Of a stretch of DNA of 53,858 nucleotides, positions 1 through 53,858 are shown one piece after another; position 1 is the stretch's first letter; every line of letters begins with the position of its first letter. The notes beneath the pieces are model-generated. The model ran no database searches, had not been told where the DNA came from, and saw only the letters and a program-made list of their open reading frames with translations. This DNA is from an uncultured Ardenticatenia bacterium (GTDB taxonomy: Bacteria; Chloroflexota; Anaerolineae; 4572-78; NAK82): the NCBI GenBank assembly GCA_937127125.1, contig CAKZLO010000065.1, positions 1 to 53,858 of the forward strand, given 5' to 3'. The translations under genes were made by a program, and so were the position numbers.

Positions 1-774
1 AACCTGATCACTGGCTTCATGACCTTCGTGGCAGTCGCCGGGACACTTATCTTGATGCCCTTCTATCTGCAAAACATTCTGAGTCTCGACTCGTTGCATG
101 TGGGCATGCTGCTCGCTGTCCAGCCGATTGCGATGGGCCTGGTCGCGCCGTTATCCGGCGCCCTCTCTGATCGCGTGGGAGTGCGGCCAATTGCCGCGGT
201 GGGCTTGCTGACGCTGCTGGGTGGCTTTTTCGCTGTCAGTTCGCTCGGCCCCCACACGACAGCGGCAGGCTATGTGCTGCGCTTTCTACCGGTGGGGCTT
301 GGCATGGGCATTTTCCAGTCACCGAACAACAGTGCGATCATGGGGGCAGCACCGCGCACACGGCTGGGCATTGCTTCCAGCATTTTGGCGCTGACACGTA
401 CGCTGGGACAGACGGTGGGAGTCTCAACGCTGAGCGCGCTGTGGGCCGGGCGCGTGATGGCGCATACCGGTGGGATAGTGCCGGGTGGTGCTACGGCAGC
501 AACACCACTTGTGCAGGTAGCCGCACTGCGCGAGACGATTCTCGTTATTGTCGTTTGGATCGCGCTGGGGCTGGCGCTGAGCATCTATGCGCTGTGGCAT
601 GAGCGCACGCAAGCCCTCAGCGTCTCCTCGCTCGACAGCAGAGTTATGCCGCACTGCACGAGCGACCCCGACCCATGGCCAGTATCGTCCCCTTCCCATG
701 TTCGAGAAGATATCGAGGAGGGATTGATCCCGGCATCTCCTGGATCACAACTCCAGGAGGAGAAGAGCACGTAA
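1..774 (+). CDS. MFS multidrug exporter, DHA2 (EmrB/QacA)-like, C-terminal part
   Basis: The reading frame is open from the left edge, so the N-terminal half lies outside the window. The visible part has about five or six hydrophobic membrane segments. It includes the loop motif LSDRVGVRPIA, which resembles the MFS G-x-L-(S/A)-D-R-x-G-R signature, and a segment GIFQSPNNSAIMGAAP typical of the 14-helix DHA2 drug:H+ antiporters. The last 50 or so residues form a hydrophilic cytoplasmic tail. Family membership implies proton-driven efflux of drugs or metabolites across the inner membrane; the substrate cannot be read here. The gene ends at a TAA and is followed by a transposon-derived stretch, so no downstream operon partner is visible. 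Confidence 0.85.
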   Translation, partial: NLITGFMTFVAVAGTLILMPFYLQNILSLDSLHVGMLLAVQPIAMGLVAPLSGALSDRVGVRPIAAVGLLTLLGGFFAVSSLGPHTTAAGYVLRFLPVGLGMGIFQSPNNSAIMGAAPRTRLGIASSILALTRTLGQTVGVSTLSALWAGRVMAHTGGIVPGGATAATPLVQVAALRETILVIVVWIALGLALSIYALWHERTQALSVSSLDSRVMPHCTSDPDPWPVSSPSHVREDIEEGLIPASPGSQLQEEKST

Positions 775-1032
775 GCACGCCCCGGCTGCACGGTCCACCA
801 GCTGAGGCCTACAAAGGAACATGCACCAAGAGAGGGTGACAAAAGATATCCCAACGATGGGTCACCCAGATTTACGCACAAAAATTATAGTATAACGGCA
901 TCAAAGCGTGCGTTTGTCAACGTTCTCAACACAGGGGAGCTGAGACCTTTTTCACCACTCTCAATGCGTGACTGTTCATTATATTTGGTGAATCTGAATA
1001 AGCCTATGCATCGAGCAAGCACCGAGCACAGT

Positions 1033-1260
1033 TCAGGCAACCAGCGGCGCCAGGTCAGTCCCACCGCGCCCCAGGCGGCTGCCGACCCACGCGCGTACAG
1101 ACGAGACATTGATGGCAGAACAAGCGCGTTGGTAGCCGCGCATCGCACGATTATCGCTCCTCGACGCACCAGCCGATGGCACGCTCAGCAGCGTTATTGG
1201 TGCCGTCCAAGGTCTCAGCGTGCCTACCCCGCCATGTGCGGTAACAGGTGAGGCGTGGCC
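1033..1260 (-). pseudogene. Transposase C-terminal fragment with a frameshift
   Basis: On the minus strand a peptide ending LDGTNNAAERAIGWCVEER stops at 1151. It continues one frame over as NRAMRGYQRACSAINV and then to a natural stop at 1033 after DLAPLVA. The TNN-x-x-E-R-x-I-x-W...MRGY pattern is the C-terminal signature of DDE-type transposases of the kind common in Chloroflexota genomes; the exact IS family is not assigned. A single-base shift between GAGGAGCGA and TAATCG at about 1150 explains the break. The N-terminal catalytic part is not recognisable in the flanking sequence, so this is a decayed remnant. The rest of 775-1480 holds nothing else that I recognise. Confidence 0.6.
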
Positions 1261-1500
1261 ACAGATTCCCACGACCCCGGAACAGCAAACGCGAGCGCCC
1301 GTGGTGGAACACACGTCCCCACATCTGGTGGTGGCGTTGGAGTCGGTGAACATTGAAAAGATCTATTGGAGGGTGTCGAAAAACGTCATCGCTGCCTGTT
1401 TTGCAAGCCCACATTATCCTAATCCTACAGAAATTGGTGTGAAATGAAGGCTCTGTCAAAGCTCTTAACCTCGAGTTTTCCATGCACCTCTGCAGCGAGG

Positions 1501-1529
1501 TTGTCCGATTGGCAGGTGGAGTGTATAAT
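1501..1529 (+). promoter_or_regulatory. Sigma70-type promoter for the aldo/keto reductase gene
   Basis: TTGTCC (1501-1506) and a perfect TATAAT (1524-1529) are separated by 17 bp. The predicted start of transcription is near 1536, leaving a leader of about 105 nt before the ATG at 1641. Confidence 0.55.
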
Positions 1530-1640
1530 AAGATTGCCTTGTCAACTCAAGTTTCCCCTAGCACGCCGGCGGTGTCAACGGCTCATTGTCTCACCACCAT
1601 GGGGGATGTCATAACCCAAGTTATCAGGAGGAAGGATTCG

Positions 1641-2612
1641 ATGAACTATCGGCGTTTTGGACGTATTGGCTGGATGGTGAGCGAGATCGGATATGGGATG
1701 TGGGGAATGGGAGGCTGGACTGGTTCCGACGACCAGGAATCGATCCAGTCGCTGCAACGCGCCGTTGAGCTGGGATGCAACTTCTTCGACACTGCTTGGG
1801 CTTATGGTCAGGGTCACAGCGAGCGACTGTTGGGCCAGCTGATCGCGAACAATCCCCAGACAAAGCTCTACGTCGCCACCAAGATCCCACCCAAGAACCT
1901 CAAATGGCCCAGCCGCAGAGAGTTCACGCTGGACGATTGTTTCCCGCCGGACCATATCGAGGAGTATGTACACAGGAGCCTGGAAAACATCGGGGTGGAG
2001 ACCATCGACCTAATGCAGTTCCACACGTGGGAGGATAGCTGGCTACACGATGAGCGCCTGGCACAAAAGATGGATGACCTGCGCCGCCGGAGGCTGGTGC
2101 GCGCATGGGGCATCAGCATCAACCGCTGGGAGCCGTGGAACGGTGTGCAGGCAGTGCGCAGTGGCTTGTTCGACGCCGTGCAGGTGATTTACAACATCTT
2201 CGACCAGAATCCCGAGGACGAACTCTTTCCAGCTTGCGCCGAGATGGATGTAGCCGTCATCGCACGCGTCCCCTTTGACGAGGGCACACTCACCGGCACG
2301 CTCACCAAGGATAGCAAGTGGCCAGAGGGAGACTGGCGCAACACCTATTTTGTGCCGGAGAATCTGATCCCCAGCGTGGAGAGGGCAGAGGCACTGAAAA
2401 AGATACTTCCAGAGGGCATGACAATGCCGGAAATGGCGCTTCGTTTCATTCTTTCCAATCCCACCGTCAGTACCACCATTCCCGGGATGCGCAAACTTCG
2501 CCACGTCGAAGCTAACATTGCCGCCAGCGACAAGGGACCACTCCCACCCGAGCTCCTCGCCACGTTGCACCAGCATCGCTGGGATCGCGTGCCGACCAGC
2601 TGGTCACAGTAG
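1641..2612 (+). CDS. Aldo/keto reductase
   Basis: A 323-residue NAD(P)H-dependent oxidoreductase of the (beta/alpha)8 aldo/keto reductase family, cytoplasmic. The catalytic tetrad is intact: Asp50 and Tyr55 (FFDTAWAYGQGHSE), Lys81 (VATK) and His128 (MQFHTW). The N-terminus MNYRRFGRIGWMVSEIGYG is the usual family start. I chose the ATG at 1641 because AGGAGGAAGG (1626-1635) lies 5 bp upstream; the frame is open farther upstream (for example an ATG at 1600), but without such a ribosome site. It probably reduces an aldehyde or sugar-derived carbonyl; the substrate is not deducible. It has its own promoter and is followed 46 bp later by the photolyase, with which it may be co-transcribed. Confidence 0.9.
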   Translation: MNYRRFGRIGWMVSEIGYGMWGMGGWTGSDDQESIQSLQRAVELGCNFFDTAWAYGQGHSERLLGQLIANNPQTKLYVATKIPPKNLKWPSRREFTLDDCFPPDHIEEYVHRSLENIGVETIDLMQFHTWEDSWLHDERLAQKMDDLRRRRLVRAWGISINRWEPWNGVQAVRSGLFDAVQVIYNIFDQNPEDELFPACAEMDVAVIARVPFDEGTLTGTLTKDSKWPEGDWRNTYFVPENLIPSVERAEALKKILPEGMTMPEMALRFILSNPTVSTTIPGMRKLRHVEANIAASDKGPLPPELLATLHQHRWDRVPTSWSQ

Positions 2613-2658
2613 GGGAGCAGACGCGTTAGACGCCAAAAAGGAATGGTGACACGGCCCG

Positions 2659-4152
2659 ATGCGCACGGCAATCTGGTGGCTGCGCCGGGACTTGCGCCTG
2701 TCGGACAATCAAGCGCTGGCAGCAGCGTTGGCGAATGCAGACGCCGTGCTGCCGGTTTTCATCCTGGATCCCGTATTACTGCGCTCACCCTATGTCGCGC
2801 CGCGCCGATTGGCCTTCCTGTACGAAGGCTTGCGCCGGCTGGACGCTTCGTTACGGGCACATGGCAGCTATCTCGTCGTGAGGCGTGGCACGCCTCATGA
2901 GGTGCTAGCTGCCTTGGTGCGTGAGAGTGGGGCGCACAGCGTGTACGCAGAGGAAGATTACTCACCCTATGCAACCAAGCGTGACCAGCAGGTGGCGGCA
3001 CATGTGCCATTGCGCCTTGTGGGTGGGCTGACAGTGCACGCGCCGGGAACAGTGGTACGCGCGGATGGCACACCCTATCACGTCTTTACCCCTTTCAGCC
3101 GTGCATGGTTATCTTTGCCCGCTCCTAAGGCAGAGGATCTGCTGTTACCCCCGCCGCGCATCGTTACGCCGTCTGGTATCGCCAGCGAAGCGTTGCCCGC
3201 AGGAGAAGCACCACCAGAGTTTCCGGCCGACGAGCTCGCAGCGCAGCGCGGGCTCATCCGCTTTGCTGGCGCAGCGGCGGGCCAGCTTCTGCGCAGTCTT
3301 ATCGGCAACAGCGACAGCGCGGAGGATCAACGTGAGGCACCGATCTATCAATATGAACAGATGCGCAATCGCATGGACATCGTGGGGACCTCGCGGCTTT
3401 CTCCCTACTTGCGCTTTGGGCTGCTCTCGGCGCGCCAGGCGGTGGTGGTGGCGCGGCGCGCAATAGATCTGGCGCCCGACGCGGCGGCGCGTCAGAGCGC
3501 TATGACCTGGCTGAACGAATTGATCTGGCGCGAGTTTTATATCTCCATCCTGGCACACTACCCACAAGTGCGCCGCCACGCTTTCCGCAGTGAGCTGGAA
3601 TATGTTCCCTGGCGGAATGATGAAGAGGCCTTCGTGTGTTGGTGCACCGGACGTACCGGCTACCCGGTGGTGGACGCAGCGATGCGGCAGCTGGTCCAAA
3701 CCGGTTGGATGCACAACCGGGCACGCATGATTGTCGCCTCGTTCCTGGTGAAAGACTTGTTGACAGATTGGCGTTGGGGTGAGCGTTGGTTTATGCAGCA
3801 GCTGTTGGACGGCGACCCGGCTGCGAACAATGGGGGGTGGCAATGGAGTGCGGGCACCGGCACTGACGCAGCGCCCTACTTTCGTATCTTCAACCCGGTG
3901 ACACAAGGTAAGAAATTTGACCCCCTTGGCGACTATGTGCGACGTTGGGTACCAGAGCTGGGACGGGTGCCGACGGAGCATATTCACGAGCCCTGGCGCA
4001 TGCCACCCGAGGTGCAGCGCGCGACGGGTTGCCGCATTGGCGAGGACTATCCAGCGCCTTGCGTGGATCATCAGGCAGCCAGACCGCGTATCCTCGCGGC
4101 TTATGCGGCCGCTCGAGCGAAACGAACGAACAAGCATAGCATCATTTCGTAA
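2659..4152 (+). CDS. phrB: Deoxyribodipyrimidine photolyase (class I CPD photolyase)
   Basis: 497 residues, normal length for a class I cyclobutane pyrimidine dimer photolyase, which repairs UV lesions with blue light. The N-terminal antenna (alpha/beta) domain begins [16 protein letters not shown]. The C-terminal FAD-binding helical domain has NELIWREFY, the [13 protein letters not shown]...MHNRARM block, and the very conserved [20 protein letters not shown] followed by YFRIFNP. These match CPD photolyases better than cryptochrome-DASH. A purine-rich stretch at 2636-2643 is the only candidate ribosome site and is rather far from the ATG. Its presence suggests a light-exposed habitat, which is inference only. 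Confidence 0.93.
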
Positions 4153-4267
4153 GGATGGTCTGGCCGGGTGGATGCTTGGGACATTGTCCCGCGTATGATT
4201 GACAACCTCATTAGAGTGCACTACATTGTCTCTGAAAATGGTGAGTAAAGAAGCTAGTGGCCTCACT

Positions 4268-7200
4268 ATGGAATTCCACATCTCTCGCGTTGCCCGAGAT
4301 CGTTATCGCTTCGATGAGTCACTCTTCCAACTGAGCGGCAACGTCATCTTCGCAAACTTTCACGCCGCGCGGACGTTTGCTCAGCGGATCAATCGCACGC
4401 GCGATCTGGCCCGTTTTCCCGAGCAGGCTGTGCGCGCCGGCCAGCTGAATGCCATGGGGCTGATCGACGAGATCCTCCATTATGTGGTGGAGCTGTACCG
4501 GCAGCAGAAGAACCCAGAAGTAATGTCTCAGGCACGCGTCTGGCTGGAACAGCGCTTGGGGCATGAGGCGGTCGAGATGGCACTGCGCCGCTTCAGCGAA
4601 GAGTTCCCCCCGCTGGCGGTCTACCGACGCGAAATGGGACTGGACGAGTACCTGGCCGGCGAGACCGCCGGCGTGCCTCACCGCAACATCGCGTTGGAGG
4701 AGCTGCTGCTGCTCTGGTTGGCCAATGCCAACCCGGCCTTTGCGCCTTTTTTGGAGCTATTCGACGACGAGCACCTGGAATGCGAGACAGCTTATACACA
4801 AATCATCGCTGAGTTGCACGCATTCTTCGAGACGCAGCCTCGCTTTGGCCCGGATAACCAAAATTTGGTGGATATGTTGCGTAGTCCGGCCATCGCGGTG
4901 CCGTATTCGTTACCTGGCCAGCTGGAATATATCCGCATGCGTTGGGGCGCACTGTTGGGTCGTTACATCTTCCGGATGTTAAGCAGCCTGGATCTGATTC
5001 GCGAAGAAGATCGCCCTGTTTTCACTGGTCCGGGTCCGACGCGCGTGTATGAATATGCCGGGCTGGATCTGGAAGCGGAGCGCTTCAGCCCCGATCGCGA
5101 GTGGATGCCCCGTCTGGTGCTCATTGCCAAGAACACCTACGTCTGGCTCTACCAGCTATCGCGCAAATACCAGCGCCCGATCCATCGGCTGGATCAGATC
5201 CCCGACGAGGAGCTGGCAACGCTGGCCGAATGGGGTTTTAGCGGATTGTGGCTGATCGGTTTGTGGGAGCGCAGCCGTGCCTCACAGCGCATTAAGCAGC
5301 TGTGCGGCAACCCCGAGGCAGCCGCTTCGGCTTACGCCCTGTATGATTACCAGATCGCTGTCGACTTGGGTGGCGAACAGGCTTTCCTCGACTTGCGCCA
5401 TCGCGCATGGCGCTATGGCATTCGTCTCGCCAGCGATATGGTGCCGAATCACATGGCCATTGACTCGAAATGGGTCATCGAACACCCCGATTGGTTCATT
5501 GGCCAGGATTACAGTCCTTTCGCCAGCTACACCTTTAACGGTCCAGATCTCTCCCATGATGAACGCGTTGGCATCTTTATTGAGGATCATTATTACGATC
5601 GCAGCGATGCTGCGGTCGTGTTCAAGCGCCTAGATCGTTGGACGGGGGCAGTGCGTTACATCTATCATGGCAACGATGGCACCGGGATGCCGTGGAATGA
5701 CACGGCCCAGCTCAATTATCTGAAGCCTGAAGTGCGTGAGGCGGTCATCCAGCTCATCCTGGATGTAGCGCGACGCTTTCCCATCATCCGCTTCGATGCA
5801 GCGATGACGCTCACCAAGAGGCACTATCAGCGTCTCTGGTTCCCCGAGCCAGGTAGCGGGGGCGATATTCCCTCGCGGGCTGATCACGCCATGACACGCG
5901 CCGAGTTTGACGCCGCCATGCCCAACGAATTCTGGCGCGAAGTGGTCGACCGCGTCGCTCAAGAGGTCCCGGATACTCTGCTGCTCGCTGAAGCTTTTTG
6001 GCTGATGGAAGGCTATTTTGTGCGCACCCTCGGGATGCACCGGGTGTACAACAGCGCTTTCATGAACATGCTGCGCGATGAGGAGAATGCCAAGTATCGC
6101 AGCGTGATCAAGAATACGCTGGAATTTGACCCCGAGATTCTCAAGCGCTTTGTCAATTTCATGAACAATCCCGACGAGCGCACGGCAGTGGATCAGTTCG
6201 GGAAGGATGACAAGTACTTCGGTGTGTGTACCTTGATGGTGACCATGCCGGGCCTCCCTATGTTCGGGCACGGTCAGGTGGAAGGTTTCGCCGAAAAGTA
6301 TGGCATGGAGTATCGGCGCGCTTATTGGGACGAGCAGCCTGACGAGTGGTTGATCGAGCGCCACCAGCGCGAGATCTTTCCACTGTTGCGTCGCCGTCAT
6401 CTCTTCTCTGAAGTGCAAAATTTTCGACTTTATGACTTCTTCAATACAGATGGCAGCGTGAATGAGGATGTTTTTGCCCACTCGAATCGCTGCGGGGAAG
6501 AACGTGCGCTGGTGATCTACAACAACCGATTCGCCGAGGCGCGCGGTTGGATCCGCACCTCAGTCGCCTACTCTGCCAAGGGCGGCTCCGGGGATGAACG
6601 CCGTCTGGTGCAGGACACGTTGGGGCAAGGATTGGCTCTGCATAGCTCTCCGGGTTGGTTCTCCATATTTCGCGATCACGTCAGCGGGCTGGAGTATATC
6701 CGCGACAATCAGGGATTGTGCTCCCAAGGGTTGTACGTCGAACTAGGCGCATACAAATATCATGTATTCCTGGACTGGCGTCAGGTCCAGGACGACGCAA
6801 GCCAACATTATGTGCGTCTGACCGCCTATCTTGCCGGACGCGGTGTGCCGGATATCTCTGTGGCGATGCATGAGCTGCTTCTGCAACCGGTGTTGTTGAG
6901 CTTCGAGGCTCTACTAGAACCCCATCTACTGCGCCAGTGGTGCATAGACCAACCCGCCTGCACCAATGCGACATGGTCTGAGACGCTGCGGGGACGCCTC
7001 CGCGAGTTGCTTCGGACGGTCAAAGCTCATACCGGCGCCAATGGGGATGAGGAGATGGTCACCACAGGCGTGCAATGTGAAATGGAGATGGCTTGCCAGC
7101 TCATACAGGAAATACATGATCACTCACCCACGCTAGGACCAAGTTTCCGGGTGGCGTGCTCACCGAGTGATCCGCTGGTGCGCGCGACCCTGTATGGCTG

Positions 7201-7834
7201 GCTCATCGTGCATCGCCTGGCCCAGGTCACAGATGCGCACAACTATGCCACTCTCAGCCGCAGCTGGATAGACGAGTGGGGCTTGGGCAGGCGACTGGTT
7301 GAGGCATTTCGTCGCACCCTCGAGGTAGATGAGGCAGCAGCTGAGCGTGCGGTACAGGCAATCAAGTGGTTGACCTCCTATGGTGATTGGTGGCGTGCAC
7401 TGGACATCTCGTCTCTGCCAGTGGTCCACTCGCTGGCCGAGGCGACTCCCCCTATCGGCCAGTCTGGTACTGCGGAGACGACTGGGGAAGTGGCTGTCTC
7501 TGTTTCGGGCATCGCGATGCGCAACCTGCTGCATGGGTTGTTTGCCGACGGCGACGTACAACGATTTCTGCAGGTAAACCGCTATCAGGGCGTCTTGTGG
7601 TTCAACAAAGAATCCTTTGAGCAGTTTTTGTGGTGGCTGCGCCTAGTGGCACGAATTGGCCTCCGCTGTGACCCATTCGTTCCTGCTGGCGGAGCAGCTT
7701 CCAGGCTGGGCCAAGTTGAGGCCGTACTGCAACACTGGGAAAATGTGGCTGGTCGCTGCGGCTATCAGGTGGACAGGCTACTGGATGCTGTAGAGAGCTT
7801 TGAGCTGACCACTGGCACGGTGGGACAAAGCTGA
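4268..7834 (+). CDS. Very large GH13-family (alpha-amylase-like) protein
   Basis: About 1,188 residues, far longer than an ordinary amylase (450-650). A helical N-terminal part of about 280 residues precedes a GH13 barrel with region I DMVPNH (Asp390), region II IIRFDAA (nucleophile Asp510), region III LLLAEAFW (acid/base Glu575) and region IV NNPDE (Asp636). The three catalytic carboxylates are present, but the His normally preceding the region IV Asp is Pro635. A hydrophobic/helical C-terminal 400 residues follow, containing VNRYQGVLWFNKE. No signal peptide is seen, so it is probably cytoplasmic and acts on alpha-glucans, perhaps glycogen or maltodextrins. I placed the start at 4268 (MEFHISRVARDRYRFD) because the sequence upstream looks non-coding; ATG 4238 and an alternative codon at 4199 are in frame. 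Confidence 0.8.
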   Translation: MEFHISRVARDRYRFDESLFQLSGNVIFANFHAARTFAQRINRTRDLARFPEQAVRAGQLNAMGLIDEILHYVVELYRQQKNPEVMSQARVWLEQRLGHEAVEMALRRFSEEFPPLAVYRREMGLDEYLAGETAGVPHRNIALEELLLLWLANANPAFAPFLELFDDEHLECETAYTQIIAELHAFFETQPRFGPDNQNLVDMLRSPAIAVPYSLPGQLEYIRMRWGALLGRYIFRMLSSLDLIREEDRPVFTGPGPTRVYEYAGLDLEAERFSPDREWMPRLVLIAKNTYVWLYQLSRKYQRPIHRLDQIPDEELATLAEWGFSGLWLIGLWERSRASQRIKQLCGNPEAAASAYALYDYQIAVDLGGEQAFLDLRHRAWRYGIRLASDMVPNHMAIDSKWVIEHPDWFIGQDYSPFASYTFNGPDLSHDERVGIFIEDHYYDRSDAAVVFKRLDRWTGAVRYIYHGNDGTGMPWNDTAQLNYLKPEVREAVIQLILDVARRFPIIRFDAAMTLTKRHYQRLWFPEPGSGGDIPSRADHAMTRAEFDAAMPNEFWREVVDRVAQEVPDTLLLAEAFWLMEGYFVRTLGMHRVYNSAFMNMLRDEENAKYRSVIKNTLEFDPEILKRFVNFMNNPDERTAVDQFGKDDKYFGVCTLMVTMPGLPMFGHGQVEGFAEKYGMEYRRAYWDEQPDEWLIERHQREIFPLLRRRHLFSEVQNFRLYDFFNTDGSVNEDVFAHSNRCGEERALVIYNNRFAEARGWIRTSVAYSAKGGSGDERRLVQDTLGQGLALHSSPGWFSIFRDHVSGLEYIRDNQGLCSQGLYVELGAYKYHVFLDWRQVQDDASQHYVRLTAYLAGRGVPDISVAMHELLLQPVLLSFEALLEPHLLRQWCIDQPACTNATWSETLRGRLRELLRTVKAHTGANGDEEMVTTGVQCEMEMACQLIQEIHDHSPTLGPSFRVACSPSDPLVRATLYGWLIVHRLAQVTDAHNYATLSRSWIDEWGLGRRLVEAFRRTLEVDEAAAERAVQAIKWLTSYGDWWRALDISSLPVVHSLAEATPPIGQSGTAETTGEVAVSVSGIAMRNLLHGLFADGDVQRFLQVNRYQGVLWFNKESFEQFLWWLRLVARIGLRCDPFVPAGGAASRLGQVEAVLQHWENVAGRCGYQVDRLLDAVESFELTTGTVGQS

Positions 7835-8114
7835 TCTGGCCTGGTGGTATAAGCGATGTACCAGGTGCATCGTAAGTCTGTTCGGGGATAGTTCCGGGCA
7901 ATTGCCCGCATCGTTTTTCCTGTACTATTGCCAGGAGCACATTCTTTCGAGTCTGCGGACGAGCCTGATATCCGTGGAACAATTCTTCAAGATACTCTTG
8001 CGTCATCTGCATACTCTGTGGTCAGCGCTCACCACAGAAGCATCCTGCCAGGCGGCGCCGCGTGGCCTTTGGCAGCGCATCGAGTGTCTCCTCTTTCCAC
8101 CGATTGGGGATCCG

Positions 8115-8975
8115 ATGCGCCCTCTGGTGTTGCGCGACTATCTGACGTTCGCCCTGCCCAGCATCGCTGTCTGCGCAGTCGTGGGGACGTGGGTGTCACC
8201 CGATGGCTTGATGGGTTATGATTGGCGCCATTACTTTAGCTTGGGTTACCGCACTTTTGGCACTTCCTACTATCCTCCTTGGATCGTTCTGATAGCTCAC
8301 CTGGGTTGGCCACTTCTGGTCGGATTGACACTTGCCGGGCTGACGCTGGCACTTTATCAGCGAAGAAGCACTCCCGTGAAGGCAGTGAGTGCATGTCTCA
8401 CATTGCCCGTTTTCTGGACCCTGTTTCTGGGTCAGGTGGATGGTGTAGCACTCTTCGGTCTCACAGGCCTGCCCTGGCTGGCGCCCCTGGCTACCATTAA
8501 GCCTCAGGTATCCTATTTTGCTTTCCTCGCACGCAAGCAACACCTGGTTGCCTTGATTGTCTGGTTGGCGATTTCAGTGATCATCTGGGGGCTGTGGCCG
8601 CTTGATATGATGAGCATCACCGAGTTTGTCGCTTGGCAACAACCACACGACATCCATTTGTGGCCGTGGTCGCTGCCGGCAGTGCTGGTGATGTTGTGGT
8701 TCTCGCGTGGGGATGCTGATATGCTAATGCTGGCCGGCACGTTTGCGATGCCCTATTTGCACCCGTATCACTACATACTGGTGGTGCCAGCGCTGGCTCG
8801 CCTAGGACAGGGAACTGCTGTGCTCGCCTTTGCCATCTCTTGGTTGCCATTGCTCTCCAATTGGTATGGGGATTGGTGCTGGTATCTGGGGCACCTGTTC
8901 CCTCTCTTGCTCTGGAGCAGCCTCTTCCTACGAAGATGGCGGTCCGGCAGCAGGCAGATCATTCTGGGGTTCTGA
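8115..8975 (+). CDS. Polytopic membrane protein, GT87 (mannosyltransferase)-like
   Basis: A hydrophobic protein of about 286 residues with eight or more predicted membrane segments. The segment LFLGQVDGVALFGL followed by ATIKPQ resembles the GQ...KP pattern of polyprenol-phosphate-dependent GT-C glycosyltransferases (GT87/DUF2029). That would place it in the cytoplasmic membrane, adding sugar to lipids or cell-surface polymers. It is shorter than most GT87 enzymes and the N-terminal catalytic loop is not clearly seen. The frame is open upstream to a TTG at 7902, and a GTG at 7974 is also possible, so the start is uncertain. It precedes a second GT-C-type gene, which supports a shared role in glycosylation. 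Confidence 0.5.
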   Translation: MRPLVLRDYLTFALPSIAVCAVVGTWVSPDGLMGYDWRHYFSLGYRTFGTSYYPPWIVLIAHLGWPLLVGLTLAGLTLALYQRRSTPVKAVSACLTLPVFWTLFLGQVDGVALFGLTGLPWLAPLATIKPQVSYFAFLARKQHLVALIVWLAISVIIWGLWPLDMMSITEFVAWQQPHDIHLWPWSLPAVLVMLWFSRGDADMLMLAGTFAMPYLHPYHYILVVPALARLGQGTAVLAFAISWLPLLSNWYGDWCWYLGHLFPLLLWSSLFLRRWRSGSRQIILGF

Positions 8976-9066
8976 GCCTGCGTGCTAGGAGATATCTTGG
9001 GAGAACGGGTGAGTGCACGACCACGGAGGATCCGCAACAGACCAACAGCAGGACAGCTCACGACAT

Positions 9067-10659
9067 ATGCTGGACCGGGCCGACCACCAAGCTTTGGCGT
9101 GGCTGTTTGTGCTGAGCTTGGTGGTGCGCGCACTGGTGACTCTGCCGATGCAGCATCCTGGTTATATGGACGCTGCATACAACTATGACATCGCGCTCAA
9201 TCTGGCACGCGGCAATGGCTTCAATGAGCCCTTCTTGTGGAACTATCTGGACGATCCATCTGGTCTGCCTCATCCCAGCCATCTTTACTGGATGCCTCTG
9301 CCGACGCTGCTGGCTTGGCTTGGCATCACCCTTCTGGGGCACAGCTATCGCGCAGCGCAGGTGCCGTTTATCTGCCTGTCCGCACTGCTGCCGTTGATCA
9401 GCTACTACGTCGCCCGTCGGGTGCTGTCACATCGCTCCTACGCCGTGACCGCTGCATTGCTCACCGTGTTCAGCGGGTTCTTTGTGCCTTACTGGACGCA
9501 CACGGACAACTTTACTCCATTTGCGCTGGCCGGCAGCTTGTGCCTGATTGCTGGGTGGCGTGCTCCGCAGGCAGCCATTGGGCGGGATGCTGCCAAGCAC
9601 TACTGGCGCTGGTGCGTTCTGGCGGGCTCTATGGCTGCGTTGGCGCAATTGTCGCGAGCGGATGGCGTGTTGTTACTGGCAGTGGTGATCGTATGGGGTG
9701 TCCTGTGTTTGCGCCACACTCCGCGGCGTGCGCTTGTGACATCCAGCTTGATAGCTGGCAGTTTCGTCGGGGTCATGCTGCCATGGCTGATACGCAACAC
9801 TTCGGTCGTGGGTACCCCATGGCCCGCCTATGGCACCCAGACCATCTGGCTTACCCAATATGATGATCTCTTTCATTATGGGCGGATGTTATCGCTGGAG
9901 AATTATTTAGCTTGGGGGTGGAGCAACATTCTGCAATCCAAGCTGGAGGCATTATGGTGGAATGTGCAAACCGTCGTGGCAGCGTGGGGTATGATTTTCC
10001 TTGTACCACTGGCGCTGTTGGGTGCCTGGCATCTACGCCGTCATCTCCTGCTGCAGCTGGCCGGGAGCTATGCGTTTATCTTGTTTCTAGTAATGACCTT
10101 CATCTTCACTTTTCCTGGTCCGCGAGGTGGGCTTTTCCACTCTGGCAGTGCTGTGCTCATCTTTCTCTATGTTGCTGCGCTGGCCGGACTGGATAGCGCG
10201 ATTCGCTGGGTAGCCACACATCGTTCCACATGGCAGCCAGAGGTGGCGCGAAGCGTGTTCGCTTGGGGCATGGTGGTGCTGGCTTTGCTGGTGAGCAGCT
10301 TCGTTGTCTATCGCGGAATTGCGATCTCCACTCGCTGGCGACAACCTGACATTCGTTACATCCAGCTGGCGAACTGGCTGGCCGTGCATGGTGAATCGGA
10401 CTCTCTAGTCATGCTAGGTGATCCTCCCAGTTGGTGGTACGTTAGTGACATCCCCGCCATCGTTGTGCCTAACGAACCTCCCGATGTAGTGCTAGCTGTC
10501 GCGCAACGCTACGGAGCGCGCTACCTGGTTTTGGACGTGAATCGCCCGGCGCCACTGGCAGCGCTCTATGATAGGACACAGACGCATCCTCGCCTGCAGC
10601 TCGTGCATACCCTCAGCGACGAGACAGGCCAGCCGGTGCACATCTGGCGAATCCGCTGA
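9067..10659 (+). CDS. Glycosyltransferase family 39-like membrane protein (ArnT/PMT type)
   Basis: About 530 residues with some ten to twelve membrane helices. The first periplasmic loop contains HPGYMDAAYNYDIALNLARG, matching the acidic D/E-containing loop of GT-C enzymes that use lipid-linked sugars (dolichyl- or undecaprenyl-phosphate mannose/arabinose transferases). A soluble C-terminal segment of about 100 residues follows the last helix. The frame begins at a GTG (9013), but the ATG at 9067 directly precedes the first hydrophobic helix and is preferred. It follows the GT87-like gene by about 90 bp and ends 11 bp from the converging gene at 10671. The acceptor is unknown; a role in surface polysaccharide or protein glycosylation is inferred. 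Confidence 0.7.
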   Translation: MLDRADHQALAWLFVLSLVVRALVTLPMQHPGYMDAAYNYDIALNLARGNGFNEPFLWNYLDDPSGLPHPSHLYWMPLPTLLAWLGITLLGHSYRAAQVPFICLSALLPLISYYVARRVLSHRSYAVTAALLTVFSGFFVPYWTHTDNFTPFALAGSLCLIAGWRAPQAAIGRDAAKHYWRWCVLAGSMAALAQLSRADGVLLLAVVIVWGVLCLRHTPRRALVTSSLIAGSFVGVMLPWLIRNTSVVGTPWPAYGTQTIWLTQYDDLFHYGRMLSLENYLAWGWSNILQSKLEALWWNVQTVVAAWGMIFLVPLALLGAWHLRRHLLLQLAGSYAFILFLVMTFIFTFPGPRGGLFHSGSAVLIFLYVAALAGLDSAIRWVATHRSTWQPEVARSVFAWGMVVLALLVSSFVVYRGIAISTRWRQPDIRYIQLANWLAVHGESDSLVMLGDPPSWWYVSDIPAIVVPNEPPDVVLAVAQRYGARYLVLDVNRPAPLAALYDRTQTHPRLQLVHTLSDETGQPVHIWRIR

Positions 10660-10670
10660 GGCGCTGGCCT

Positions 10671-11393
10671 TCAGGGCTGAACAACCAGACGCAGCACGCA
10701 AGGAGATGGGTAGTTGCCCGTCTTATCCACCACCACCAGCCGGAACTCGTACTCTCCGGGTGGCACGGAGCGCGTATCCCATGCACCCAAGATACCACCG
10801 TTGATGGGCTGGTCGAAGCGTTGGATGAACGTCCAGTCACCGAATGCGCCGCCGCGAAACTCAAACTTGTAGTATTCGAAGTCGGGAATATTGGCCGAGC
10901 CGACCAGCTGGATCACTCCGGACACGGTTGCCCCGTCGCCCGGCTCTGAAATGCGCACACCGGGATTGGGGCAGTTCGCCGGCACCGGGGTCGGCTTCTC
11001 AGGCGTGGGCGTATCGGTGGGCATGGGCACTGGCGTAGGACGCGGGGTGGCGGTGGCGGTCGGTGTGGGGGTGGGCAACAATGGAGGTGGCGTAGGCGTA
11101 GGAGGGAATACAATCAGCATCGTAGGTGTAGGAGTAATCTCGGGTTGGGGTATTTCTGCCACCAAGAAGTGCGATATGTAGAAAACAACGCCCACCGCGA
11201 CCAATGTGAACAGCAAACCAGTGGTAGCTTGTGCCATTCGCCCTTTGGCTGCTTCCCGTTCCAGGGTAAAAATGGCGTTGTCCCGCTCACGCCGCGCCAC
11301 CATGTAGGCGCGCAGAAACATAAAAGCGATCAGCACCAGGAACAGGTACAGCCAGATGGCATAATTGGCGATCAGCCTGATAAGGATTGTCAT
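10671..11393 (-). CDS. Membrane protein with Thr-Pro-rich linker and Ig-like C-terminal domain
   Basis: About 240 residues. Two N-terminal membrane helices (TILIRLIANYAIWLYLFLVL and TGLLFTLVAVGVVFYISHFL) flank a charged cytoplasmic loop rich in Arg/Glu. A low-complexity TPTPTP linker of about 60 residues follows, and then an all-beta domain (PGVRISEPGDGATVSGVIQLVGSA...) that resembles an Ig-like/FlgD-type fold. The topology suggests an outward-facing domain held away from the membrane. No enzyme motif is visible, so function is unknown. The ATG at 11393 directly precedes the first helix; the frame extends upstream to 11477 without a better start. Long Thr-Pro linkers of this kind are frequent in Chloroflexota surface proteins. 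Confidence 0.7.
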   Translation of the reverse strand: MTILIRLIANYAIWLYLFLVLIAFMFLRAYMVARRERDNAIFTLEREAAKGRMAQATTGLLFTLVAVGVVFYISHFLVAEIPQPEITPTPTMLIVFPPTPTPPPLLPTPTPTATATPRPTPVPMPTDTPTPEKPTPVPANCPNPGVRISEPGDGATVSGVIQLVGSANIPDFEYYKFEFRGGAFGDWTFIQRFDQPINGGILGAWDTRSVPPGEYEFRLVVVDKTGNYPSPCVLRLVVQP

Positions 11394-11613
11394 GGGCCAA
11401 TTGCCTGGTCCAGAATCGAGGATGTGCCAGTTATGGCCACCTGTGCAACGGAGCCTCTGGCTTTCATATGTTACCAAGTATACGGCTGACGCATCGATGT
11501 GGCAAGTTATGGCAGGAAGATGTCAGGTTGCCGTCGTCGCGGCGTGCGTCGCAAAGTTGGCCAGCAAGTATCGAGATCTAGAAATTGTGATATGGCACAA
11601 GGAGGCACATATC

Positions 11614-11660
11614 CGGTTCAACCCTCCCGCAGATTCCGGAGCCGCGGGAGGGTTGAACCG
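11614..11660 (-). terminator. Perfect 17-bp hairpin ending the sugar-uptake locus
   Basis: Positions 11614-11630 and 11644-11660 are exact reverse complements (CGGTTCAACCCTCCCGC on the left arm) with a 13-nt loop. The hairpin starts 11 bp beyond the stop of the Gfo/Idh/MocA gene. There is no T-run after it on the minus strand, so it may work as a 3'-end stabiliser or a Rho-assisted or bidirectional terminator. Confidence 0.65.
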
Positions 11661-11671
11661 TCTCTTATCGC

Positions 11672-12694
11672 TTACAAGTCAACCGGGCGACCTGTGGCAG
11701 CCGATTCTTCGATAGCGGCCGCCACGCGCACCGCTGCCAGACCTTCTTCGCCTGTGGCAAGTACTGGTTCGTTGTACACGACTGCATCTACGAAGCGAGC
11801 GATCGCTTCGAGATTGAAACCGCCAATGCGGTATCGGCTGGTGGGCGTCGTGCCAAACACGTCCCCATATGTGGGCTTGTTGCCGACATGTTTCTCGATG
11901 GCGCCGTGATGCGACGCGTTCACGTACAATGCTCCCTGGCTGCCCAGCAACTCCATGCGAAACTCGTAGACCATGGGATGGCTGCGGGGTAGGATCCAGG
12001 CATTCTCGAAGGTCACCACAGTTCCCTTCTCAAACTCGGCAATGGCTACGTGGAAGTCTTCGGTTTGCACGCCCATGCCCTGTAGGATACCAGTACGATC
12101 CACCGCGTACACGCGCCGTACTCGATCCTGCAGCAGGTAATGCATCATATCAATGGTATGGCTGCCCAGGAACCACAAGGCAGAGCTTTTGCTGCCCCAG
12201 GTCAGCATCTCCGTAGGCACCCAGGTAGTATTGCTGAGGCGAATGTAACCGTAGGCAGGTTTCCCGATCTCGCCGGCATCAATGCTCTGCTTGGCCGCCA
12301 CAAAGGGTGGGCTGACGCGGTTGTGGTAGGCCACCATAAGTTTGACGCCAGCCTTGCGTGCTGCGTCGACAATGTCCTGAGCATCCTTCACATTCGTCGC
12401 CAGCGGCTTCTCGCACAGGATGTGCTTGCCTGCCTGAGCCGCCGCTACGGCGATGTCGCGATGTGCAAAGTCGGGCGTGGCGACAGAGACCGCCTGGATA
12501 TCTGGGTGCTTCAGCAGTTGCTCGTAGTCGGTGTACCAGGCACGCGCGCCGTATTTCTCAGCAATGGCGCGTGCCCGTTCGGCGCTAACGTCGCACACCG
12601 CGACCAGCTCTGCCTCCGGCAGGCGGCTGTACACCAAGGCGTGATTCTCGCCGAAGATACCGGTGCCAACGACACCAAATCCTGTCTTGTCCAT
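11672..12694 (-). CDS. Gfo/Idh/MocA-family sugar dehydrogenase
   Basis: 340 residues, normal family length. The N-terminal Rossmann domain has the NAD(P)-binding GVVGTGIFGENH, and the family hallmark EKPLA lies near residue 97. The C-terminal alpha/beta domain includes GSHTIDMMHYLL, whose His is the usual catalytic residue. Such cytoplasmic enzymes oxidise or epimerise inositols, sugar acids or amino sugars. It is the last gene of the sugar-uptake locus, 54 bp after the MalG-type permease, so it probably acts on the imported sugar or its derivative. AAAAGGAGCAG sits just ahead of the ATG. The substrate cannot be read from the sequence. Confidence 0.9.
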   Translation of the reverse strand: MDKTGFGVVGTGIFGENHALVYSRLPEAELVAVCDVSAERARAIAEKYGARAWYTDYEQLLKHPDIQAVSVATPDFAHRDIAVAAAQAGKHILCEKPLATNVKDAQDIVDAARKAGVKLMVAYHNRVSPPFVAAKQSIDAGEIGKPAYGYIRLSNTTWVPTEMLTWGSKSSALWFLGSHTIDMMHYLLQDRVRRVYAVDRTGILQGMGVQTEDFHVAIAEFEKGTVVTFENAWILPRSHPMVYEFRMELLGSQGALYVNASHHGAIEKHVGNKPTYGDVFGTTPTSRYRIGGFNLEAIARFVDAVVYNEPVLATGEEGLAAVRVAAAIEESAATGRPVDL

Positions 12695-12748
12695 ATGTTC
12701 TGCTCCTTTTTGGTTATTTGCGGTGGAGTTTATCCACTATATTTGTTA

Positions 12749-13576
12749 TCAGCCCTTGACTGCCCCAAAAGTGAGACCGCGCACGATGTAGCGACCCAGC
12801 ACCAGGAAAATGATCATGGGGGGCAACATCGTGACAACGGCTGTGGCAGCAATAAAGTTCCAGGTAGCTCCTGTTGTGGCGAAATAGTTGAGCGTGCCGA
12901 CCGGCAGGGTTGCCGTGCTCTGGTTACTCAACACCAACGGAAAGATAACATTGTTCCAAGTGAATACAAAAGCGAACATCGAGGTGACAATGATGCCTGG
13001 CAATGCCAGCGGGAGTGTGATCCGCGTCAGTGCTTGGTGCCAGCTCGCTCCATCTACCTGAGCTGCTTCTTCGATGTCAATAGGCACCTCGTCGAAGAAG
13101 CTCTTAAGCAGCCAGATCGAGAACGGAATTGTGATAGTCTGAGCGATAATGATCATAGAGGGGTAGGTGCCTCGCAGCTTCAAGCTGGACATCAAGATGA
13201 AGTATGGGATCAGGAAAACTATCGGCGGCGCCATCAGCAAGCTGATGTACCACATCATCAGGAACTGCTTGGCTCGCATTCTGAAACGGGAGAGTGCATA
13301 GGCGGCGGTGACTGAGAAGGGCAGATTCAGCAACGTGGCGCCGCTGGCGACGATCAAGCTGGAAACCAATTGGGGCCTGTTAACACCTGGGTTGACAAAG
13401 GTGTAAATAAAAGCATTCAAGGTGGGCTCGAAGAAGAACTCGGGCGGCGACGCAAAGGCACTTGTTGGAGAACGCAGCGACAATGCCCAGAACCAGTAGA
13501 TAGGGCCTAAGAAGAAGATCAGCACAAGAAGGATAGCCAGGTAAATCAGCACCTTGCGATGGAGTGGCATGCGCAT
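12749..13576 (-). CDS. Carbohydrate ABC transporter permease (MalG type)
   Basis: 275 residues with six predicted membrane segments. The cytoplasmic EAA loop reads IDIEEAAQVDGASWHQAL...ITLPLALPG, which contacts the ATPase in family members. It is the second inner-membrane channel subunit of a CUT1-type sugar importer. The ATG at 13576 is 2 bp beyond the stop of the MalF-type gene, implying translational coupling. The longer frame up to 13654 would overlap that gene and lacks a natural N-terminus. Confidence 0.92.
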   Translation of the reverse strand: MRMPLHRKVLIYLAILLVLIFFLGPIYWFWALSLRSPTSAFASPPEFFFEPTLNAFIYTFVNPGVNRPQLVSSLIVASGATLLNLPFSVTAAYALSRFRMRAKQFLMMWYISLLMAPPIVFLIPYFILMSSLKLRGTYPSMIIIAQTITIPFSIWLLKSFFDEVPIDIEEAAQVDGASWHQALTRITLPLALPGIIVTSMFAFVFTWNNVIFPLVLSNQSTATLPVGTLNYFATTGATWNFIAATAVVTMLPPMIIFLVLGRYIVRGLTFGAVKG

Positions 13577-13578
13577 CG

Positions 13579-14469
13579 TTACCACTCCCAGCCGCGGAAG
13601 GCCACGCGCGCGTAGACGTTGATCAGGATGGTGACGATGATCACAATAAGCCAAGTCATGGCCGCGGCCACTCCGATGTTGTAATTGACGAGCCCTTCTT
13701 GGTACAGATTGTAGCTCAGAGTACGCGAGGCGGTGCCTGGTCCGCCGCGCGTCAGGACCAAAACGAGATCGAACATGTTGAAGAGCTGCATAAAACGGAT
13801 CATCACCACAATGATGGCAGTGCGACTGATCGATGGCAGCGTGATCCAGGCGAACATACGCAGGCCGGTCGCGCCGTCCACAATGGCAGCTTCTTTGATA
13901 TCCTCAGGGATGGATAGGAGGCCAGCGTACAACACAATCGCGAAGAAAGGTGTCCATTGCCAGATGTCGGCTAGAGCGATGGAGGCTAGCGCTGTGGTGG
14001 AGCTGCCCAACAGTCCCTGTGGTGGCACGGGAAAACCGACTTGGGTGAGCAACCAGGTGAGCAATCCACCTTTTTCGTAGTACATATACCGAAAGAGAAA
14101 CCCGGCCACAATGGGTGCAATCGTGGTCGGCATTATCAGGAGCGCACGCACTGCGTTGGTGCCTTTCAGCTGTGTGGCAAGTAATAGGGCAATGCCCATG
14201 CCAAACCAAAACTCGATAAATGTGCCTGCCACCGAGAGAATCAAAGTGTTGCGTAGTGAATCGAGAAAGGGGGTGGTCTGGAAGACCATCTGATAATTCA
14301 AGAAGCCCACGAAACCCAAGGGCACCGGGCTAGTCTGCAGGTTCCACTGACGGAAGCTATTGACCAGCGAGAAGCCTATGGGGTAAATGATCAGGGCGAG
14401 CAACCCCAGTATAGAGGGCAAAACCAGGAGATAGGGCAAATTTCTTCGCGAGCTCAACCTACCCGCCAT
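13579..14469 (-). CDS. Carbohydrate ABC transporter permease (MalF type)
   Basis: 296 residues with six predicted membrane helices. The EAA loop is IPEDIKEAAIVDGATGLRMFAWITLP. It pairs with the MalG-type subunit to form the inner-membrane pore of a CUT1 importer. The ATG at 14469 is favoured because GGAGAA lies 7-8 bp upstream; a TTG two codons earlier is in frame. It is separated from the binding-protein gene by about 180 bp that contain a strong hairpin, which probably lowers permease mRNA relative to binding-protein mRNA. No ATPase gene is present in the window. Confidence 0.92.
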   Translation of the reverse strand: MAGRLSSRRNLPYLLVLPSILGLLALIIYPIGFSLVNSFRQWNLQTSPVPLGFVGFLNYQMVFQTTPFLDSLRNTLILSVAGTFIEFWFGMGIALLLATQLKGTNAVRALLIMPTTIAPIVAGFLFRYMYYEKGGLLTWLLTQVGFPVPPQGLLGSSTTALASIALADIWQWTPFFAIVLYAGLLSIPEDIKEAAIVDGATGLRMFAWITLPSISRTAIIVVMIRFMQLFNMFDLVLVLTRGGPGTASRTLSYNLYQEGLVNYNIGVAAAMTWLIVIIVTILINVYARVAFRGWEW

Positions 14470-14603
14470 AGTCAATTCTCCAGCCGATACTCATCAGAAA
14501 ACGATTTGCCGGGACCTGCCCCGGCAGCGGATGTTAGGACGTTGTTGGCAACCAAGATACATTTAGAAGGTGCTCTTGAGATCTCAAACGCACGAGTTCC
14601 AAA

Positions 14604-14636
14604 GCGGGGTGAGGAGACACGGTCTCCTCACCCCGC
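14604..14636 (-). terminator. Perfect 15-bp hairpin between binding-protein and permease genes
   Basis: GCGGGGTGAGGAGAC (14604-14618) pairs exactly with 14622-14636 across a 3-nt loop. It begins 15 bp after the stop of the solute-binding protein gene, and in the minus-strand transcript it is followed by only TTT. It probably serves as a partial terminator or mRNA stabiliser that gives excess binding protein, a known pattern in sugar ABC operons. Confidence 0.7.
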
Positions 14637-14651
14637 AAGCATGCTATGGTC

Positions 14652-16154
14652 TCAAGCGGCCAGGCTGTCGATCAGCTTGCGCGCGTTCTCCAGCGTGTCA
14701 TCGTAGCTCTCTAGCTTATAGGGCAGCATGAAGTTACCGGTCAAGGCGTTACGGAACAGCATATCGGTTTCCTTCAGGCTATCCTCTGCTGTGGCCGCAC
14801 CTGACAACACCTTATTGATCTGGAGCCCGTAGATGGCCTCCAAGGTGCTGTAGATGGGCATCGGCGGCCGCACGATCTTGCCGTTGCCCTGCTGCAGAAG
14901 TTTCAGTTGGGTATCCAAGTATGGATAGATTGCCTTGAGCTCGGCATCTTGATACAGCGAGACGCGTGCGAAGTCACTGAACTGGTAGTTGTAATCCTTG
15001 ACCAGTCCCATCTTCTTCTGCGTCTCTGCACTGCACGCCCACTTGATGAACTGCCACCCCTCGTCCTGCTTGGCTGAGCTGGAGGGAATGCCCAGGCTCC
15101 ATCCACCATTGCTGATGACCTGTGGCGCATCGTCCTTCAGCTTGGGAAGCAGGGCCACAGCAAACTTGTCGATGATCTTGGAGGGTGTGCCGCTCATGTA
15201 GCCGTCGTTCTTCACCAGATAGAAATAGGGTGTCCACCAGAAGAAGATGCCGATGTCTCCCTGCGAGAAGCGCGTACCGGCGTCAAACCAGACGTAGTTG
15301 ATCGACTCAGCTGGCGAGAGGTCATAGAGTGCCTTGTAGAACTTGAGCGACTCGACGTTCTCCGGCGAGTTAATCGTAGGTTCGAAGTCCCATGGCGCCT
15401 CGGGGAATTGCTTGAACCAACGCACTCCGCGGCTGGCGGCCAGCTGCGTGTACATATGGACGATGGGCACCGGCTGTGCACCCACGATCACGGTGCCATA
15501 CAGTTTGGTGTCGTCCATCTCCATGCCCTGCAGCTGCTTGACAATCTCCATGTACTTGTCCCACGTCCAACCCGTTGCCTTATCCGGGTCAGTGGGCGGC
15601 GGCTCCAACCCAGCTTTCTCAAACACGTCAGTACGGTACATTACACCTTGTCCGTAGGCTGCTATGGGCAGAGAGACAAAGTTGCCGCGCCAGAGGTTGA
15701 GCGAGTACAACACCTCCGGGATAAAATCCTTCAGGTTGACGTCCGAGTCCGCTTTAATGTAGTCATTTAGGGAGATGATCCAGCGATTATCGAAGTACTG
15801 ACCGGTCCACATTGCGTCTACGGTCACGACATCCGCATCGGGGGTCTGGCTGACGAACGAGGTGACCAGCCGCGCGTTCAGCGCATCGTAGGCCAAACTC
15901 TCCAGATTGACCTTGATGCCGGTCTGGCTGGTGAAGTCGTCCAGCACCTTCTCCAACGCAAACTGGAATGGGTCACCTACCACCAGCACCCTGATCTCCT
16001 TGGTCTGCGCTTTGGCGCGTGGGCGAACACCTGCCGCCAGTGCTGTCTGGGTCAGTGCCGGCTGGGCCACGCTGCAGACACCGGCGGCGGCAATGCCAAG
16101 TCCAGCCACTTTCAGGAACTCACGCCGAGAAATCGCTTTGCGATGCTCCTTCAT
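14652..16154 (-). CDS. Sugar ABC transporter extracellular solute-binding protein, Tat-exported
   Basis: 500 residues of the SBP_bac_1 (CUT1) type. The N-terminus has a twin-arginine signal, ISRREFLKVAG, followed by a hydrophobic stretch and ALA-type cleavage sites near residue 40, so the protein should be exported folded. There is no lipobox Cys at the expected place; anchoring is unclear. The mature part has the usual two-lobe pattern, with WTGQYFDNRWIISLNDYI near the hinge. It delivers a sugar or oligosaccharide to the two permeases downstream. AAGGAGGA lies just ahead of the ATG. The upstream leader carries a palindrome with an orphan Shine-Dalgarno sequence. Confidence 0.92.
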   Translation of the reverse strand: MKEHRKAISRREFLKVAGLGIAAAGVCSVAQPALTQTALAAGVRPRAKAQTKEIRVLVVGDPFQFALEKVLDDFTSQTGIKVNLESLAYDALNARLVTSFVSQTPDADVVTVDAMWTGQYFDNRWIISLNDYIKADSDVNLKDFIPEVLYSLNLWRGNFVSLPIAAYGQGVMYRTDVFEKAGLEPPPTDPDKATGWTWDKYMEIVKQLQGMEMDDTKLYGTVIVGAQPVPIVHMYTQLAASRGVRWFKQFPEAPWDFEPTINSPENVESLKFYKALYDLSPAESINYVWFDAGTRFSQGDIGIFFWWTPYFYLVKNDGYMSGTPSKIIDKFAVALLPKLKDDAPQVISNGGWSLGIPSSSAKQDEGWQFIKWACSAETQKKMGLVKDYNYQFSDFARVSLYQDAELKAIYPYLDTQLKLLQQGNGKIVRPPMPIYSTLEAIYGLQINKVLSGAATAEDSLKETDMLFRNALTGNFMLPYKLESYDDTLENARKLIDSLAA

Positions 16155-16263
16155 TTTCGAATCCTCCTTGATCTAAAACCTAGCTCCTCTGCACTCATTG
16201 TGCGGAGGTATCCCCTCTGCCTGTTCAATCCAGTAGTGACCTACAGCGACAACGCACCGTCCA

Positions 16264-16290
16264 GATTATCACCTCCTTTCAATGATAATC
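16264..16290 (-). promoter_or_regulatory. Palindrome GATTATC-N13-GATAATC enclosing a perfect Shine-Dalgarno
   Basis: GATTATC (16264-16270) and GATAATC (16284-16290) are exact inverted repeats 13 bp apart. On the minus strand the interior reads GAAAGGAGGTGATAATC, which matches the anti-Shine-Dalgarno complement almost fully, yet no credible gene starts after it. It lies about 110 bp upstream of the binding-protein ATG and 70 bp past the ROK stop. Operator, attenuator or leader-peptide site are all possible. Confidence 0.4.
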
Positions 16291-16359
16291 GACATGTTTT
16301 CTTCCGTCTTTCTTTGCACAGCCTGATGGAGCAGGCGAACCATTAGTCGGGACAATTTC

Positions 16360-17556
16360 TCATATGACTCCCATCTCGTGGCGCAGCAGCAAACCCGCTG
16401 CACCCAACAGGACAATCCGGGCACCCAAGCTGGCAGTTTCAATGGTTGTCTGACTGACCATACGGGCGAGGGAGCGTGCATACACCTCCTGGGTGATGGC
16501 GTCCAGCAGGGGTTGCCCAAAGTTGGAGACGCTGCCGGCGATCAGCACATATGGCACGCTCAGGACGCTCACTAAGCTGGCAATGGCGATGCCCAGGTAA
16601 TGCCCCACCTCGGCAACCACAGGTCGCAAGGCGGGTTCTCCCGCTTCGTAAGCGCATAACACTGACCGAATATCCAGCTCTGCCGGTGTGGGCGCGAATT
16701 TATTAAGCAGTGAGGCCGGGTTGCTGCGCGCGATTGCCTGAGCACGTTTGACGATGGCACGACTGCTTGACACCGTCTCCAAGCAACCGAAATTGCCACA
16801 CATACAGCGTTCGCCGTTTTCCACCACTACCATATGGCCGATCTCACCGGCGCCAAAGCCGTGGCCTAAAAAAGGCTCCCCGTTCAAGATAGTACCAGCG
16901 CCAACATCGTAACCTACCTTGACCACTACCAGGTCTGGGACGTTGCGACGACGCCCAAAGGTGTACTCAGCCAACACCGCTGCATGGCTGGCATTGGCGA
17001 TATAGACAGGCAGTCGATAGCGTTCATACAGCCTCTGGCGCAGCGGTAGATCGTACCATTCGAAGTTGACCGCACGGTGCACGATACCCTTATCCGGGTC
17101 AATGATACCAGGTGCGCCGACAGCGATTCCCAGCACTGGACTGCCAATGGTAGGCAACAGAGAGTCGATCAGATCGAATGCTACCGCAACAGCAGCATCA
17201 CCAGTGCGACCAGCCAGATAGATACTGCGCTGGCAGAGGATCTCGCCACGCAAGTTGATCACTGCACCCTGAAATGAGGCCTTTGCTAGGTCAAGGCAGA
17301 TCATATGATATGCATCCTTGTTGACCTGGAGCACAGCGGGGGGCTTGCCACGGGGCAAAGAAGCCGTCCCGTCCTCAATCACCAAGCGTTTTCTCATCAG
17401 CTCGGATACTACGCTGGAGACGGTAGTGGGAGTCAGGTCGGTGAGGCGCGCGACGTCTGCCCGGCTGATCTGCTTGGCATTGTAAATCGTGGTAAACACC
17501 AGCCGGCGATTGTGCAGTTTGGTGAGCTCGCGCGTAGCTTTTTTCTGCGGATACAT
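16360..17556 (-). CDS. ROK-family transcriptional repressor (NagC/XylR/Mlc type)
   Basis: 398 residues. The N-terminal winged helix-turn-helix (about residues 15-70, ISRADVARLTDLTPTTVSSVVSELMRK) binds DNA. It is followed by a ROK sugar-kinase-like domain with EIGHMVV and the zinc site CMCGNFGCLE, all cysteines present. In the family, binding of a sugar or sugar phosphate releases the repressor. It lies directly upstream of the sugar ABC genes on the same strand, so local control of that transporter is the simplest reading. A consensus promoter and an AT-rich palindrome just upstream suggest autoregulation. The ribosome site is weak: GAGG abuts the ATG. Confidence 0.92.
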   Translation of the reverse strand: MYPQKKATRELTKLHNRRLVFTTIYNAKQISRADVARLTDLTPTTVSSVVSELMRKRLVIEDGTASLPRGKPPAVLQVNKDAYHMICLDLAKASFQGAVINLRGEILCQRSIYLAGRTGDAAVAVAFDLIDSLLPTIGSPVLGIAVGAPGIIDPDKGIVHRAVNFEWYDLPLRQRLYERYRLPVYIANASHAAVLAEYTFGRRRNVPDLVVVKVGYDVGAGTILNGEPFLGHGFGAGEIGHMVVVENGERCMCGNFGCLETVSSSRAIVKRAQAIARSNPASLLNKFAPTPAELDIRSVLCAYEAGEPALRPVVAEVGHYLGIAIASLVSVLSVPYVLIAGSVSNFGQPLLDAITQEVYARSLARMVSQTTIETASLGARIVLLGAAGLLLRHEMGVI

Positions 17557-17603
17557 CCTCGCGACCTGCAGCGGACGGTTTTCTTTTTTTTAAGTCCAAT
17601 GAA

Positions 17604-17640
17604 TTTAATTAAAGATATCACACAATCCAAAGCTTGTCAA
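17604..17640 (-). promoter_or_regulatory. ROK gene promoter with overlapping palindromic operator
   Basis: On the minus strand a consensus TTGACA (17635-17640) is followed after 17 bp by TATCTT (17612-17617). A perfect 10-bp palindrome TTTAATTAAA (17604-17613) spans the predicted transcription start and touches the -10 box, the right place for a repressor site. ROK proteins often bind such AT-rich palindromes. The site is probably used for the whole sugar locus. Confidence 0.6.
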
Positions 17641-17782
17641 GGGCATCTAAACAGTTGTTGCTTCAAAGGCGCCCGAGTCACAGCTCTTACCGAATCATTC
17701 TTACACGAACAGATTTTCCAGGAGAATAGGCTAATAAAGTAGGTAACTCAGATGTTTTCTAGCACCTCTCCCCTTTATGTAC

Positions 17783-17811
17783 TTGCCCCGTAACAGGCGC
17801 TCTGTTATAAT
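17783..17811 (+). promoter_or_regulatory. Sigma70-type promoter for apt
   Basis: TTGCCC (17783-17788) and TATAAT (17806-17811) are 17 bp apart. Transcription should start near 17818, giving a leader of about 48 nt with GGGAGGAA ahead of the ATG. Between this and the ROK promoter (17641-17782) I see nothing else. Confidence 0.65.
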
Positions 17812-17865
17812 CGGTGTGTTGCCCCCAGGGCAACAAGATCGCCCAAGTGGGAGGAATGCGCTTTA

Positions 17866-18381
17866 ATGGACCTGGCAAGCCTCATTCGGGACGTTCCGGA
17901 TTTCCCGGTGCCTGGCATTCTCTTTAAGGACATCACCACTCTCCTACGTAATGCGGCAGCGTTACGTGAGGTGGTCACGCGTTTGGCCGAGCACTACGCT
18001 AACGCTCAGGTGGACATGGTCGCTGCTATTGAATCGCGAGGGTTTATATTTGGCGCCCCACTCGCTGTACAACTCGGTGCAGGTTTTGTGCCGGTGCGCA
18101 AGCCGGGCAAGCTTCCTGCACAAACTATCAGCGATAGCTACACCCTGGAATATGGCACCAACACACTCGAAATGCATGTGGACGCTATTCAACCGGGGCA
18201 ACGCGTATTGGTAGTGGATGATCTGCTGGCTACTGGCGGCTCCGCCCGCGCTGCCGTCAATCTGGTGGAACAACTGGGCGGGAAAGTAGTAGGACTTGCC
18301 TTTGTGGTCGAGCTAGACTTTCTCAATGGGCGCCAGAAGCTCGCCGGCTACCCGGTGCATTCCCTGATTCACTATTCCTGA
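17866..18381 (+). CDS. apt: Adenine phosphoribosyltransferase
   Basis: 171 residues, normal length. The enzyme converts adenine and PRPP to AMP in purine salvage, in the cytoplasm. The PRPP-binding signature [17 protein letters not shown] is intact, together with DIPDFP-like [17 protein letters not shown] at the N-terminus and [15 protein letters not shown], the adenine-binding segment. GGGAGGAA upstream supports the ATG at 17866. The 3' end overlaps the converging rfbB gene by 10 bp, so neither gene has a terminator of its own between them. Confidence 0.97.
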
Positions 18382-19391
18382 AGTCGACTGCTGTACTGAC
18401 GGGCGTAATAGGCGCGGTAGTGCTCGCCGCTCTTGATTTTGCGCCACCACCAAGGATTGTCCACATACCAGCGCACGGTCTTCTCGAGCGCTTTCTCAAA
18501 AGTGTGGCGGCTGCGCCAGCCTAGGCTCTGAATCTTGCTGCAGTCGAGCGCATAGCGGCGATCGTGGCCTGGACGGTCGGTGACGAAGCGGATCAGGCTT
18601 TCCGGTTTACCCAGCAACTCCAGGATCAACCGGGCCATATAGAGATTCCGCACCTCAACGCCAGTGCCCAGGTTGTATATCTCGCCGGGCTGACCACAGT
18701 GCAACACTATGTCGATCCCCTCGCAGTGGTCTAACACATACTGATAGTCGCGCATCTGCTGGCCGTCGCCGTACACAGGCAGCGGGATATCATCGATAGC
18801 GTTGGTGATGAACAGCGGTACCACCTTTTCGGGGTACTGGTAGGGACCGATATTATTGCTGCCACGCGTGATGGTCACCGGCACCCCGAAGCTGGTGAAA
18901 TAGGCCAGGCACATCAGGTCACCGCCCGCCTTGCTGGCGGAATAAGGGCTGCGCGTGTGCAAGCGGTCAGTCTCACGTGAGCGACCATCCAGTACCTCGC
19001 CGTATACTTCATCCGTGCTCACCTGGTGATAGCGCTCCACGCCAAACTTGCGCGCCGCCTCGAGCAACACATAGGTGCCGAAGACGTCTGTTTGGATGAA
19101 GGCGCCCGGCTCCATCAGCGAACGGTCTACGTGGCTTTCGGCAGCGAAGTTCACAATGGTGTCGATCGCGTGCTCGCGCATCACCTGCTCGACCAGCTGG
19201 ATATCACAGATGTCCCCATGGACGAAGCGATAACGCTGGTTTTGCTCTAAGTCTCTCAGATTGTCCAAGTTACCTGCGTAGGTGAGTTTGTCCAGCACGA
19301 CCACGTGGTAATCGGGGTACTTGTCAAGTATGTAATGCACAAAGTTGGAACCGATGAAACCTGCGCCACCGGTTATCAACAGGTTGCGCAT
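18372..19391 (-). CDS. rfbB: dTDP-glucose 4,6-dehydratase
   Basis: 339 residues of the extended SDR family. It makes dTDP-4-keto-6-deoxyglucose from dTDP-glucose, the entry to rhamnose and other deoxysugars. It shows the NAD-binding [11 protein letters not shown], the STDEVYG segment that carries catalytic Asp/Glu in this enzyme, and the YSASKAG active-site Tyr-x3-Lys. AGGAGGG precedes the ATG. No rfbA, rfbC or rfbD is nearby, so the rest of the pathway must be elsewhere. It lies 21 bp after the DsbA-cyclophilin gene and may share its transcript. Confidence 0.93.
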
Positions 19392-19412
19392 TGCTCCCTC
19401 CTGTTCCTTACA

Positions 19413-20732
19413 TTACATTTCTTGGATGGTGATGCGGATGATACGGTCACCGGGTGCGTCGGGAGAGACTTTCTGTGGGTCACGTTCGCTGAGTGACTTG
19501 ACCACCTCCATTCCTGATGTCACGCGCCCGAACACAGAGTGGCGTCCGTTCAGCGAAGGCTGAGCATCCAGCGTAATGAAGAACTGGGCGCCGTTGGTGT
19601 TGGGTCCGCTGTTCGCCATACCTACCACACCCGGTCCATCGAAGCTGAGCTGGGGGGTAAGCTCGTCAGAGCAGCGATAACCCGGCATGCCACTGCCTGT
19701 GGCAGTCGGGTCACCTGCTTGGGCCACAAAGCCGGGGATAACGCGGTGGAAAATGGTGTTGTCGTACCAACCACGTTGCGCTAGATAGACGAAGTTATTG
19801 ACAGTCAGCGGCGTCCGATCAGCGAAAAGCTCAATCACAATATCGCCTTTTTCAGTCTGGATAGTCGCCTGGTATCGCTTACCTGCCTGGATCACCTGGG
19901 GAGGTGGCTCCCGGAACTCTACAATGTAGAGGAAAAACTTGAAGGCCAGCTCGGAAAAACCCAGCTGGTCGGTAGGGTAGTATACATCGTTGAAAATGAA
20001 GCTGGGTGTGCCGGGCAGCCCCAAGGCAATGGCGTCATCGTACTGTTGCTGCACCTTGGCGCGATAGGTGTGTTGGGCAAGTGCCTGACTAAATTGCGCG
20101 ACATCCAATCCCAGCTCTTGGGCATAGCCAGCCAGCACGTCTGGCATCGCATCAGCCGCTTTGGAGGCCCATTCGCGCTGCCTGTCGTAGAGCAAGGCGT
20201 GCATCTCCCAGAACTTTCCCTGGGCTCCGGCAGCTTCAGCAGCTTCGGCGGTGATCATAGCCTTATCGTGGATAGAGGTCAGCGGGAAATGGCGATAAAT
20301 CAGCCGCACTTTGCTTTTTTCGGTCTCCAGTATGCGCTTGAGCAGGGGACTAACCCCAGCGCAAGCAGGACACTGGAAGTCGGCGTATTCAATCACGGTG
20401 ACAGGCGCATCTGCTGCACCTAGGCTCCAGTCCTGCTCCGTGGCGGGCGGCAAGTTGGTGGTCACCGGCAGCTTAAGCGCCTTGCATTCCGGGTTGGGAT
20501 TGGGTGTTGGATATGCTGGGGTACCTGTTGCGGTGGCAACAGCCGTGGTGCTAGATACAGTCTCCGTTGGCACTGCTTCGGTGGCGGCTGATGTGGCTGT
20601 GGCGGTGGCGGCTGCCAAGGGGCTCGCGGCGGCGGGTGAAGTGGATGTCGAAGTTGCCGGCATCGTGGATGAGCAAGCTGCCATCACCAGCACCAATGTA
20701 ATCGTAACCAAGAACAACACTTTTCGGATCAT
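19413..20732 (-). CDS. Lipoprotein fusing a DsbA-like thioredoxin domain to a cyclophilin PPIase
   Basis: 439 residues. A lipoprotein signal ends in VMAAC (Cys20). An Ala/Thr/Pro linker runs to about residue 80. A DsbA-type thioredoxin domain (about 100-260) has the redox motif Cys121-Pro-Ala-Cys124 and the cis-Pro loop LPGTPSF. A cyclophilin-type peptidyl-prolyl isomerase domain fills about 270-435, with FHRVIPGFVAQAGDP, the GAQFFITL core and the bacterial His in place of Trp (SLNGRHSVFGRV). The domains suggest one membrane-anchored extracytoplasmic folding factor handling both disulfides and proline isomerisation. The ATG at 20732 has AGGATGAG upstream; an in-frame GTG at 20750 is less likely. 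Confidence 0.9.
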   Translation of the reverse strand: MIRKVLFLVTITLVLVMAACSSTMPATSTSTSPAAASPLAAATATATSAATEAVPTETVSSTTAVATATGTPAYPTPNPNPECKALKLPVTTNLPPATEQDWSLGAADAPVTVIEYADFQCPACAGVSPLLKRILETEKSKVRLIYRHFPLTSIHDKAMITAEAAEAAGAQGKFWEMHALLYDRQREWASKAADAMPDVLAGYAQELGLDVAQFSQALAQHTYRAKVQQQYDDAIALGLPGTPSFIFNDVYYPTDQLGFSELAFKFFLYIVEFREPPPQVIQAGKRYQATIQTEKGDIVIELFADRTPLTVNNFVYLAQRGWYDNTIFHRVIPGFVAQAGDPTATGSGMPGYRCSDELTPQLSFDGPGVVGMANSGPNTNGAQFFITLDAQPSLNGRHSVFGRVTSGMEVVKSLSERDPQKVSPDAPGDRIIRITIQEM

Positions 20733-20815
20733 AATCTCATCCTTTCCCACACCTCAATAGGGGCATTCTACCTTGTAGGATGCGGAAAAGCAAGCGTTTT
20801 GGCGGGTTGAGTTTC

Positions 20816-22495
20816 TCAGCGTGAGGTGGCCCTTCCACCGGGAAGTCGCGACTTCTCAGCCATAATCACGCGGCGTGTGTTCATATACCAATTGGCAATG
20901 CTGCGAAAGCGATCCGCTGGCGTCATCAGGGGGCCGAGCTGCACCTGCCGCACCGAGGTATCCACTGCGTAGGTGTAGACGGCATCGGCAAGGATCAGTG
21001 CAGGTAGTTCCTCGGCAAAGATGCGCTGAAACTCTGCGTACAACGTCTTGCGTTCCTCGCGATCCACCGTGTGGCGCGCTTCAGCAAGCAGCTGGCTTGC
21101 TTGAGCGTTGTCCCATCCACCGTAGTTCTGTCCTTGCTCGATCTGGGTCTGATCCCACATGGGGTAGGGATCGGGGTCACCGGAGGTCACTACCTCGGCA
21201 AGAGTGGCCTGAAAGTCATGCGTCCGCAGTCGCTCTGCCAGCTCGCCACCGCGTGTCTCGACCTGTACGGCAATGCCCAACGCGCTCCATTGCTTTGCGA
21301 GCGCTTCAGCTATAGCGATGTGGTCTGGATTGTCGCTGCACAGCAAGGTAAAGCGGAGCATTTTACCTTTTTTGTCGCGCACTCCATCTCCATCGCTATC
21401 TGTCCAGCGTGCCTGTTCCAGCAGCTCTTCTGCGCGCACTGGGTCGTATCCAAACGGGGGCACTCCGGGATCATATGCCCACGACCAGACTCGAATAGGA
21501 CCGTCGGCGACGAGTCCCTGCCCATGTAACGCTTGATCAATCAGCGCTTGGCGGTCCAGCCCGTATAATAGAGCCTTTCGCACACGAGCGTCCTGGAAGA
21601 AGGAGGAACGCTCGTCATCCTGCAAATTCAGGTAGACCAGGTAAAAGCTGGACGTGCGGGCGCTGTAAATGTTCAGATCGGGGAAGCTTGTCACCTCGGG
21701 AAACAGATAGGGAGGCACGTAACTCAGCCCGATAATGTCGCGTTGCCGATAGGCAGTGAGCAAGTGTTCGTAACTGGGGTAGAAATGGAGTTCGAGCGCT
21801 TCCAAATAGGGCTGTTTCTGGGCGAAGTGGCGCGGATTGGGCACCAAAATCGCGCGGCGGGTAGAGATCTGTGCCACCGTAAAGGGTCCTGTGCCAATCG
21901 GGTAGGTGTTAAAGCGGTGTGTGAGCAATTCCTGAGCGGACACCCCTTGCAGTATGTGCTGTGGAAGAATCCCAATGCTGGTGTAGTCGAGGAAGGCGGG
22001 AAATGGCTGCTCCAGGCGAAATCGCACCGTGTAGGGGTCAATCTTCTCTACCTGAATGGTGCGCCACAACGCCACCAGATCGGGCGGAGCGGGGGAATCA
22101 GGCTGCTGGAGCAGCTCCACTGTGAAGAGCACATCGTCAGCGTCGAAGCGCTCTCCATCTGACCAGCGCACATCCTGACGCAGGCGGAATAGATAGGTGA
22201 GACCATCCGGTGCCACTGTCCAGCTGCTCGCCAGATCGGGTTCCGCCTCGCCGCGTGCGTTGAGGCGTGTCAACCCGTTGAAGATCAGTGCCACCAGGTC
22301 CTGATCTACCTGATTATAGGCAGCCAGCAGAGGATTAAGGTGTTGGGGGACGCCAGCAACACCCTCAATATAAACGCCTCCTTCGGCCGGCACTAGCACG
22401 GTGGTGCGCCCGAGGGCAAACGAGAACAGGAATGCTCCCACCAGGGCAATGCCACTGAGGGCGATGAGCGCCTGCCAGCGAATCAAGCTGCCCAT
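20816..22495 (-). CDS. ABC transporter substrate-binding protein, family 5 (peptide/nickel type)
   Basis: 559 residues. An N-terminal hydrophobic segment (ALIALSGIALVGAFLFSFAL) acts as a signal or membrane anchor; there is no lipobox Cys. The SBP_bac_5 domain begins GGVYIEGVAGVPQHLNPLL and includes the family signature around LASSWTVAPDGLTYLFRLRQDVRWSDG. Family members bind oligopeptides, nickel, opines or sugars outside the cell. No permease or ATPase gene is adjacent, so it is an orphan that must work with a transporter encoded elsewhere or act as a sensor. It lies downstream of secG on the same strand, after 170 bp with a possible hairpin. Confidence 0.9.
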   Translation of the reverse strand: MGSLIRWQALIALSGIALVGAFLFSFALGRTTVLVPAEGGVYIEGVAGVPQHLNPLLAAYNQVDQDLVALIFNGLTRLNARGEAEPDLASSWTVAPDGLTYLFRLRQDVRWSDGERFDADDVLFTVELLQQPDSPAPPDLVALWRTIQVEKIDPYTVRFRLEQPFPAFLDYTSIGILPQHILQGVSAQELLTHRFNTYPIGTGPFTVAQISTRRAILVPNPRHFAQKQPYLEALELHFYPSYEHLLTAYRQRDIIGLSYVPPYLFPEVTSFPDLNIYSARTSSFYLVYLNLQDDERSSFFQDARVRKALLYGLDRQALIDQALHGQGLVADGPIRVWSWAYDPGVPPFGYDPVRAEELLEQARWTDSDGDGVRDKKGKMLRFTLLCSDNPDHIAIAEALAKQWSALGIAVQVETRGGELAERLRTHDFQATLAEVVTSGDPDPYPMWDQTQIEQGQNYGGWDNAQASQLLAEARHTVDREERKTLYAEFQRIFAEELPALILADAVYTYAVDTSVRQVQLGPLMTPADRFRSIANWYMNTRRVIMAEKSRLPGGRATSR

Positions 22496-22568
22496 GGACT
22501 ATCCATATTCCGCGAGGGACATCGAGGAGTTCGCTGTCGCAGAGCCATAGTCTGCACTATGCGTAGGG

Positions 22569-22625
22569 GCAGGTAAGCAGGGTGCGAAGGCGTTTGGCAC
22601 GCGCAGCGTGTCATAACCTACCTGC
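22569..22625 (-). terminator. Possible nested hairpin downstream of secG
   Basis: GCAGGTA (22569-22575) pairs with TACCTGC (22619-22625), enclosing a second stem CACGC/GCGTG (22598-22602 and 22606-22610). It lies 40 bp past the secG stop. There is no T-run, so this is a weak call. Confidence 0.3.
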
Positions 22626-22666
22626 TTCATCTTGTAACGTGGACCGGATTGCAGCGCACCTGCTGG

Positions 22667-22894
22667 TCAAGCTGCTATAATCACGCTCAATACGGCGATA
22701 AGGAAGAAGATGGCACTGAGCACGATGGTCGTCTGATGCAGCGTCTTCTCCACGCCCCGACGTGTGCGGTGTATCGCACTATCTCCGCCGAACACACTTC
22801 CTAAGCTGGTACTCTTAGTCTGCAGCAGAATCAACACAGTCAGTGCAACAGCAATGATGATTTGGATCAGGTTAACATACAATTGGAGAGACAT
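22667..22894 (-). CDS. secG: Protein translocase subunit SecG
   Basis: 75 residues, typical for SecG, the small two-helix subunit of the SecYEG channel. Two hydrophobic helices (about residues 5-22 and 53-73) flank the conserved LLQ...GSVFGG loop, here VLILLQTKSTSLGSVFGGDSA. It helps SecA-driven protein export through the cytoplasmic membrane. GGGAGC lies ahead of the ATG. It begins 15 bp after lpd and is probably co-transcribed with it, although there is no functional link between the two. Confidence 0.9.
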   Translation of the reverse strand: MSLQLYVNLIQIIIAVALTVLILLQTKSTSLGSVFGGDSAIHRTRRGVEKTLHQTTIVLSAIFFLIAVLSVIIAA

Positions 22895-22909
22895 CTCAGC
22901 TCCCTAACT

Positions 22910-24304
22910 CTAGATGTGGATAGGCTCACCCAAAGTAACATGGGCTGCCTCCATAATCGTCTCGCTTAAGGTGGGATGCGGATGCACAGTGCGTGCCAGT
23001 TCCTCCAGTGTCGCTTCTAGACGCAGCATGCCAGTTGGTCCAGCGATCAGCTCGGTGACATGGGGACCGATGAGATGCACCCCCAGAATCTCGTTATACT
23101 GTTCCTCGGCGACAATCTTGACGAAGCCTTCGTAATCATCCAACCCCAGTGCCTTGCCGTTGGCGCGGAAGGGAAACTGCCCCGTCTTGACGCGGTAGCC
23201 TTTCTCGCGTGCCTGCGCCTCGGTCAGTCCTACACAAGCCACCTCGGGGAACGAATAGACACAACGAGGCATACGCGCGTAATCCAGGACCTCGCCCGCC
23301 TGCCCGGCGATCGTCTCGGCAGCTACGATACCCTGCGCGCTGGCGACGTGAGCCAGCGCCAGCTTGCCAGTGACGTCACCGATGGCGTAAATACCGGGCA
23401 CGTTGGTGCGCATGTGCTCATCCACTTGGATGAAACCTCGCTCTGTGCGCACGCCGACTGTTTCGAGACCGATGTGGTCGCTGTTGGGCGCAATACCGAT
23501 AGCCATAAGTGCCTTATCGGCAGTCAATGTCTCGGTCTTGCCGTCTGCTGTCGAGACGGTGAGCACAACCTGATTATCCGCGGCATCCACCTTTTCGACG
23601 CGCGTGTTGGTGCGCACGTTAATTTTCTGCTTCTTGAGCGCTTTTTCCAGCTCACTACCGACAGCAGCGTCCTCCGAAGGCACCACAGTGGGCAACATCT
23701 CCACCAAGGTCACCTCCGCACCGTAGCTGCTCCAGATGCTGGCGAATTCAACCCCAATGGCACCGGCACCCACAATGACAATGCGCCGCGGCAGCTCTGT
23801 CAACTCGAGCGCCTCGCGGCTGCTAATGACCAGCTTGCCGTCAATAGGAACGCCCGGAATGGAACGCGGACGTGCACCAGTGGCAATAATAACGTTGCGC
23901 GTGGTAAGCAGCTGATCTCCCACTGCTACCTGAGTAGGACTCTTGATCACTCCCGTGCCTTCGATCACTTCCACCGCGTTCTTGCGCATCAGAAATTGTA
24001 CGCCCTTGACCAGCCGTTCACTTACCTGACGACTGCGCCGTTGCGCTGCACTGTAGTCCACCTTCAACGTGGCGGTGTCGAAGGAGAAGCCAAACACCTT
24101 GCCCTGCCCCAGAGTACGGATGACCTCGGCATTGCGCAGCAAGGCCTTGGTAGGGATGCATCCCCAGTTCAAGCATACACCGCCCAATGCTTCTCGTTCC
24201 ACGAGAGCGGTTTTCAGTCCCAGCTGTCGAGCCCGAATAGCGGCGACATAGCCACCCGGTCCACCGCCGATCACAACCACATCGTAAGGTTCATTGGATG
24301 CCAT
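22910..24304 (-). CDS. lpdA: Dihydrolipoyl dehydrogenase (E3)
   Basis: 464 residues. This flavoprotein reoxidises dihydrolipoamide of 2-oxo-acid dehydrogenase or glycine-cleavage complexes with NAD+. It shows the FAD-binding VVIGGGPGGYVAAIRA, the redox-active pair Cys44-LNWG-Cys49, a second Rossmann motif GAGAIGVEFASIW, and the C-terminal dimer-interface HPHPTLSE with its catalytic His. The ATG at 24304 follows AGAGGCAGG. The longer frame to 24361 would start inside its own promoter. No E1 or E2 genes are nearby, so its partner complex is encoded elsewhere. Confidence 0.95.
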   Translation of the reverse strand: MASNEPYDVVVIGGGPGGYVAAIRARQLGLKTALVEREALGGVCLNWGCIPTKALLRNAEVIRTLGQGKVFGFSFDTATLKVDYSAAQRRSRQVSERLVKGVQFLMRKNAVEVIEGTGVIKSPTQVAVGDQLLTTRNVIIATGARPRSIPGVPIDGKLVISSREALELTELPRRIVIVGAGAIGVEFASIWSSYGAEVTLVEMLPTVVPSEDAAVGSELEKALKKQKINVRTNTRVEKVDAADNQVVLTVSTADGKTETLTADKALMAIGIAPNSDHIGLETVGVRTERGFIQVDEHMRTNVPGIYAIGDVTGKLALAHVASAQGIVAAETIAGQAGEVLDYARMPRCVYSFPEVACVGLTEAQAREKGYRVKTGQFPFRANGKALGLDDYEGFVKIVAEEQYNEILGVHLIGPHVTELIAGPTGMLRLEATLEELARTVHPHPTLSETIMEAAHVTLGEPIHI

Positions 24305-24349
24305 GGTACCTGCCTGCCTCTTTTGAAATGGTGCGCTGATTGAAAAGGG

Positions 24350-24378
24350 AGTATAGCACACCCATGCCAGCGCACCAA
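24350..24378 (-). promoter_or_regulatory. Sigma70-type promoter for lpd-secG
   Basis: On the minus strand TTGGTG (24373-24378) and TATACT (24350-24355) are 17 bp apart. The site lies just downstream of the amidase stop, so lpd does not depend on that gene for transcription. Confidence 0.55.
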
Positions 24379-24382
24379 ATCC

Positions 24383-25204
24383 TCAGGGACTTTGTTGCAG
24401 AAAACAGACGATGCCGTTGACAATACCACGCGCCACCATACGCGGACGGCGCACAATGTAAGCGTAGTCTTCGAGCAGGAAGCCTGTCTCGATAATTGCG
24501 CCCGGTGTGTAAGGATCGATCTCGCGAAAGGCGTGGTAGTTGGTCATGTTGTCGGTCACACTGTTGGGATGGCGCCGCAGCCCGGTAACCGCTTCATATT
24601 CGCGGTACAGACACTCCACCAGTCGATCCTCCGCTTCGGGGATGGCACTGTCGGTGATGCGTGCCACCTTAAAGCCACTGGCGCCAGGTACTTCGCATGA
24701 GTCGGCATGGATCGAGACCAGTGCATCGGCGCGATAACCTCTCAAGCGCGCATCGAATTCCTCCAACAGGTCAACGTGATAGCCCTGCTGGGTGAGCAAC
24801 TCAACCACAATTTTGGCAATCGCCATGTTGACCTCAGCCTCGGTTGTCCCGTCGGGACAGACTGCGCCCGGGTCATAACCGGCGTGGCCAGATACAATGC
24901 CTACGCGTTGCGGGGGAGCATGAGGGGTGGGGGTATTGCGCAACAGTGGCGTGGCAGACGCGTCGGAGTGTGCAGGTAACCCCTCCCTATAAGCAACAGA
25001 ACTGTCAGTCTGTGCAATGGAGCTCTCGTTGCTGGGGTGAACGGATTCAGCGAGGTGGACAGGTACAGGTGTGGTCGGCAGCCTCTCACGCATGGTCATC
25101 ATCACACTGAGAGCGACAGCCAGCATCAGCGAAATGCCTGCCAGCAACAGCATCAGCTGTGCAGCAATGATGAGAACACGCCGCCGCAGCGGCCCACCGA
25201 CCAT
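24383..25204 (-). CDS. N-acetylmuramoyl-L-alanine amidase (Amidase_3)
   Basis: 273 residues. An N-terminal membrane helix (ILIAAQLMLLLAGISLMLAVAL) is followed by a Ser/Pro-rich linker to about residue 90. The zinc amidase domain shows the metal ligands His in SGHAGYDPGA, Glu in TTEAEVNMA and His in SIHAD, plus the catalytic Glu in IIETGFL. It cleaves the amide between MurNAc and the stem peptide of peptidoglycan, outside the membrane. Upstream GTG 25222 is also in frame, which would place the start right at the predicted transcription start. It probably acts in cell separation or wall turnover. Confidence 0.9.
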   Translation of the reverse strand: MVGGPLRRRVLIIAAQLMLLLAGISLMLAVALSVMMTMRERLPTTPVPVHLAESVHPSNESSIAQTDSSVAYREGLPAHSDASATPLLRNTPTPHAPPQRVGIVSGHAGYDPGAVCPDGTTEAEVNMAIAKIVVELLTQQGYHVDLLEEFDARLRGYRADALVSIHADSCEVPGASGFKVARITDSAIPEAEDRLVECLYREYEAVTGLRRHPNSVTDNMTNYHAFREIDPYTPGAIIETGFLLEDYAYIVRRPRMVARGIVNGIVCFLQQSP

Positions 25205-25228
25205 CCTTCTGTGCGAGGCCACGGCTGG

Positions 25229-25257
25229 ATTTTACCATAACGAAGTGTCGTGAGCAA
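25229..25257 (-). promoter_or_regulatory. Sigma70-type promoter for the amidase gene
   Basis: On the minus strand TTGCTC (25252-25257) and TAAAAT (25229-25234) are 17 bp apart. The predicted transcript begins near 25222, leaving either about 18 nt before the ATG at 25204 or none before the GTG at 25222. Confidence 0.5.
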
Positions 25258-25459
25258 CTCGCGCGGATTCTTTGACCTCGGCATTTCTTGCACTATGGGA
25301 AGGAACGGGACGTTTACCCACGCTGCCGAGGACGCAGAGGATCCGACCACGATCTGGTCCCGATTTCTCTGCGGCCTCTCCAATGAAAATCGGTTGTGCC
25401 TCAGTGGATGGTCATGAGCTCCACTGAGTACAGAGCAACAGGGACGTCCGGAGAGCTGC

Positions 25460-27118
25460 TCAGAGCTCGCTTTCTAACATGGGGATCTTGATGCCGTGGC
25501 GACGTGCAAAGGCAATCGCCTCTGGATAACCGGCGTCGGCGTGGCGCACGACGCCCATGCCCGGGTCAGTGGTCAGCACGCGCTCCAGCCGCCGCGCTGC
25601 CGCCTCCGTACCGTCTGCGACGATGACCTGACCGGCATGAATGCTATAGCCAATGCCCACTCCGCCGCCATGATGAATGCTCACCCATGTTGCGCCACCC
25701 ACCGCATTAATCAGCGCGTTGAGCAATGGCCAATCAGCGATCGCGTCCGACCCATCCAACATGCCCTCCGTTTCGCGGTTGGGGCTGGCTACCGAGCCAG
25801 CGTCCAAGTGGTCACGTCCGATGACAATGGGGGCGCTGACGTGTCCTGTGGCAACCAGTTCGTTGAAGCGCAACCCGGCGCGTGCCCGTTCGCCATAACC
25901 CAACCAGCAGATGCGAGCGGGCAGCCCTTGGAATGCCACCTTCGCCTGTGCCATACGAATCCAGCGCTGCAGGTGCTCATCCTCGGGGAACAGCTCCAGG
26001 ATGGCCTCATCGGTGACATAGAGGTCTTGCGGGTCACCAGAGAGCACCACCCAGCGGAAGGGGCCTTTGCCCTGACAGAAGAGGGGACGAATGTAGGCAG
26101 GAACGAAGCCGGGGTAGCTGAATGCCTCACGCACACCCATGTCGTATGCACGTTGGCGCAAGTTGTTGCCATAGTCGAACACTTCAGCTCCCTTTGCCTT
26201 GAAACCGAGCATCGCCTCGACGTGGCGCGCCATGGCCTCCATGGAGCGGCGCACGTATTCCTCAGGATCGCGCTGGCGCAACTCGGCCGCAGCTTGCACC
26301 GTCAAGCCGGGTGGAATATAGCCGTAAAGCGGGTCATGTGCCGAAGTTTGATCGGTCACGACGTCGGGCGCTACTCCACGTGCCAGCAGCTCAGGCAGCG
26401 CCTCCGCTGCATTAGCGATCAGGCCGACTGAAAGGGGTTGCTGCTGTGCCAGCGCTTCTTCCACCCAGGTCATTGCTTCTTCGAGGTTATCGGTGATGCG
26501 ATCAATCTGGCGCAGCGCGAGACGTCGTTCTGCCCGCCAGCGGTCCACTTCGACGATGAGACCCACTCCCTCGTTCATCGTGATAGCCAGCGGTTGAGCA
26601 CCACCCATCTCACCCAGTCCGGCAGTGAGCACGAGTTTACCTTTCAAGCTGGACCAGCCACGTTGGCGTGCCAGCGCAGCCAGTGTTTCATAGGTACCCT
26701 GCAGGATGCCTTGGGTGCCAATGTAAATCCAGCTGCCGGCGGTCATCTGGCCAAACATAATGAGACCTCCTTTTTCCCAACGGTCGAAGTTTTCTTGTGT
26801 CGCCCAGGCAGGCACAATGTTTGAGTTGGCAAGCAGGACACGGGGTGCATCCTCGTGGGTGCGGAAAACAGCCACCGGCTTGCCTGACTGCACCAGCAGC
26901 GTTTCGTCCGGCTCGAGTGTCTCAAGTGTGCGCATAATGGCGTCGAAGCATGCCCAGTTGCGCGCCGCCTTGCCGCGACCACCATAGACGATCAGATTCT
27001 CTGGGTCACCTGCCACCTCGGGATCGAGATTGTTTTGCAACATGCGGTAGGCAGCTTCGATAAGCCAATTCTTGCAAGTCAACTTTGTGCCTCGTGGAGC
27101 ACGAATGATGCGCGCCAT
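25460..27118 (-). CDS. hutU: Urocanate hydratase (urocanase)
   Basis: 552 residues, full length. It converts urocanate to imidazolone propionate in histidine breakdown, using tightly bound NAD+ as an electrophile. Diagnostic segments are [15 protein letters not shown], the glycine-rich NAD site [12 protein letters not shown], and the C-terminal signature [18 protein letters not shown]...[34 protein letters not shown] precedes the ATG. No hutH, hutI or hutG lies in the window; the gene follows the XPB-like gene by 69 bp. Either the pathway is dispersed or the enzyme acts in a partial pathway. Confidence 0.96.
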
Positions 27119-27187
27119 ACTAACCTCTTCCTTGTTCCGGAATTGAAACCGGTTATCTTTGCTCCGCTATTCTTTGCTGAATTTTGT

Positions 27188-28888
27188 CTACAGGTACCCG
27201 TGTTCACGCAGCCAGCGGCGCAAACGTGCCTCGTTCGTCGCGGGAACGAGCACACTGGTAGGGCTAATCTGCTCTCCCAACAATGCTCTGGCGACTGGAT
27301 CGCGGCGCAATTGGGCCAGCTGCCCTGCGTTGGCCAGTCGCAGCACCAACATTCGCTCCAGACGTGCCCTGGGTCCTTGGTGCCAGCGTCTCAATGTCTC
27401 CAATACCTTGCGCGGCACGCGGCCTCCACTGGTGCGTGTCAGGAATCTGGTCAGCTGTTCCACTCGCACGCCCTGGCGTGCCAGCATTTTGACGCCGTCG
27501 GGAGAAAGGCGATAGACAACTGCTGTGGCCTCTTCTTGCCTCACCAGCTCAGCGAAACGTGCCAGCTGGAAGCGTTCGTACAAGCTGGCATGCGGTGCGA
27601 CGCGCACCGTGAAATCCTCGCCAACAACGAAAGCGGGCATAGTGGAAGTAGGGGCCTGCTCCTGAGACCACGTCTTCCCTAACAGTGATGCTGCCCAGTG
27701 GGTTACGCAAAAGGTGTTAGGTGACGCGCCCGGGGCAACACATCCCAGCTCAACCGCGCCGAGCCAGTAGAGCGGCTGCGTAACCAGATGGCGGATTAGA
27801 GCCCCTTCGATTTCATCCCAATGCTCAAAGCCCAGCAACAGGCGGTCGTGCTGATCGCGCAGGTACCACACCGAATAGTCGCCGTCAGGGCGCTGGAAAT
27901 CGGGCTCATAAGTCTTGATGGTGGCAACCAGATCGTCAATGCGCTGCCATGTTCCCGGCGGACACTGCGCCAGGATGTGTAGCACCACCTGGCGCGCTGG
28001 TAAGGGATTACTGCGCCAGTCCGGGGAGGGGAATTTAAGACTGGGGACATGGCGCAGGTCACACCACGTCTCGTCATCGCGCCAGGCAGTCTGCAACACT
28101 GCGAAGCGTTGGGCTGGGGAGCTCTGCAGCCAGCGTCGTGCATTTTCACGCTGCAGCGACAACCGACGCTGGTGATAAGTTGCCAGCCCAGCGGTACGGC
28201 ACAGGTGCAGCAGAAAAGTGAGGCGATTGCTGTCTGTCAAGGATGCTTGATCGGCGGGCAACAGCGACCCCATCATCGCGTGGAGCGCCTTGCGGTGTGC
28301 CGGGGTGGGCAGGTCGTCGTCCTCCAGCGGAACAGCATGGCGGTGTAGATAGACCAGCAGGTTGAACACATCCTCCACCAGAGCAGCTGCTGCACTCAAG
28401 CGCTGTGGCGGTGGCGCCACTGCGGGCAGTGTGGGCGGAGAGGGTGATGGTGACGGCGCAGGCAGCAAGGGTAACACGTCCTGCGGCACGTAGAAGACTT
28501 CTACCATATGCTCGTCAACACGGTGGAACCCCTGAAAGATCAGCCCGCGATAGTAGAGTGCTTCCGTGGCATTGGCCGGTTCCATCCATGGGCGCTCGCG
28601 CTGCATGCGACCAGGGCCCATAGCGCGCACAGTGCCAAATCGTCGGGCGAAACGGGGGCTTTCCATCCAGCCACCCGCACGCTGCAGAGCACTTAATGCC
28701 TCGCGCGCCTCCACAGGGAGTTCAGCGAGGGCAAGAGCCAGCGAAGTCGGGGCGAGGAGCTGCTCGGCCAATTCGCGTGCTGCGTGAAGCGGGTTCTGGC
28801 TGCTGAGAGTGGCACCGCGCACGCTCGCCAGTGCATTGAGCAAGACAATGTCATAATCCACCAGCGACGCGAGCAAGGTGCGCTTCAT
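27188..28888 (-). CDS. XPB/Ssl2 helicase-associated domain protein
   Basis: 566 residues. It resembles the N-terminal domain found on bacterial XPB-type helicases and on stand-alone proteins in Actinobacteria and Chloroflexota (Helicase_C_3-like). Indicators are the N-terminal leucine-rich LVDYDIVLLNALASVRG, ALSALQRAGGWMESPRFARRFGTVRAMGPGR and the C-terminal YRLSPDGVKMLARQGVRVEQLTRFL...GRVPRKVLETLRRW. No Walker motif is seen, so it is not itself a helicase. It begins about 21 bp after the response regulator stop and is probably co-transcribed with it. Function is unknown; a DNA- or protein-binding regulatory role is inference. An in-frame GTG lies one codon upstream at 28891. Confidence 0.55.
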   Translation of the reverse strand: MKRTLLASLVDYDIVLLNALASVRGATLSSQNPLHAARELAEQLLAPTSLALALAELPVEAREALSALQRAGGWMESPRFARRFGTVRAMGPGRMQRERPWMEPANATEALYYRGLIFQGFHRVDEHMVEVFYVPQDVLPLLPAPSPSPSPPTLPAVAPPPQRLSAAAALVEDVFNLLVYLHRHAVPLEDDDLPTPAHRKALHAMMGSLLPADQASLTDSNRLTFLLHLCRTAGLATYHQRRLSLQRENARRWLQSSPAQRFAVLQTAWRDDETWCDLRHVPSLKFPSPDWRSNPLPARQVVLHILAQCPPGTWQRIDDLVATIKTYEPDFQRPDGDYSVWYLRDQHDRLLLGFEHWDEIEGALIRHLVTQPLYWLGAVELGCVAPGASPNTFCVTHWAASLLGKTWSQEQAPTSTMPAFVVGEDFTVRVAPHASLYERFQLARFAELVRQEEATAVVYRLSPDGVKMLARQGVRVEQLTRFLTRTSGGRVPRKVLETLRRWHQGPRARLERMLVLRLANAGQLAQLRRDPVARALLGEQISPTSVLVPATNEARLRRWLREHGYL

Positions 28889-28912
28889 CACTGCTGTCGC
28901 TGCACTCCGTGC

Positions 28913-29581
28913 TCAGGAGGGCTGCCGCCCTGCCTGCAGGAAGAGGAGCACTGCCATCACGCGCGGGTTGTGACTTGCTTCGGAAGTGAGTCCCAGCTTG
29001 CCAAAAATGTTGTTGACGTGACTTTCCACGGTGCGCTCGCTGATGCACAGCTTGCGCGCGATGCTGATGTTCGTGTACCCCTCTGCCATCAAGCCAAGCA
29101 CTTCCATCTCGCGGCTGGTGAGCTCGCTGAAGCGCGAATCGGGAGTCGCAGATGCCAGGCGAATCAACTCGTCCTGGATCTCGGGCGCCAGAATGGCACC
29201 GCCCTCCGCTACGACCTGAATGGCACGGTGCAGCTCCTCCGGCTCGCTGAGTGTTGTCTTGAGCAAATATGCTTTGCCAGCGGTGCCACTGCGCAGAAAT
29301 GCTTCGGCATACTGCCGTTCACTGTAGTGTGAGAAGAGCACCAGCCCGGTACGCGGTGCAAAGGCGCGAATGCGCTCGGCTGCTTGGATCCCGTTCAGCT
29401 TAGGCATCTGAATGTCGAGCAGCACCACGTCCGGCTGCAGACGCTGCGCCGCCTCCACCGCTTCTTCTCCATCGGCGACTGCACCTACCACCTCGATGTC
29501 AGGCATCTCGCTCAGCACGTGCACATAGGTGTCTCGCAGAATCTTCTGATCTTCTGCCACTAACACGCTGATGGGCGCCAT
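28913..29581 (-). CDS. NarL/FixJ-type two-component response regulator
   Basis: 222 residues. The receiver domain (1-120) has the acidic pair Glu10-Asp11, the phosphoacceptor Asp56 (LLDIQMP) and Lys108. The LuxR-type helix-turn-helix (about 150-210) reads LTSREMEVLGLMAEGYTNISIARKLCISERTVESHVNNI. It should bind DNA as a dimer after phosphorylation. No histidine kinase gene is in the window, so its input is unknown. AGGAGATG precedes the ATG. It heads a unit with the XPB-like gene and possibly hutU, and is divergent from the penicillin-binding protein gene 277 bp away; no promoter pair in that gap is convincing. Confidence 0.93.
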   Translation of the reverse strand: MAPISVLVAEDQKILRDTYVHVLSEMPDIEVVGAVADGEEAVEAAQRLQPDVVLLDIQMPKLNGIQAAERIRAFAPRTGLVLFSHYSERQYAEAFLRSGTAGKAYLLKTTLSEPEELHRAIQVVAEGGAILAPEIQDELIRLASATPDSRFSELTSREMEVLGLMAEGYTNISIARKLCISERTVESHVNNIFGKLGLTSEASHNPRVMAVLLFLQAGRQPS

Positions 29582-29858
29582 TGCATCTCCTCGTCTCTTG
29601 CACCTGGATGGGTCGCGCGCAATCGCTGCGCGCTATGCATAACAATGACTATGGTACAGCTGCTTCCCTCTTGCCCGGAAGGATATGCGCTATGCCTTGT
29701 TCCCCCTTCTCTCCCAAGAGGGGCAATTGAGAGCAATGAAAATGTATCACATCGATAGTTTAGCATAATACAAGCAGGGATACAATCCGTCAGGTTGAGG
29801 CTTTATATTCTCGGTTATGCCTCTGTACTTTTTATGTAATGTATGGTATCATGGAGAT

Positions 29859-32036
29859 ATGAGGAGCACCTGGTCGCGACGAGCTTTTCTGAAGCTGCTG
29901 CTCAGCACATTGGCTGCTGGCTGTGCGGCACACACCGACGAACCGGGAGCGCGGTCGGTTCGTGCGCCGGATGCTGGAGTTTCTGCGTTGCCTCCTGCTA
30001 CCCCACCGCCTTCCTCTTTGTCCTCGTCTACTCCCACCCCGCTACCCTCGTCGGACGGCACAGCGGTTGCCTTTCTCTCTGCCTGGACATCGGGCGACTA
30101 TGTGACGATGTACGACCTGCTGTGCCAGGCGGACCGCAACACGATTCCCTTCGAGGCCTTTCGAGAGCGCTACCTCAAAGCACAGACAGAGGCGACTGTG
30201 ACTGCCATTCAGAATGAGCTGCGCGCAGTCCTGACTCAGGGGAGCAGTGCCAGCGCCAGCTTTCGCACTGTGTGGCAGACTAACCTGTTCGGTCCGCTGA
30301 GTTTCGACAATGTGCTGCCGATGGTGTGGGAGGAAGGGCGCTGGGCGGTGGACTGGTCCTCTACGTTGGTGTTGCCAGCGCTGGGCGATGACCTGACGCT
30401 GGTGTTGCTCAACCGGTCTGCGACGCGCGGCAACATCTATGATCGCAATGGCCTGGGATTGGCGGTTCAGGGCAAAATGGTGGAAATCGGTGTGGTGCCC
30501 GGCAGGTTGCCCGACGATCCCAGCAATGTGATCGCGCAACTGAGTGTCATTACTGGCGTCACCCCACAGACGATTCGCAAGAAGATCGAGGCAGCGCGAC
30601 CTGAATGGTTCGTCTCGATCGCCCATGTGAGGCCGGAAGTGAGCATCAACAACGATGATCTGCTGCGCCAGCTACCGGGTGTGGAACGTCGCGAGAGCAC
30701 TGTTCGCGCTTATACCAATGGCAGTCTGGCGGCGCATTTGGTTGGCTATTTGGGCGCGATTATGGCTGAAGATCTGCCCACTTGGCGCGCGCGCGGCTAC
30801 CGTGGTGACGAAATGGTGGGCCGCTCGGGTGTCGAAGGTTGGGGTGAGGCGATATTGGCTGGCAAACGTGGTGGCCGTCTGGTGACCCTGACGCGACAGA
30901 ACCGGGAAGCGTCTTTGGTGGCAGAGGTGCCGCCGCGCCCTGGCGACAACATCTATCTCTCTATTGACAAGGGATTGCAAGCAGATGCCGAGAACATCTT
31001 AGGGCAGCGCCTGGGTGCCATTGTGGTGTTGGATGCCAACTCCGGTTTTGTGCTGGCGATGGCCAGCTATCCACGCTTCGACCCCAATCTCTTCGTCAGC
31101 GGCATCGATGCCGCGACGTGGGCTGCTCTCGGCAACGATCCCAATCGGCCATTTTTGGAGCGGGGTACTCAGGGTGTGTATCCACCTGGCTCAGTCTTCA
31201 AAGTGGTGACGATGATGGCAGGGATGGAGAAACTGGGCCTGACCCGTGACACCACTTATACCTGCCTGGGCACCTGGAACAAGCTGGGCAGCGCCTTTGT
31301 CAAAACGTGCTGGCTCAAATCAGGTCACGGCACAATTAATCTTCAGGACGGTCTGACCCAGTCGTGCGATGTGGTTTTCTACGAGATTGGCCTGGCATTG
31401 CACAACAGCGATCCTCAGATCCTCCCGGATATGGCTCGTGCATGCGGACTGGGCAAGCCTACCGGCATCACTGGCATTCAGGAGGTGACAGGGCTGGTGC
31501 CGGATCGCGCCTGGAAATTGAGCGAACGCGCTGAGAGCTGGTTCCCAGGTGACACGGTCAATCTCGCCATCGGCCAAGGTTTCCTGCTCACCACCCCTTT
31601 GCAAATCGCCAATCTGATGGCTGCCATCGCCAACGGTGGTCGCATCTATCGCCCCCAGCTTGTCCTGCGTATCGTGGAGCGCTCCGGCCAGGAACGCATT
31701 ATGCAGCCAGAAGTGTTGGGCAGCCTGCCTGTCAGCGCGCAGAATCTGGTGGTCATCCGCGAGGCCTTGACGAACGTGACGCGGCCGCCGCGGGGCACGG
31801 CGCGCGAAGCTTTCGTTGGCGCCGGGTTCACCGCCGCAGGCAAGACTGGCACCGCGGAGAGCGGCCAGGAGAAACCCCACGCCTGGTTTGCCGGCTATGT
31901 GCCCGCCGAGTCGCCTCAGGTAGCCATTGCTGTGGTCCTTGAGCATGCCGGTGAGGGCGCCAAGGAAGCTGCTCCGCTCTTCCGCCAGATGGTAGAAGCT
32001 TATCTGGCGCGCCAAGGTGCCACCGCAGTGCGCTGA
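29859..32036 (+). CDS. Class B penicillin-binding protein with MecA-like NTF2 domain, lipoprotein
   Basis: 725 residues. A Tat-like start, SRRAFLK, leads into the lipobox LAAGC (Cys22). A Ser/Pro linker is followed by an NTF2-like MecA_N domain (about 60-165), a PBP dimerisation domain (about 180-340), and a transpeptidase domain with SxxK at Ser445-Lys448, Ser502-Cys-Asp504 and KTGT at 662-665. The SxD in place of SxN also occurs in PBP2-type enzymes. It cross-links peptidoglycan outside the membrane and is the beta-lactam target. MecA-like NTF2 domains occur in PBPs with low drug affinity, but resistance cannot be inferred here. It starts a unit with trmD. Confidence 0.92.
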
Positions 32037-32059
32037 AGGATGTCAGGCACGAGGTGCAT

Positions 32060-32827
32060 ATGCATTTCGATATCTTCACCCTCTTCCCGGAAATGTTTCA
32101 GGGCGTCTTCGAGTGCAGCATCATCCAGCGCGCTCGCCAGGCTGGGCTGGTGAGCATTGCATTGCACAACATTCGCGATTACGCTCCGGGCAAGCATCGC
32201 GTAACGGACGATGTGCCCTATGGCGGAGGCGGCGGCATGGTGATGAAACCGGAGCCGATCTGGAACGCAGTGGAAGCCGTGCTGGGATATGATCCTACCG
32301 GTCGCAAGGACGTGCCCATCATTCTGTTGAGTCCTCAGGGGCGACTTTTCACCCATGCAGTGGCGCGCGAACTGGCTCAACAGCCACGCTTGCTGCTCAT
32401 CTGTGGGCGCTATGAGGGTGTGGACGAGCGCGTGCGTCGCTATCTTGCCACAGATGAAATCTCCATCGGCGACTATGTCCTCTCCGGTGGAGAGATCCCG
32501 GCGATGGTGTTGGTGGACGCCATCGTGCGCTGGGCTCCTGGTGTGTTGGGTGATCCGGATGCTCCGCTGGACGATTCTCATGCCAGCGGCCTGCTGGAAT
32601 ATCCCCATTACACCCGGCCGGCGATCTATCGGGGGTTCGAGGTGCCCGCCGTGTTGCGCTCGGGCCACCATGCCGAAATCGCCCGGTGGCGACGTCAGGA
32701 GGCGCTGCGTCGCACCCACGAACGTCGTCCTGACCTGTTGGCGCACGCCCCACTCACTCAAGCGGATCGTGAGTTTCTGGCCCAACTGGAGCGCGAGGCA
32801 GCTGAAAGCGCTCAGACAGAGCTGTGA
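32060..32827 (+). CDS. trmD: tRNA (guanine-N1-)-methyltransferase
   Basis: 255 residues. TrmD adds a methyl group to N1 of G37 next to the anticodon, using SAM, and prevents frameshifting. It shows the N-terminal [29 protein letters not shown], the trefoil-knot SAM site [12 protein letters not shown] and [10 protein letters not shown]. The ATG at 32060 lies after GAGGTG; an in-frame GTG two codons upstream is part of that ribosome site. The gene is not in its usual rpsP-rimM-trmD-rplS setting. It follows the PBP gene by 23 bp and overlaps the DUF72 gene by 4 bp. Confidence 0.96.
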
Positions 32828-33552
32828 ACAGCCATTGCCGCATTGGCACATCGGGTTGGATCTATCACCACTGGCGTGGGGTATTCTATCCCGATACCCT
32901 CGCGGGGAAAAACTGGTACAGCTATTATGCCGCTCACTTCGACACGGTCGAGATCAACTATTCCTTCTACCGGCTGCCTTCCGAAGCCGCTTTTGACCGC
33001 TGGCGTGTTCAGGCACCGCACGGCTTCTTGTATTCTCTCAAAGCGAATCGCTATCTGACCCACCTGAAACGCCTGAAGGATGTGGAAGTTCCTTTGGAGC
33101 GTTTCGTCTCTCGCGCACGTCGCCTGGGCGACAGATTGGGCGCCATCCTCTGGCAGTTGCCGCCACACTGGCCCGCTGATCCGGCTCGCCTGCACCGCTT
33201 TGCCGCGCTGTTGCCCACTGAGCTTCAGCATGCTTTTGAGTTTCGCGATCCGCGCTGGTTTACTCCGGCGGTGCGCGAAGTGCTGGAGCAATTTGGTCTG
33301 GGGTTCTGCATATTTCATATGCCAGGTATCACCTGTCCACTGTGGGTCACTGGTCGGACGATCTACCTGCGTTTCCACGGCACGGAGGCAGAATACTGCG
33401 GCCGCTACGGCGAAGAGGGTCTCACAATGTGGGCAGCTCGCATCCGCGAATGGCTTGCGGCCGGCCACTTCGTGTATGCCTACTTCAACAATGATGCGTG
33501 GGGACACGCCGTCCAAGATGCCCTGTTGCTGCGCCAGCTGGTAAGCGAGTGA
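32824..33552 (+). CDS. DUF72 (YecE-like) protein
   Basis: 242 residues, a (beta/alpha)-barrel family of unknown function found widely in bacteria. It begins [20 protein letters not shown], the family signature, and continues with [19 protein letters not shown] and [17 protein letters not shown]. The GTG start overlaps the trmD stop in a GTGA, indicating translational coupling. Family members are thought to bind nucleic acid or nucleotides, but no activity is proven. It is cytoplasmic. The stretch after it to 33717 holds nothing that I recognise. Confidence 0.88.
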
Positions 33553-33717
33553 TTGCCGTCCCTGCTACTGTGCTGAGAGCCTGTTCCCCGGATGGCATCG
33601 AGAACGGCTTCCACTTTATCCTGCGCTTGCTGAGCGTCCCTAATAAGTGCCGGAGATGTCTCTTTTCGAACCCGTTGGCTCACCGGCTGATCGACTTGTG
33701 ACGCAACACGCGGGCGC

Positions 33718-35370
33718 TCACGGCAGAGTCGCATTCTTCACGATGGGAAAGAGTATCACTTGGTACAGCTGGGGCACGTAATGGAAAGTCGCACGAACGC
33801 TCACCGGGAGGGGACGCGCTCCGATCGCAGTGATACTGGTGATTACCAGCGTTGTCTGATAGGTGCCATAGGTGATAGGACGTGTGGAGTTGAGCGTCAA
33901 CGTTGCGGGTGCCGCGGCAGAGACGCTGCCAGAAGCTGCTTCCGCAATGGACAGCCAGCTCACCGGCGGCGTAATCGTAGCGGTCCACGTGATTGGTTGC
34001 GTGCTGGGGGTGGTGAGAGTAATCTGCTGTTGTGCTGGCACTGGCCCCTTGTCTGGGTCGGCCAGGAAGGTGGCCTGCATTGGGGTGGCACTCACCTTTA
34101 CATGCGCGTTCAGCGTACGCCAAGCATTGATGCGCCCAACGCCAAAGTAGATATCCTTGCCCGGGCTGCCCAGATCGTCGGCTTTTGATTCGATCAGCGT
34201 GCGCACTTGCGCTGCCGAAAGGCCATTGTCCGCTGACCAGAGCAAGGCGGCCAGCCCGCTGACAAATGCGGTGGCCATCGAGGTGCCGCTGAGCTCTCCA
34301 TAGGTGTCATTTGGCAGAGTGCTGTAGATGCTCATGCCTGGTGCTGCTACGTCCACATAAGGATGGTACTCGGAGAAGTAGGCACGGCCGTCGTTTGAAT
34401 CGGTCGCTGCCACGGCGACCACGTTGTCGTAAGCGCCCGGGTACATCACTGGATTGATCAGTCCGTTGCAACCGCTTCCCCCCGTGGCACAATTGCCGGC
34501 TGCCGCTATCACCAACCGTCCAAGGCTCACTGCATAATCAACAGCCTCGCTCATAGTAGAGCTGTGCTGAGTACCCCCCAGGCTCAGGTTGATGATGCGG
34601 GCGCCTTCGTCCACCGCATATTTGATACCCTCCGCCAGATCGGAGTAGCTCCCCTGGCCATTATGATCGAGCACCTTCACCGGCAGCAAGCGAGCCGCCC
34701 ACGCCACGCCCGCCACGCCGACGCCGTTGTTGGTACACGCGGCAGCGATGCCGGCCACATGCGTACCGTGGCCGTAGTCATCCTGCGGGTCGTCGTCGCC
34801 GTTCACAAAGTCTTTGCCGGGCAGCAGCTTGTTGGAGCAGGCAAAATCGGGGTGATCCCGATCGATGCCGCTGTCCACGATGGCAATGACGATGCCCGCG
34901 CCGCCTGTGGTGCTGGCGATGTCCCATGCTTTAGGCGCCTGAATCTTGGGGAGACCCCACTGCAATCCCCAACCCGGATCGTTGGGAATGGTGTCCATGG
35001 CGTAGACCAGATAATCGGGCTCGGCGTAGAGCACGTCGGCACGGGCACGCAGCCGGGCTACTGTCTCTAATTCCTCGCCTGGTGTCACTTCCACCTCGAG
35101 CACGTCCAGGCCAGAGATGGTTCCGCGAACGCGCAAGCCGTGCTGCGCCAGCTTGTCCTGCGCGGCAGCGAGGCCGCCCGTGGACGGCTTGAATTTGACC
35201 AGCACGCGGCCCGGCACGAATTTGTCGGCAGGTTTTGGCTTCGGACGCTCGTCTGGGGGACGTGCCATGGCAGCCCCGCCAAGCGCGCTGACGAACGCCA
35301 CGATGAGCACCAGCGACACAGCGCGATGAACGATGCGCAACAGCAAGGCAAGACGATGAGCTCGCAGCAT
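33718..35370 (-). CDS. Secreted subtilisin-like serine protease (S8) with beta-rich C-terminus
   Basis: 550 residues. A signal peptide ends near Ala36. A fervidolysin-like propeptide covers about 50-125. The S8 catalytic domain has Asp166 (IVDSGID), His201 (YGHGTHVAG), oxyanion Asn293 (AAGN) and Ser364 (SGTSMA). A C-terminal Ig/BACON-like beta domain spans about 430-540. It is an exported protease that should self-process. There is no ribosome site, because the -10 box ends only 10 bp before the ATG, so the transcript looks leaderless. Family members degrade extracellular proteins. Confidence 0.93.
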   Translation of the reverse strand: MLRAHRLALLLRIVHRAVSLVLIVAFVSALGGAAMARPPDERPKPKPADKFVPGRVLVKFKPSTGGLAAAQDKLAQHGLRVRGTISGLDVLEVEVTPGEELETVARLRARADVLYAEPDYLVYAMDTIPNDPGWGLQWGLPKIQAPKAWDIASTTGGAGIVIAIVDSGIDRDHPDFACSNKLLPGKDFVNGDDDPQDDYGHGTHVAGIAAACTNNGVGVAGVAWAARLLPVKVLDHNGQGSYSDLAEGIKYAVDEGARIINLSLGGTQHSSTMSEAVDYAVSLGRLVIAAAGNCATGGSGCNGLINPVMYPGAYDNVVAVAATDSNDGRAYFSEYHPYVDVAAPGMSIYSTLPNDTYGELSGTSMATAFVSGLAALLWSADNGLSAAQVRTLIESKADDLGSPGKDIYFGVGRINAWRTLNAHVKVSATPMQATFLADPDKGPVPAQQQITLTTPSTQPITWTATITPPVSWLSIAEAASGSVSAAAPATLTLNSTRPITYGTYQTTLVITSITAIGARPLPVSVRATFHYVPQLYQVILFPIVKNATLP

Positions 35371-35379
35371 AATGCGAGC

Positions 35380-35407
35380 ATTATATAGTGAAAAGGTGCC
35401 ATATCAA
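35380..35407 (-). promoter_or_regulatory. Sigma70-type promoter for the subtilase, leaderless
   Basis: On the minus strand TTGATA (35402-35407) and TATAAT (35380-35385) are 16 bp apart. The expected transcription start is near 35373, within 2-3 nt of the ATG at 35370. Confidence 0.65.
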
Positions 35408-35449
35408 AATGAAAAATGTCTGTCTACGGGTGTCTGGGATGGTTTGCGC

Positions 35450-35478
35450 TTGTCAATCTCATGGCTCTTTGGTATTGT
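35450..35478 (+). promoter_or_regulatory. Sigma70-type promoter for the ZIP transporter gene
   Basis: TTGTCA (35450-35455) and TATTGT (35473-35478) are 17 bp apart. The start lies back to back with the subtilase promoter, about 43 bp between the two -35 boxes. Confidence 0.5.
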
Positions 35479-35528
35479 TACGCCTCAGTCCAGGCTGAAA
35501 CTTTGCAGTATGAACGGAGAGGTGTGCG

Positions 35529-36347
35529 ATGATCATGGCATGGATTGAAACGCTGAATCCTATTTTGCAGGCGCTGTTGGCCACCTGTTTCACCTGGTTT
35601 CTGACCGCAGTAGGCGCCGGGTTGGTTTTCTTTTTTAAAGATGTGAACAAGCAGTTGCTCAACGGTATGTTGGGCTTTGCCGCCGGTGTCATGATAGCAG
35701 CGAGCTACTGGTCGCTGCTGGCGCCGGCGATTGCGCTCGCGGAGGAGGAAGGCTCTCTGCCTGCCTGGTTACCGGTGGCCCTTGGGTTTCTGGCGGGCGG
35801 TGGCTTCCTGTGGCTGGTGGATCGTCTGCTGCCGCACCTGCACCTGGGTTTCCCGCTCAGCGAGGCGGAAGGTATCAAGACGAGTTGGCAGCGCAGCATC
35901 CTGTTGGTGCTGGCGATCACGCTGCACAACTTCCCTGAAGGGCTGGCGGTTGGGGTGGCATTTGGCGCCTTAGCGAACAACATTGCGGGTGCATCATTGG
36001 CCGGCGCAGCAGCTTTGGCGCTCGGCATCGGCCTGCAGAACCTGCCCGAAGGGGCCGCCGTGTCGGTGCCGCTACGGCGTGAGGGAATGAGCCGTCTGAA
36101 AAGCTTCTGGTTCGGCCAGCTGTCGGCAGTGGTGGAACCCGTGGCCGGTGTGTTGGGGGCAGCTGCTGTGGTATTGGCGCGCCCTATCCTGCCTTATGCG
36201 CTGGCCTTCGCCGCCGGAGCGATGATCTATGTTGTGGTGGAGGAGCTCATTCCCGAGTCCCAGCTTGAACAAAGCACCCATTTTGCCACGGTGGGTACCA
36301 TGGCAGGCTTTGCCGTGATGATGATTCTGGATGTTGCGTTGGGCTGA
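35529..36347 (+). CDS. ZIP-family divalent metal transporter
   Basis: 272 residues with about eight membrane segments. The two metal-binding helices contain [14 protein letters not shown] and [14 protein letters not shown], matching ZIP (zupT-like) transporters that import zinc and related ions across the cytoplasmic membrane. In the second helix the usual His is Gln-Asn (LQNLPEG), as in several bacterial ZIPs. GGAGAGG upstream supports the ATG. It is followed about 110 bp later by the amphi-Trp gene. The exact metal is not readable. Confidence 0.92.
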
Positions 36348-36455
36348 GCCCATGCGCCTACGGGAGCGCGGTGTAAACACGTTGCGTGTGAATCCTATGT
36401 GCTGTGAGGCGACGTCGCTGTTGGGGCGCATCAAAGGAGAACATGGAGGTGGCTG

Positions 36456-36698
36456 GTGAGCGAGGAGATAACGTTGTTCGAAAGCACAGAGCAGAAGAGT
36501 CGTCCAGACGTGAGCGCATTCCTGCAGCAGCTGGCCGAGCAGATGGCGGAAGGCCGGATCGTGTTACGCCAGGGACAAAAAGAGGTCGTGTTGCAGCTCC
36601 CTGCTACGCTAACTCTCGAGGTGCAGGTGGAAGATGAAGACAAAGGCACCCGAGGTATCCAGCGCAGTCTGGAGGTGGAGATCAAATGGTTTGGTTGA
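36456..36698 (+). CDS. Amphi-Trp domain protein
   Basis: 80 residues matching the small amphi-Trp family, named for an amphipathic C-terminal strand ending in Trp. Here EITLFESTEQKSR begins the domain and the C-terminus is LEVEIKWFG. The protein starts at a GTG with GGAGGT five bases upstream. It is acidic and soluble. Function is not known. It lies downstream of the ZIP gene on the same strand. The 90 bp to the next, converging gene show no clear terminator. Confidence 0.8.
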   Translation: MSEEITLFESTEQKSRPDVSAFLQQLAEQMAEGRIVLRQGQKEVVLQLPATLTLEVQVEDEDKGTRGIQRSLEVEIKWFG

Positions 36699-36789
36699 CG
36701 AAGTCACCACGCTCGAGCAGATCTGCCCGACGCCCGGCGACATGGCCTGAAGTACCCTGTGATTTGTGGTGCCCGCTGTCACGCTGACT

Positions 36790-38364
36790 TCACTCGCCCG
36801 GTGTCAGTGCCATCGCATTGACGTACTGCTGCATGAAATCGGCATCCTGATCCAGGTTGATCTGCTCGGCGCGCGCCGCCAAGCGCTCGCCCCAGGCAAA
36901 CCCCTCATCCGGCAAGAACATCGCCGCGCCCAGCCCGGCCCCATTGGGTATGGTTTCCACGACCTCGCGGCGCACTGGCGGTAGCATTCCAACACCTAAA
37001 ACGGCCTCGATGTCCAGCTGAGCTCCAAACGAGCCGGTCAGGATGACGCGTTGCAGATCGGATGGACGGAGTCGCAGCTGCTTTAGGAGGATTTCCATCG
37101 CAGCACGCATCGCCCCCTTGGCCTTTTGCAGCTCGCGGACATCCTTCTGGGTGAAGCTCAACCGTCCATCAGGTGTAAGCAGTAGGCGGCGGCCGTTGCC
37201 ATCTTGGACAATGCGATCAGCCAGCACGGGTGGATCACTGGCAAAGCGTCCATCCGCGCGCAACACCCCTGCCCGGCGCAACGTCCATACTATGCTGAGC
37301 AATCCGGAGCCGGTCAACCCGACAGGCTCTGCATCCCCAATGGTCTCGTAGGTGAGCTCGCCGTCTGTCAGGTGCACACCGATAATTGCGCCGTCCACGG
37401 CGCGGGTGCCACACGAAATGTTCACTCCTTCGAAAGCGGGGCCGGCAGCGGTCGAGGCAGTGAGGATGCGCTTGCCATCGGTGACCATCACTTCGCCGTT
37501 GGTGCCCAGGTCGATCGCGGCAATTGGCCCGGGCGGGTTATCGAAACCAAAGTAGGCCAGGCAGGCCAGCGTGTCTGTACCTACGAAGCCGCCGATCAAC
37601 GGGGGCAAAGACACTCGCACGTGTTCCGGAAAGATGCCACCCATCAGCGGTCGAGCGTCGCGAATGGGCGACTTGTCATAGGGCTGGAAGGGCATCATCG
37701 CCAGCGTGTGCACCGGCAGCATGGCCAACAAATGATGCATTGCTACATTGCCTACGATAACTACCCGGTCGATCCGATCGTATACTTTCGGCGCCAGCTT
37801 CAGCGCATCGACTGCCTGGTTGATCGAGGCCAACGCCAGGTTATGCAAGCGCTCTGCGTTCTGGGGATTGCGCAACACAGCGGCCAGGCGCGAGATCACA
37901 TCGCCGCCGAAGACGGTCTGCTGGTTGAGCGTGGCCGCGCCGGCGCACACCTCGCCATTGTCCAGCATCGTGAGAAATGCAGCCACGGTGGTCGACCCCA
38001 GATCGATTGCCAGGCCCAGCGGCACGTCGGTGTCGCGCTTATAGCGGTTGCTGGAACGGAAGCTCTTATTGGAGTAGACTACGATCGGCGCCAAGGTCAC
38101 CCGTGTGTCCTCGTATACGCGCGCCCGGCAGGCCAGTCGGTAATGCAGCGCGCGTTCTCCTGGCGTGAGATGTTTCAGCTCGATCTCATCGAGAGTGCTG
38201 AGGCCACCCTCAGCCAGCACCTTGCATTTACCACAGGTGCCACGTCCGGCGCATGGCTGCTCGAGCGGCAAGCCTGCTGCGATGATCACATCGCCCAAGA
38301 GGCTGCCCAGCGCAGCGGGCAGCGCGCGCACCTCTTCCCCGTAGATCACTGTGACCATTGGCAT
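36790..38364 (-). CDS. ASKHA/[2Fe-2S] reductive activator of corrinoid proteins (RamA-like/DUF4445)
   Basis: 524 residues from ATG 38364, where AGAGGGTG lies upstream; ATG 38418 is an in-frame alternative. The N-terminal ferredoxin domain carries Cys38, Cys44, Cys47 (CAGRGTCGKC) and Cys79 (LACRAR), the [2Fe-2S] spacing C-x5-C-x2-C-x31-C. An ASKHA ATPase domain follows, with AIDLGSTTVAAFL, AIDLGTNGEVMV and ILTGSFGAQLDIEA. Family members use ATP to reduce the cobalt of corrinoid methyltransferase partners back to Co(I). The DUF1638 gene just upstream fits that setting, but no corrinoid protein or methyltransferase is encoded in the window. Substrate and partner are unknown. Confidence 0.85.
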   Translation of the reverse strand: MPMVTVIYGEEVRALPAALGSLLGDVIIAAGLPLEQPCAGRGTCGKCKVLAEGGLSTLDEIELKHLTPGERALHYRLACRARVYEDTRVTLAPIVVYSNKSFRSSNRYKRDTDVPLGLAIDLGSTTVAAFLTMLDNGEVCAGAATLNQQTVFGGDVISRLAAVLRNPQNAERLHNLALASINQAVDALKLAPKVYDRIDRVVIVGNVAMHHLLAMLPVHTLAMMPFQPYDKSPIRDARPLMGGIFPEHVRVSLPPLIGGFVGTDTLACLAYFGFDNPPGPIAAIDLGTNGEVMVTDGKRILTASTAAGPAFEGVNISCGTRAVDGAIIGVHLTDGELTYETIGDAEPVGLTGSGLLSIVWTLRRAGVLRADGRFASDPPVLADRIVQDGNGRRLLLTPDGRLSFTQKDVRELQKAKGAMRAAMEILLKQLRLRPSDLQRVILTGSFGAQLDIEAVLGVGMLPPVRREVVETIPNGAGLGAAMFLPDEGFAWGERLAARAEQINLDQDADFMQQYVNAMALTPGE

Positions 38365-38439
38365 CGCAAGAACACCCTCTTTGATCGATACGTCTAACTC
38401 TGTTTTGGGGACGCCCATAACGCGCGTCGCTGCACACCC

Positions 38440-39204
38440 TCATTCGCCGGACGCATGGAACTGTTCCTGGGTGATCTCACCGCCCGGCGGCACTACCACA
38501 AATTCTCCATCCGCCTGATCAAGTGCTGTAGCGACCTCGATCAGCCGTCGCACATAGCGATCGGAACCCATGATCTCCTCGTAGCGCATCCCCCAGCGCT
38601 TGCAAAAGTTGGCAATCTGTTCCACGCGCGGGCGATATTTTTCCAGTTCTGCTTGCGTGTGCGCCACGAACACCAGTCGTCGATAGTTGCGGTACATCTG
38701 ATCTATCAGCCACTCTGCCGTCTCCGGGCCATACTGGGCTGCATACGTTTCATACGTGGTCAGTGGATCGGCGCCGTAGCGGGCATCGCTCATGCCGGTG
38801 TGGTTGAGTCGCGCGACATCTGCCTCCAGCCATCCCCGTCCCAAGTAATAGGTGCCCGGCTCCTTGCGAAATTCTTCCAGATAGGCCTGGCGCGAGCCCA
38901 GCATAATGGCAATGCAATCATCCACTCGTGGCACAAGCAGCACATGCTTGCCTGCTCTGAGGCCGAGCAGCCCGTTGCCACACAAGCCGTAAGCCAGCAC
39001 GATCAAGCTGGGCTGTTCAATGCTATCAATAGCCTCCTGCAGGGTGCGCTGCATCTGTTTAGGGGTTACGTGCAGTGCCATGTCGAAGAACTGCAGCTGG
39101 CTGGCCAGGCCTTGTGGGAGCAGCTCCTGCAGCATATCCTGAAACACTGTGCAAGCCAGCACCACGACCGGGAGTTTGTCTTGTTCTGTAACTTGATCCC
39201 CCAT
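38440..39204 (-). CDS. DUF1638 protein
   Basis: 254 residues of a domain family of unknown function often found near corrinoid-dependent methyltransferase genes. The sequence begins LPVVVLACTVFQDML and includes LIVLAYGLCGNGLLGLRAGKHVLLVPRVDDCIA, which matches the family core with a conserved Cys and a DDC motif. GGGATGCGAAG lies ahead of the ATG. It ends 21 bp before the longest frame of the ASKHA activator, so the two are probably translated from one mRNA. A role in corrinoid-dependent methyl transfer is inferred from context only. Confidence 0.85.
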   Translation of the reverse strand: MGDQVTEQDKLPVVVLACTVFQDMLQELLPQGLASQLQFFDMALHVTPKQMQRTLQEAIDSIEQPSLIVLAYGLCGNGLLGLRAGKHVLLVPRVDDCIAIMLGSRQAYLEEFRKEPGTYYLGRGWLEADVARLNHTGMSDARYGADPLTTYETYAAQYGPETAEWLIDQMYRNYRRLVFVAHTQAELEKYRPRVEQIANFCKRWGMRYEEIMGSDRYVRRLIEVATALDQADGEFVVVPPGGEITQEQFHASGE

Positions 39205-39303
39205 CTTCGCATCCCAACCGGTTGTCTGGAATATGTGGTAAGACCTGTATTATCAGCTAAAGTGGCTTTTTCGCTACTTGAGTAGTGGCCGCATGTGTCC
39301 TGG

Positions 39304-40833
<1,530 letters not shown>

Positions 40834-40889
40834 TTATGCTCACCCTGATGTCCTGTATCTCAACACAGTAGATTATCTTGCACGCGACT

Positions 40890-42620
40890 TTACATCGATT
40901 CGGGCGCTGAGACGCCGATCAGGCGCAACGTGTTGGCCAATACAATCTTGGCAGCCTGCACCAGTTTCATGCGGGCGCGCCCGATCTCAGCGTGTCCAGC
41001 ATCTTCCGAGACAACGCGACACTCTTTGTAAAAAGCGTGGAACGCAGTTGCCAGCTCTTGCGCGTAGTGCGTCAGATGGTGTGGGCTGAGCGACTCGGCG
41101 CACAAGGCGACCGTCTCGGGCAAGCGCACCATCTGGCGAATGAGCGCCTGCTCAGCAGGATGGATTAGCAAGCTGACGTCGCCTCCTTCCGGCGAGAAGC
41201 CGCGTTCCCGGGCGTAGCGGAAGATGCTGGCGATGCGTGCGTGGCCGTACTGGACGTAGTACACCGGATTCTCGTTGGACTGTTGCACGGCCAAGGTCAG
41301 GTCGAGCTCCATCTGACTCTCGGCGGCGCGCGTCAGCAGCATGAAGCGCGTTGCGTCGGCGCCAATCTCCTCCACGACCTCGCGCAGCGTGATGATCTCA
41401 CCCGTGCGTTTGCCCATGCGGACCAGCTCACCGCCGCGCTTGAGTGTCACCAGTTGATAGAGTATAACCGTGATGCGATTAGGGTCGAGTCCCAGCGCGC
41501 GGGTGACCGCTTTCATGCGCGGCACATGTCCCTGATGATCAGCGCCCCAAACATAGATCGCCCAGTCAAATCCGCGCGTGACGAGCTTGTCCCATACGTA
41601 GGCGATGTCAGAAGCAAAGTAAGTCGGCCGGCCATCGGAGCGCACCACCACGTTATCTTTGTCCTGCATACTCCTGACGAGGGCCTCTGTCTGCTGTTCC
41701 TCAGTTGCTTGGTGGTCTCCGCCTGAGGATGTGTGGGGCGTCTCGGTGAACCACACGGCTCCATCACGATGCACCAGCCAGCCACCCGCGCTCAGTCGAT
41801 TGAAGACGAGGCCATAGATGCCATCCTCATAGAGGCTGCGCTCCGATTTCCAGCTGTCGAAGTGGATGCCCAACGCTGCTGCATCGGCCTGGATGCTCGC
41901 CAGCATGCGCTTCAGCCCTTCTTCGCGCAATGCAGTCAGAGCCTGACCTCGTTCCATAGTTAGGAAGCGTTCGCCGTATTCTTGGGCCAGCTGGTGGCCC
42001 ATCTCCACCAGGTAATTGCCGGGATACCCACCCTCCGGCAACGGCTCATCGCATCCCAGCGCTTGTGCGTAACGCGCATAAAGGCTGGCAGCGAAGAGCT
42101 CCACCTGTGTGCCTGTGTCGTTGATGTAATATTCGCGATGCACGCGCCAACCCGCTGCAGCCAGCACATTGGCCAGAGCGTCGCCCAGGACAGCATTGCG
42201 TCCCGAGCCGATCGTAAGCGGTCCGGTGGGGTTGGCGCTGATGTATTCCACCTGCACTGAGCGCCCTTTGCCCAGATCTAAGTGCCCAAAGCGTTCTCCT
42301 TCTGCGAGGATGACCTCCACCTGCTGGGTCAGCCATTGCGGCGACAGGGTGATGTTGATGAAGCCGGGGTGCGCTGCCTCCACCTTGCCAATGAAGGGTG
42401 CGGGTGGCATGTGTGCCACAACCCGCTCTGCGATGGCGATCGGGGCCATACGCGCGACACGCGCCAGAGTCATGCAGACGGGACTGGCATAGTCGCCAAA
42501 AGCTTCGTCTCGAGCGCGCGTGACGGGCACCTCCGGAAGCCCAAAGGCGGGCAACTCTCCTTTCTTCTGTGCTCTACGGATAGCTTCTGCGATCAACTGA
42601 GCGATGTCATCACGAACCAT
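40890..42620 (-). CDS. argS: Arginyl-tRNA synthetase with a degenerate HIGH motif
   Basis: 576 residues of class I ArgRS. The N-terminal Add-1 domain is followed by the Rossmann catalytic core, the KMSKS region and an anticodon-binding all-helical C-terminus with DALRP features ending NTLRLIGVSAPE. The usual HVGH motif reads T136-I-G-S139 in SANPTGPLTIGSGRNAVLGDALA, so both histidines are replaced. The KMSKS loop is likewise changed (LVRMGKRTGEI). The rest of the family is well preserved, so this looks like a real enzyme variant. The ATG at 42620 follows GAGGTG; the in-frame ATG at 42644 does not. It attaches arginine to its tRNA. Confidence 0.95.
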   Translation of the reverse strand: MVRDDIAQLIAEAIRRAQKKGELPAFGLPEVPVTRARDEAFGDYASPVCMTLARVARMAPIAIAERVVAHMPPAPFIGKVEAAHPGFINITLSPQWLTQQVEVILAEGERFGHLDLGKGRSVQVEYISANPTGPLTIGSGRNAVLGDALANVLAAAGWRVHREYYINDTGTQVELFAASLYARYAQALGCDEPLPEGGYPGNYLVEMGHQLAQEYGERFLTMERGQALTALREEGLKRMLASIQADAAALGIHFDSWKSERSLYEDGIYGLVFNRLSAGGWLVHRDGAVWFTETPHTSSGGDHQATEEQQTEALVRSMQDKDNVVVRSDGRPTYFASDIAYVWDKLVTRGFDWAIYVWGADHQGHVPRMKAVTRALGLDPNRITVILYQLVTLKRGGELVRMGKRTGEIITLREVVEEIGADATRFMLLTRAAESQMELDLTLAVQQSNENPVYYVQYGHARIASIFRYARERGFSPEGGDVSLLIHPAEQALIRQMVRLPETVALCAESLSPHHLTHYAQELATAFHAFYKECRVVSEDAGHAEIGRARMKLVQAAKIVLANTLRLIGVSAPESM

Positions 42621-42697
42621 GAACACCTCAACGCATGGATCCAAGGAACAGTTTGCTGTAATTTCTGGTTTCTCAACGCCTTGGAGTTTCTTTTCGC

Positions 42698-42721
42698 AGC
42701 CTTGCGGTCGCCGCGAAGGCT
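42698..42721 (-). terminator. Hairpin between the VIT-like gene and argS
   Basis: AGCCTTGCGG (42698-42707) pairs with CCGC-g-AAGGCT (42711-42721), a 10-bp stem with one bulged base and a 3-nt loop. It falls just after the VIT-like stop. No T-run follows on the minus strand. Confidence 0.4.
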
Positions 42722-42734
42722 GGGCCCTGTCATT

Positions 42735-43553
42735 TCATACTCCCAGTCCCCTGAGCAGGACGCCCACACCGTATGCCACGCTGGCTGCCAAGCCGCCAAC
42801 TACAAGCATTTCCAGACCGCTGCGCAGTGAGTTCAGATGGGTGACAAATACTTTAGCCGCACCCAGGCCAAACAGTGCCAATGCTGACAGTCCTGCAGCC
42901 ACCGGGAATCGCACCTCCGTAGGGATGGCAACCACCAATCCGGCCAGATAGATTAGCAACGGCACGGCACCAGCCAACACGAAAGCGCCAAAAGTCGCTA
43001 ATGCGCTGTAGAAGGGTTTGCGTTCGTCCGGCAGCAATCCCAGCTCTTCCACCATCATTGCTTTGACCCATAGCTCTGGGTCCCGCGTTTTGATTTCCAC
43101 CAGGCGCTGCGCGTCCTCTTGTGTGTATCCCTGTTGCAAGTAGATTTCATAGAGCTCAGCGCGCTCTGCCTCGGGCATATGCTCAACTTCCCAGCGCTCA
43201 CGCGCCAGCTCGCGCTCGTAGTATTCCCGTTCCGCGCGAGCGGACAGGTAGGCACCGGTTGCCATCGAGAAGCCATCGGCGAACAGGTTTGCCAGGCCGA
43301 GGATCAAGAGGACGTGGACGCCCAATTGGGCACCCGCCACACCACTCACCACGGCAAAGGTGGTTACAATACCATCCAGGCCGCCATAAACCATGTCCCC
43401 GATGTAAGCGTGGCCGGCGCCACCATGCTCCTCGATGTGTTCCCGTCGCGCCGTGCGAACGATGCGCTCCAGGGTATGTGCTTCGCGCGCTGCCTCGAGA
43501 TCGCGTTTGGCGAATGCGCGGCGCGCGTCTTCGACACGTTTCGACAGGCTCAC
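42735..43553 (-). CDS. VIT1/CCC1-family transporter
   Basis: 272 residues. The N-terminal helical part (about 1-45) precedes the conserved GDMVYGGLDGIVTTFAVVSGVAGA and the second family motif LGLANLFADGFSMATGAYLSARAE. A long cytoplasmic helical insert (about 110-185, rich in Glu) precedes three further membrane segments. The VIT family exports Fe2+ or Mn2+ from the cytoplasm; the acidic insert fits the metal-binding domain of plant VIT1. It starts at a GTG whose bases overlap the polA stop (GTGA), so it is translationally coupled to polA, although the two have no functional link. Confidence 0.85.
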   Translation of the reverse strand: MSLSKRVEDARRAFAKRDLEAAREAHTLERIVRTARREHIEEHGGAGHAYIGDMVYGGLDGIVTTFAVVSGVAGAQLGVHVLLILGLANLFADGFSMATGAYLSARAEREYYERELARERWEVEHMPEAERAELYEIYLQQGYTQEDAQRLVEIKTRDPELWVKAMMVEELGLLPDERKPFYSALATFGAFVLAGAVPLLIYLAGLVVAIPTEVRFPVAAGLSALALFGLGAAKVFVTHLNSLRSGLEMLVVGGLAASVAYGVGVLLRGLGV

Positions 43554-46369
43554 CGCGGTACCATCTCCAGCCAGTTTGTGCCCACTTCGATATCCACTTT
43601 GAGTGGCACGGCCAGCTGGAACGCACCACTCATTACCTCACGCACCAGAGGGATGGCTGTGTCGACCTCGTCGTCGGGCACCTCCAGCACCAGTTCATCA
43701 TGCACTTGGAGCACCATGCGTGCCTGCATAGCACGCTCCTGAAGCGCTCGATGCAGCCGGATCATGGCAATTTTGATGATGTCCGCGGCCGTGCCCTGAA
43801 TAGGCATATTGATTGCCTCGCGTTCGGCACGTGCACGATCGGGGCCGCGCATCTTGGCCAATCCGGGGAAGTAACGACGGCGGCCCAGCAGGGTTTGCAC
43901 GTAACCTTGTTCCGCTGCCAGACGCTTGGTCTGCTCAATGTAACGCAACACTCCAGGGTACTTCTCGAAATAAGTTTTAATGAACTTGCTTGCTTCCTGC
44001 TGGCTCATACCGGTTTGCTGGGCCAGTCCGAAAGGCCCCTGCCCATAGCTGAGGCCAAAGTTGACGCTTTTGGCGATGCGACGTTGTTCCTTGGTCACTT
44101 CTGAGATGGGAATGCCTAACACAGCAGCCGCCGTGGCAGCGTGGATGTCCTCATCCCGCATGAAAGCGCTCAGCAAGCCAGAGTCTTGCGATACGTGCGC
44201 CATCACGCGCAGTTCCACCTGAGAGTAGTCCGCGGCCAGCAATTGCCAGCCCGGTTCGGCGACAAACGCTCGGCGCACTTCTCGGCCCACTTCAGTGCGG
44301 ATGGGGATGTTCTGCAAGTTGGGATTGCTGCTGGAAATGCGTCCGGTGACAGTGCTGGTCTGGTTAAAGGAGGTGTGCACCCGCCCGGTGCGCGGGTTGA
44401 TCAGCTGGGGGAGCGCATCCACGTAGGTGCTCTTCAGCTTGGTCAGCTGGCGTTGTTCCAGGATCAGCTCGATGACGGGATGATGACCGCGTAGTGACTC
44501 CAACACGTCGGCAGCTGTCGAGTAATAACCGCTTTGGTTCTTACGCAGGCCTGTGGTGGGCAAGTTGAGCTTGATGAACAGTGCATCTGAGAGCTGCTGA
44601 GTCGAGTTGACATTGAAACGATAGCCCACCCATTCGTAGATCTGTTCCTCAATAGCCTGCAGGCGCGCATCAAGGTCACGTGACATCTGGCGCAACACCT
44701 CGACGTCCAACCGCACGCCAGCGCGTTCCATAGCCACGAGCACGGGCACCAGCGGCATCTCCACCTCGCAAAAGAGGGACTCCTGACCACGCTGGCGCAG
44801 GTCACTCTGCAGGCCATCCACCAGGCGGCGCGTCATGTCCACGTCAGCACAGGCATATGCCGCAGCGCGCTCCAGCGGCACCTGGTCCATGGTGATTTGC
44901 TTGCGGCCACTGCCAATGAGGTCGGTGATCTCGGTCATATCGATGCCCAGACGGTTCCAGGCAAGATTCTTCAGCCCTAGCGTCCCGGCAGGATCGAGCA
45001 ACCAGGCGGCGACCATCGTATCAAACAGCTGGCCGTGCGTTTCTACACCGTGTTGCGCCAGGACAGTGATGTCATATTTAGCGTTGTGGGCGATCTTGGG
45101 CAACCGCTCGTTGGTGAACAGAGGGCGCAAGATATGCAGCACATCCTCTTTGGGTAAGCGCACAGTTGGTGAGGCGAGCGGCACATAGCTGGCATGGCCT
45201 GGGCCGTCAGTCAACGCGATACCCACCAGGTCGGCGGTGATGGCGTCGGTGGAAGTGGTCTCCACGTCAAAGGTCAAGTTCTCTGCTTTTTTTAGCCGGT
45301 CGGCCAGCGTGGAAAGCTCAGTGAGCGAGGTGATGACATGGTACTGGGGCTTTTCGGCCACGCGTGGCGGTGTGGGCGCTGGTGCTTCGGCCATCCCGGG
45401 GGTGGTACCTTCAAACATGCCCAGCTGCACGCCAGCGGGTGAGACAACCGACGTTGCAGCGCGCGCGGGGCGGCCAGGAATACGATTAAGCAGGCTGCGA
45501 AACTCCAGCTCTTGGAACAGGCGCAGCACTTCGTTGACGTCAAAATCGCGCGTGTGGCAGGTTTCTAAGTCGAGGCGGACACCCGGTACATCGGTTTTGA
45601 TGCGTGCCAGCGCGCGCGAAAGAAAGGCCAAGTCGCGCCCGGCTTCCAGCTTGGCGCGTTGGCCGGGTGGCAGCTCATCGAGGTGGGCATACAGCTCCTC
45701 GAGCGTACCATACTTCTGAATCAGCTGGATGCCTGTTTTCTCGCCAATGCCCTTAACGCCTGGGATGTTGTCGCTGAGATCACCCACCAATCCCTTCAAT
45801 TCGATTAGTTGGGCTGGGGAGAGTCCATAACGCGCCCGCAACTCAGCTTCATCGTACAGCTTGCGTTCACCGAAGGTCCTGCCCGAAATAAGCACTTTGA
45901 CGTGGGGGTCAATCAGCTGAAAGGCGTCGCGATCGCCGGTGACAATGATGGTTTCGATGCCCCGTGCCGCCGCCTGCTTGGCGAGTGTTCCCAATACATC
46001 GTCTGCCTCGTAGTTTTCGGCGGTGAAGACAGGGATGTTGAATGCACGCACCAGCTGTTCGACGCGTTGCATCTGCGAAGTCATATCCTCTGGCATCTTT
46101 TCGCGGGTTGCCTTGTACGCAGCATATTGGTTGTGCCGAAAGGAGGGTCCAACGTCAAAAGCCACTGCCAGGTACTCGGGGTTGTATTCTTCCCACAAAC
46201 TGAGCAGCATTAGCGCGAAGCCGTACACGGCGTGGGTCGGCTCGCCGGCACGCGTGTGCATGTTCGTGTTCGACAGGGCAAAGTAGGCACGGTAAGCCAG
46301 CGCGTGCCCGTCGATCAATGCCAGGACAGGCGGCCGCTCTACGCGTGTATCCGCCATTTTCTCTCCCAT
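43550..46369 (-). CDS. polA: DNA polymerase I
   Basis: 939 residues. It has all three domains. The N-terminal 5'-3' exonuclease starts PVLALIDGHALAYRAYF. The 3'-5' exonuclease retains its catalytic residues (DVETTS, NAKYD, and the Tyr/Asp of YACADVD), so it is probably proofreading-competent, unlike several bacterial polymerases I. The polymerase has motifs A (DYSQVELRVMAH), B (RRIAKSVNFGLSYGQ) and C (QVHDELVLEVP). It fills gaps in replication and repair. ATG 46369 follows AAGGGG; ATG 46357 is a possible later start. Confidence 0.97.
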   Translation of the reverse strand: MGEKMADTRVERPPVLALIDGHALAYRAYFALSNTNMHTRAGEPTHAVYGFALMLLSLWEEYNPEYLAVAFDVGPSFRHNQYAAYKATREKMPEDMTSQMQRVEQLVRAFNIPVFTAENYEADDVLGTLAKQAAARGIETIIVTGDRDAFQLIDPHVKVLISGRTFGERKLYDEAELRARYGLSPAQLIELKGLVGDLSDNIPGVKGIGEKTGIQLIQKYGTLEELYAHLDELPPGQRAKLEAGRDLAFLSRALARIKTDVPGVRLDLETCHTRDFDVNEVLRLFQELEFRSLLNRIPGRPARAATSVVSPAGVQLGMFEGTTPGMAEAPAPTPPRVAEKPQYHVITSLTELSTLADRLKKAENLTFDVETTSTDAITADLVGIALTDGPGHASYVPLASPTVRLPKEDVLHILRPLFTNERLPKIAHNAKYDITVLAQHGVETHGQLFDTMVAAWLLDPAGTLGLKNLAWNRLGIDMTEITDLIGSGRKQITMDQVPLERAAAYACADVDMTRRLVDGLQSDLRQRGQESLFCEVEMPLVPVLVAMERAGVRLDVEVLRQMSRDLDARLQAIEEQIYEWVGYRFNVNSTQQLSDALFIKLNLPTTGLRKNQSGYYSTAADVLESLRGHHPVIELILEQRQLTKLKSTYVDALPQLINPRTGRVHTSFNQTSTVTGRISSSNPNLQNIPIRTEVGREVRRAFVAEPGWQLLAADYSQVELRVMAHVSQDSGLLSAFMRDEDIHAATAAAVLGIPISEVTKEQRRIAKSVNFGLSYGQGPFGLAQQTGMSQQEASKFIKTYFEKYPGVLRYIEQTKRLAAEQGYVQTLLGRRRYFPGLAKMRGPDRARAEREAINMPIQGTAADIIKIAMIRLHRALQERAMQARMVLQVHDELVLEVPDDEVDTAIPLVREVMSGAFQLAVPLKVDIEVGTNWLEMVPR

Positions 46370-46411
46370 GGCTTTTCCCCTTTCCACATCTGCCCTGCGA
46401 GATATACAAAA

Positions 46412-46440
46412 ATTGTACCGCTGCGAGATGTGAAAGTCAA
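46412..46440 (-). promoter_or_regulatory. Sigma70-type promoter for polA
   Basis: On the minus strand TTGACT (46435-46440) and TACAAT (46412-46417) are 17 bp apart. The start lies about 40 nt before ATG 46369. Confidence 0.65.
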
Positions 46441-46572
46441 TGCATTGGCTTATACAAAGTCGGGGCGTAGTGGTATGGTGTCATTCAATAGACTGTGCGT
46501 TTTTGCCCAAGCTGTATTGCACAGCGTGACTCATCGGCCTTGCAAGTGTTCCTATGTAACGAGTTGATTCCT

Positions 46573-46601
46573 TTGCTGGTCTGTCTAAAGGATGTTATAC
46601 T
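46573..46601 (+). promoter_or_regulatory. Sigma70-type promoter for the etf operon
   Basis: TTGCTG (46573-46578) and TATACT (46596-46601) are 17 bp apart. The leader to the etfB ATG is about 50 nt. It faces away from the polA promoter. Confidence 0.6.
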
Positions 46602-46658
46602 CCTGGCCTCATAAATCTGATACAGGCTAAAATTTTCCCTTATCTGCGGGAGGTTGGA

Positions 46659-47564
46659 ATGGCATCTGAGAAAGGTTATCGAATGGTGGTGCTGGTGAAA
46701 CAGGTGCCAGATACCCGCCATCTGAGCGGCGAGGTGATGAAACCGGATGGGACGGTCAACCGCGCCGCACTACCCGCCATTTTCAATCCGGAGGATCTCA
46801 ATGCGTTAGAGATGGCCCTCCAGGTGCGCGAAGAGAAGGGGGGACACATTACTGTCATTACGATGGGGCCTCCTTCGGCGGCGGAGGTGTTGCGTGACGC
46901 GCTGTATCGCGGTGCCGATCAGGTTATCCTGCTCACTGATCGACGCTTCGCCGGTTCCGACACTCTGGCCACTTCTTATGCGTTGTCCTGTGCTATCAGG
47001 AAGCTGGGCCCCGTAGACCTGGTGTTCTGTGGTCGGCAAGCGATTGACGGCGACACCGCGCAAGTGGGCCCTCAGACGGCTGAGAAGCTAGGTATTCCCC
47101 AGATCACTTATGCCGAACGCATTGTGCAGCTGGAAGGGGATGAGATCGTGGTCATGCGTGCGTTGGAACGGGGCAGGGAGATGATCAAATGTTGCCTGCC
47201 GTGTTTGTTGACTGTGGTAGCATCAGCCAACCGACCTCGCCCTCCTTCGGTGCGCAGGTGGATCGAATACAAGTTGGCTGCGGCGCCGCACGAATATCCT
47301 GCTCTGCTGCAAAAATGGCCAGAGTTTGAAAATGAAACCCAGTTAGATACCTTCCTGCGCGCGCGAGGTCTGCGCATCCCCGTCTGGACGGTGGATGAAA
47401 TCGGTGCCGACCCGGACAAAGTTGGTCTGGCCGGCTCACCTACCCAGGTGTACAAAATCAACATGGTGGTGCTGGAGAAGGCAGAGACCAAGGAGATTCC
47501 GCCCACACGCGAAGGCATTGTCGCGCTGGTGCAGGAGCTGGTGCAAGAGTACATCATCGGGTGA
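46659..47564 (+). CDS. etfB: Electron transfer flavoprotein, beta subunit
   Basis: 301 residues, slightly longer than typical. The N-terminus MVVLVKQVPDT is the usual EtfB start. It contains the AMP-binding motif and YGADQV-type segment (YRGADQVILLTD) and the family block DLVFCGRQAIDGDTAQVGPQTAEKLGIPQIT. With EtfA it carries electrons from acyl-CoA dehydrogenases to the respiratory chain. GGGAGGTTGGA precedes the ATG at 46659. The gene leads a unit that ends in acyl-CoA dehydrogenase. The ETF:quinone oxidoreductase needed to pass electrons to quinone is not in the window. Confidence 0.95.
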   Translation: MASEKGYRMVVLVKQVPDTRHLSGEVMKPDGTVNRAALPAIFNPEDLNALEMALQVREEKGGHITVITMGPPSAAEVLRDALYRGADQVILLTDRRFAGSDTLATSYALSCAIRKLGPVDLVFCGRQAIDGDTAQVGPQTAEKLGIPQITYAERIVQLEGDEIVVMRALERGREMIKCCLPCLLTVVASANRPRPPSVRRWIEYKLAAAPHEYPALLQKWPEFENETQLDTFLRARGLRIPVWTVDEIGADPDKVGLAGSPTQVYKINMVVLEKAETKEIPPTREGIVALVQELVQEYIIG

Positions 47565-47649
47565 GTTGTGGGGTATCGCTGACCTAACACCAAACGAGAT
47601 TATGCTGGTGTAGATTCCGGCACAGCATTGTTTTCTCTAGGGAGTTCCT

Positions 47650-48672
47650 ATGATCGACGGACGCGATGTGTGGGTATTCGTAGAACAACAGGAAGGCAAA
47701 CTTGCCGATGTAAGCTTAGAACTGCTGGGGAAGGCCAGCGAGCTAGCACACACCTTGGGTAGCCGTGTGGGTGGTGTGTTGTGTGGTTATCAGGTGGAGG
47801 CTCAGGCACAGCAACTCGTTGCGTTCGGAGCAGATTTCGTGCTCTGGGCGGACCATCCTGAGCTGGAACACTATCGAACTCTGCCCTATGCTCATGTGCT
47901 CAGCCAGCTGATCCGTGAGCGCAATCCTTATATTGTGCTTATTGGCGCTACACCGCTGGGACGCGATCTGGCGCCGCGCGTGGCGAGTGCAGTGCGTGCC
48001 GGTCTCACGGCAGATTGTACCGATTTGCAAATTGGAGATTATCATTCTCGAAGGGACGAGAAAACTTACAAGGATTTGCTCTTCCAGATCCGTCCTGCGT
48101 TCGGTGGCAATCTGATCGCCACGATTGTCAATCCCCTGATGCATCCCCAGATGGCCACAGTGCGTGAAGGGGTTTTTCGTAAGCCGCAGCCAGACGCCAC
48201 ACGGCAGGGCACTATCGAGCGCATCCATCCTGCTTTTGAGGGAAAGGAGCTGGTGTTACAGGTGCTCAGCCGCGAGTCGCGCGAGTCGAGTGTCAACTTG
48301 AAGGATGCGCCGGTGATCGTTGCCGGAGGTGCCGGCATGGGTAGCAAGGAGAACTTCCAGCTGCTGCACGATCTAGCCAATCTGCTGGGCGGCGAGGTGG
48401 GTGCTTCGCGCGCTGCCGTGGATGCCGGTTTCATCTCGCGCGAACATCAGGTGGGGCAGACGGGCACCACCGTGCGCCCACGCCTCTACATCGCTGCTGG
48501 CATTTCAGGCGCAGTACAGCATCGCGCTGGCATGAGCGAGTCGAATAAGATCATCGCCATCAATACCGACCCCAATGCACCGATTATGCAGATCGCTCAT
48601 TACAAGATCATCGGCGATGTTACCGAGGTGATCCCGCTTATGATCAAAGCTTTGCGTGAGAAGACTCGTTAA
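47650..48672 (+). CDS. etfA: Electron transfer flavoprotein, alpha subunit
   Basis: 340 residues. The C-terminal FAD-binding domain has GQTGTTVRPRLYIAAGISGAVQHRAGM and ends with INTDPNAPI, IGDVTEVIP, the EtfA signature. It holds the FAD that accepts electrons from the dehydrogenase. GGGAG lies six or seven bases before the ATG. It follows etfB by 85 bp without a convincing separate promoter, and is followed after 142 bp by a small membrane protein gene. Confidence 0.95.
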   Translation: MIDGRDVWVFVEQQEGKLADVSLELLGKASELAHTLGSRVGGVLCGYQVEAQAQQLVAFGADFVLWADHPELEHYRTLPYAHVLSQLIRERNPYIVLIGATPLGRDLAPRVASAVRAGLTADCTDLQIGDYHSRRDEKTYKDLLFQIRPAFGGNLIATIVNPLMHPQMATVREGVFRKPQPDATRQGTIERIHPAFEGKELVLQVLSRESRESSVNLKDAPVIVAGGAGMGSKENFQLLHDLANLLGGEVGASRAAVDAGFISREHQVGQTGTTVRPRLYIAAGISGAVQHRAGMSESNKIIAINTDPNAPIMQIAHYKIIGDVTEVIPLMIKALREKTR

Positions 48673-48814
48673 TGGTCTCGTTTGCCGTGAGAGATTTTTG
48701 TGTTTTCTCCGCCGGGGGCGAAAGACGTCTTACTTCGTTGTCAGGCCAATTTCGGGAATCCGATAGAAGCGCACTCGACATGGTTCGCCTTAGGAACTAG
48801 GGGAAAGTGAAAAG

Positions 48815-49210
48815 ATGGAAGGGGAAAGGCCCACTGGCGTGACCATCATGGTTATCCTGTCCGTGATTGCAGGCGTTATCGGTGTCATCGGCGGGATCAG
48901 CCTGCTGGCGTTGGGTGCGCTTGGTGCAGGTATCGGTGCGCTAGGCGCTGGTATGGGCGTTCTTGCATTGGGCTTTTTCACCCTGGTGATCGGCGCGGGG
49001 CAGATTGTTTTTGCCCTTGCGGCATGGTCGCTCAAATCGTGGGCATGGGCGTTGGGCGTGATCGTCCTGGTCGGCAACATATGCCTGTCTATCATCTCTG
49101 GCGCACTATATGGTGGTTGGGGCTCTCGAGTCGTTTCAATTGTGGTTGCTGCCGTTGTGCTCTACTATCTGAACACGAGACGTGTGAAAGAGGTATTGAG
49201 GAGGGCATAA
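48815..49210 (+). CDS. Small polytopic membrane protein
   Basis: 131 residues, four predicted membrane helices. The Gly/Ala/Leu-rich segment (ISLLALGALGAGIGALGAGMGVLALG) contains Gly spacing suited to close helix packing. The C-terminus LYYLNTRRVKEVLRRA is basic and probably cytoplasmic. The pattern (SLKSWAWALGVIV) resembles small DUF2127-like membrane families, but the match is loose. It lies between etfA and acyl-CoA dehydrogenase on the same strand, which may be chance or a membrane anchor for ETF electron flow. Function is not known. Confidence 0.6.
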   Translation: MEGERPTGVTIMVILSVIAGVIGVIGGISLLALGALGAGIGALGAGMGVLALGFFTLVIGAGQIVFALAAWSLKSWAWALGVIVLVGNICLSIISGALYGGWGSRVVSIVVAAVVLYYLNTRRVKEVLRRA

Positions 49211-49317
49211 GACTTGATCGGCGATGGCATCCTTGTGCTCGACGGGGCAAGCTACTTTGGGATGTTGGACATCTGACATAGGGCACTTGTGAATGTAAAC
49301 TTACAGGGAGTACACGT

Positions 49318-51042
49318 ATGACCGATAACTTCTTCCTGGACAATCCCGACCTGCAGTTCTACCTCGAACATGCTGACCTGCATGAGATCGTTGAGCTGAA
49401 GGAGAAGGGTTACAGCTATCGTGCACGTTATCCGCAGGCGCCGCGCAACTATCGGGATGCTATGGACAATTACCGCATCCTGCTGGAAGTGCTGGGCGAG
49501 ATTTGTGCCAATGTTGTGGCGCCACGCGCTGCCGAAGCAGATAAGGAGGGTGCTCAGTTGCGCGACGGTAAGGTGGAGTATGCCGCTGCAACGCGTGAAG
49601 CACTTCAGGCTCTCAGACAGGCAGAACTGATGGGTGTCATGCTCCCTTGGGAGTATGGTGGGTTGAACGTCCCAGGGACGATCTACCAGATGATGGTCGA
49701 AATTCTCTCGCGCGCTGAGGCGGGTTTGATGACCATCTTCGGGTTGCAGGAAATTGCCTCCACGATTGCCGAGTTCGGCAGTGAGGATATGAAGACGCGT
49801 ATCCTGCCACGCTTTGCGCGCGGTGAGGTGAGCGGTGCCATGGTGCTCACCGAACCCGACGCGGGATCAGATCTGGGATCGGCGCAGACCCGTGCGACGT
49901 GGGACGAGGCTGCAGGCGTGTGGCGCATCAACGGAGTCAAGCGTTTCATTACCAACGGTTGTGCGGATGTGCTGGTAGTGCTGGCACGCAGCGAGGAAGG
50001 TAGCACCGACGCGCGTGGCCTGTCCCTCTTCCTGGTCGAGCGCGACGAAACCGTGAAGGTGCGTCGTATTGAGGACAAGATGGGGTTGCACGCCTCCCCC
50101 ACGTGTGAGCTGCAGTTCGACAACACGCCGGCGCAGTTGATTGGCAAGCAGCGTTTTGGCCTGATCCGCTACGCTATGGCAATGATGAACGGTGCACGGC
50201 TGGCCGTGGCGGCACAGGCGGTCGGCGTCGCCGAAGCGGCTTATCGTGAGGCATATAAGTATGCACACGAGCGGGTGCAGTTTGGAGTGCCCATTGCTCA
50301 CCTGCCCGCTGTCTACCGCATGTTGCTGAATATGCGCGCCGAGATCGAAGCGGCGCGCAGCCTGGTCTATCATACCAGTTATTGGGTGGACCTTGCTAAG
50401 GCGTACGAGCAGTACCTTGCTGAGACAGAGAACCCCGACAAGAGCGTGCGTCAGCGCCAGAAGGATGCCGCGCGACTGGCCGAGGCGCTGACTCCATTGG
50501 CCAAATATTACGCCACCGAGATGGGCAATCGCGTCTGTTACCAGGCGATCCAGGTACACGGTGGCGTCGGCTATATGCACGACTTCAATGTCGAACGCCA
50601 CTTCCGCGACATTCGCGTCACCAGTATCTACGAAGGCACTAGTCAGCTGCAAATTGTCGCTGCTATCGGCAAGCTGCTGGCGCATGGTCTGGACGACCTG
50701 CTAGACAACTGGGCAGACCTGGACTATGGGCCCCAGCTGGAGTCGCTGAAGGATTCGCTGGAGGAGATCACTGCTCAGCTGAAGCAGTGCGAAGACCATC
50801 TGCGCGAAAAAGAGCGCGCTGTCATCGATTACTATGCCAGTGATCTGGTCGATCTGGCAGTGTACACAATCAACAGCTGGTTGCTGTTGCAGGACGCCTG
50901 TCACTCGGAGGAGAAAGCCGACATTGCGCGCGTCTACATGGCCGAGGTATTACCCAAAGCGCGCGTCCACGCTGCCGCGATAATGACAGCCGATGAGACC
51001 CCACTTCAGCTGCACGAACGCTTCCTGGCAACACAGGTGTGA
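49318..51042 (+). CDS. Acyl-CoA dehydrogenase
   Basis: 574 residues, longer than the usual 380 because of a C-terminal helical extension of about 150 residues, as in very-long-chain-type and Chloroflexota enzymes. It shows the FAD-contacting GAMVLTEPDAGSDLGS and IRVTSIYEGTSQLQIV; the Glu of YEGT resembles the catalytic base region. It oxidises an acyl-CoA to the trans-2-enoyl-CoA and passes electrons to ETF, consistent with etfB and etfA upstream. GGGAG precedes the ATG. The chain length or substrate class is not readable. Confidence 0.93.
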   Translation: MTDNFFLDNPDLQFYLEHADLHEIVELKEKGYSYRARYPQAPRNYRDAMDNYRILLEVLGEICANVVAPRAAEADKEGAQLRDGKVEYAAATREALQALRQAELMGVMLPWEYGGLNVPGTIYQMMVEILSRAEAGLMTIFGLQEIASTIAEFGSEDMKTRILPRFARGEVSGAMVLTEPDAGSDLGSAQTRATWDEAAGVWRINGVKRFITNGCADVLVVLARSEEGSTDARGLSLFLVERDETVKVRRIEDKMGLHASPTCELQFDNTPAQLIGKQRFGLIRYAMAMMNGARLAVAAQAVGVAEAAYREAYKYAHERVQFGVPIAHLPAVYRMLLNMRAEIEAARSLVYHTSYWVDLAKAYEQYLAETENPDKSVRQRQKDAARLAEALTPLAKYYATEMGNRVCYQAIQVHGGVGYMHDFNVERHFRDIRVTSIYEGTSQLQIVAAIGKLLAHGLDDLLDNWADLDYGPQLESLKDSLEEITAQLKQCEDHLREKERAVIDYYASDLVDLAVYTINSWLLLQDACHSEEKADIARVYMAEVLPKARVHAAAIMTADETPLQLHERFLATQV

Positions 51043-51131
51043 GAGCATCCAATGGCATCATCCAGCGCCGTGAGAGTGTGATTCTCCCTCTCTGCGCACT
51101 GGTCGAATAACGCACTCTAATGCTGCATTCA

Positions 51132-51156
51132 GCGGGGAGACAGGATATCTCTCCGC
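51132..51156. terminator. Hairpin in the convergent gap after acyl-CoA dehydrogenase
   Basis: GCGGGGAGA (51132-51140) pairs with TCTCTCCGC (51148-51156), a 9-bp stem with one G-T pair and a 7-nt loop. It lies 90 bp past the acyl-CoA dehydrogenase stop and could serve that gene. No T-run follows. Confidence 0.35.
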
Positions 51157-51227
51157 CGTGCAAACGGAAGCTATGGGCAGTGCAACGTCAGAACATGCTG
51201 CTAGGTTGAGAGCGCGACTCAATCAGG

Positions 51228-51273
51228 ACACAACACCCTAGATTGACTTCTAGGCGTCCCTCGTGTGTTGTGT
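51228..51273. repeat. Interrupted inverted repeat in the same gap
   Basis: ACACAACAC (51228-51236) and GTGTTGTGT (51265-51273) are exact inverted repeats enclosing CCTAG/CTAGG (51237-51241 and 51250-51254). The nested arms could fold as a bulged stem. It may mark the end of either converging transcript. Confidence 0.4.
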
Positions 51274-51317
51274 GACTATGCTGTTTCGGTGAGCTGGGTC
51301 CCTCGAGGCTGCCGATC

Positions 51318-51920
51318 TCACACCCGGCGGCCGCCCCTGAGGCTGTCTTGTAGTGTCTGCAGTTCGTCCCATTTCCCGGCAGCTGCCAGTGCAGCCTGCT
51401 GCGGCCACGTGCTGGGATCGGCGATGCGCAGATTGGCAGCCAGCATGATCTCGCGCAGCTGTTCCACGTCAGTCGCGGCCAGTTGGGCAAAGGTGGTGAT
51501 ACCGTGAGACTGCAATATGGCCGCGATCTTGGGGCCGATGCCCTCGATCACTTTTAGATCATCCGAGGGTGCAGGCTCGGTCTGCGCTGCCGGTGCCACT
51601 GCCTCTGCCAGCTGTTCGGTCTCCGGTGCAGGCATTGCCGGCTCAACGCTCTTCTCGGCCTCTGCGGCGGGTGCCACTTCAACTTCCTCTGTCCATCCCA
51701 CAGGCTCGGCAGCCGGCGCCGCTATGTGTGCTTCGCGCTCAGCTTCACTCACCAGTGGCTGTACCGATGGAGGAGCCTCGACAGGAGCCTGCTCAGCACT
51801 CCACTTGGGAGTCGGCGGTGGCTGATATGACGCCTCCGGCTCAACCGGACGGCGAGTCAACCACCACCACAAGAGCAGGATAATGATTACTGCGATGACG
51901 ATGATAACAACTGTAAGCAT
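51318..51920 (-). CDS. Membrane-anchored helix-hairpin-helix protein
   Basis: 200 residues. A single N-terminal helix (about 1-20, LTVVIIVIAVIIILLLWWW) is followed by an Ala/Pro/Glu-rich linker to about 120. A C-terminal helix-hairpin-helix of the DUF4332/L21-fusion type reads DLKVIEGIGPKIAAILQSHGITTFAQLA...LREIMLAANLRIADPSTWPQQA. HhH motifs often bind nucleic acid without sequence preference. The protein probably sits in the cytoplasmic membrane with the HhH on the cytoplasmic side. A strong AAAAGGAGGAAGG precedes ATG 51920. It starts 25 bp after mscL and is likely in the same transcript. Confidence 0.75.
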   Translation of the reverse strand: MLTVVIIVIAVIIILLLWWWLTRRPVEPEASYQPPPTPKWSAEQAPVEAPPSVQPLVSEAEREAHIAAPAAEPVGWTEEVEVAPAAEAEKSVEPAMPAPETEQLAEAVAPAAQTEPAPSDDLKVIEGIGPKIAAILQSHGITTFAQLAATDVEQLREIMLAANLRIADPSTWPQQAALAAAGKWDELQTLQDSLRGGRRV

Positions 51921-51945
51921 AACCTTCCTCCTTTTCTCTTCGCCG

Positions 51946-52389
51946 TCAAGCCAGCTCGGAGGTGCAATAGGCACAACGCTTAGCGTTGAGCGGGATCTGG
52001 GATAGACAGTATGGACATTCGCGGGTGACCGGCGCAGGCGGCTCAGACTGGCGTTTTAGCTGGTTGACCGACCGGATGACCAGAAACAGAACAAAAGCGA
52101 CGATCACAAAATTGATGATAGTGTTGATGAACAGCCCAATGTTGACCGTCACAGCGCCAGCGGCCTGAGCTTCCGCCAACGAGGCATAGGGTGGTGGTGT
52201 CTTGCCCGCCTGGAGCAGGATGAAAAGGTTGGAGAAGTCCACACGCCCTAACAACAAGCCGATGGGTGGCATGAGAACGTCGTTGACCAGCGAGTTGACA
52301 ATTGTGCCAAAGGCGACGCCAATGATGATCCCAACCGCCATATCGAGCACGTTGCCACGTAGAGCAAATTCTTTGAATTCCTTAAGCAT
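51946..52389 (-). CDS. mscL: Large-conductance mechanosensitive channel with C-terminal zinc ribbon
   Basis: 147 residues. MscL opens under membrane tension to release solutes during osmotic downshock. The first membrane helix and pore region are [32 protein letters not shown], the most conserved part of the family. The second helix is [18 protein letters not shown]. The usual C-terminal helical bundle is replaced by a ribbon with Cys125-PY-Cys128 and Cys139-AY-Cys142. AAGGAGGTCAGCC precedes the ATG. It leads a two-gene unit with the HhH protein. Confidence 0.95.
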
Positions 52390-52761
52390 TGGCTGACCTC
52401 CTTATCAGATTCTGCACCACCCTCCTCGGTGCGCGTTACAGTTTTGGGGAAGAAAGGTATCACGAGCTGCTTAAATTATCGTGGTACGACCCATCTCTTC
52501 TGTTATGTGATTGAGACTGCTAAAAGTTGAATTAGCTACCATAGTTATTATATGGCAAATTGTCATGGTGTGCCACTTTGCTTGCCCCGTTTAACAGGGT
52601 ACTTGGCGGCGAATTGCAATTGCGACCGACAAAATGCCACAAGAATGCTCGAGGGTGGAGATTTGGCGCGGAAAAAAACAAGTCGGCTATGGGTGACAGG
52701 CAGAGCTGGCCTTGCCACAGACCACGAATCTCATCGTCCGTGCCACACACTCTGTCGCGCC
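52390..52761. other. Intergenic region upstream of mscL
   Basis: 372 bp with no credible gene. It should hold the mscL promoter on the minus strand, but I cannot pick a convincing -35/-10 pair. A TATAAT-like match on the minus strand (52547-52552) has only a poor -35. A weak open frame on the plus strand (52552-52845) runs antisense into the next gene and is not supported. Confidence 0.5.
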
Positions 52762-53858
52762 TTAGTTGACAACTACCAGCACGGCGTGCCGAATCACTTT
52801 AGGATAATAGGTGAAGGTCACATCGAAGTCGCCCCGTTCCCCTGACGCTAATGTCGCAGGGCTGGGGTAACCGAATCCCACGTTGACCACCCCGCCCCCA
52901 CGATCGTAGAGAATGACCACCACACGCGCCCGTTCGATGCGGCGTGTGCTCTTGTTCTCTACTACACCAGCAATGTGGTAGAGGCCAACATCATCTTCGA
53001 AGCGGCGGGAGCTGACCACACGGAGCGCTGGTGTGCTTCTAGCGTGTATGCCCCCATCAGCACGGGCGGTAGCGCGTAAGCTGTAATATGCATCTGGAGC
53101 TGGTTGCTCTGCCTTCAGGACAAAAGGGGAACACTCCCCCGGTGCCAGGGCATCGAGCACAGCTTTGCCGCTGATCTCTTCCTGTCGCTCACCGTCCGCC
53201 CCGTAAAAAACAGCGTTTATCACGGGATCAATGACGTCCACGTTTGAGTCGTTGCGCACTTCGCCGACAATGTTGAGGTACCCATCTACTTCATCAATGT
53301 GGTCGGATGCACTGACGAGGCCAAGGATGATCGTGTCCGGCGGGAGCGGAGTGGGTGCTGGTGTCACGATTACAATGGCACGGGTGGGGGTAGGCAATGT
53401 CATCAGCATGCGATTGCCAATGCGTGCCATGACCGGTTGTGGTGGCGTGGTCACCTTCTGATCGGCCAGGAGCATCTCTTCATCGTGGATGAGCGCGACG
53501 ACCCGATAGCGATAGATTGCCGCTGGGCGCAGATGAGTGTCAATATATGAAGTCTCCTTGGTTTCTGCCTTTAACACATACACTCCGAAGCCACTCCCCA
53601 TATCGCTGTAGAGGCGATAGCCCTTTGCCTGCTGCACTGGCTCCCAGCTCAACTTCACGGCATCCACCGCAAGTGGTTGTGCTTGCACGGCATCCGCCGC
53701 ACCATCGCTGACCATCGTATGGTTTGGGATCAGCATTGCTTGGGGCGACGCCATCGTTGTCGTTGTTGGCGTCGCCGTGGGCGTGGGTATCTTGGTGATG
53801 GTGGGCGAGGTCGTCGGTGTTGCCGCGGGCGAAGGGGTGTGGGTAGCTGTCGCCGTTG
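52762..53858 (-). CDS. Surface protein with Thr-Pro linker, fibronectin-like and FxLYD-like domains, C-terminal part
   Basis: The frame is open through the right edge, so the N-terminus lies outside. The visible part starts with a TPTTSPTIT-like linker, then a fibronectin-III-like domain (about 90 residues: VKLSWEPVQQAKGYRLYSD...YRYRVVAL). A second PTPTRAIVIVTPAPTPLPP linker is followed by two beta domains with the FxLYD-type pattern (GYLNIVGEVRNDSNVDVIDPVINAVFYGADG and GLYHIAGVVENKSTRRIERARVVVILYDRGG). These suggest an extracellular, cell-surface protein. No enzyme motif is seen. An ATG at 53754 exists but lies inside the linker and is not the true start. Confidence 0.75.
   Translation of the reverse strand, partial: TATATHTPSPAATPTTSPTITKIPTPTATPTTTTMASPQAMLIPNHTMVSDGAADAVQAQPLAVDAVKLSWEPVQQAKGYRLYSDMGSGFGVYVLKAETKETSYIDTHLRPAAIYRYRVVALIHDEEMLLADQKVTTPPQPVMARIGNRMLMTLPTPTRAIVIVTPAPTPLPPDTIILGLVSASDHIDEVDGYLNIVGEVRNDSNVDVIDPVINAVFYGADGERQEEISGKAVLDALAPGECSPFVLKAEQPAPDAYYSLRATARADGGIHARSTPALRVVSSRRFEDDVGLYHIAGVVENKSTRRIERARVVVILYDRGGGVVNVGFGYPSPATLASGERGDFDVTFTYYPKVIRHAVLVVVN

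Follow-up and report, generated by a model that had tools for sequence, protein, structure and literature searches.

The HIGH motif (HxGH) is treated as a signature of class I aminoacyl-tRNA synthetases, and its first histidine is credited with some three orders of magnitude of rate; in several enzymes of the class, mutating it costs ~1000-fold (PMC10485003). In TyrRS, mutating either histidine lowers activity (work cited in PMC5919687), and a comparison of malarial and human enzymes reports the HIGH signature in all its class I proteins (PMC6366043). Natural departures from the motif have been described. Bacterial TrpRS has TIGN in the place of HIGH, a motif that continues to move together with the nucleotide (PMC10201369). 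Some IleRS2 enzymes carry a GXHH or AXHH motif of at least two origins, with reversion seen as well, which a 2023 report calls unrecognised before (PMC10485003). As for arginyl-tRNA synthetase (ArgRS), no account of a HIGH-less enzyme was found in a literature search that covered few subscription journals.

The gene analyzed here, argS, lies in a 53,858-nucleotide contig from an uncultured Ardenticatenia bacterium of the class Anaerolineae, phylum Chloroflexota (the whole stretch is referred to as the window). It encodes an ArgRS with TIGS in place of HxGH. With a probability of roughly 0.8, we read it as a working enzyme, predicted as such and the only ArgRS detected in its genome, from a lineage in which HIGH has eroded without loss of function.

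The argS gene and its signature motifs

The features of the locus are listed below. Residues are numbered from the alternative TTG start, so that TIGS occupies residues 144-147, equivalent to 136-139 when counted from the ATG.

40890..42620, minus strand: argS, arginyl-tRNA synthetase, 576 residues from the ATG at 42620
42644, minus strand: alternative TTG start of argS, 584 residues (open reading frame 40890-42644)
42345..42608, minus strand: ArgRS-specific N-terminal (Add1) domain (Pfam PF03485, residues 13-100, 73.9 bits)
42219..42233, minus strand: N138-P139-T140-G141-P142, conserved block immediately preceding the HIGH position, invariant in a 28-sequence alignment
42204..42215, minus strand: HIGH position, T144-I145-G146-S147 (normally HxGH), from the sequence and from alignment to ArgRS relatives and to the HIGH of the C. 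jejuni ArgRS
42195..42197, minus strand: N150, second-ranked covariation partner of residue 147 (MI-APC 8.7 SD, rank 62 of 149,331)
41457..41459, minus strand: Y396, at the end of the strand preceding the KMSKS loop, leading covariation partner of residue 147 (MI-APC 10.5 SD, rank 33 of 149,331)
41406..41417, minus strand: core of the KMSKS loop, M410-G411-K412-R413 (MGKR), from the sequence
40893..41255, minus strand: DALR anticodon-binding domain (Pfam PF05746, residues 464-584, 112.7 bits)

The translation of the 40890-42644 frame (minus strand), which contains ...VEYISANPTGPLTIGSGRNAVLGDALA..., scores 419 bits against the NCBIfam equivalog TIGR00456 (cut-off 261.65; residues 17-584), and the Pfam families Arg_tRNA_synt_N, tRNA-synt_1d and DALR_1 each score above their cut-offs. 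Its AlphaFold2 model (pLDDT 90.1) finds its best solved structural match in the C. jejuni ArgRS (3fnr, Z 38.2, rmsd 2.4 over 444 residues); the fifteen top-ranked structures comprise only ArgRS entries (Z 26.6-38.2), the last of them an ArgRS-GlnRS-AIMP1 complex. Combining a full-length family score, the Add1 and DALR domains and the ArgRS fold, the product of 40890-42644 is a complete arginyl-tRNA synthetase.

The canonical HxGH is absent from this protein, in which the codons ACG-ATC-GGC-TCG (42215-42204) encode TIGS. A preliminary description of this DNA, made from its letters alone, had noted the absence of both histidines and the intact family block upstream, SANPTGPL, and both observations stand. 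It had also read the KMSKS loop as MGKR, which is correct but ordinary. The loop, RMGKR, has its second lysine (K412) and an arginine for the first, as in many ArgRSs of this subtype, where it is typically xMSKR or similar; MGKR is found too in two ArgRSs of Geobacteraceae/Desulfuromonadales, and the CysRS of the source genome has KMGKS. The idea that MGKR is a defect linked to the loss of HIGH was therefore dropped, MGKR/MSKR variation being common. Several Gammaproteobacteria ArgRSs have an intact HIGH with MSTR in the KMSKS loop, the loop lysine being gone; the two signature motifs vary separately.

Copy number, selection and relatives

Searched with PF00750, with TIGR00456 and with the argS product as queries, the source genome, which is 95.17% complete, yields one argS; this was the check for a second copy that the preliminary description had proposed. 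The frame is open and internal stops are absent, and dN/dS within the genus is 0.04-0.05, an approximate value as dS is partly saturated. The gene is under strong purifying selection, in keeping with the earlier impression that it shows no decay. Both other genomes of the genus have TVGS at the HIGH position, in enzymes 87-90% identical to the TIGS enzyme, the family has TIGS, TIGS and PFGS, and xxGS is found throughout the order. The Thr and Ser codons of the motif differ synonymously between relatives. Because the motif recurs in genus, family and order with different synonymous codons, TIGS is not a product of chance or of sequencing error. PolA adjoins argS in the genus, in two further family members and, more remotely, in two other members of the class. 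Elsewhere in the window, the minus-strand segment 36790-39204 encodes a RACo-type corrinoid-activation protein adjoining a DUF1638 protein, and a plus-strand frame of 1211 residues (4199-7834) returns a weak alpha-amylase match (E 1e-7), its remainder being without a Pfam family at the threshold used.

A pseudogene, or the frame error in the assembly that the preliminary description had allowed for, can be practically dismissed: only the odd motif speaks for it, against the open frame, the low dN/dS and a motif common to separate genomes of the genus and the family in different codons. It is also very improbable that the protein is a non-charging paralogue, the genuine enzyme being encoded in the 5% of the genome missing from the assembly. 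Both catalytic histidines are indeed absent and the genome is a draft of 85 contigs, but 15 of the 25 genomes sampled in the order have one full-length argS match in one piece and none has two, the single-copy genomes including one of a single contig and another of 7 contigs; the protein also retains the complete ArgRS domain set and the conserved active-site columns. After the copy-number searches, the dN/dS estimate and the inspection of the relatives' motifs, a pseudogene, a frame error and a second copy were all judged unlikely. The TIGS protein is, almost certainly, the functional and sole ArgRS of its genome, as predicted from these features.

HIGH varies in SxNPTGPL-type ArgRSs across more than one phylum

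The HIGH position was compared in 367 ArgRSs of the subtype. The sequences are the best-scoring loci together with chosen stretches among the matches listed (124 for the class, the phylum and the E. coli-type ArgRSs, plus 60); since a subset of the matched genomes was sampled, the motif percentages describe this sample only, and the counts cover no genome having only an E. coli-type ArgRS. Left out of the counts are 15 duplicate loci, two short fragments, two Bacillota duplicates and four E. coli-type ArgRSs of the class, all four with an intact HIGH. The histidines are distributed as follows:

Source class, 133 sequences, 42 families represented: both kept in 2, the first alone in 76, the second alone in 8, neither in 47
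Rest of the phylum, 67 sequences from the searched genomes: both kept in 20, the first alone in 20, the second alone in 5, neither in 22
Bacillota sample, 88 sequences: both kept in 19, the first alone in 51 (HMGN, HLGN, HIGN), neither in 18
Named sequences, mostly of other phyla, 62 sequences: both kept in 45, the first alone in 12, the second alone in 2, neither in 3
Whole set, 367 sequences: both kept in 94, the first alone in 165, the second alone in 15, neither in 93

Within the order, 25 genomes were sampled, four of which have no match and one only a fragment lacking the motif; both histidines are absent in 20/20 sequences covering the motif, and all 20 have Ser147. The Bacillota ArgRSs with neither histidine have NVVN and similar motifs, from which the glycine is gone too, and this motif is further from HIGH than that of the TIGS enzyme. 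In five of them, with NVVN (or GVVN, NIVN, NVVS), residue 396 is mostly Leu, Ala or Thr. Seven Chloroflexota sequences from outside the source class, with TAAS, PVAS, PVAA, TVAF or TAVA, have likewise lost the HIGH glycine. One Bacillota genome encodes a pair of ArgRSs of this subtype that share 61% identity, both with HVGH. At least one histidine is missing in 273 of the 367 sequences, so that HxGH is treated here as the canonical form of the motif and not as defining ArgRS membership.

The notion that TIGS is peculiar to the source genome is not supported, given its counterparts in the whole order and the variety of HIGH forms that the class and other phyla display. A lineage-specific form, as the preliminary description had put it, holds insofar as the variant spans the whole order, and is far too narrow in that other phyla vary too. 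It had further considered that an established active variant across a known clade would make TIGS unremarkable; the variant is largely that, being clade-wide through the whole order, with an activity that is predicted.

In a FastTree phylogeny of the 367 sequences, computed after removal of the motif columns and of columns 150 and 396, at least 24 changes fall at position 144 and at least 14 at position 147. With strongly supported branches alone, the independent pairs that differ number 16-18 at position 144 and 10-12 at position 147, and parsimony permits loss and regain alike.

The other class I synthetases of the source genome have HMGH (Val), HIGH (Leu, Met, Cys and Gln), HLGH (Tyr), HLGN (Trp) and HVGG (Glu). 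As these motifs keep at least one histidine, the loss of both is found only in ArgRS within this genome, IleRS aside. CysRS has HxGH in all 19 loci read, from relatives and from the source genome, and E. coli-type ArgRSs from the same class have an intact HIGH, together with Tyr396, in 4/4. HIGH erosion is therefore a trait of one ArgRS subtype (SxNPTGPL, KMSK-like loop). In some families of the class (four genomes), an E. coli-type ArgRS with HIGH stands in for the usual subtype, which suggests gene replacement.

Residue 396 and the readings of the loss

Around the site, the 93 proteins lacking both histidines keep G141 (93/93), T140 (82/93), K412 (87/93) and R413 (83/93), and any histidine within residues 135-155 is found in two of them. 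A covariation scan (MI-APC) of 547 columns in 279 sequences, covering 149,331 pairs with no column preselected, returned residue 396 as the top partner of residue 147. Where residue 147 is something other than His or Asn, position 396 is occupied by Tyr or His in 151/158 proteins, versus 14/109 with His147; proteins with Asn147 mostly carry Met, Tyr or Leu there. The independent contrasts on the tree amount to ~4.6 for the link and 0.2 against (median sign-test p 0.125), and since the independent events are few, compensation between 147 and 396 is suggestive. The second-ranked partner, N150, was rejected: its mutual information is high, but paired tree contrasts gave no support for its coupling to 147 (0.1 for, 0.5 against). 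For the loss of the first histidine no column stands out, the best being R409 with ~4.7 pairs for and 1.2 against.

In the Bacillota sample, where the expectation was fixed beforehand, residue 396 is large (Y, H, F, M or W) in 51/69 proteins without His147 versus 1/19 with it; 18 of those 69 have no large residue there, the exceptions being mainly NVVN-like, and the outcome of this test is mixed. Since the E. coli-type ArgRSs pair Tyr396 with HIGH, Tyr396 may be an old permissive state that preceded the loss and not a response to it. The compensated active site that the preliminary description had implied is thus plausible, given the covariation of 396 with 147, on a number of independent events too small for proof.

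In the AlphaFold2 model, residue 396 closes the strand ahead of the KMSKS loop. Phe586 of IleRS1 presumably lies near the same strand end. Profile alignments to synthetases of the same genome place Asn of CysRS at 396, while the ValRS alignment starts at residue 398. The IleRS1 Phe586 stacks on the adenine (PMC10485003).

Arginine activation would still proceed by the normal class I route. Backbone groups of the helix tip, where Gly146 is kept, would bind the ATP phosphates together with T140 of NPTGP and K412 and R413 of MGKR. The role of the second histidine would be replaced, or made dispensable, by the Tyr or His that residue 396 contributes from the strand leading into the KMSKS loop; this compensation step is put forward tentatively. 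T144 and S147 may in addition donate hydrogen bonds, as Thr and Asn may in the TIGN of bacterial TrpRS.

ArgRS requires bound tRNA to activate arginine, as GluRS and GlnRS likewise require theirs for activation. The histidines may therefore be dispensable in this ArgRS subtype, the motif having drifted without compensation while the tRNA-bound site stabilises the transition state enough. This reading is a serious possibility, nearly equal to the account of a normal enzyme with Y396. It draws on the many forms of the motif, including HVGF, HFGG, PVAS, TAVA and VVVQ, which have little or no side-chain hydrogen-bond donor, on the number of changes at position 144 in a pattern allowing gains and losses, and on the lack of a compensating column that stands out for the first histidine. 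Against it weigh the tie between 147 and 396, the constancy of Ser147 in the order, and the GlnRS of the source genome, which depends on tRNA and keeps HIGH. We know of no inhibitor that would fit a further reading, in which the motif change confers resistance to a natural inhibitor of ArgRS or of its ATP site, in the manner of the IleRS2 GXHH motif and mupirocin. The changes recur in environmental bacteria, and for one class I enzyme an altered HIGH is reported to raise resistance up to 1000-fold at a mild catalytic cost (PMC10485003). Resistance is nevertheless improbable here, as the argS neighbourhood (IMPDH, VIT1, PolA) offers no resistance context, there is no second housekeeping copy, and the motifs, varied as they are, show no convergence on a single bulky residue such as IleRS2 has.

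The reading of a working ArgRS with an eroded HIGH has a bearing on the class as a whole. Because related enzymes across whole bacterial groups have lost both histidines, the textbook HIGH may be less indispensable than believed. A bolder proposal, which we regard as speculative and rather unlikely, is that large bacterial groups use a class I synthetase free of HIGH histidines, the nucleotide role of the second having moved to residue 396, and that HIGH is then one interchangeable option among several, which the class does not require. The value of the finding lies in a natural graded series, from HVGH through HxGS and TxGH to TIGS, PVAS and NVVN, which could reveal the contribution of each histidine and its substitutes. 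Such proteins should not be annotated as inactive, and HIGH is a poor filter in motif searches.

Compared with bacterial ArgRSs at large (TIGR00456; class I, subclass Id; e.g. C. jejuni 3fnr), the TIGS enzyme is alike in domain layout, fold and active-site blocks and differs in having TIGS for HxGH. Beside ArgRSs of the same subtype that keep both histidines, in which residue 396 is mostly Val, Ile, Ser, Ala or Thr, it has Tyr396. The GluRS of the source genome (HVGG) also lacks the second histidine, but keeps the first. Like the TIGS ArgRS, IleRS2 is a housekeeping class I enzyme that departs naturally from HIGH (PMC10485003); IleRS2, however, swaps the first and third positions, keeps two histidines and is tied to mupirocin hyper-resistance, whereas TIGS retains no histidine and shows neither Gly/Ala first nor His third and fourth. 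Bacterial TrpRS, a working class I enzyme, resembles the TIGS ArgRS in having Thr first and a residue other than His fourth (PMC10201369), although it belongs to another subclass, has a full KMSKS and carries Asn instead of Ser as the fourth residue.
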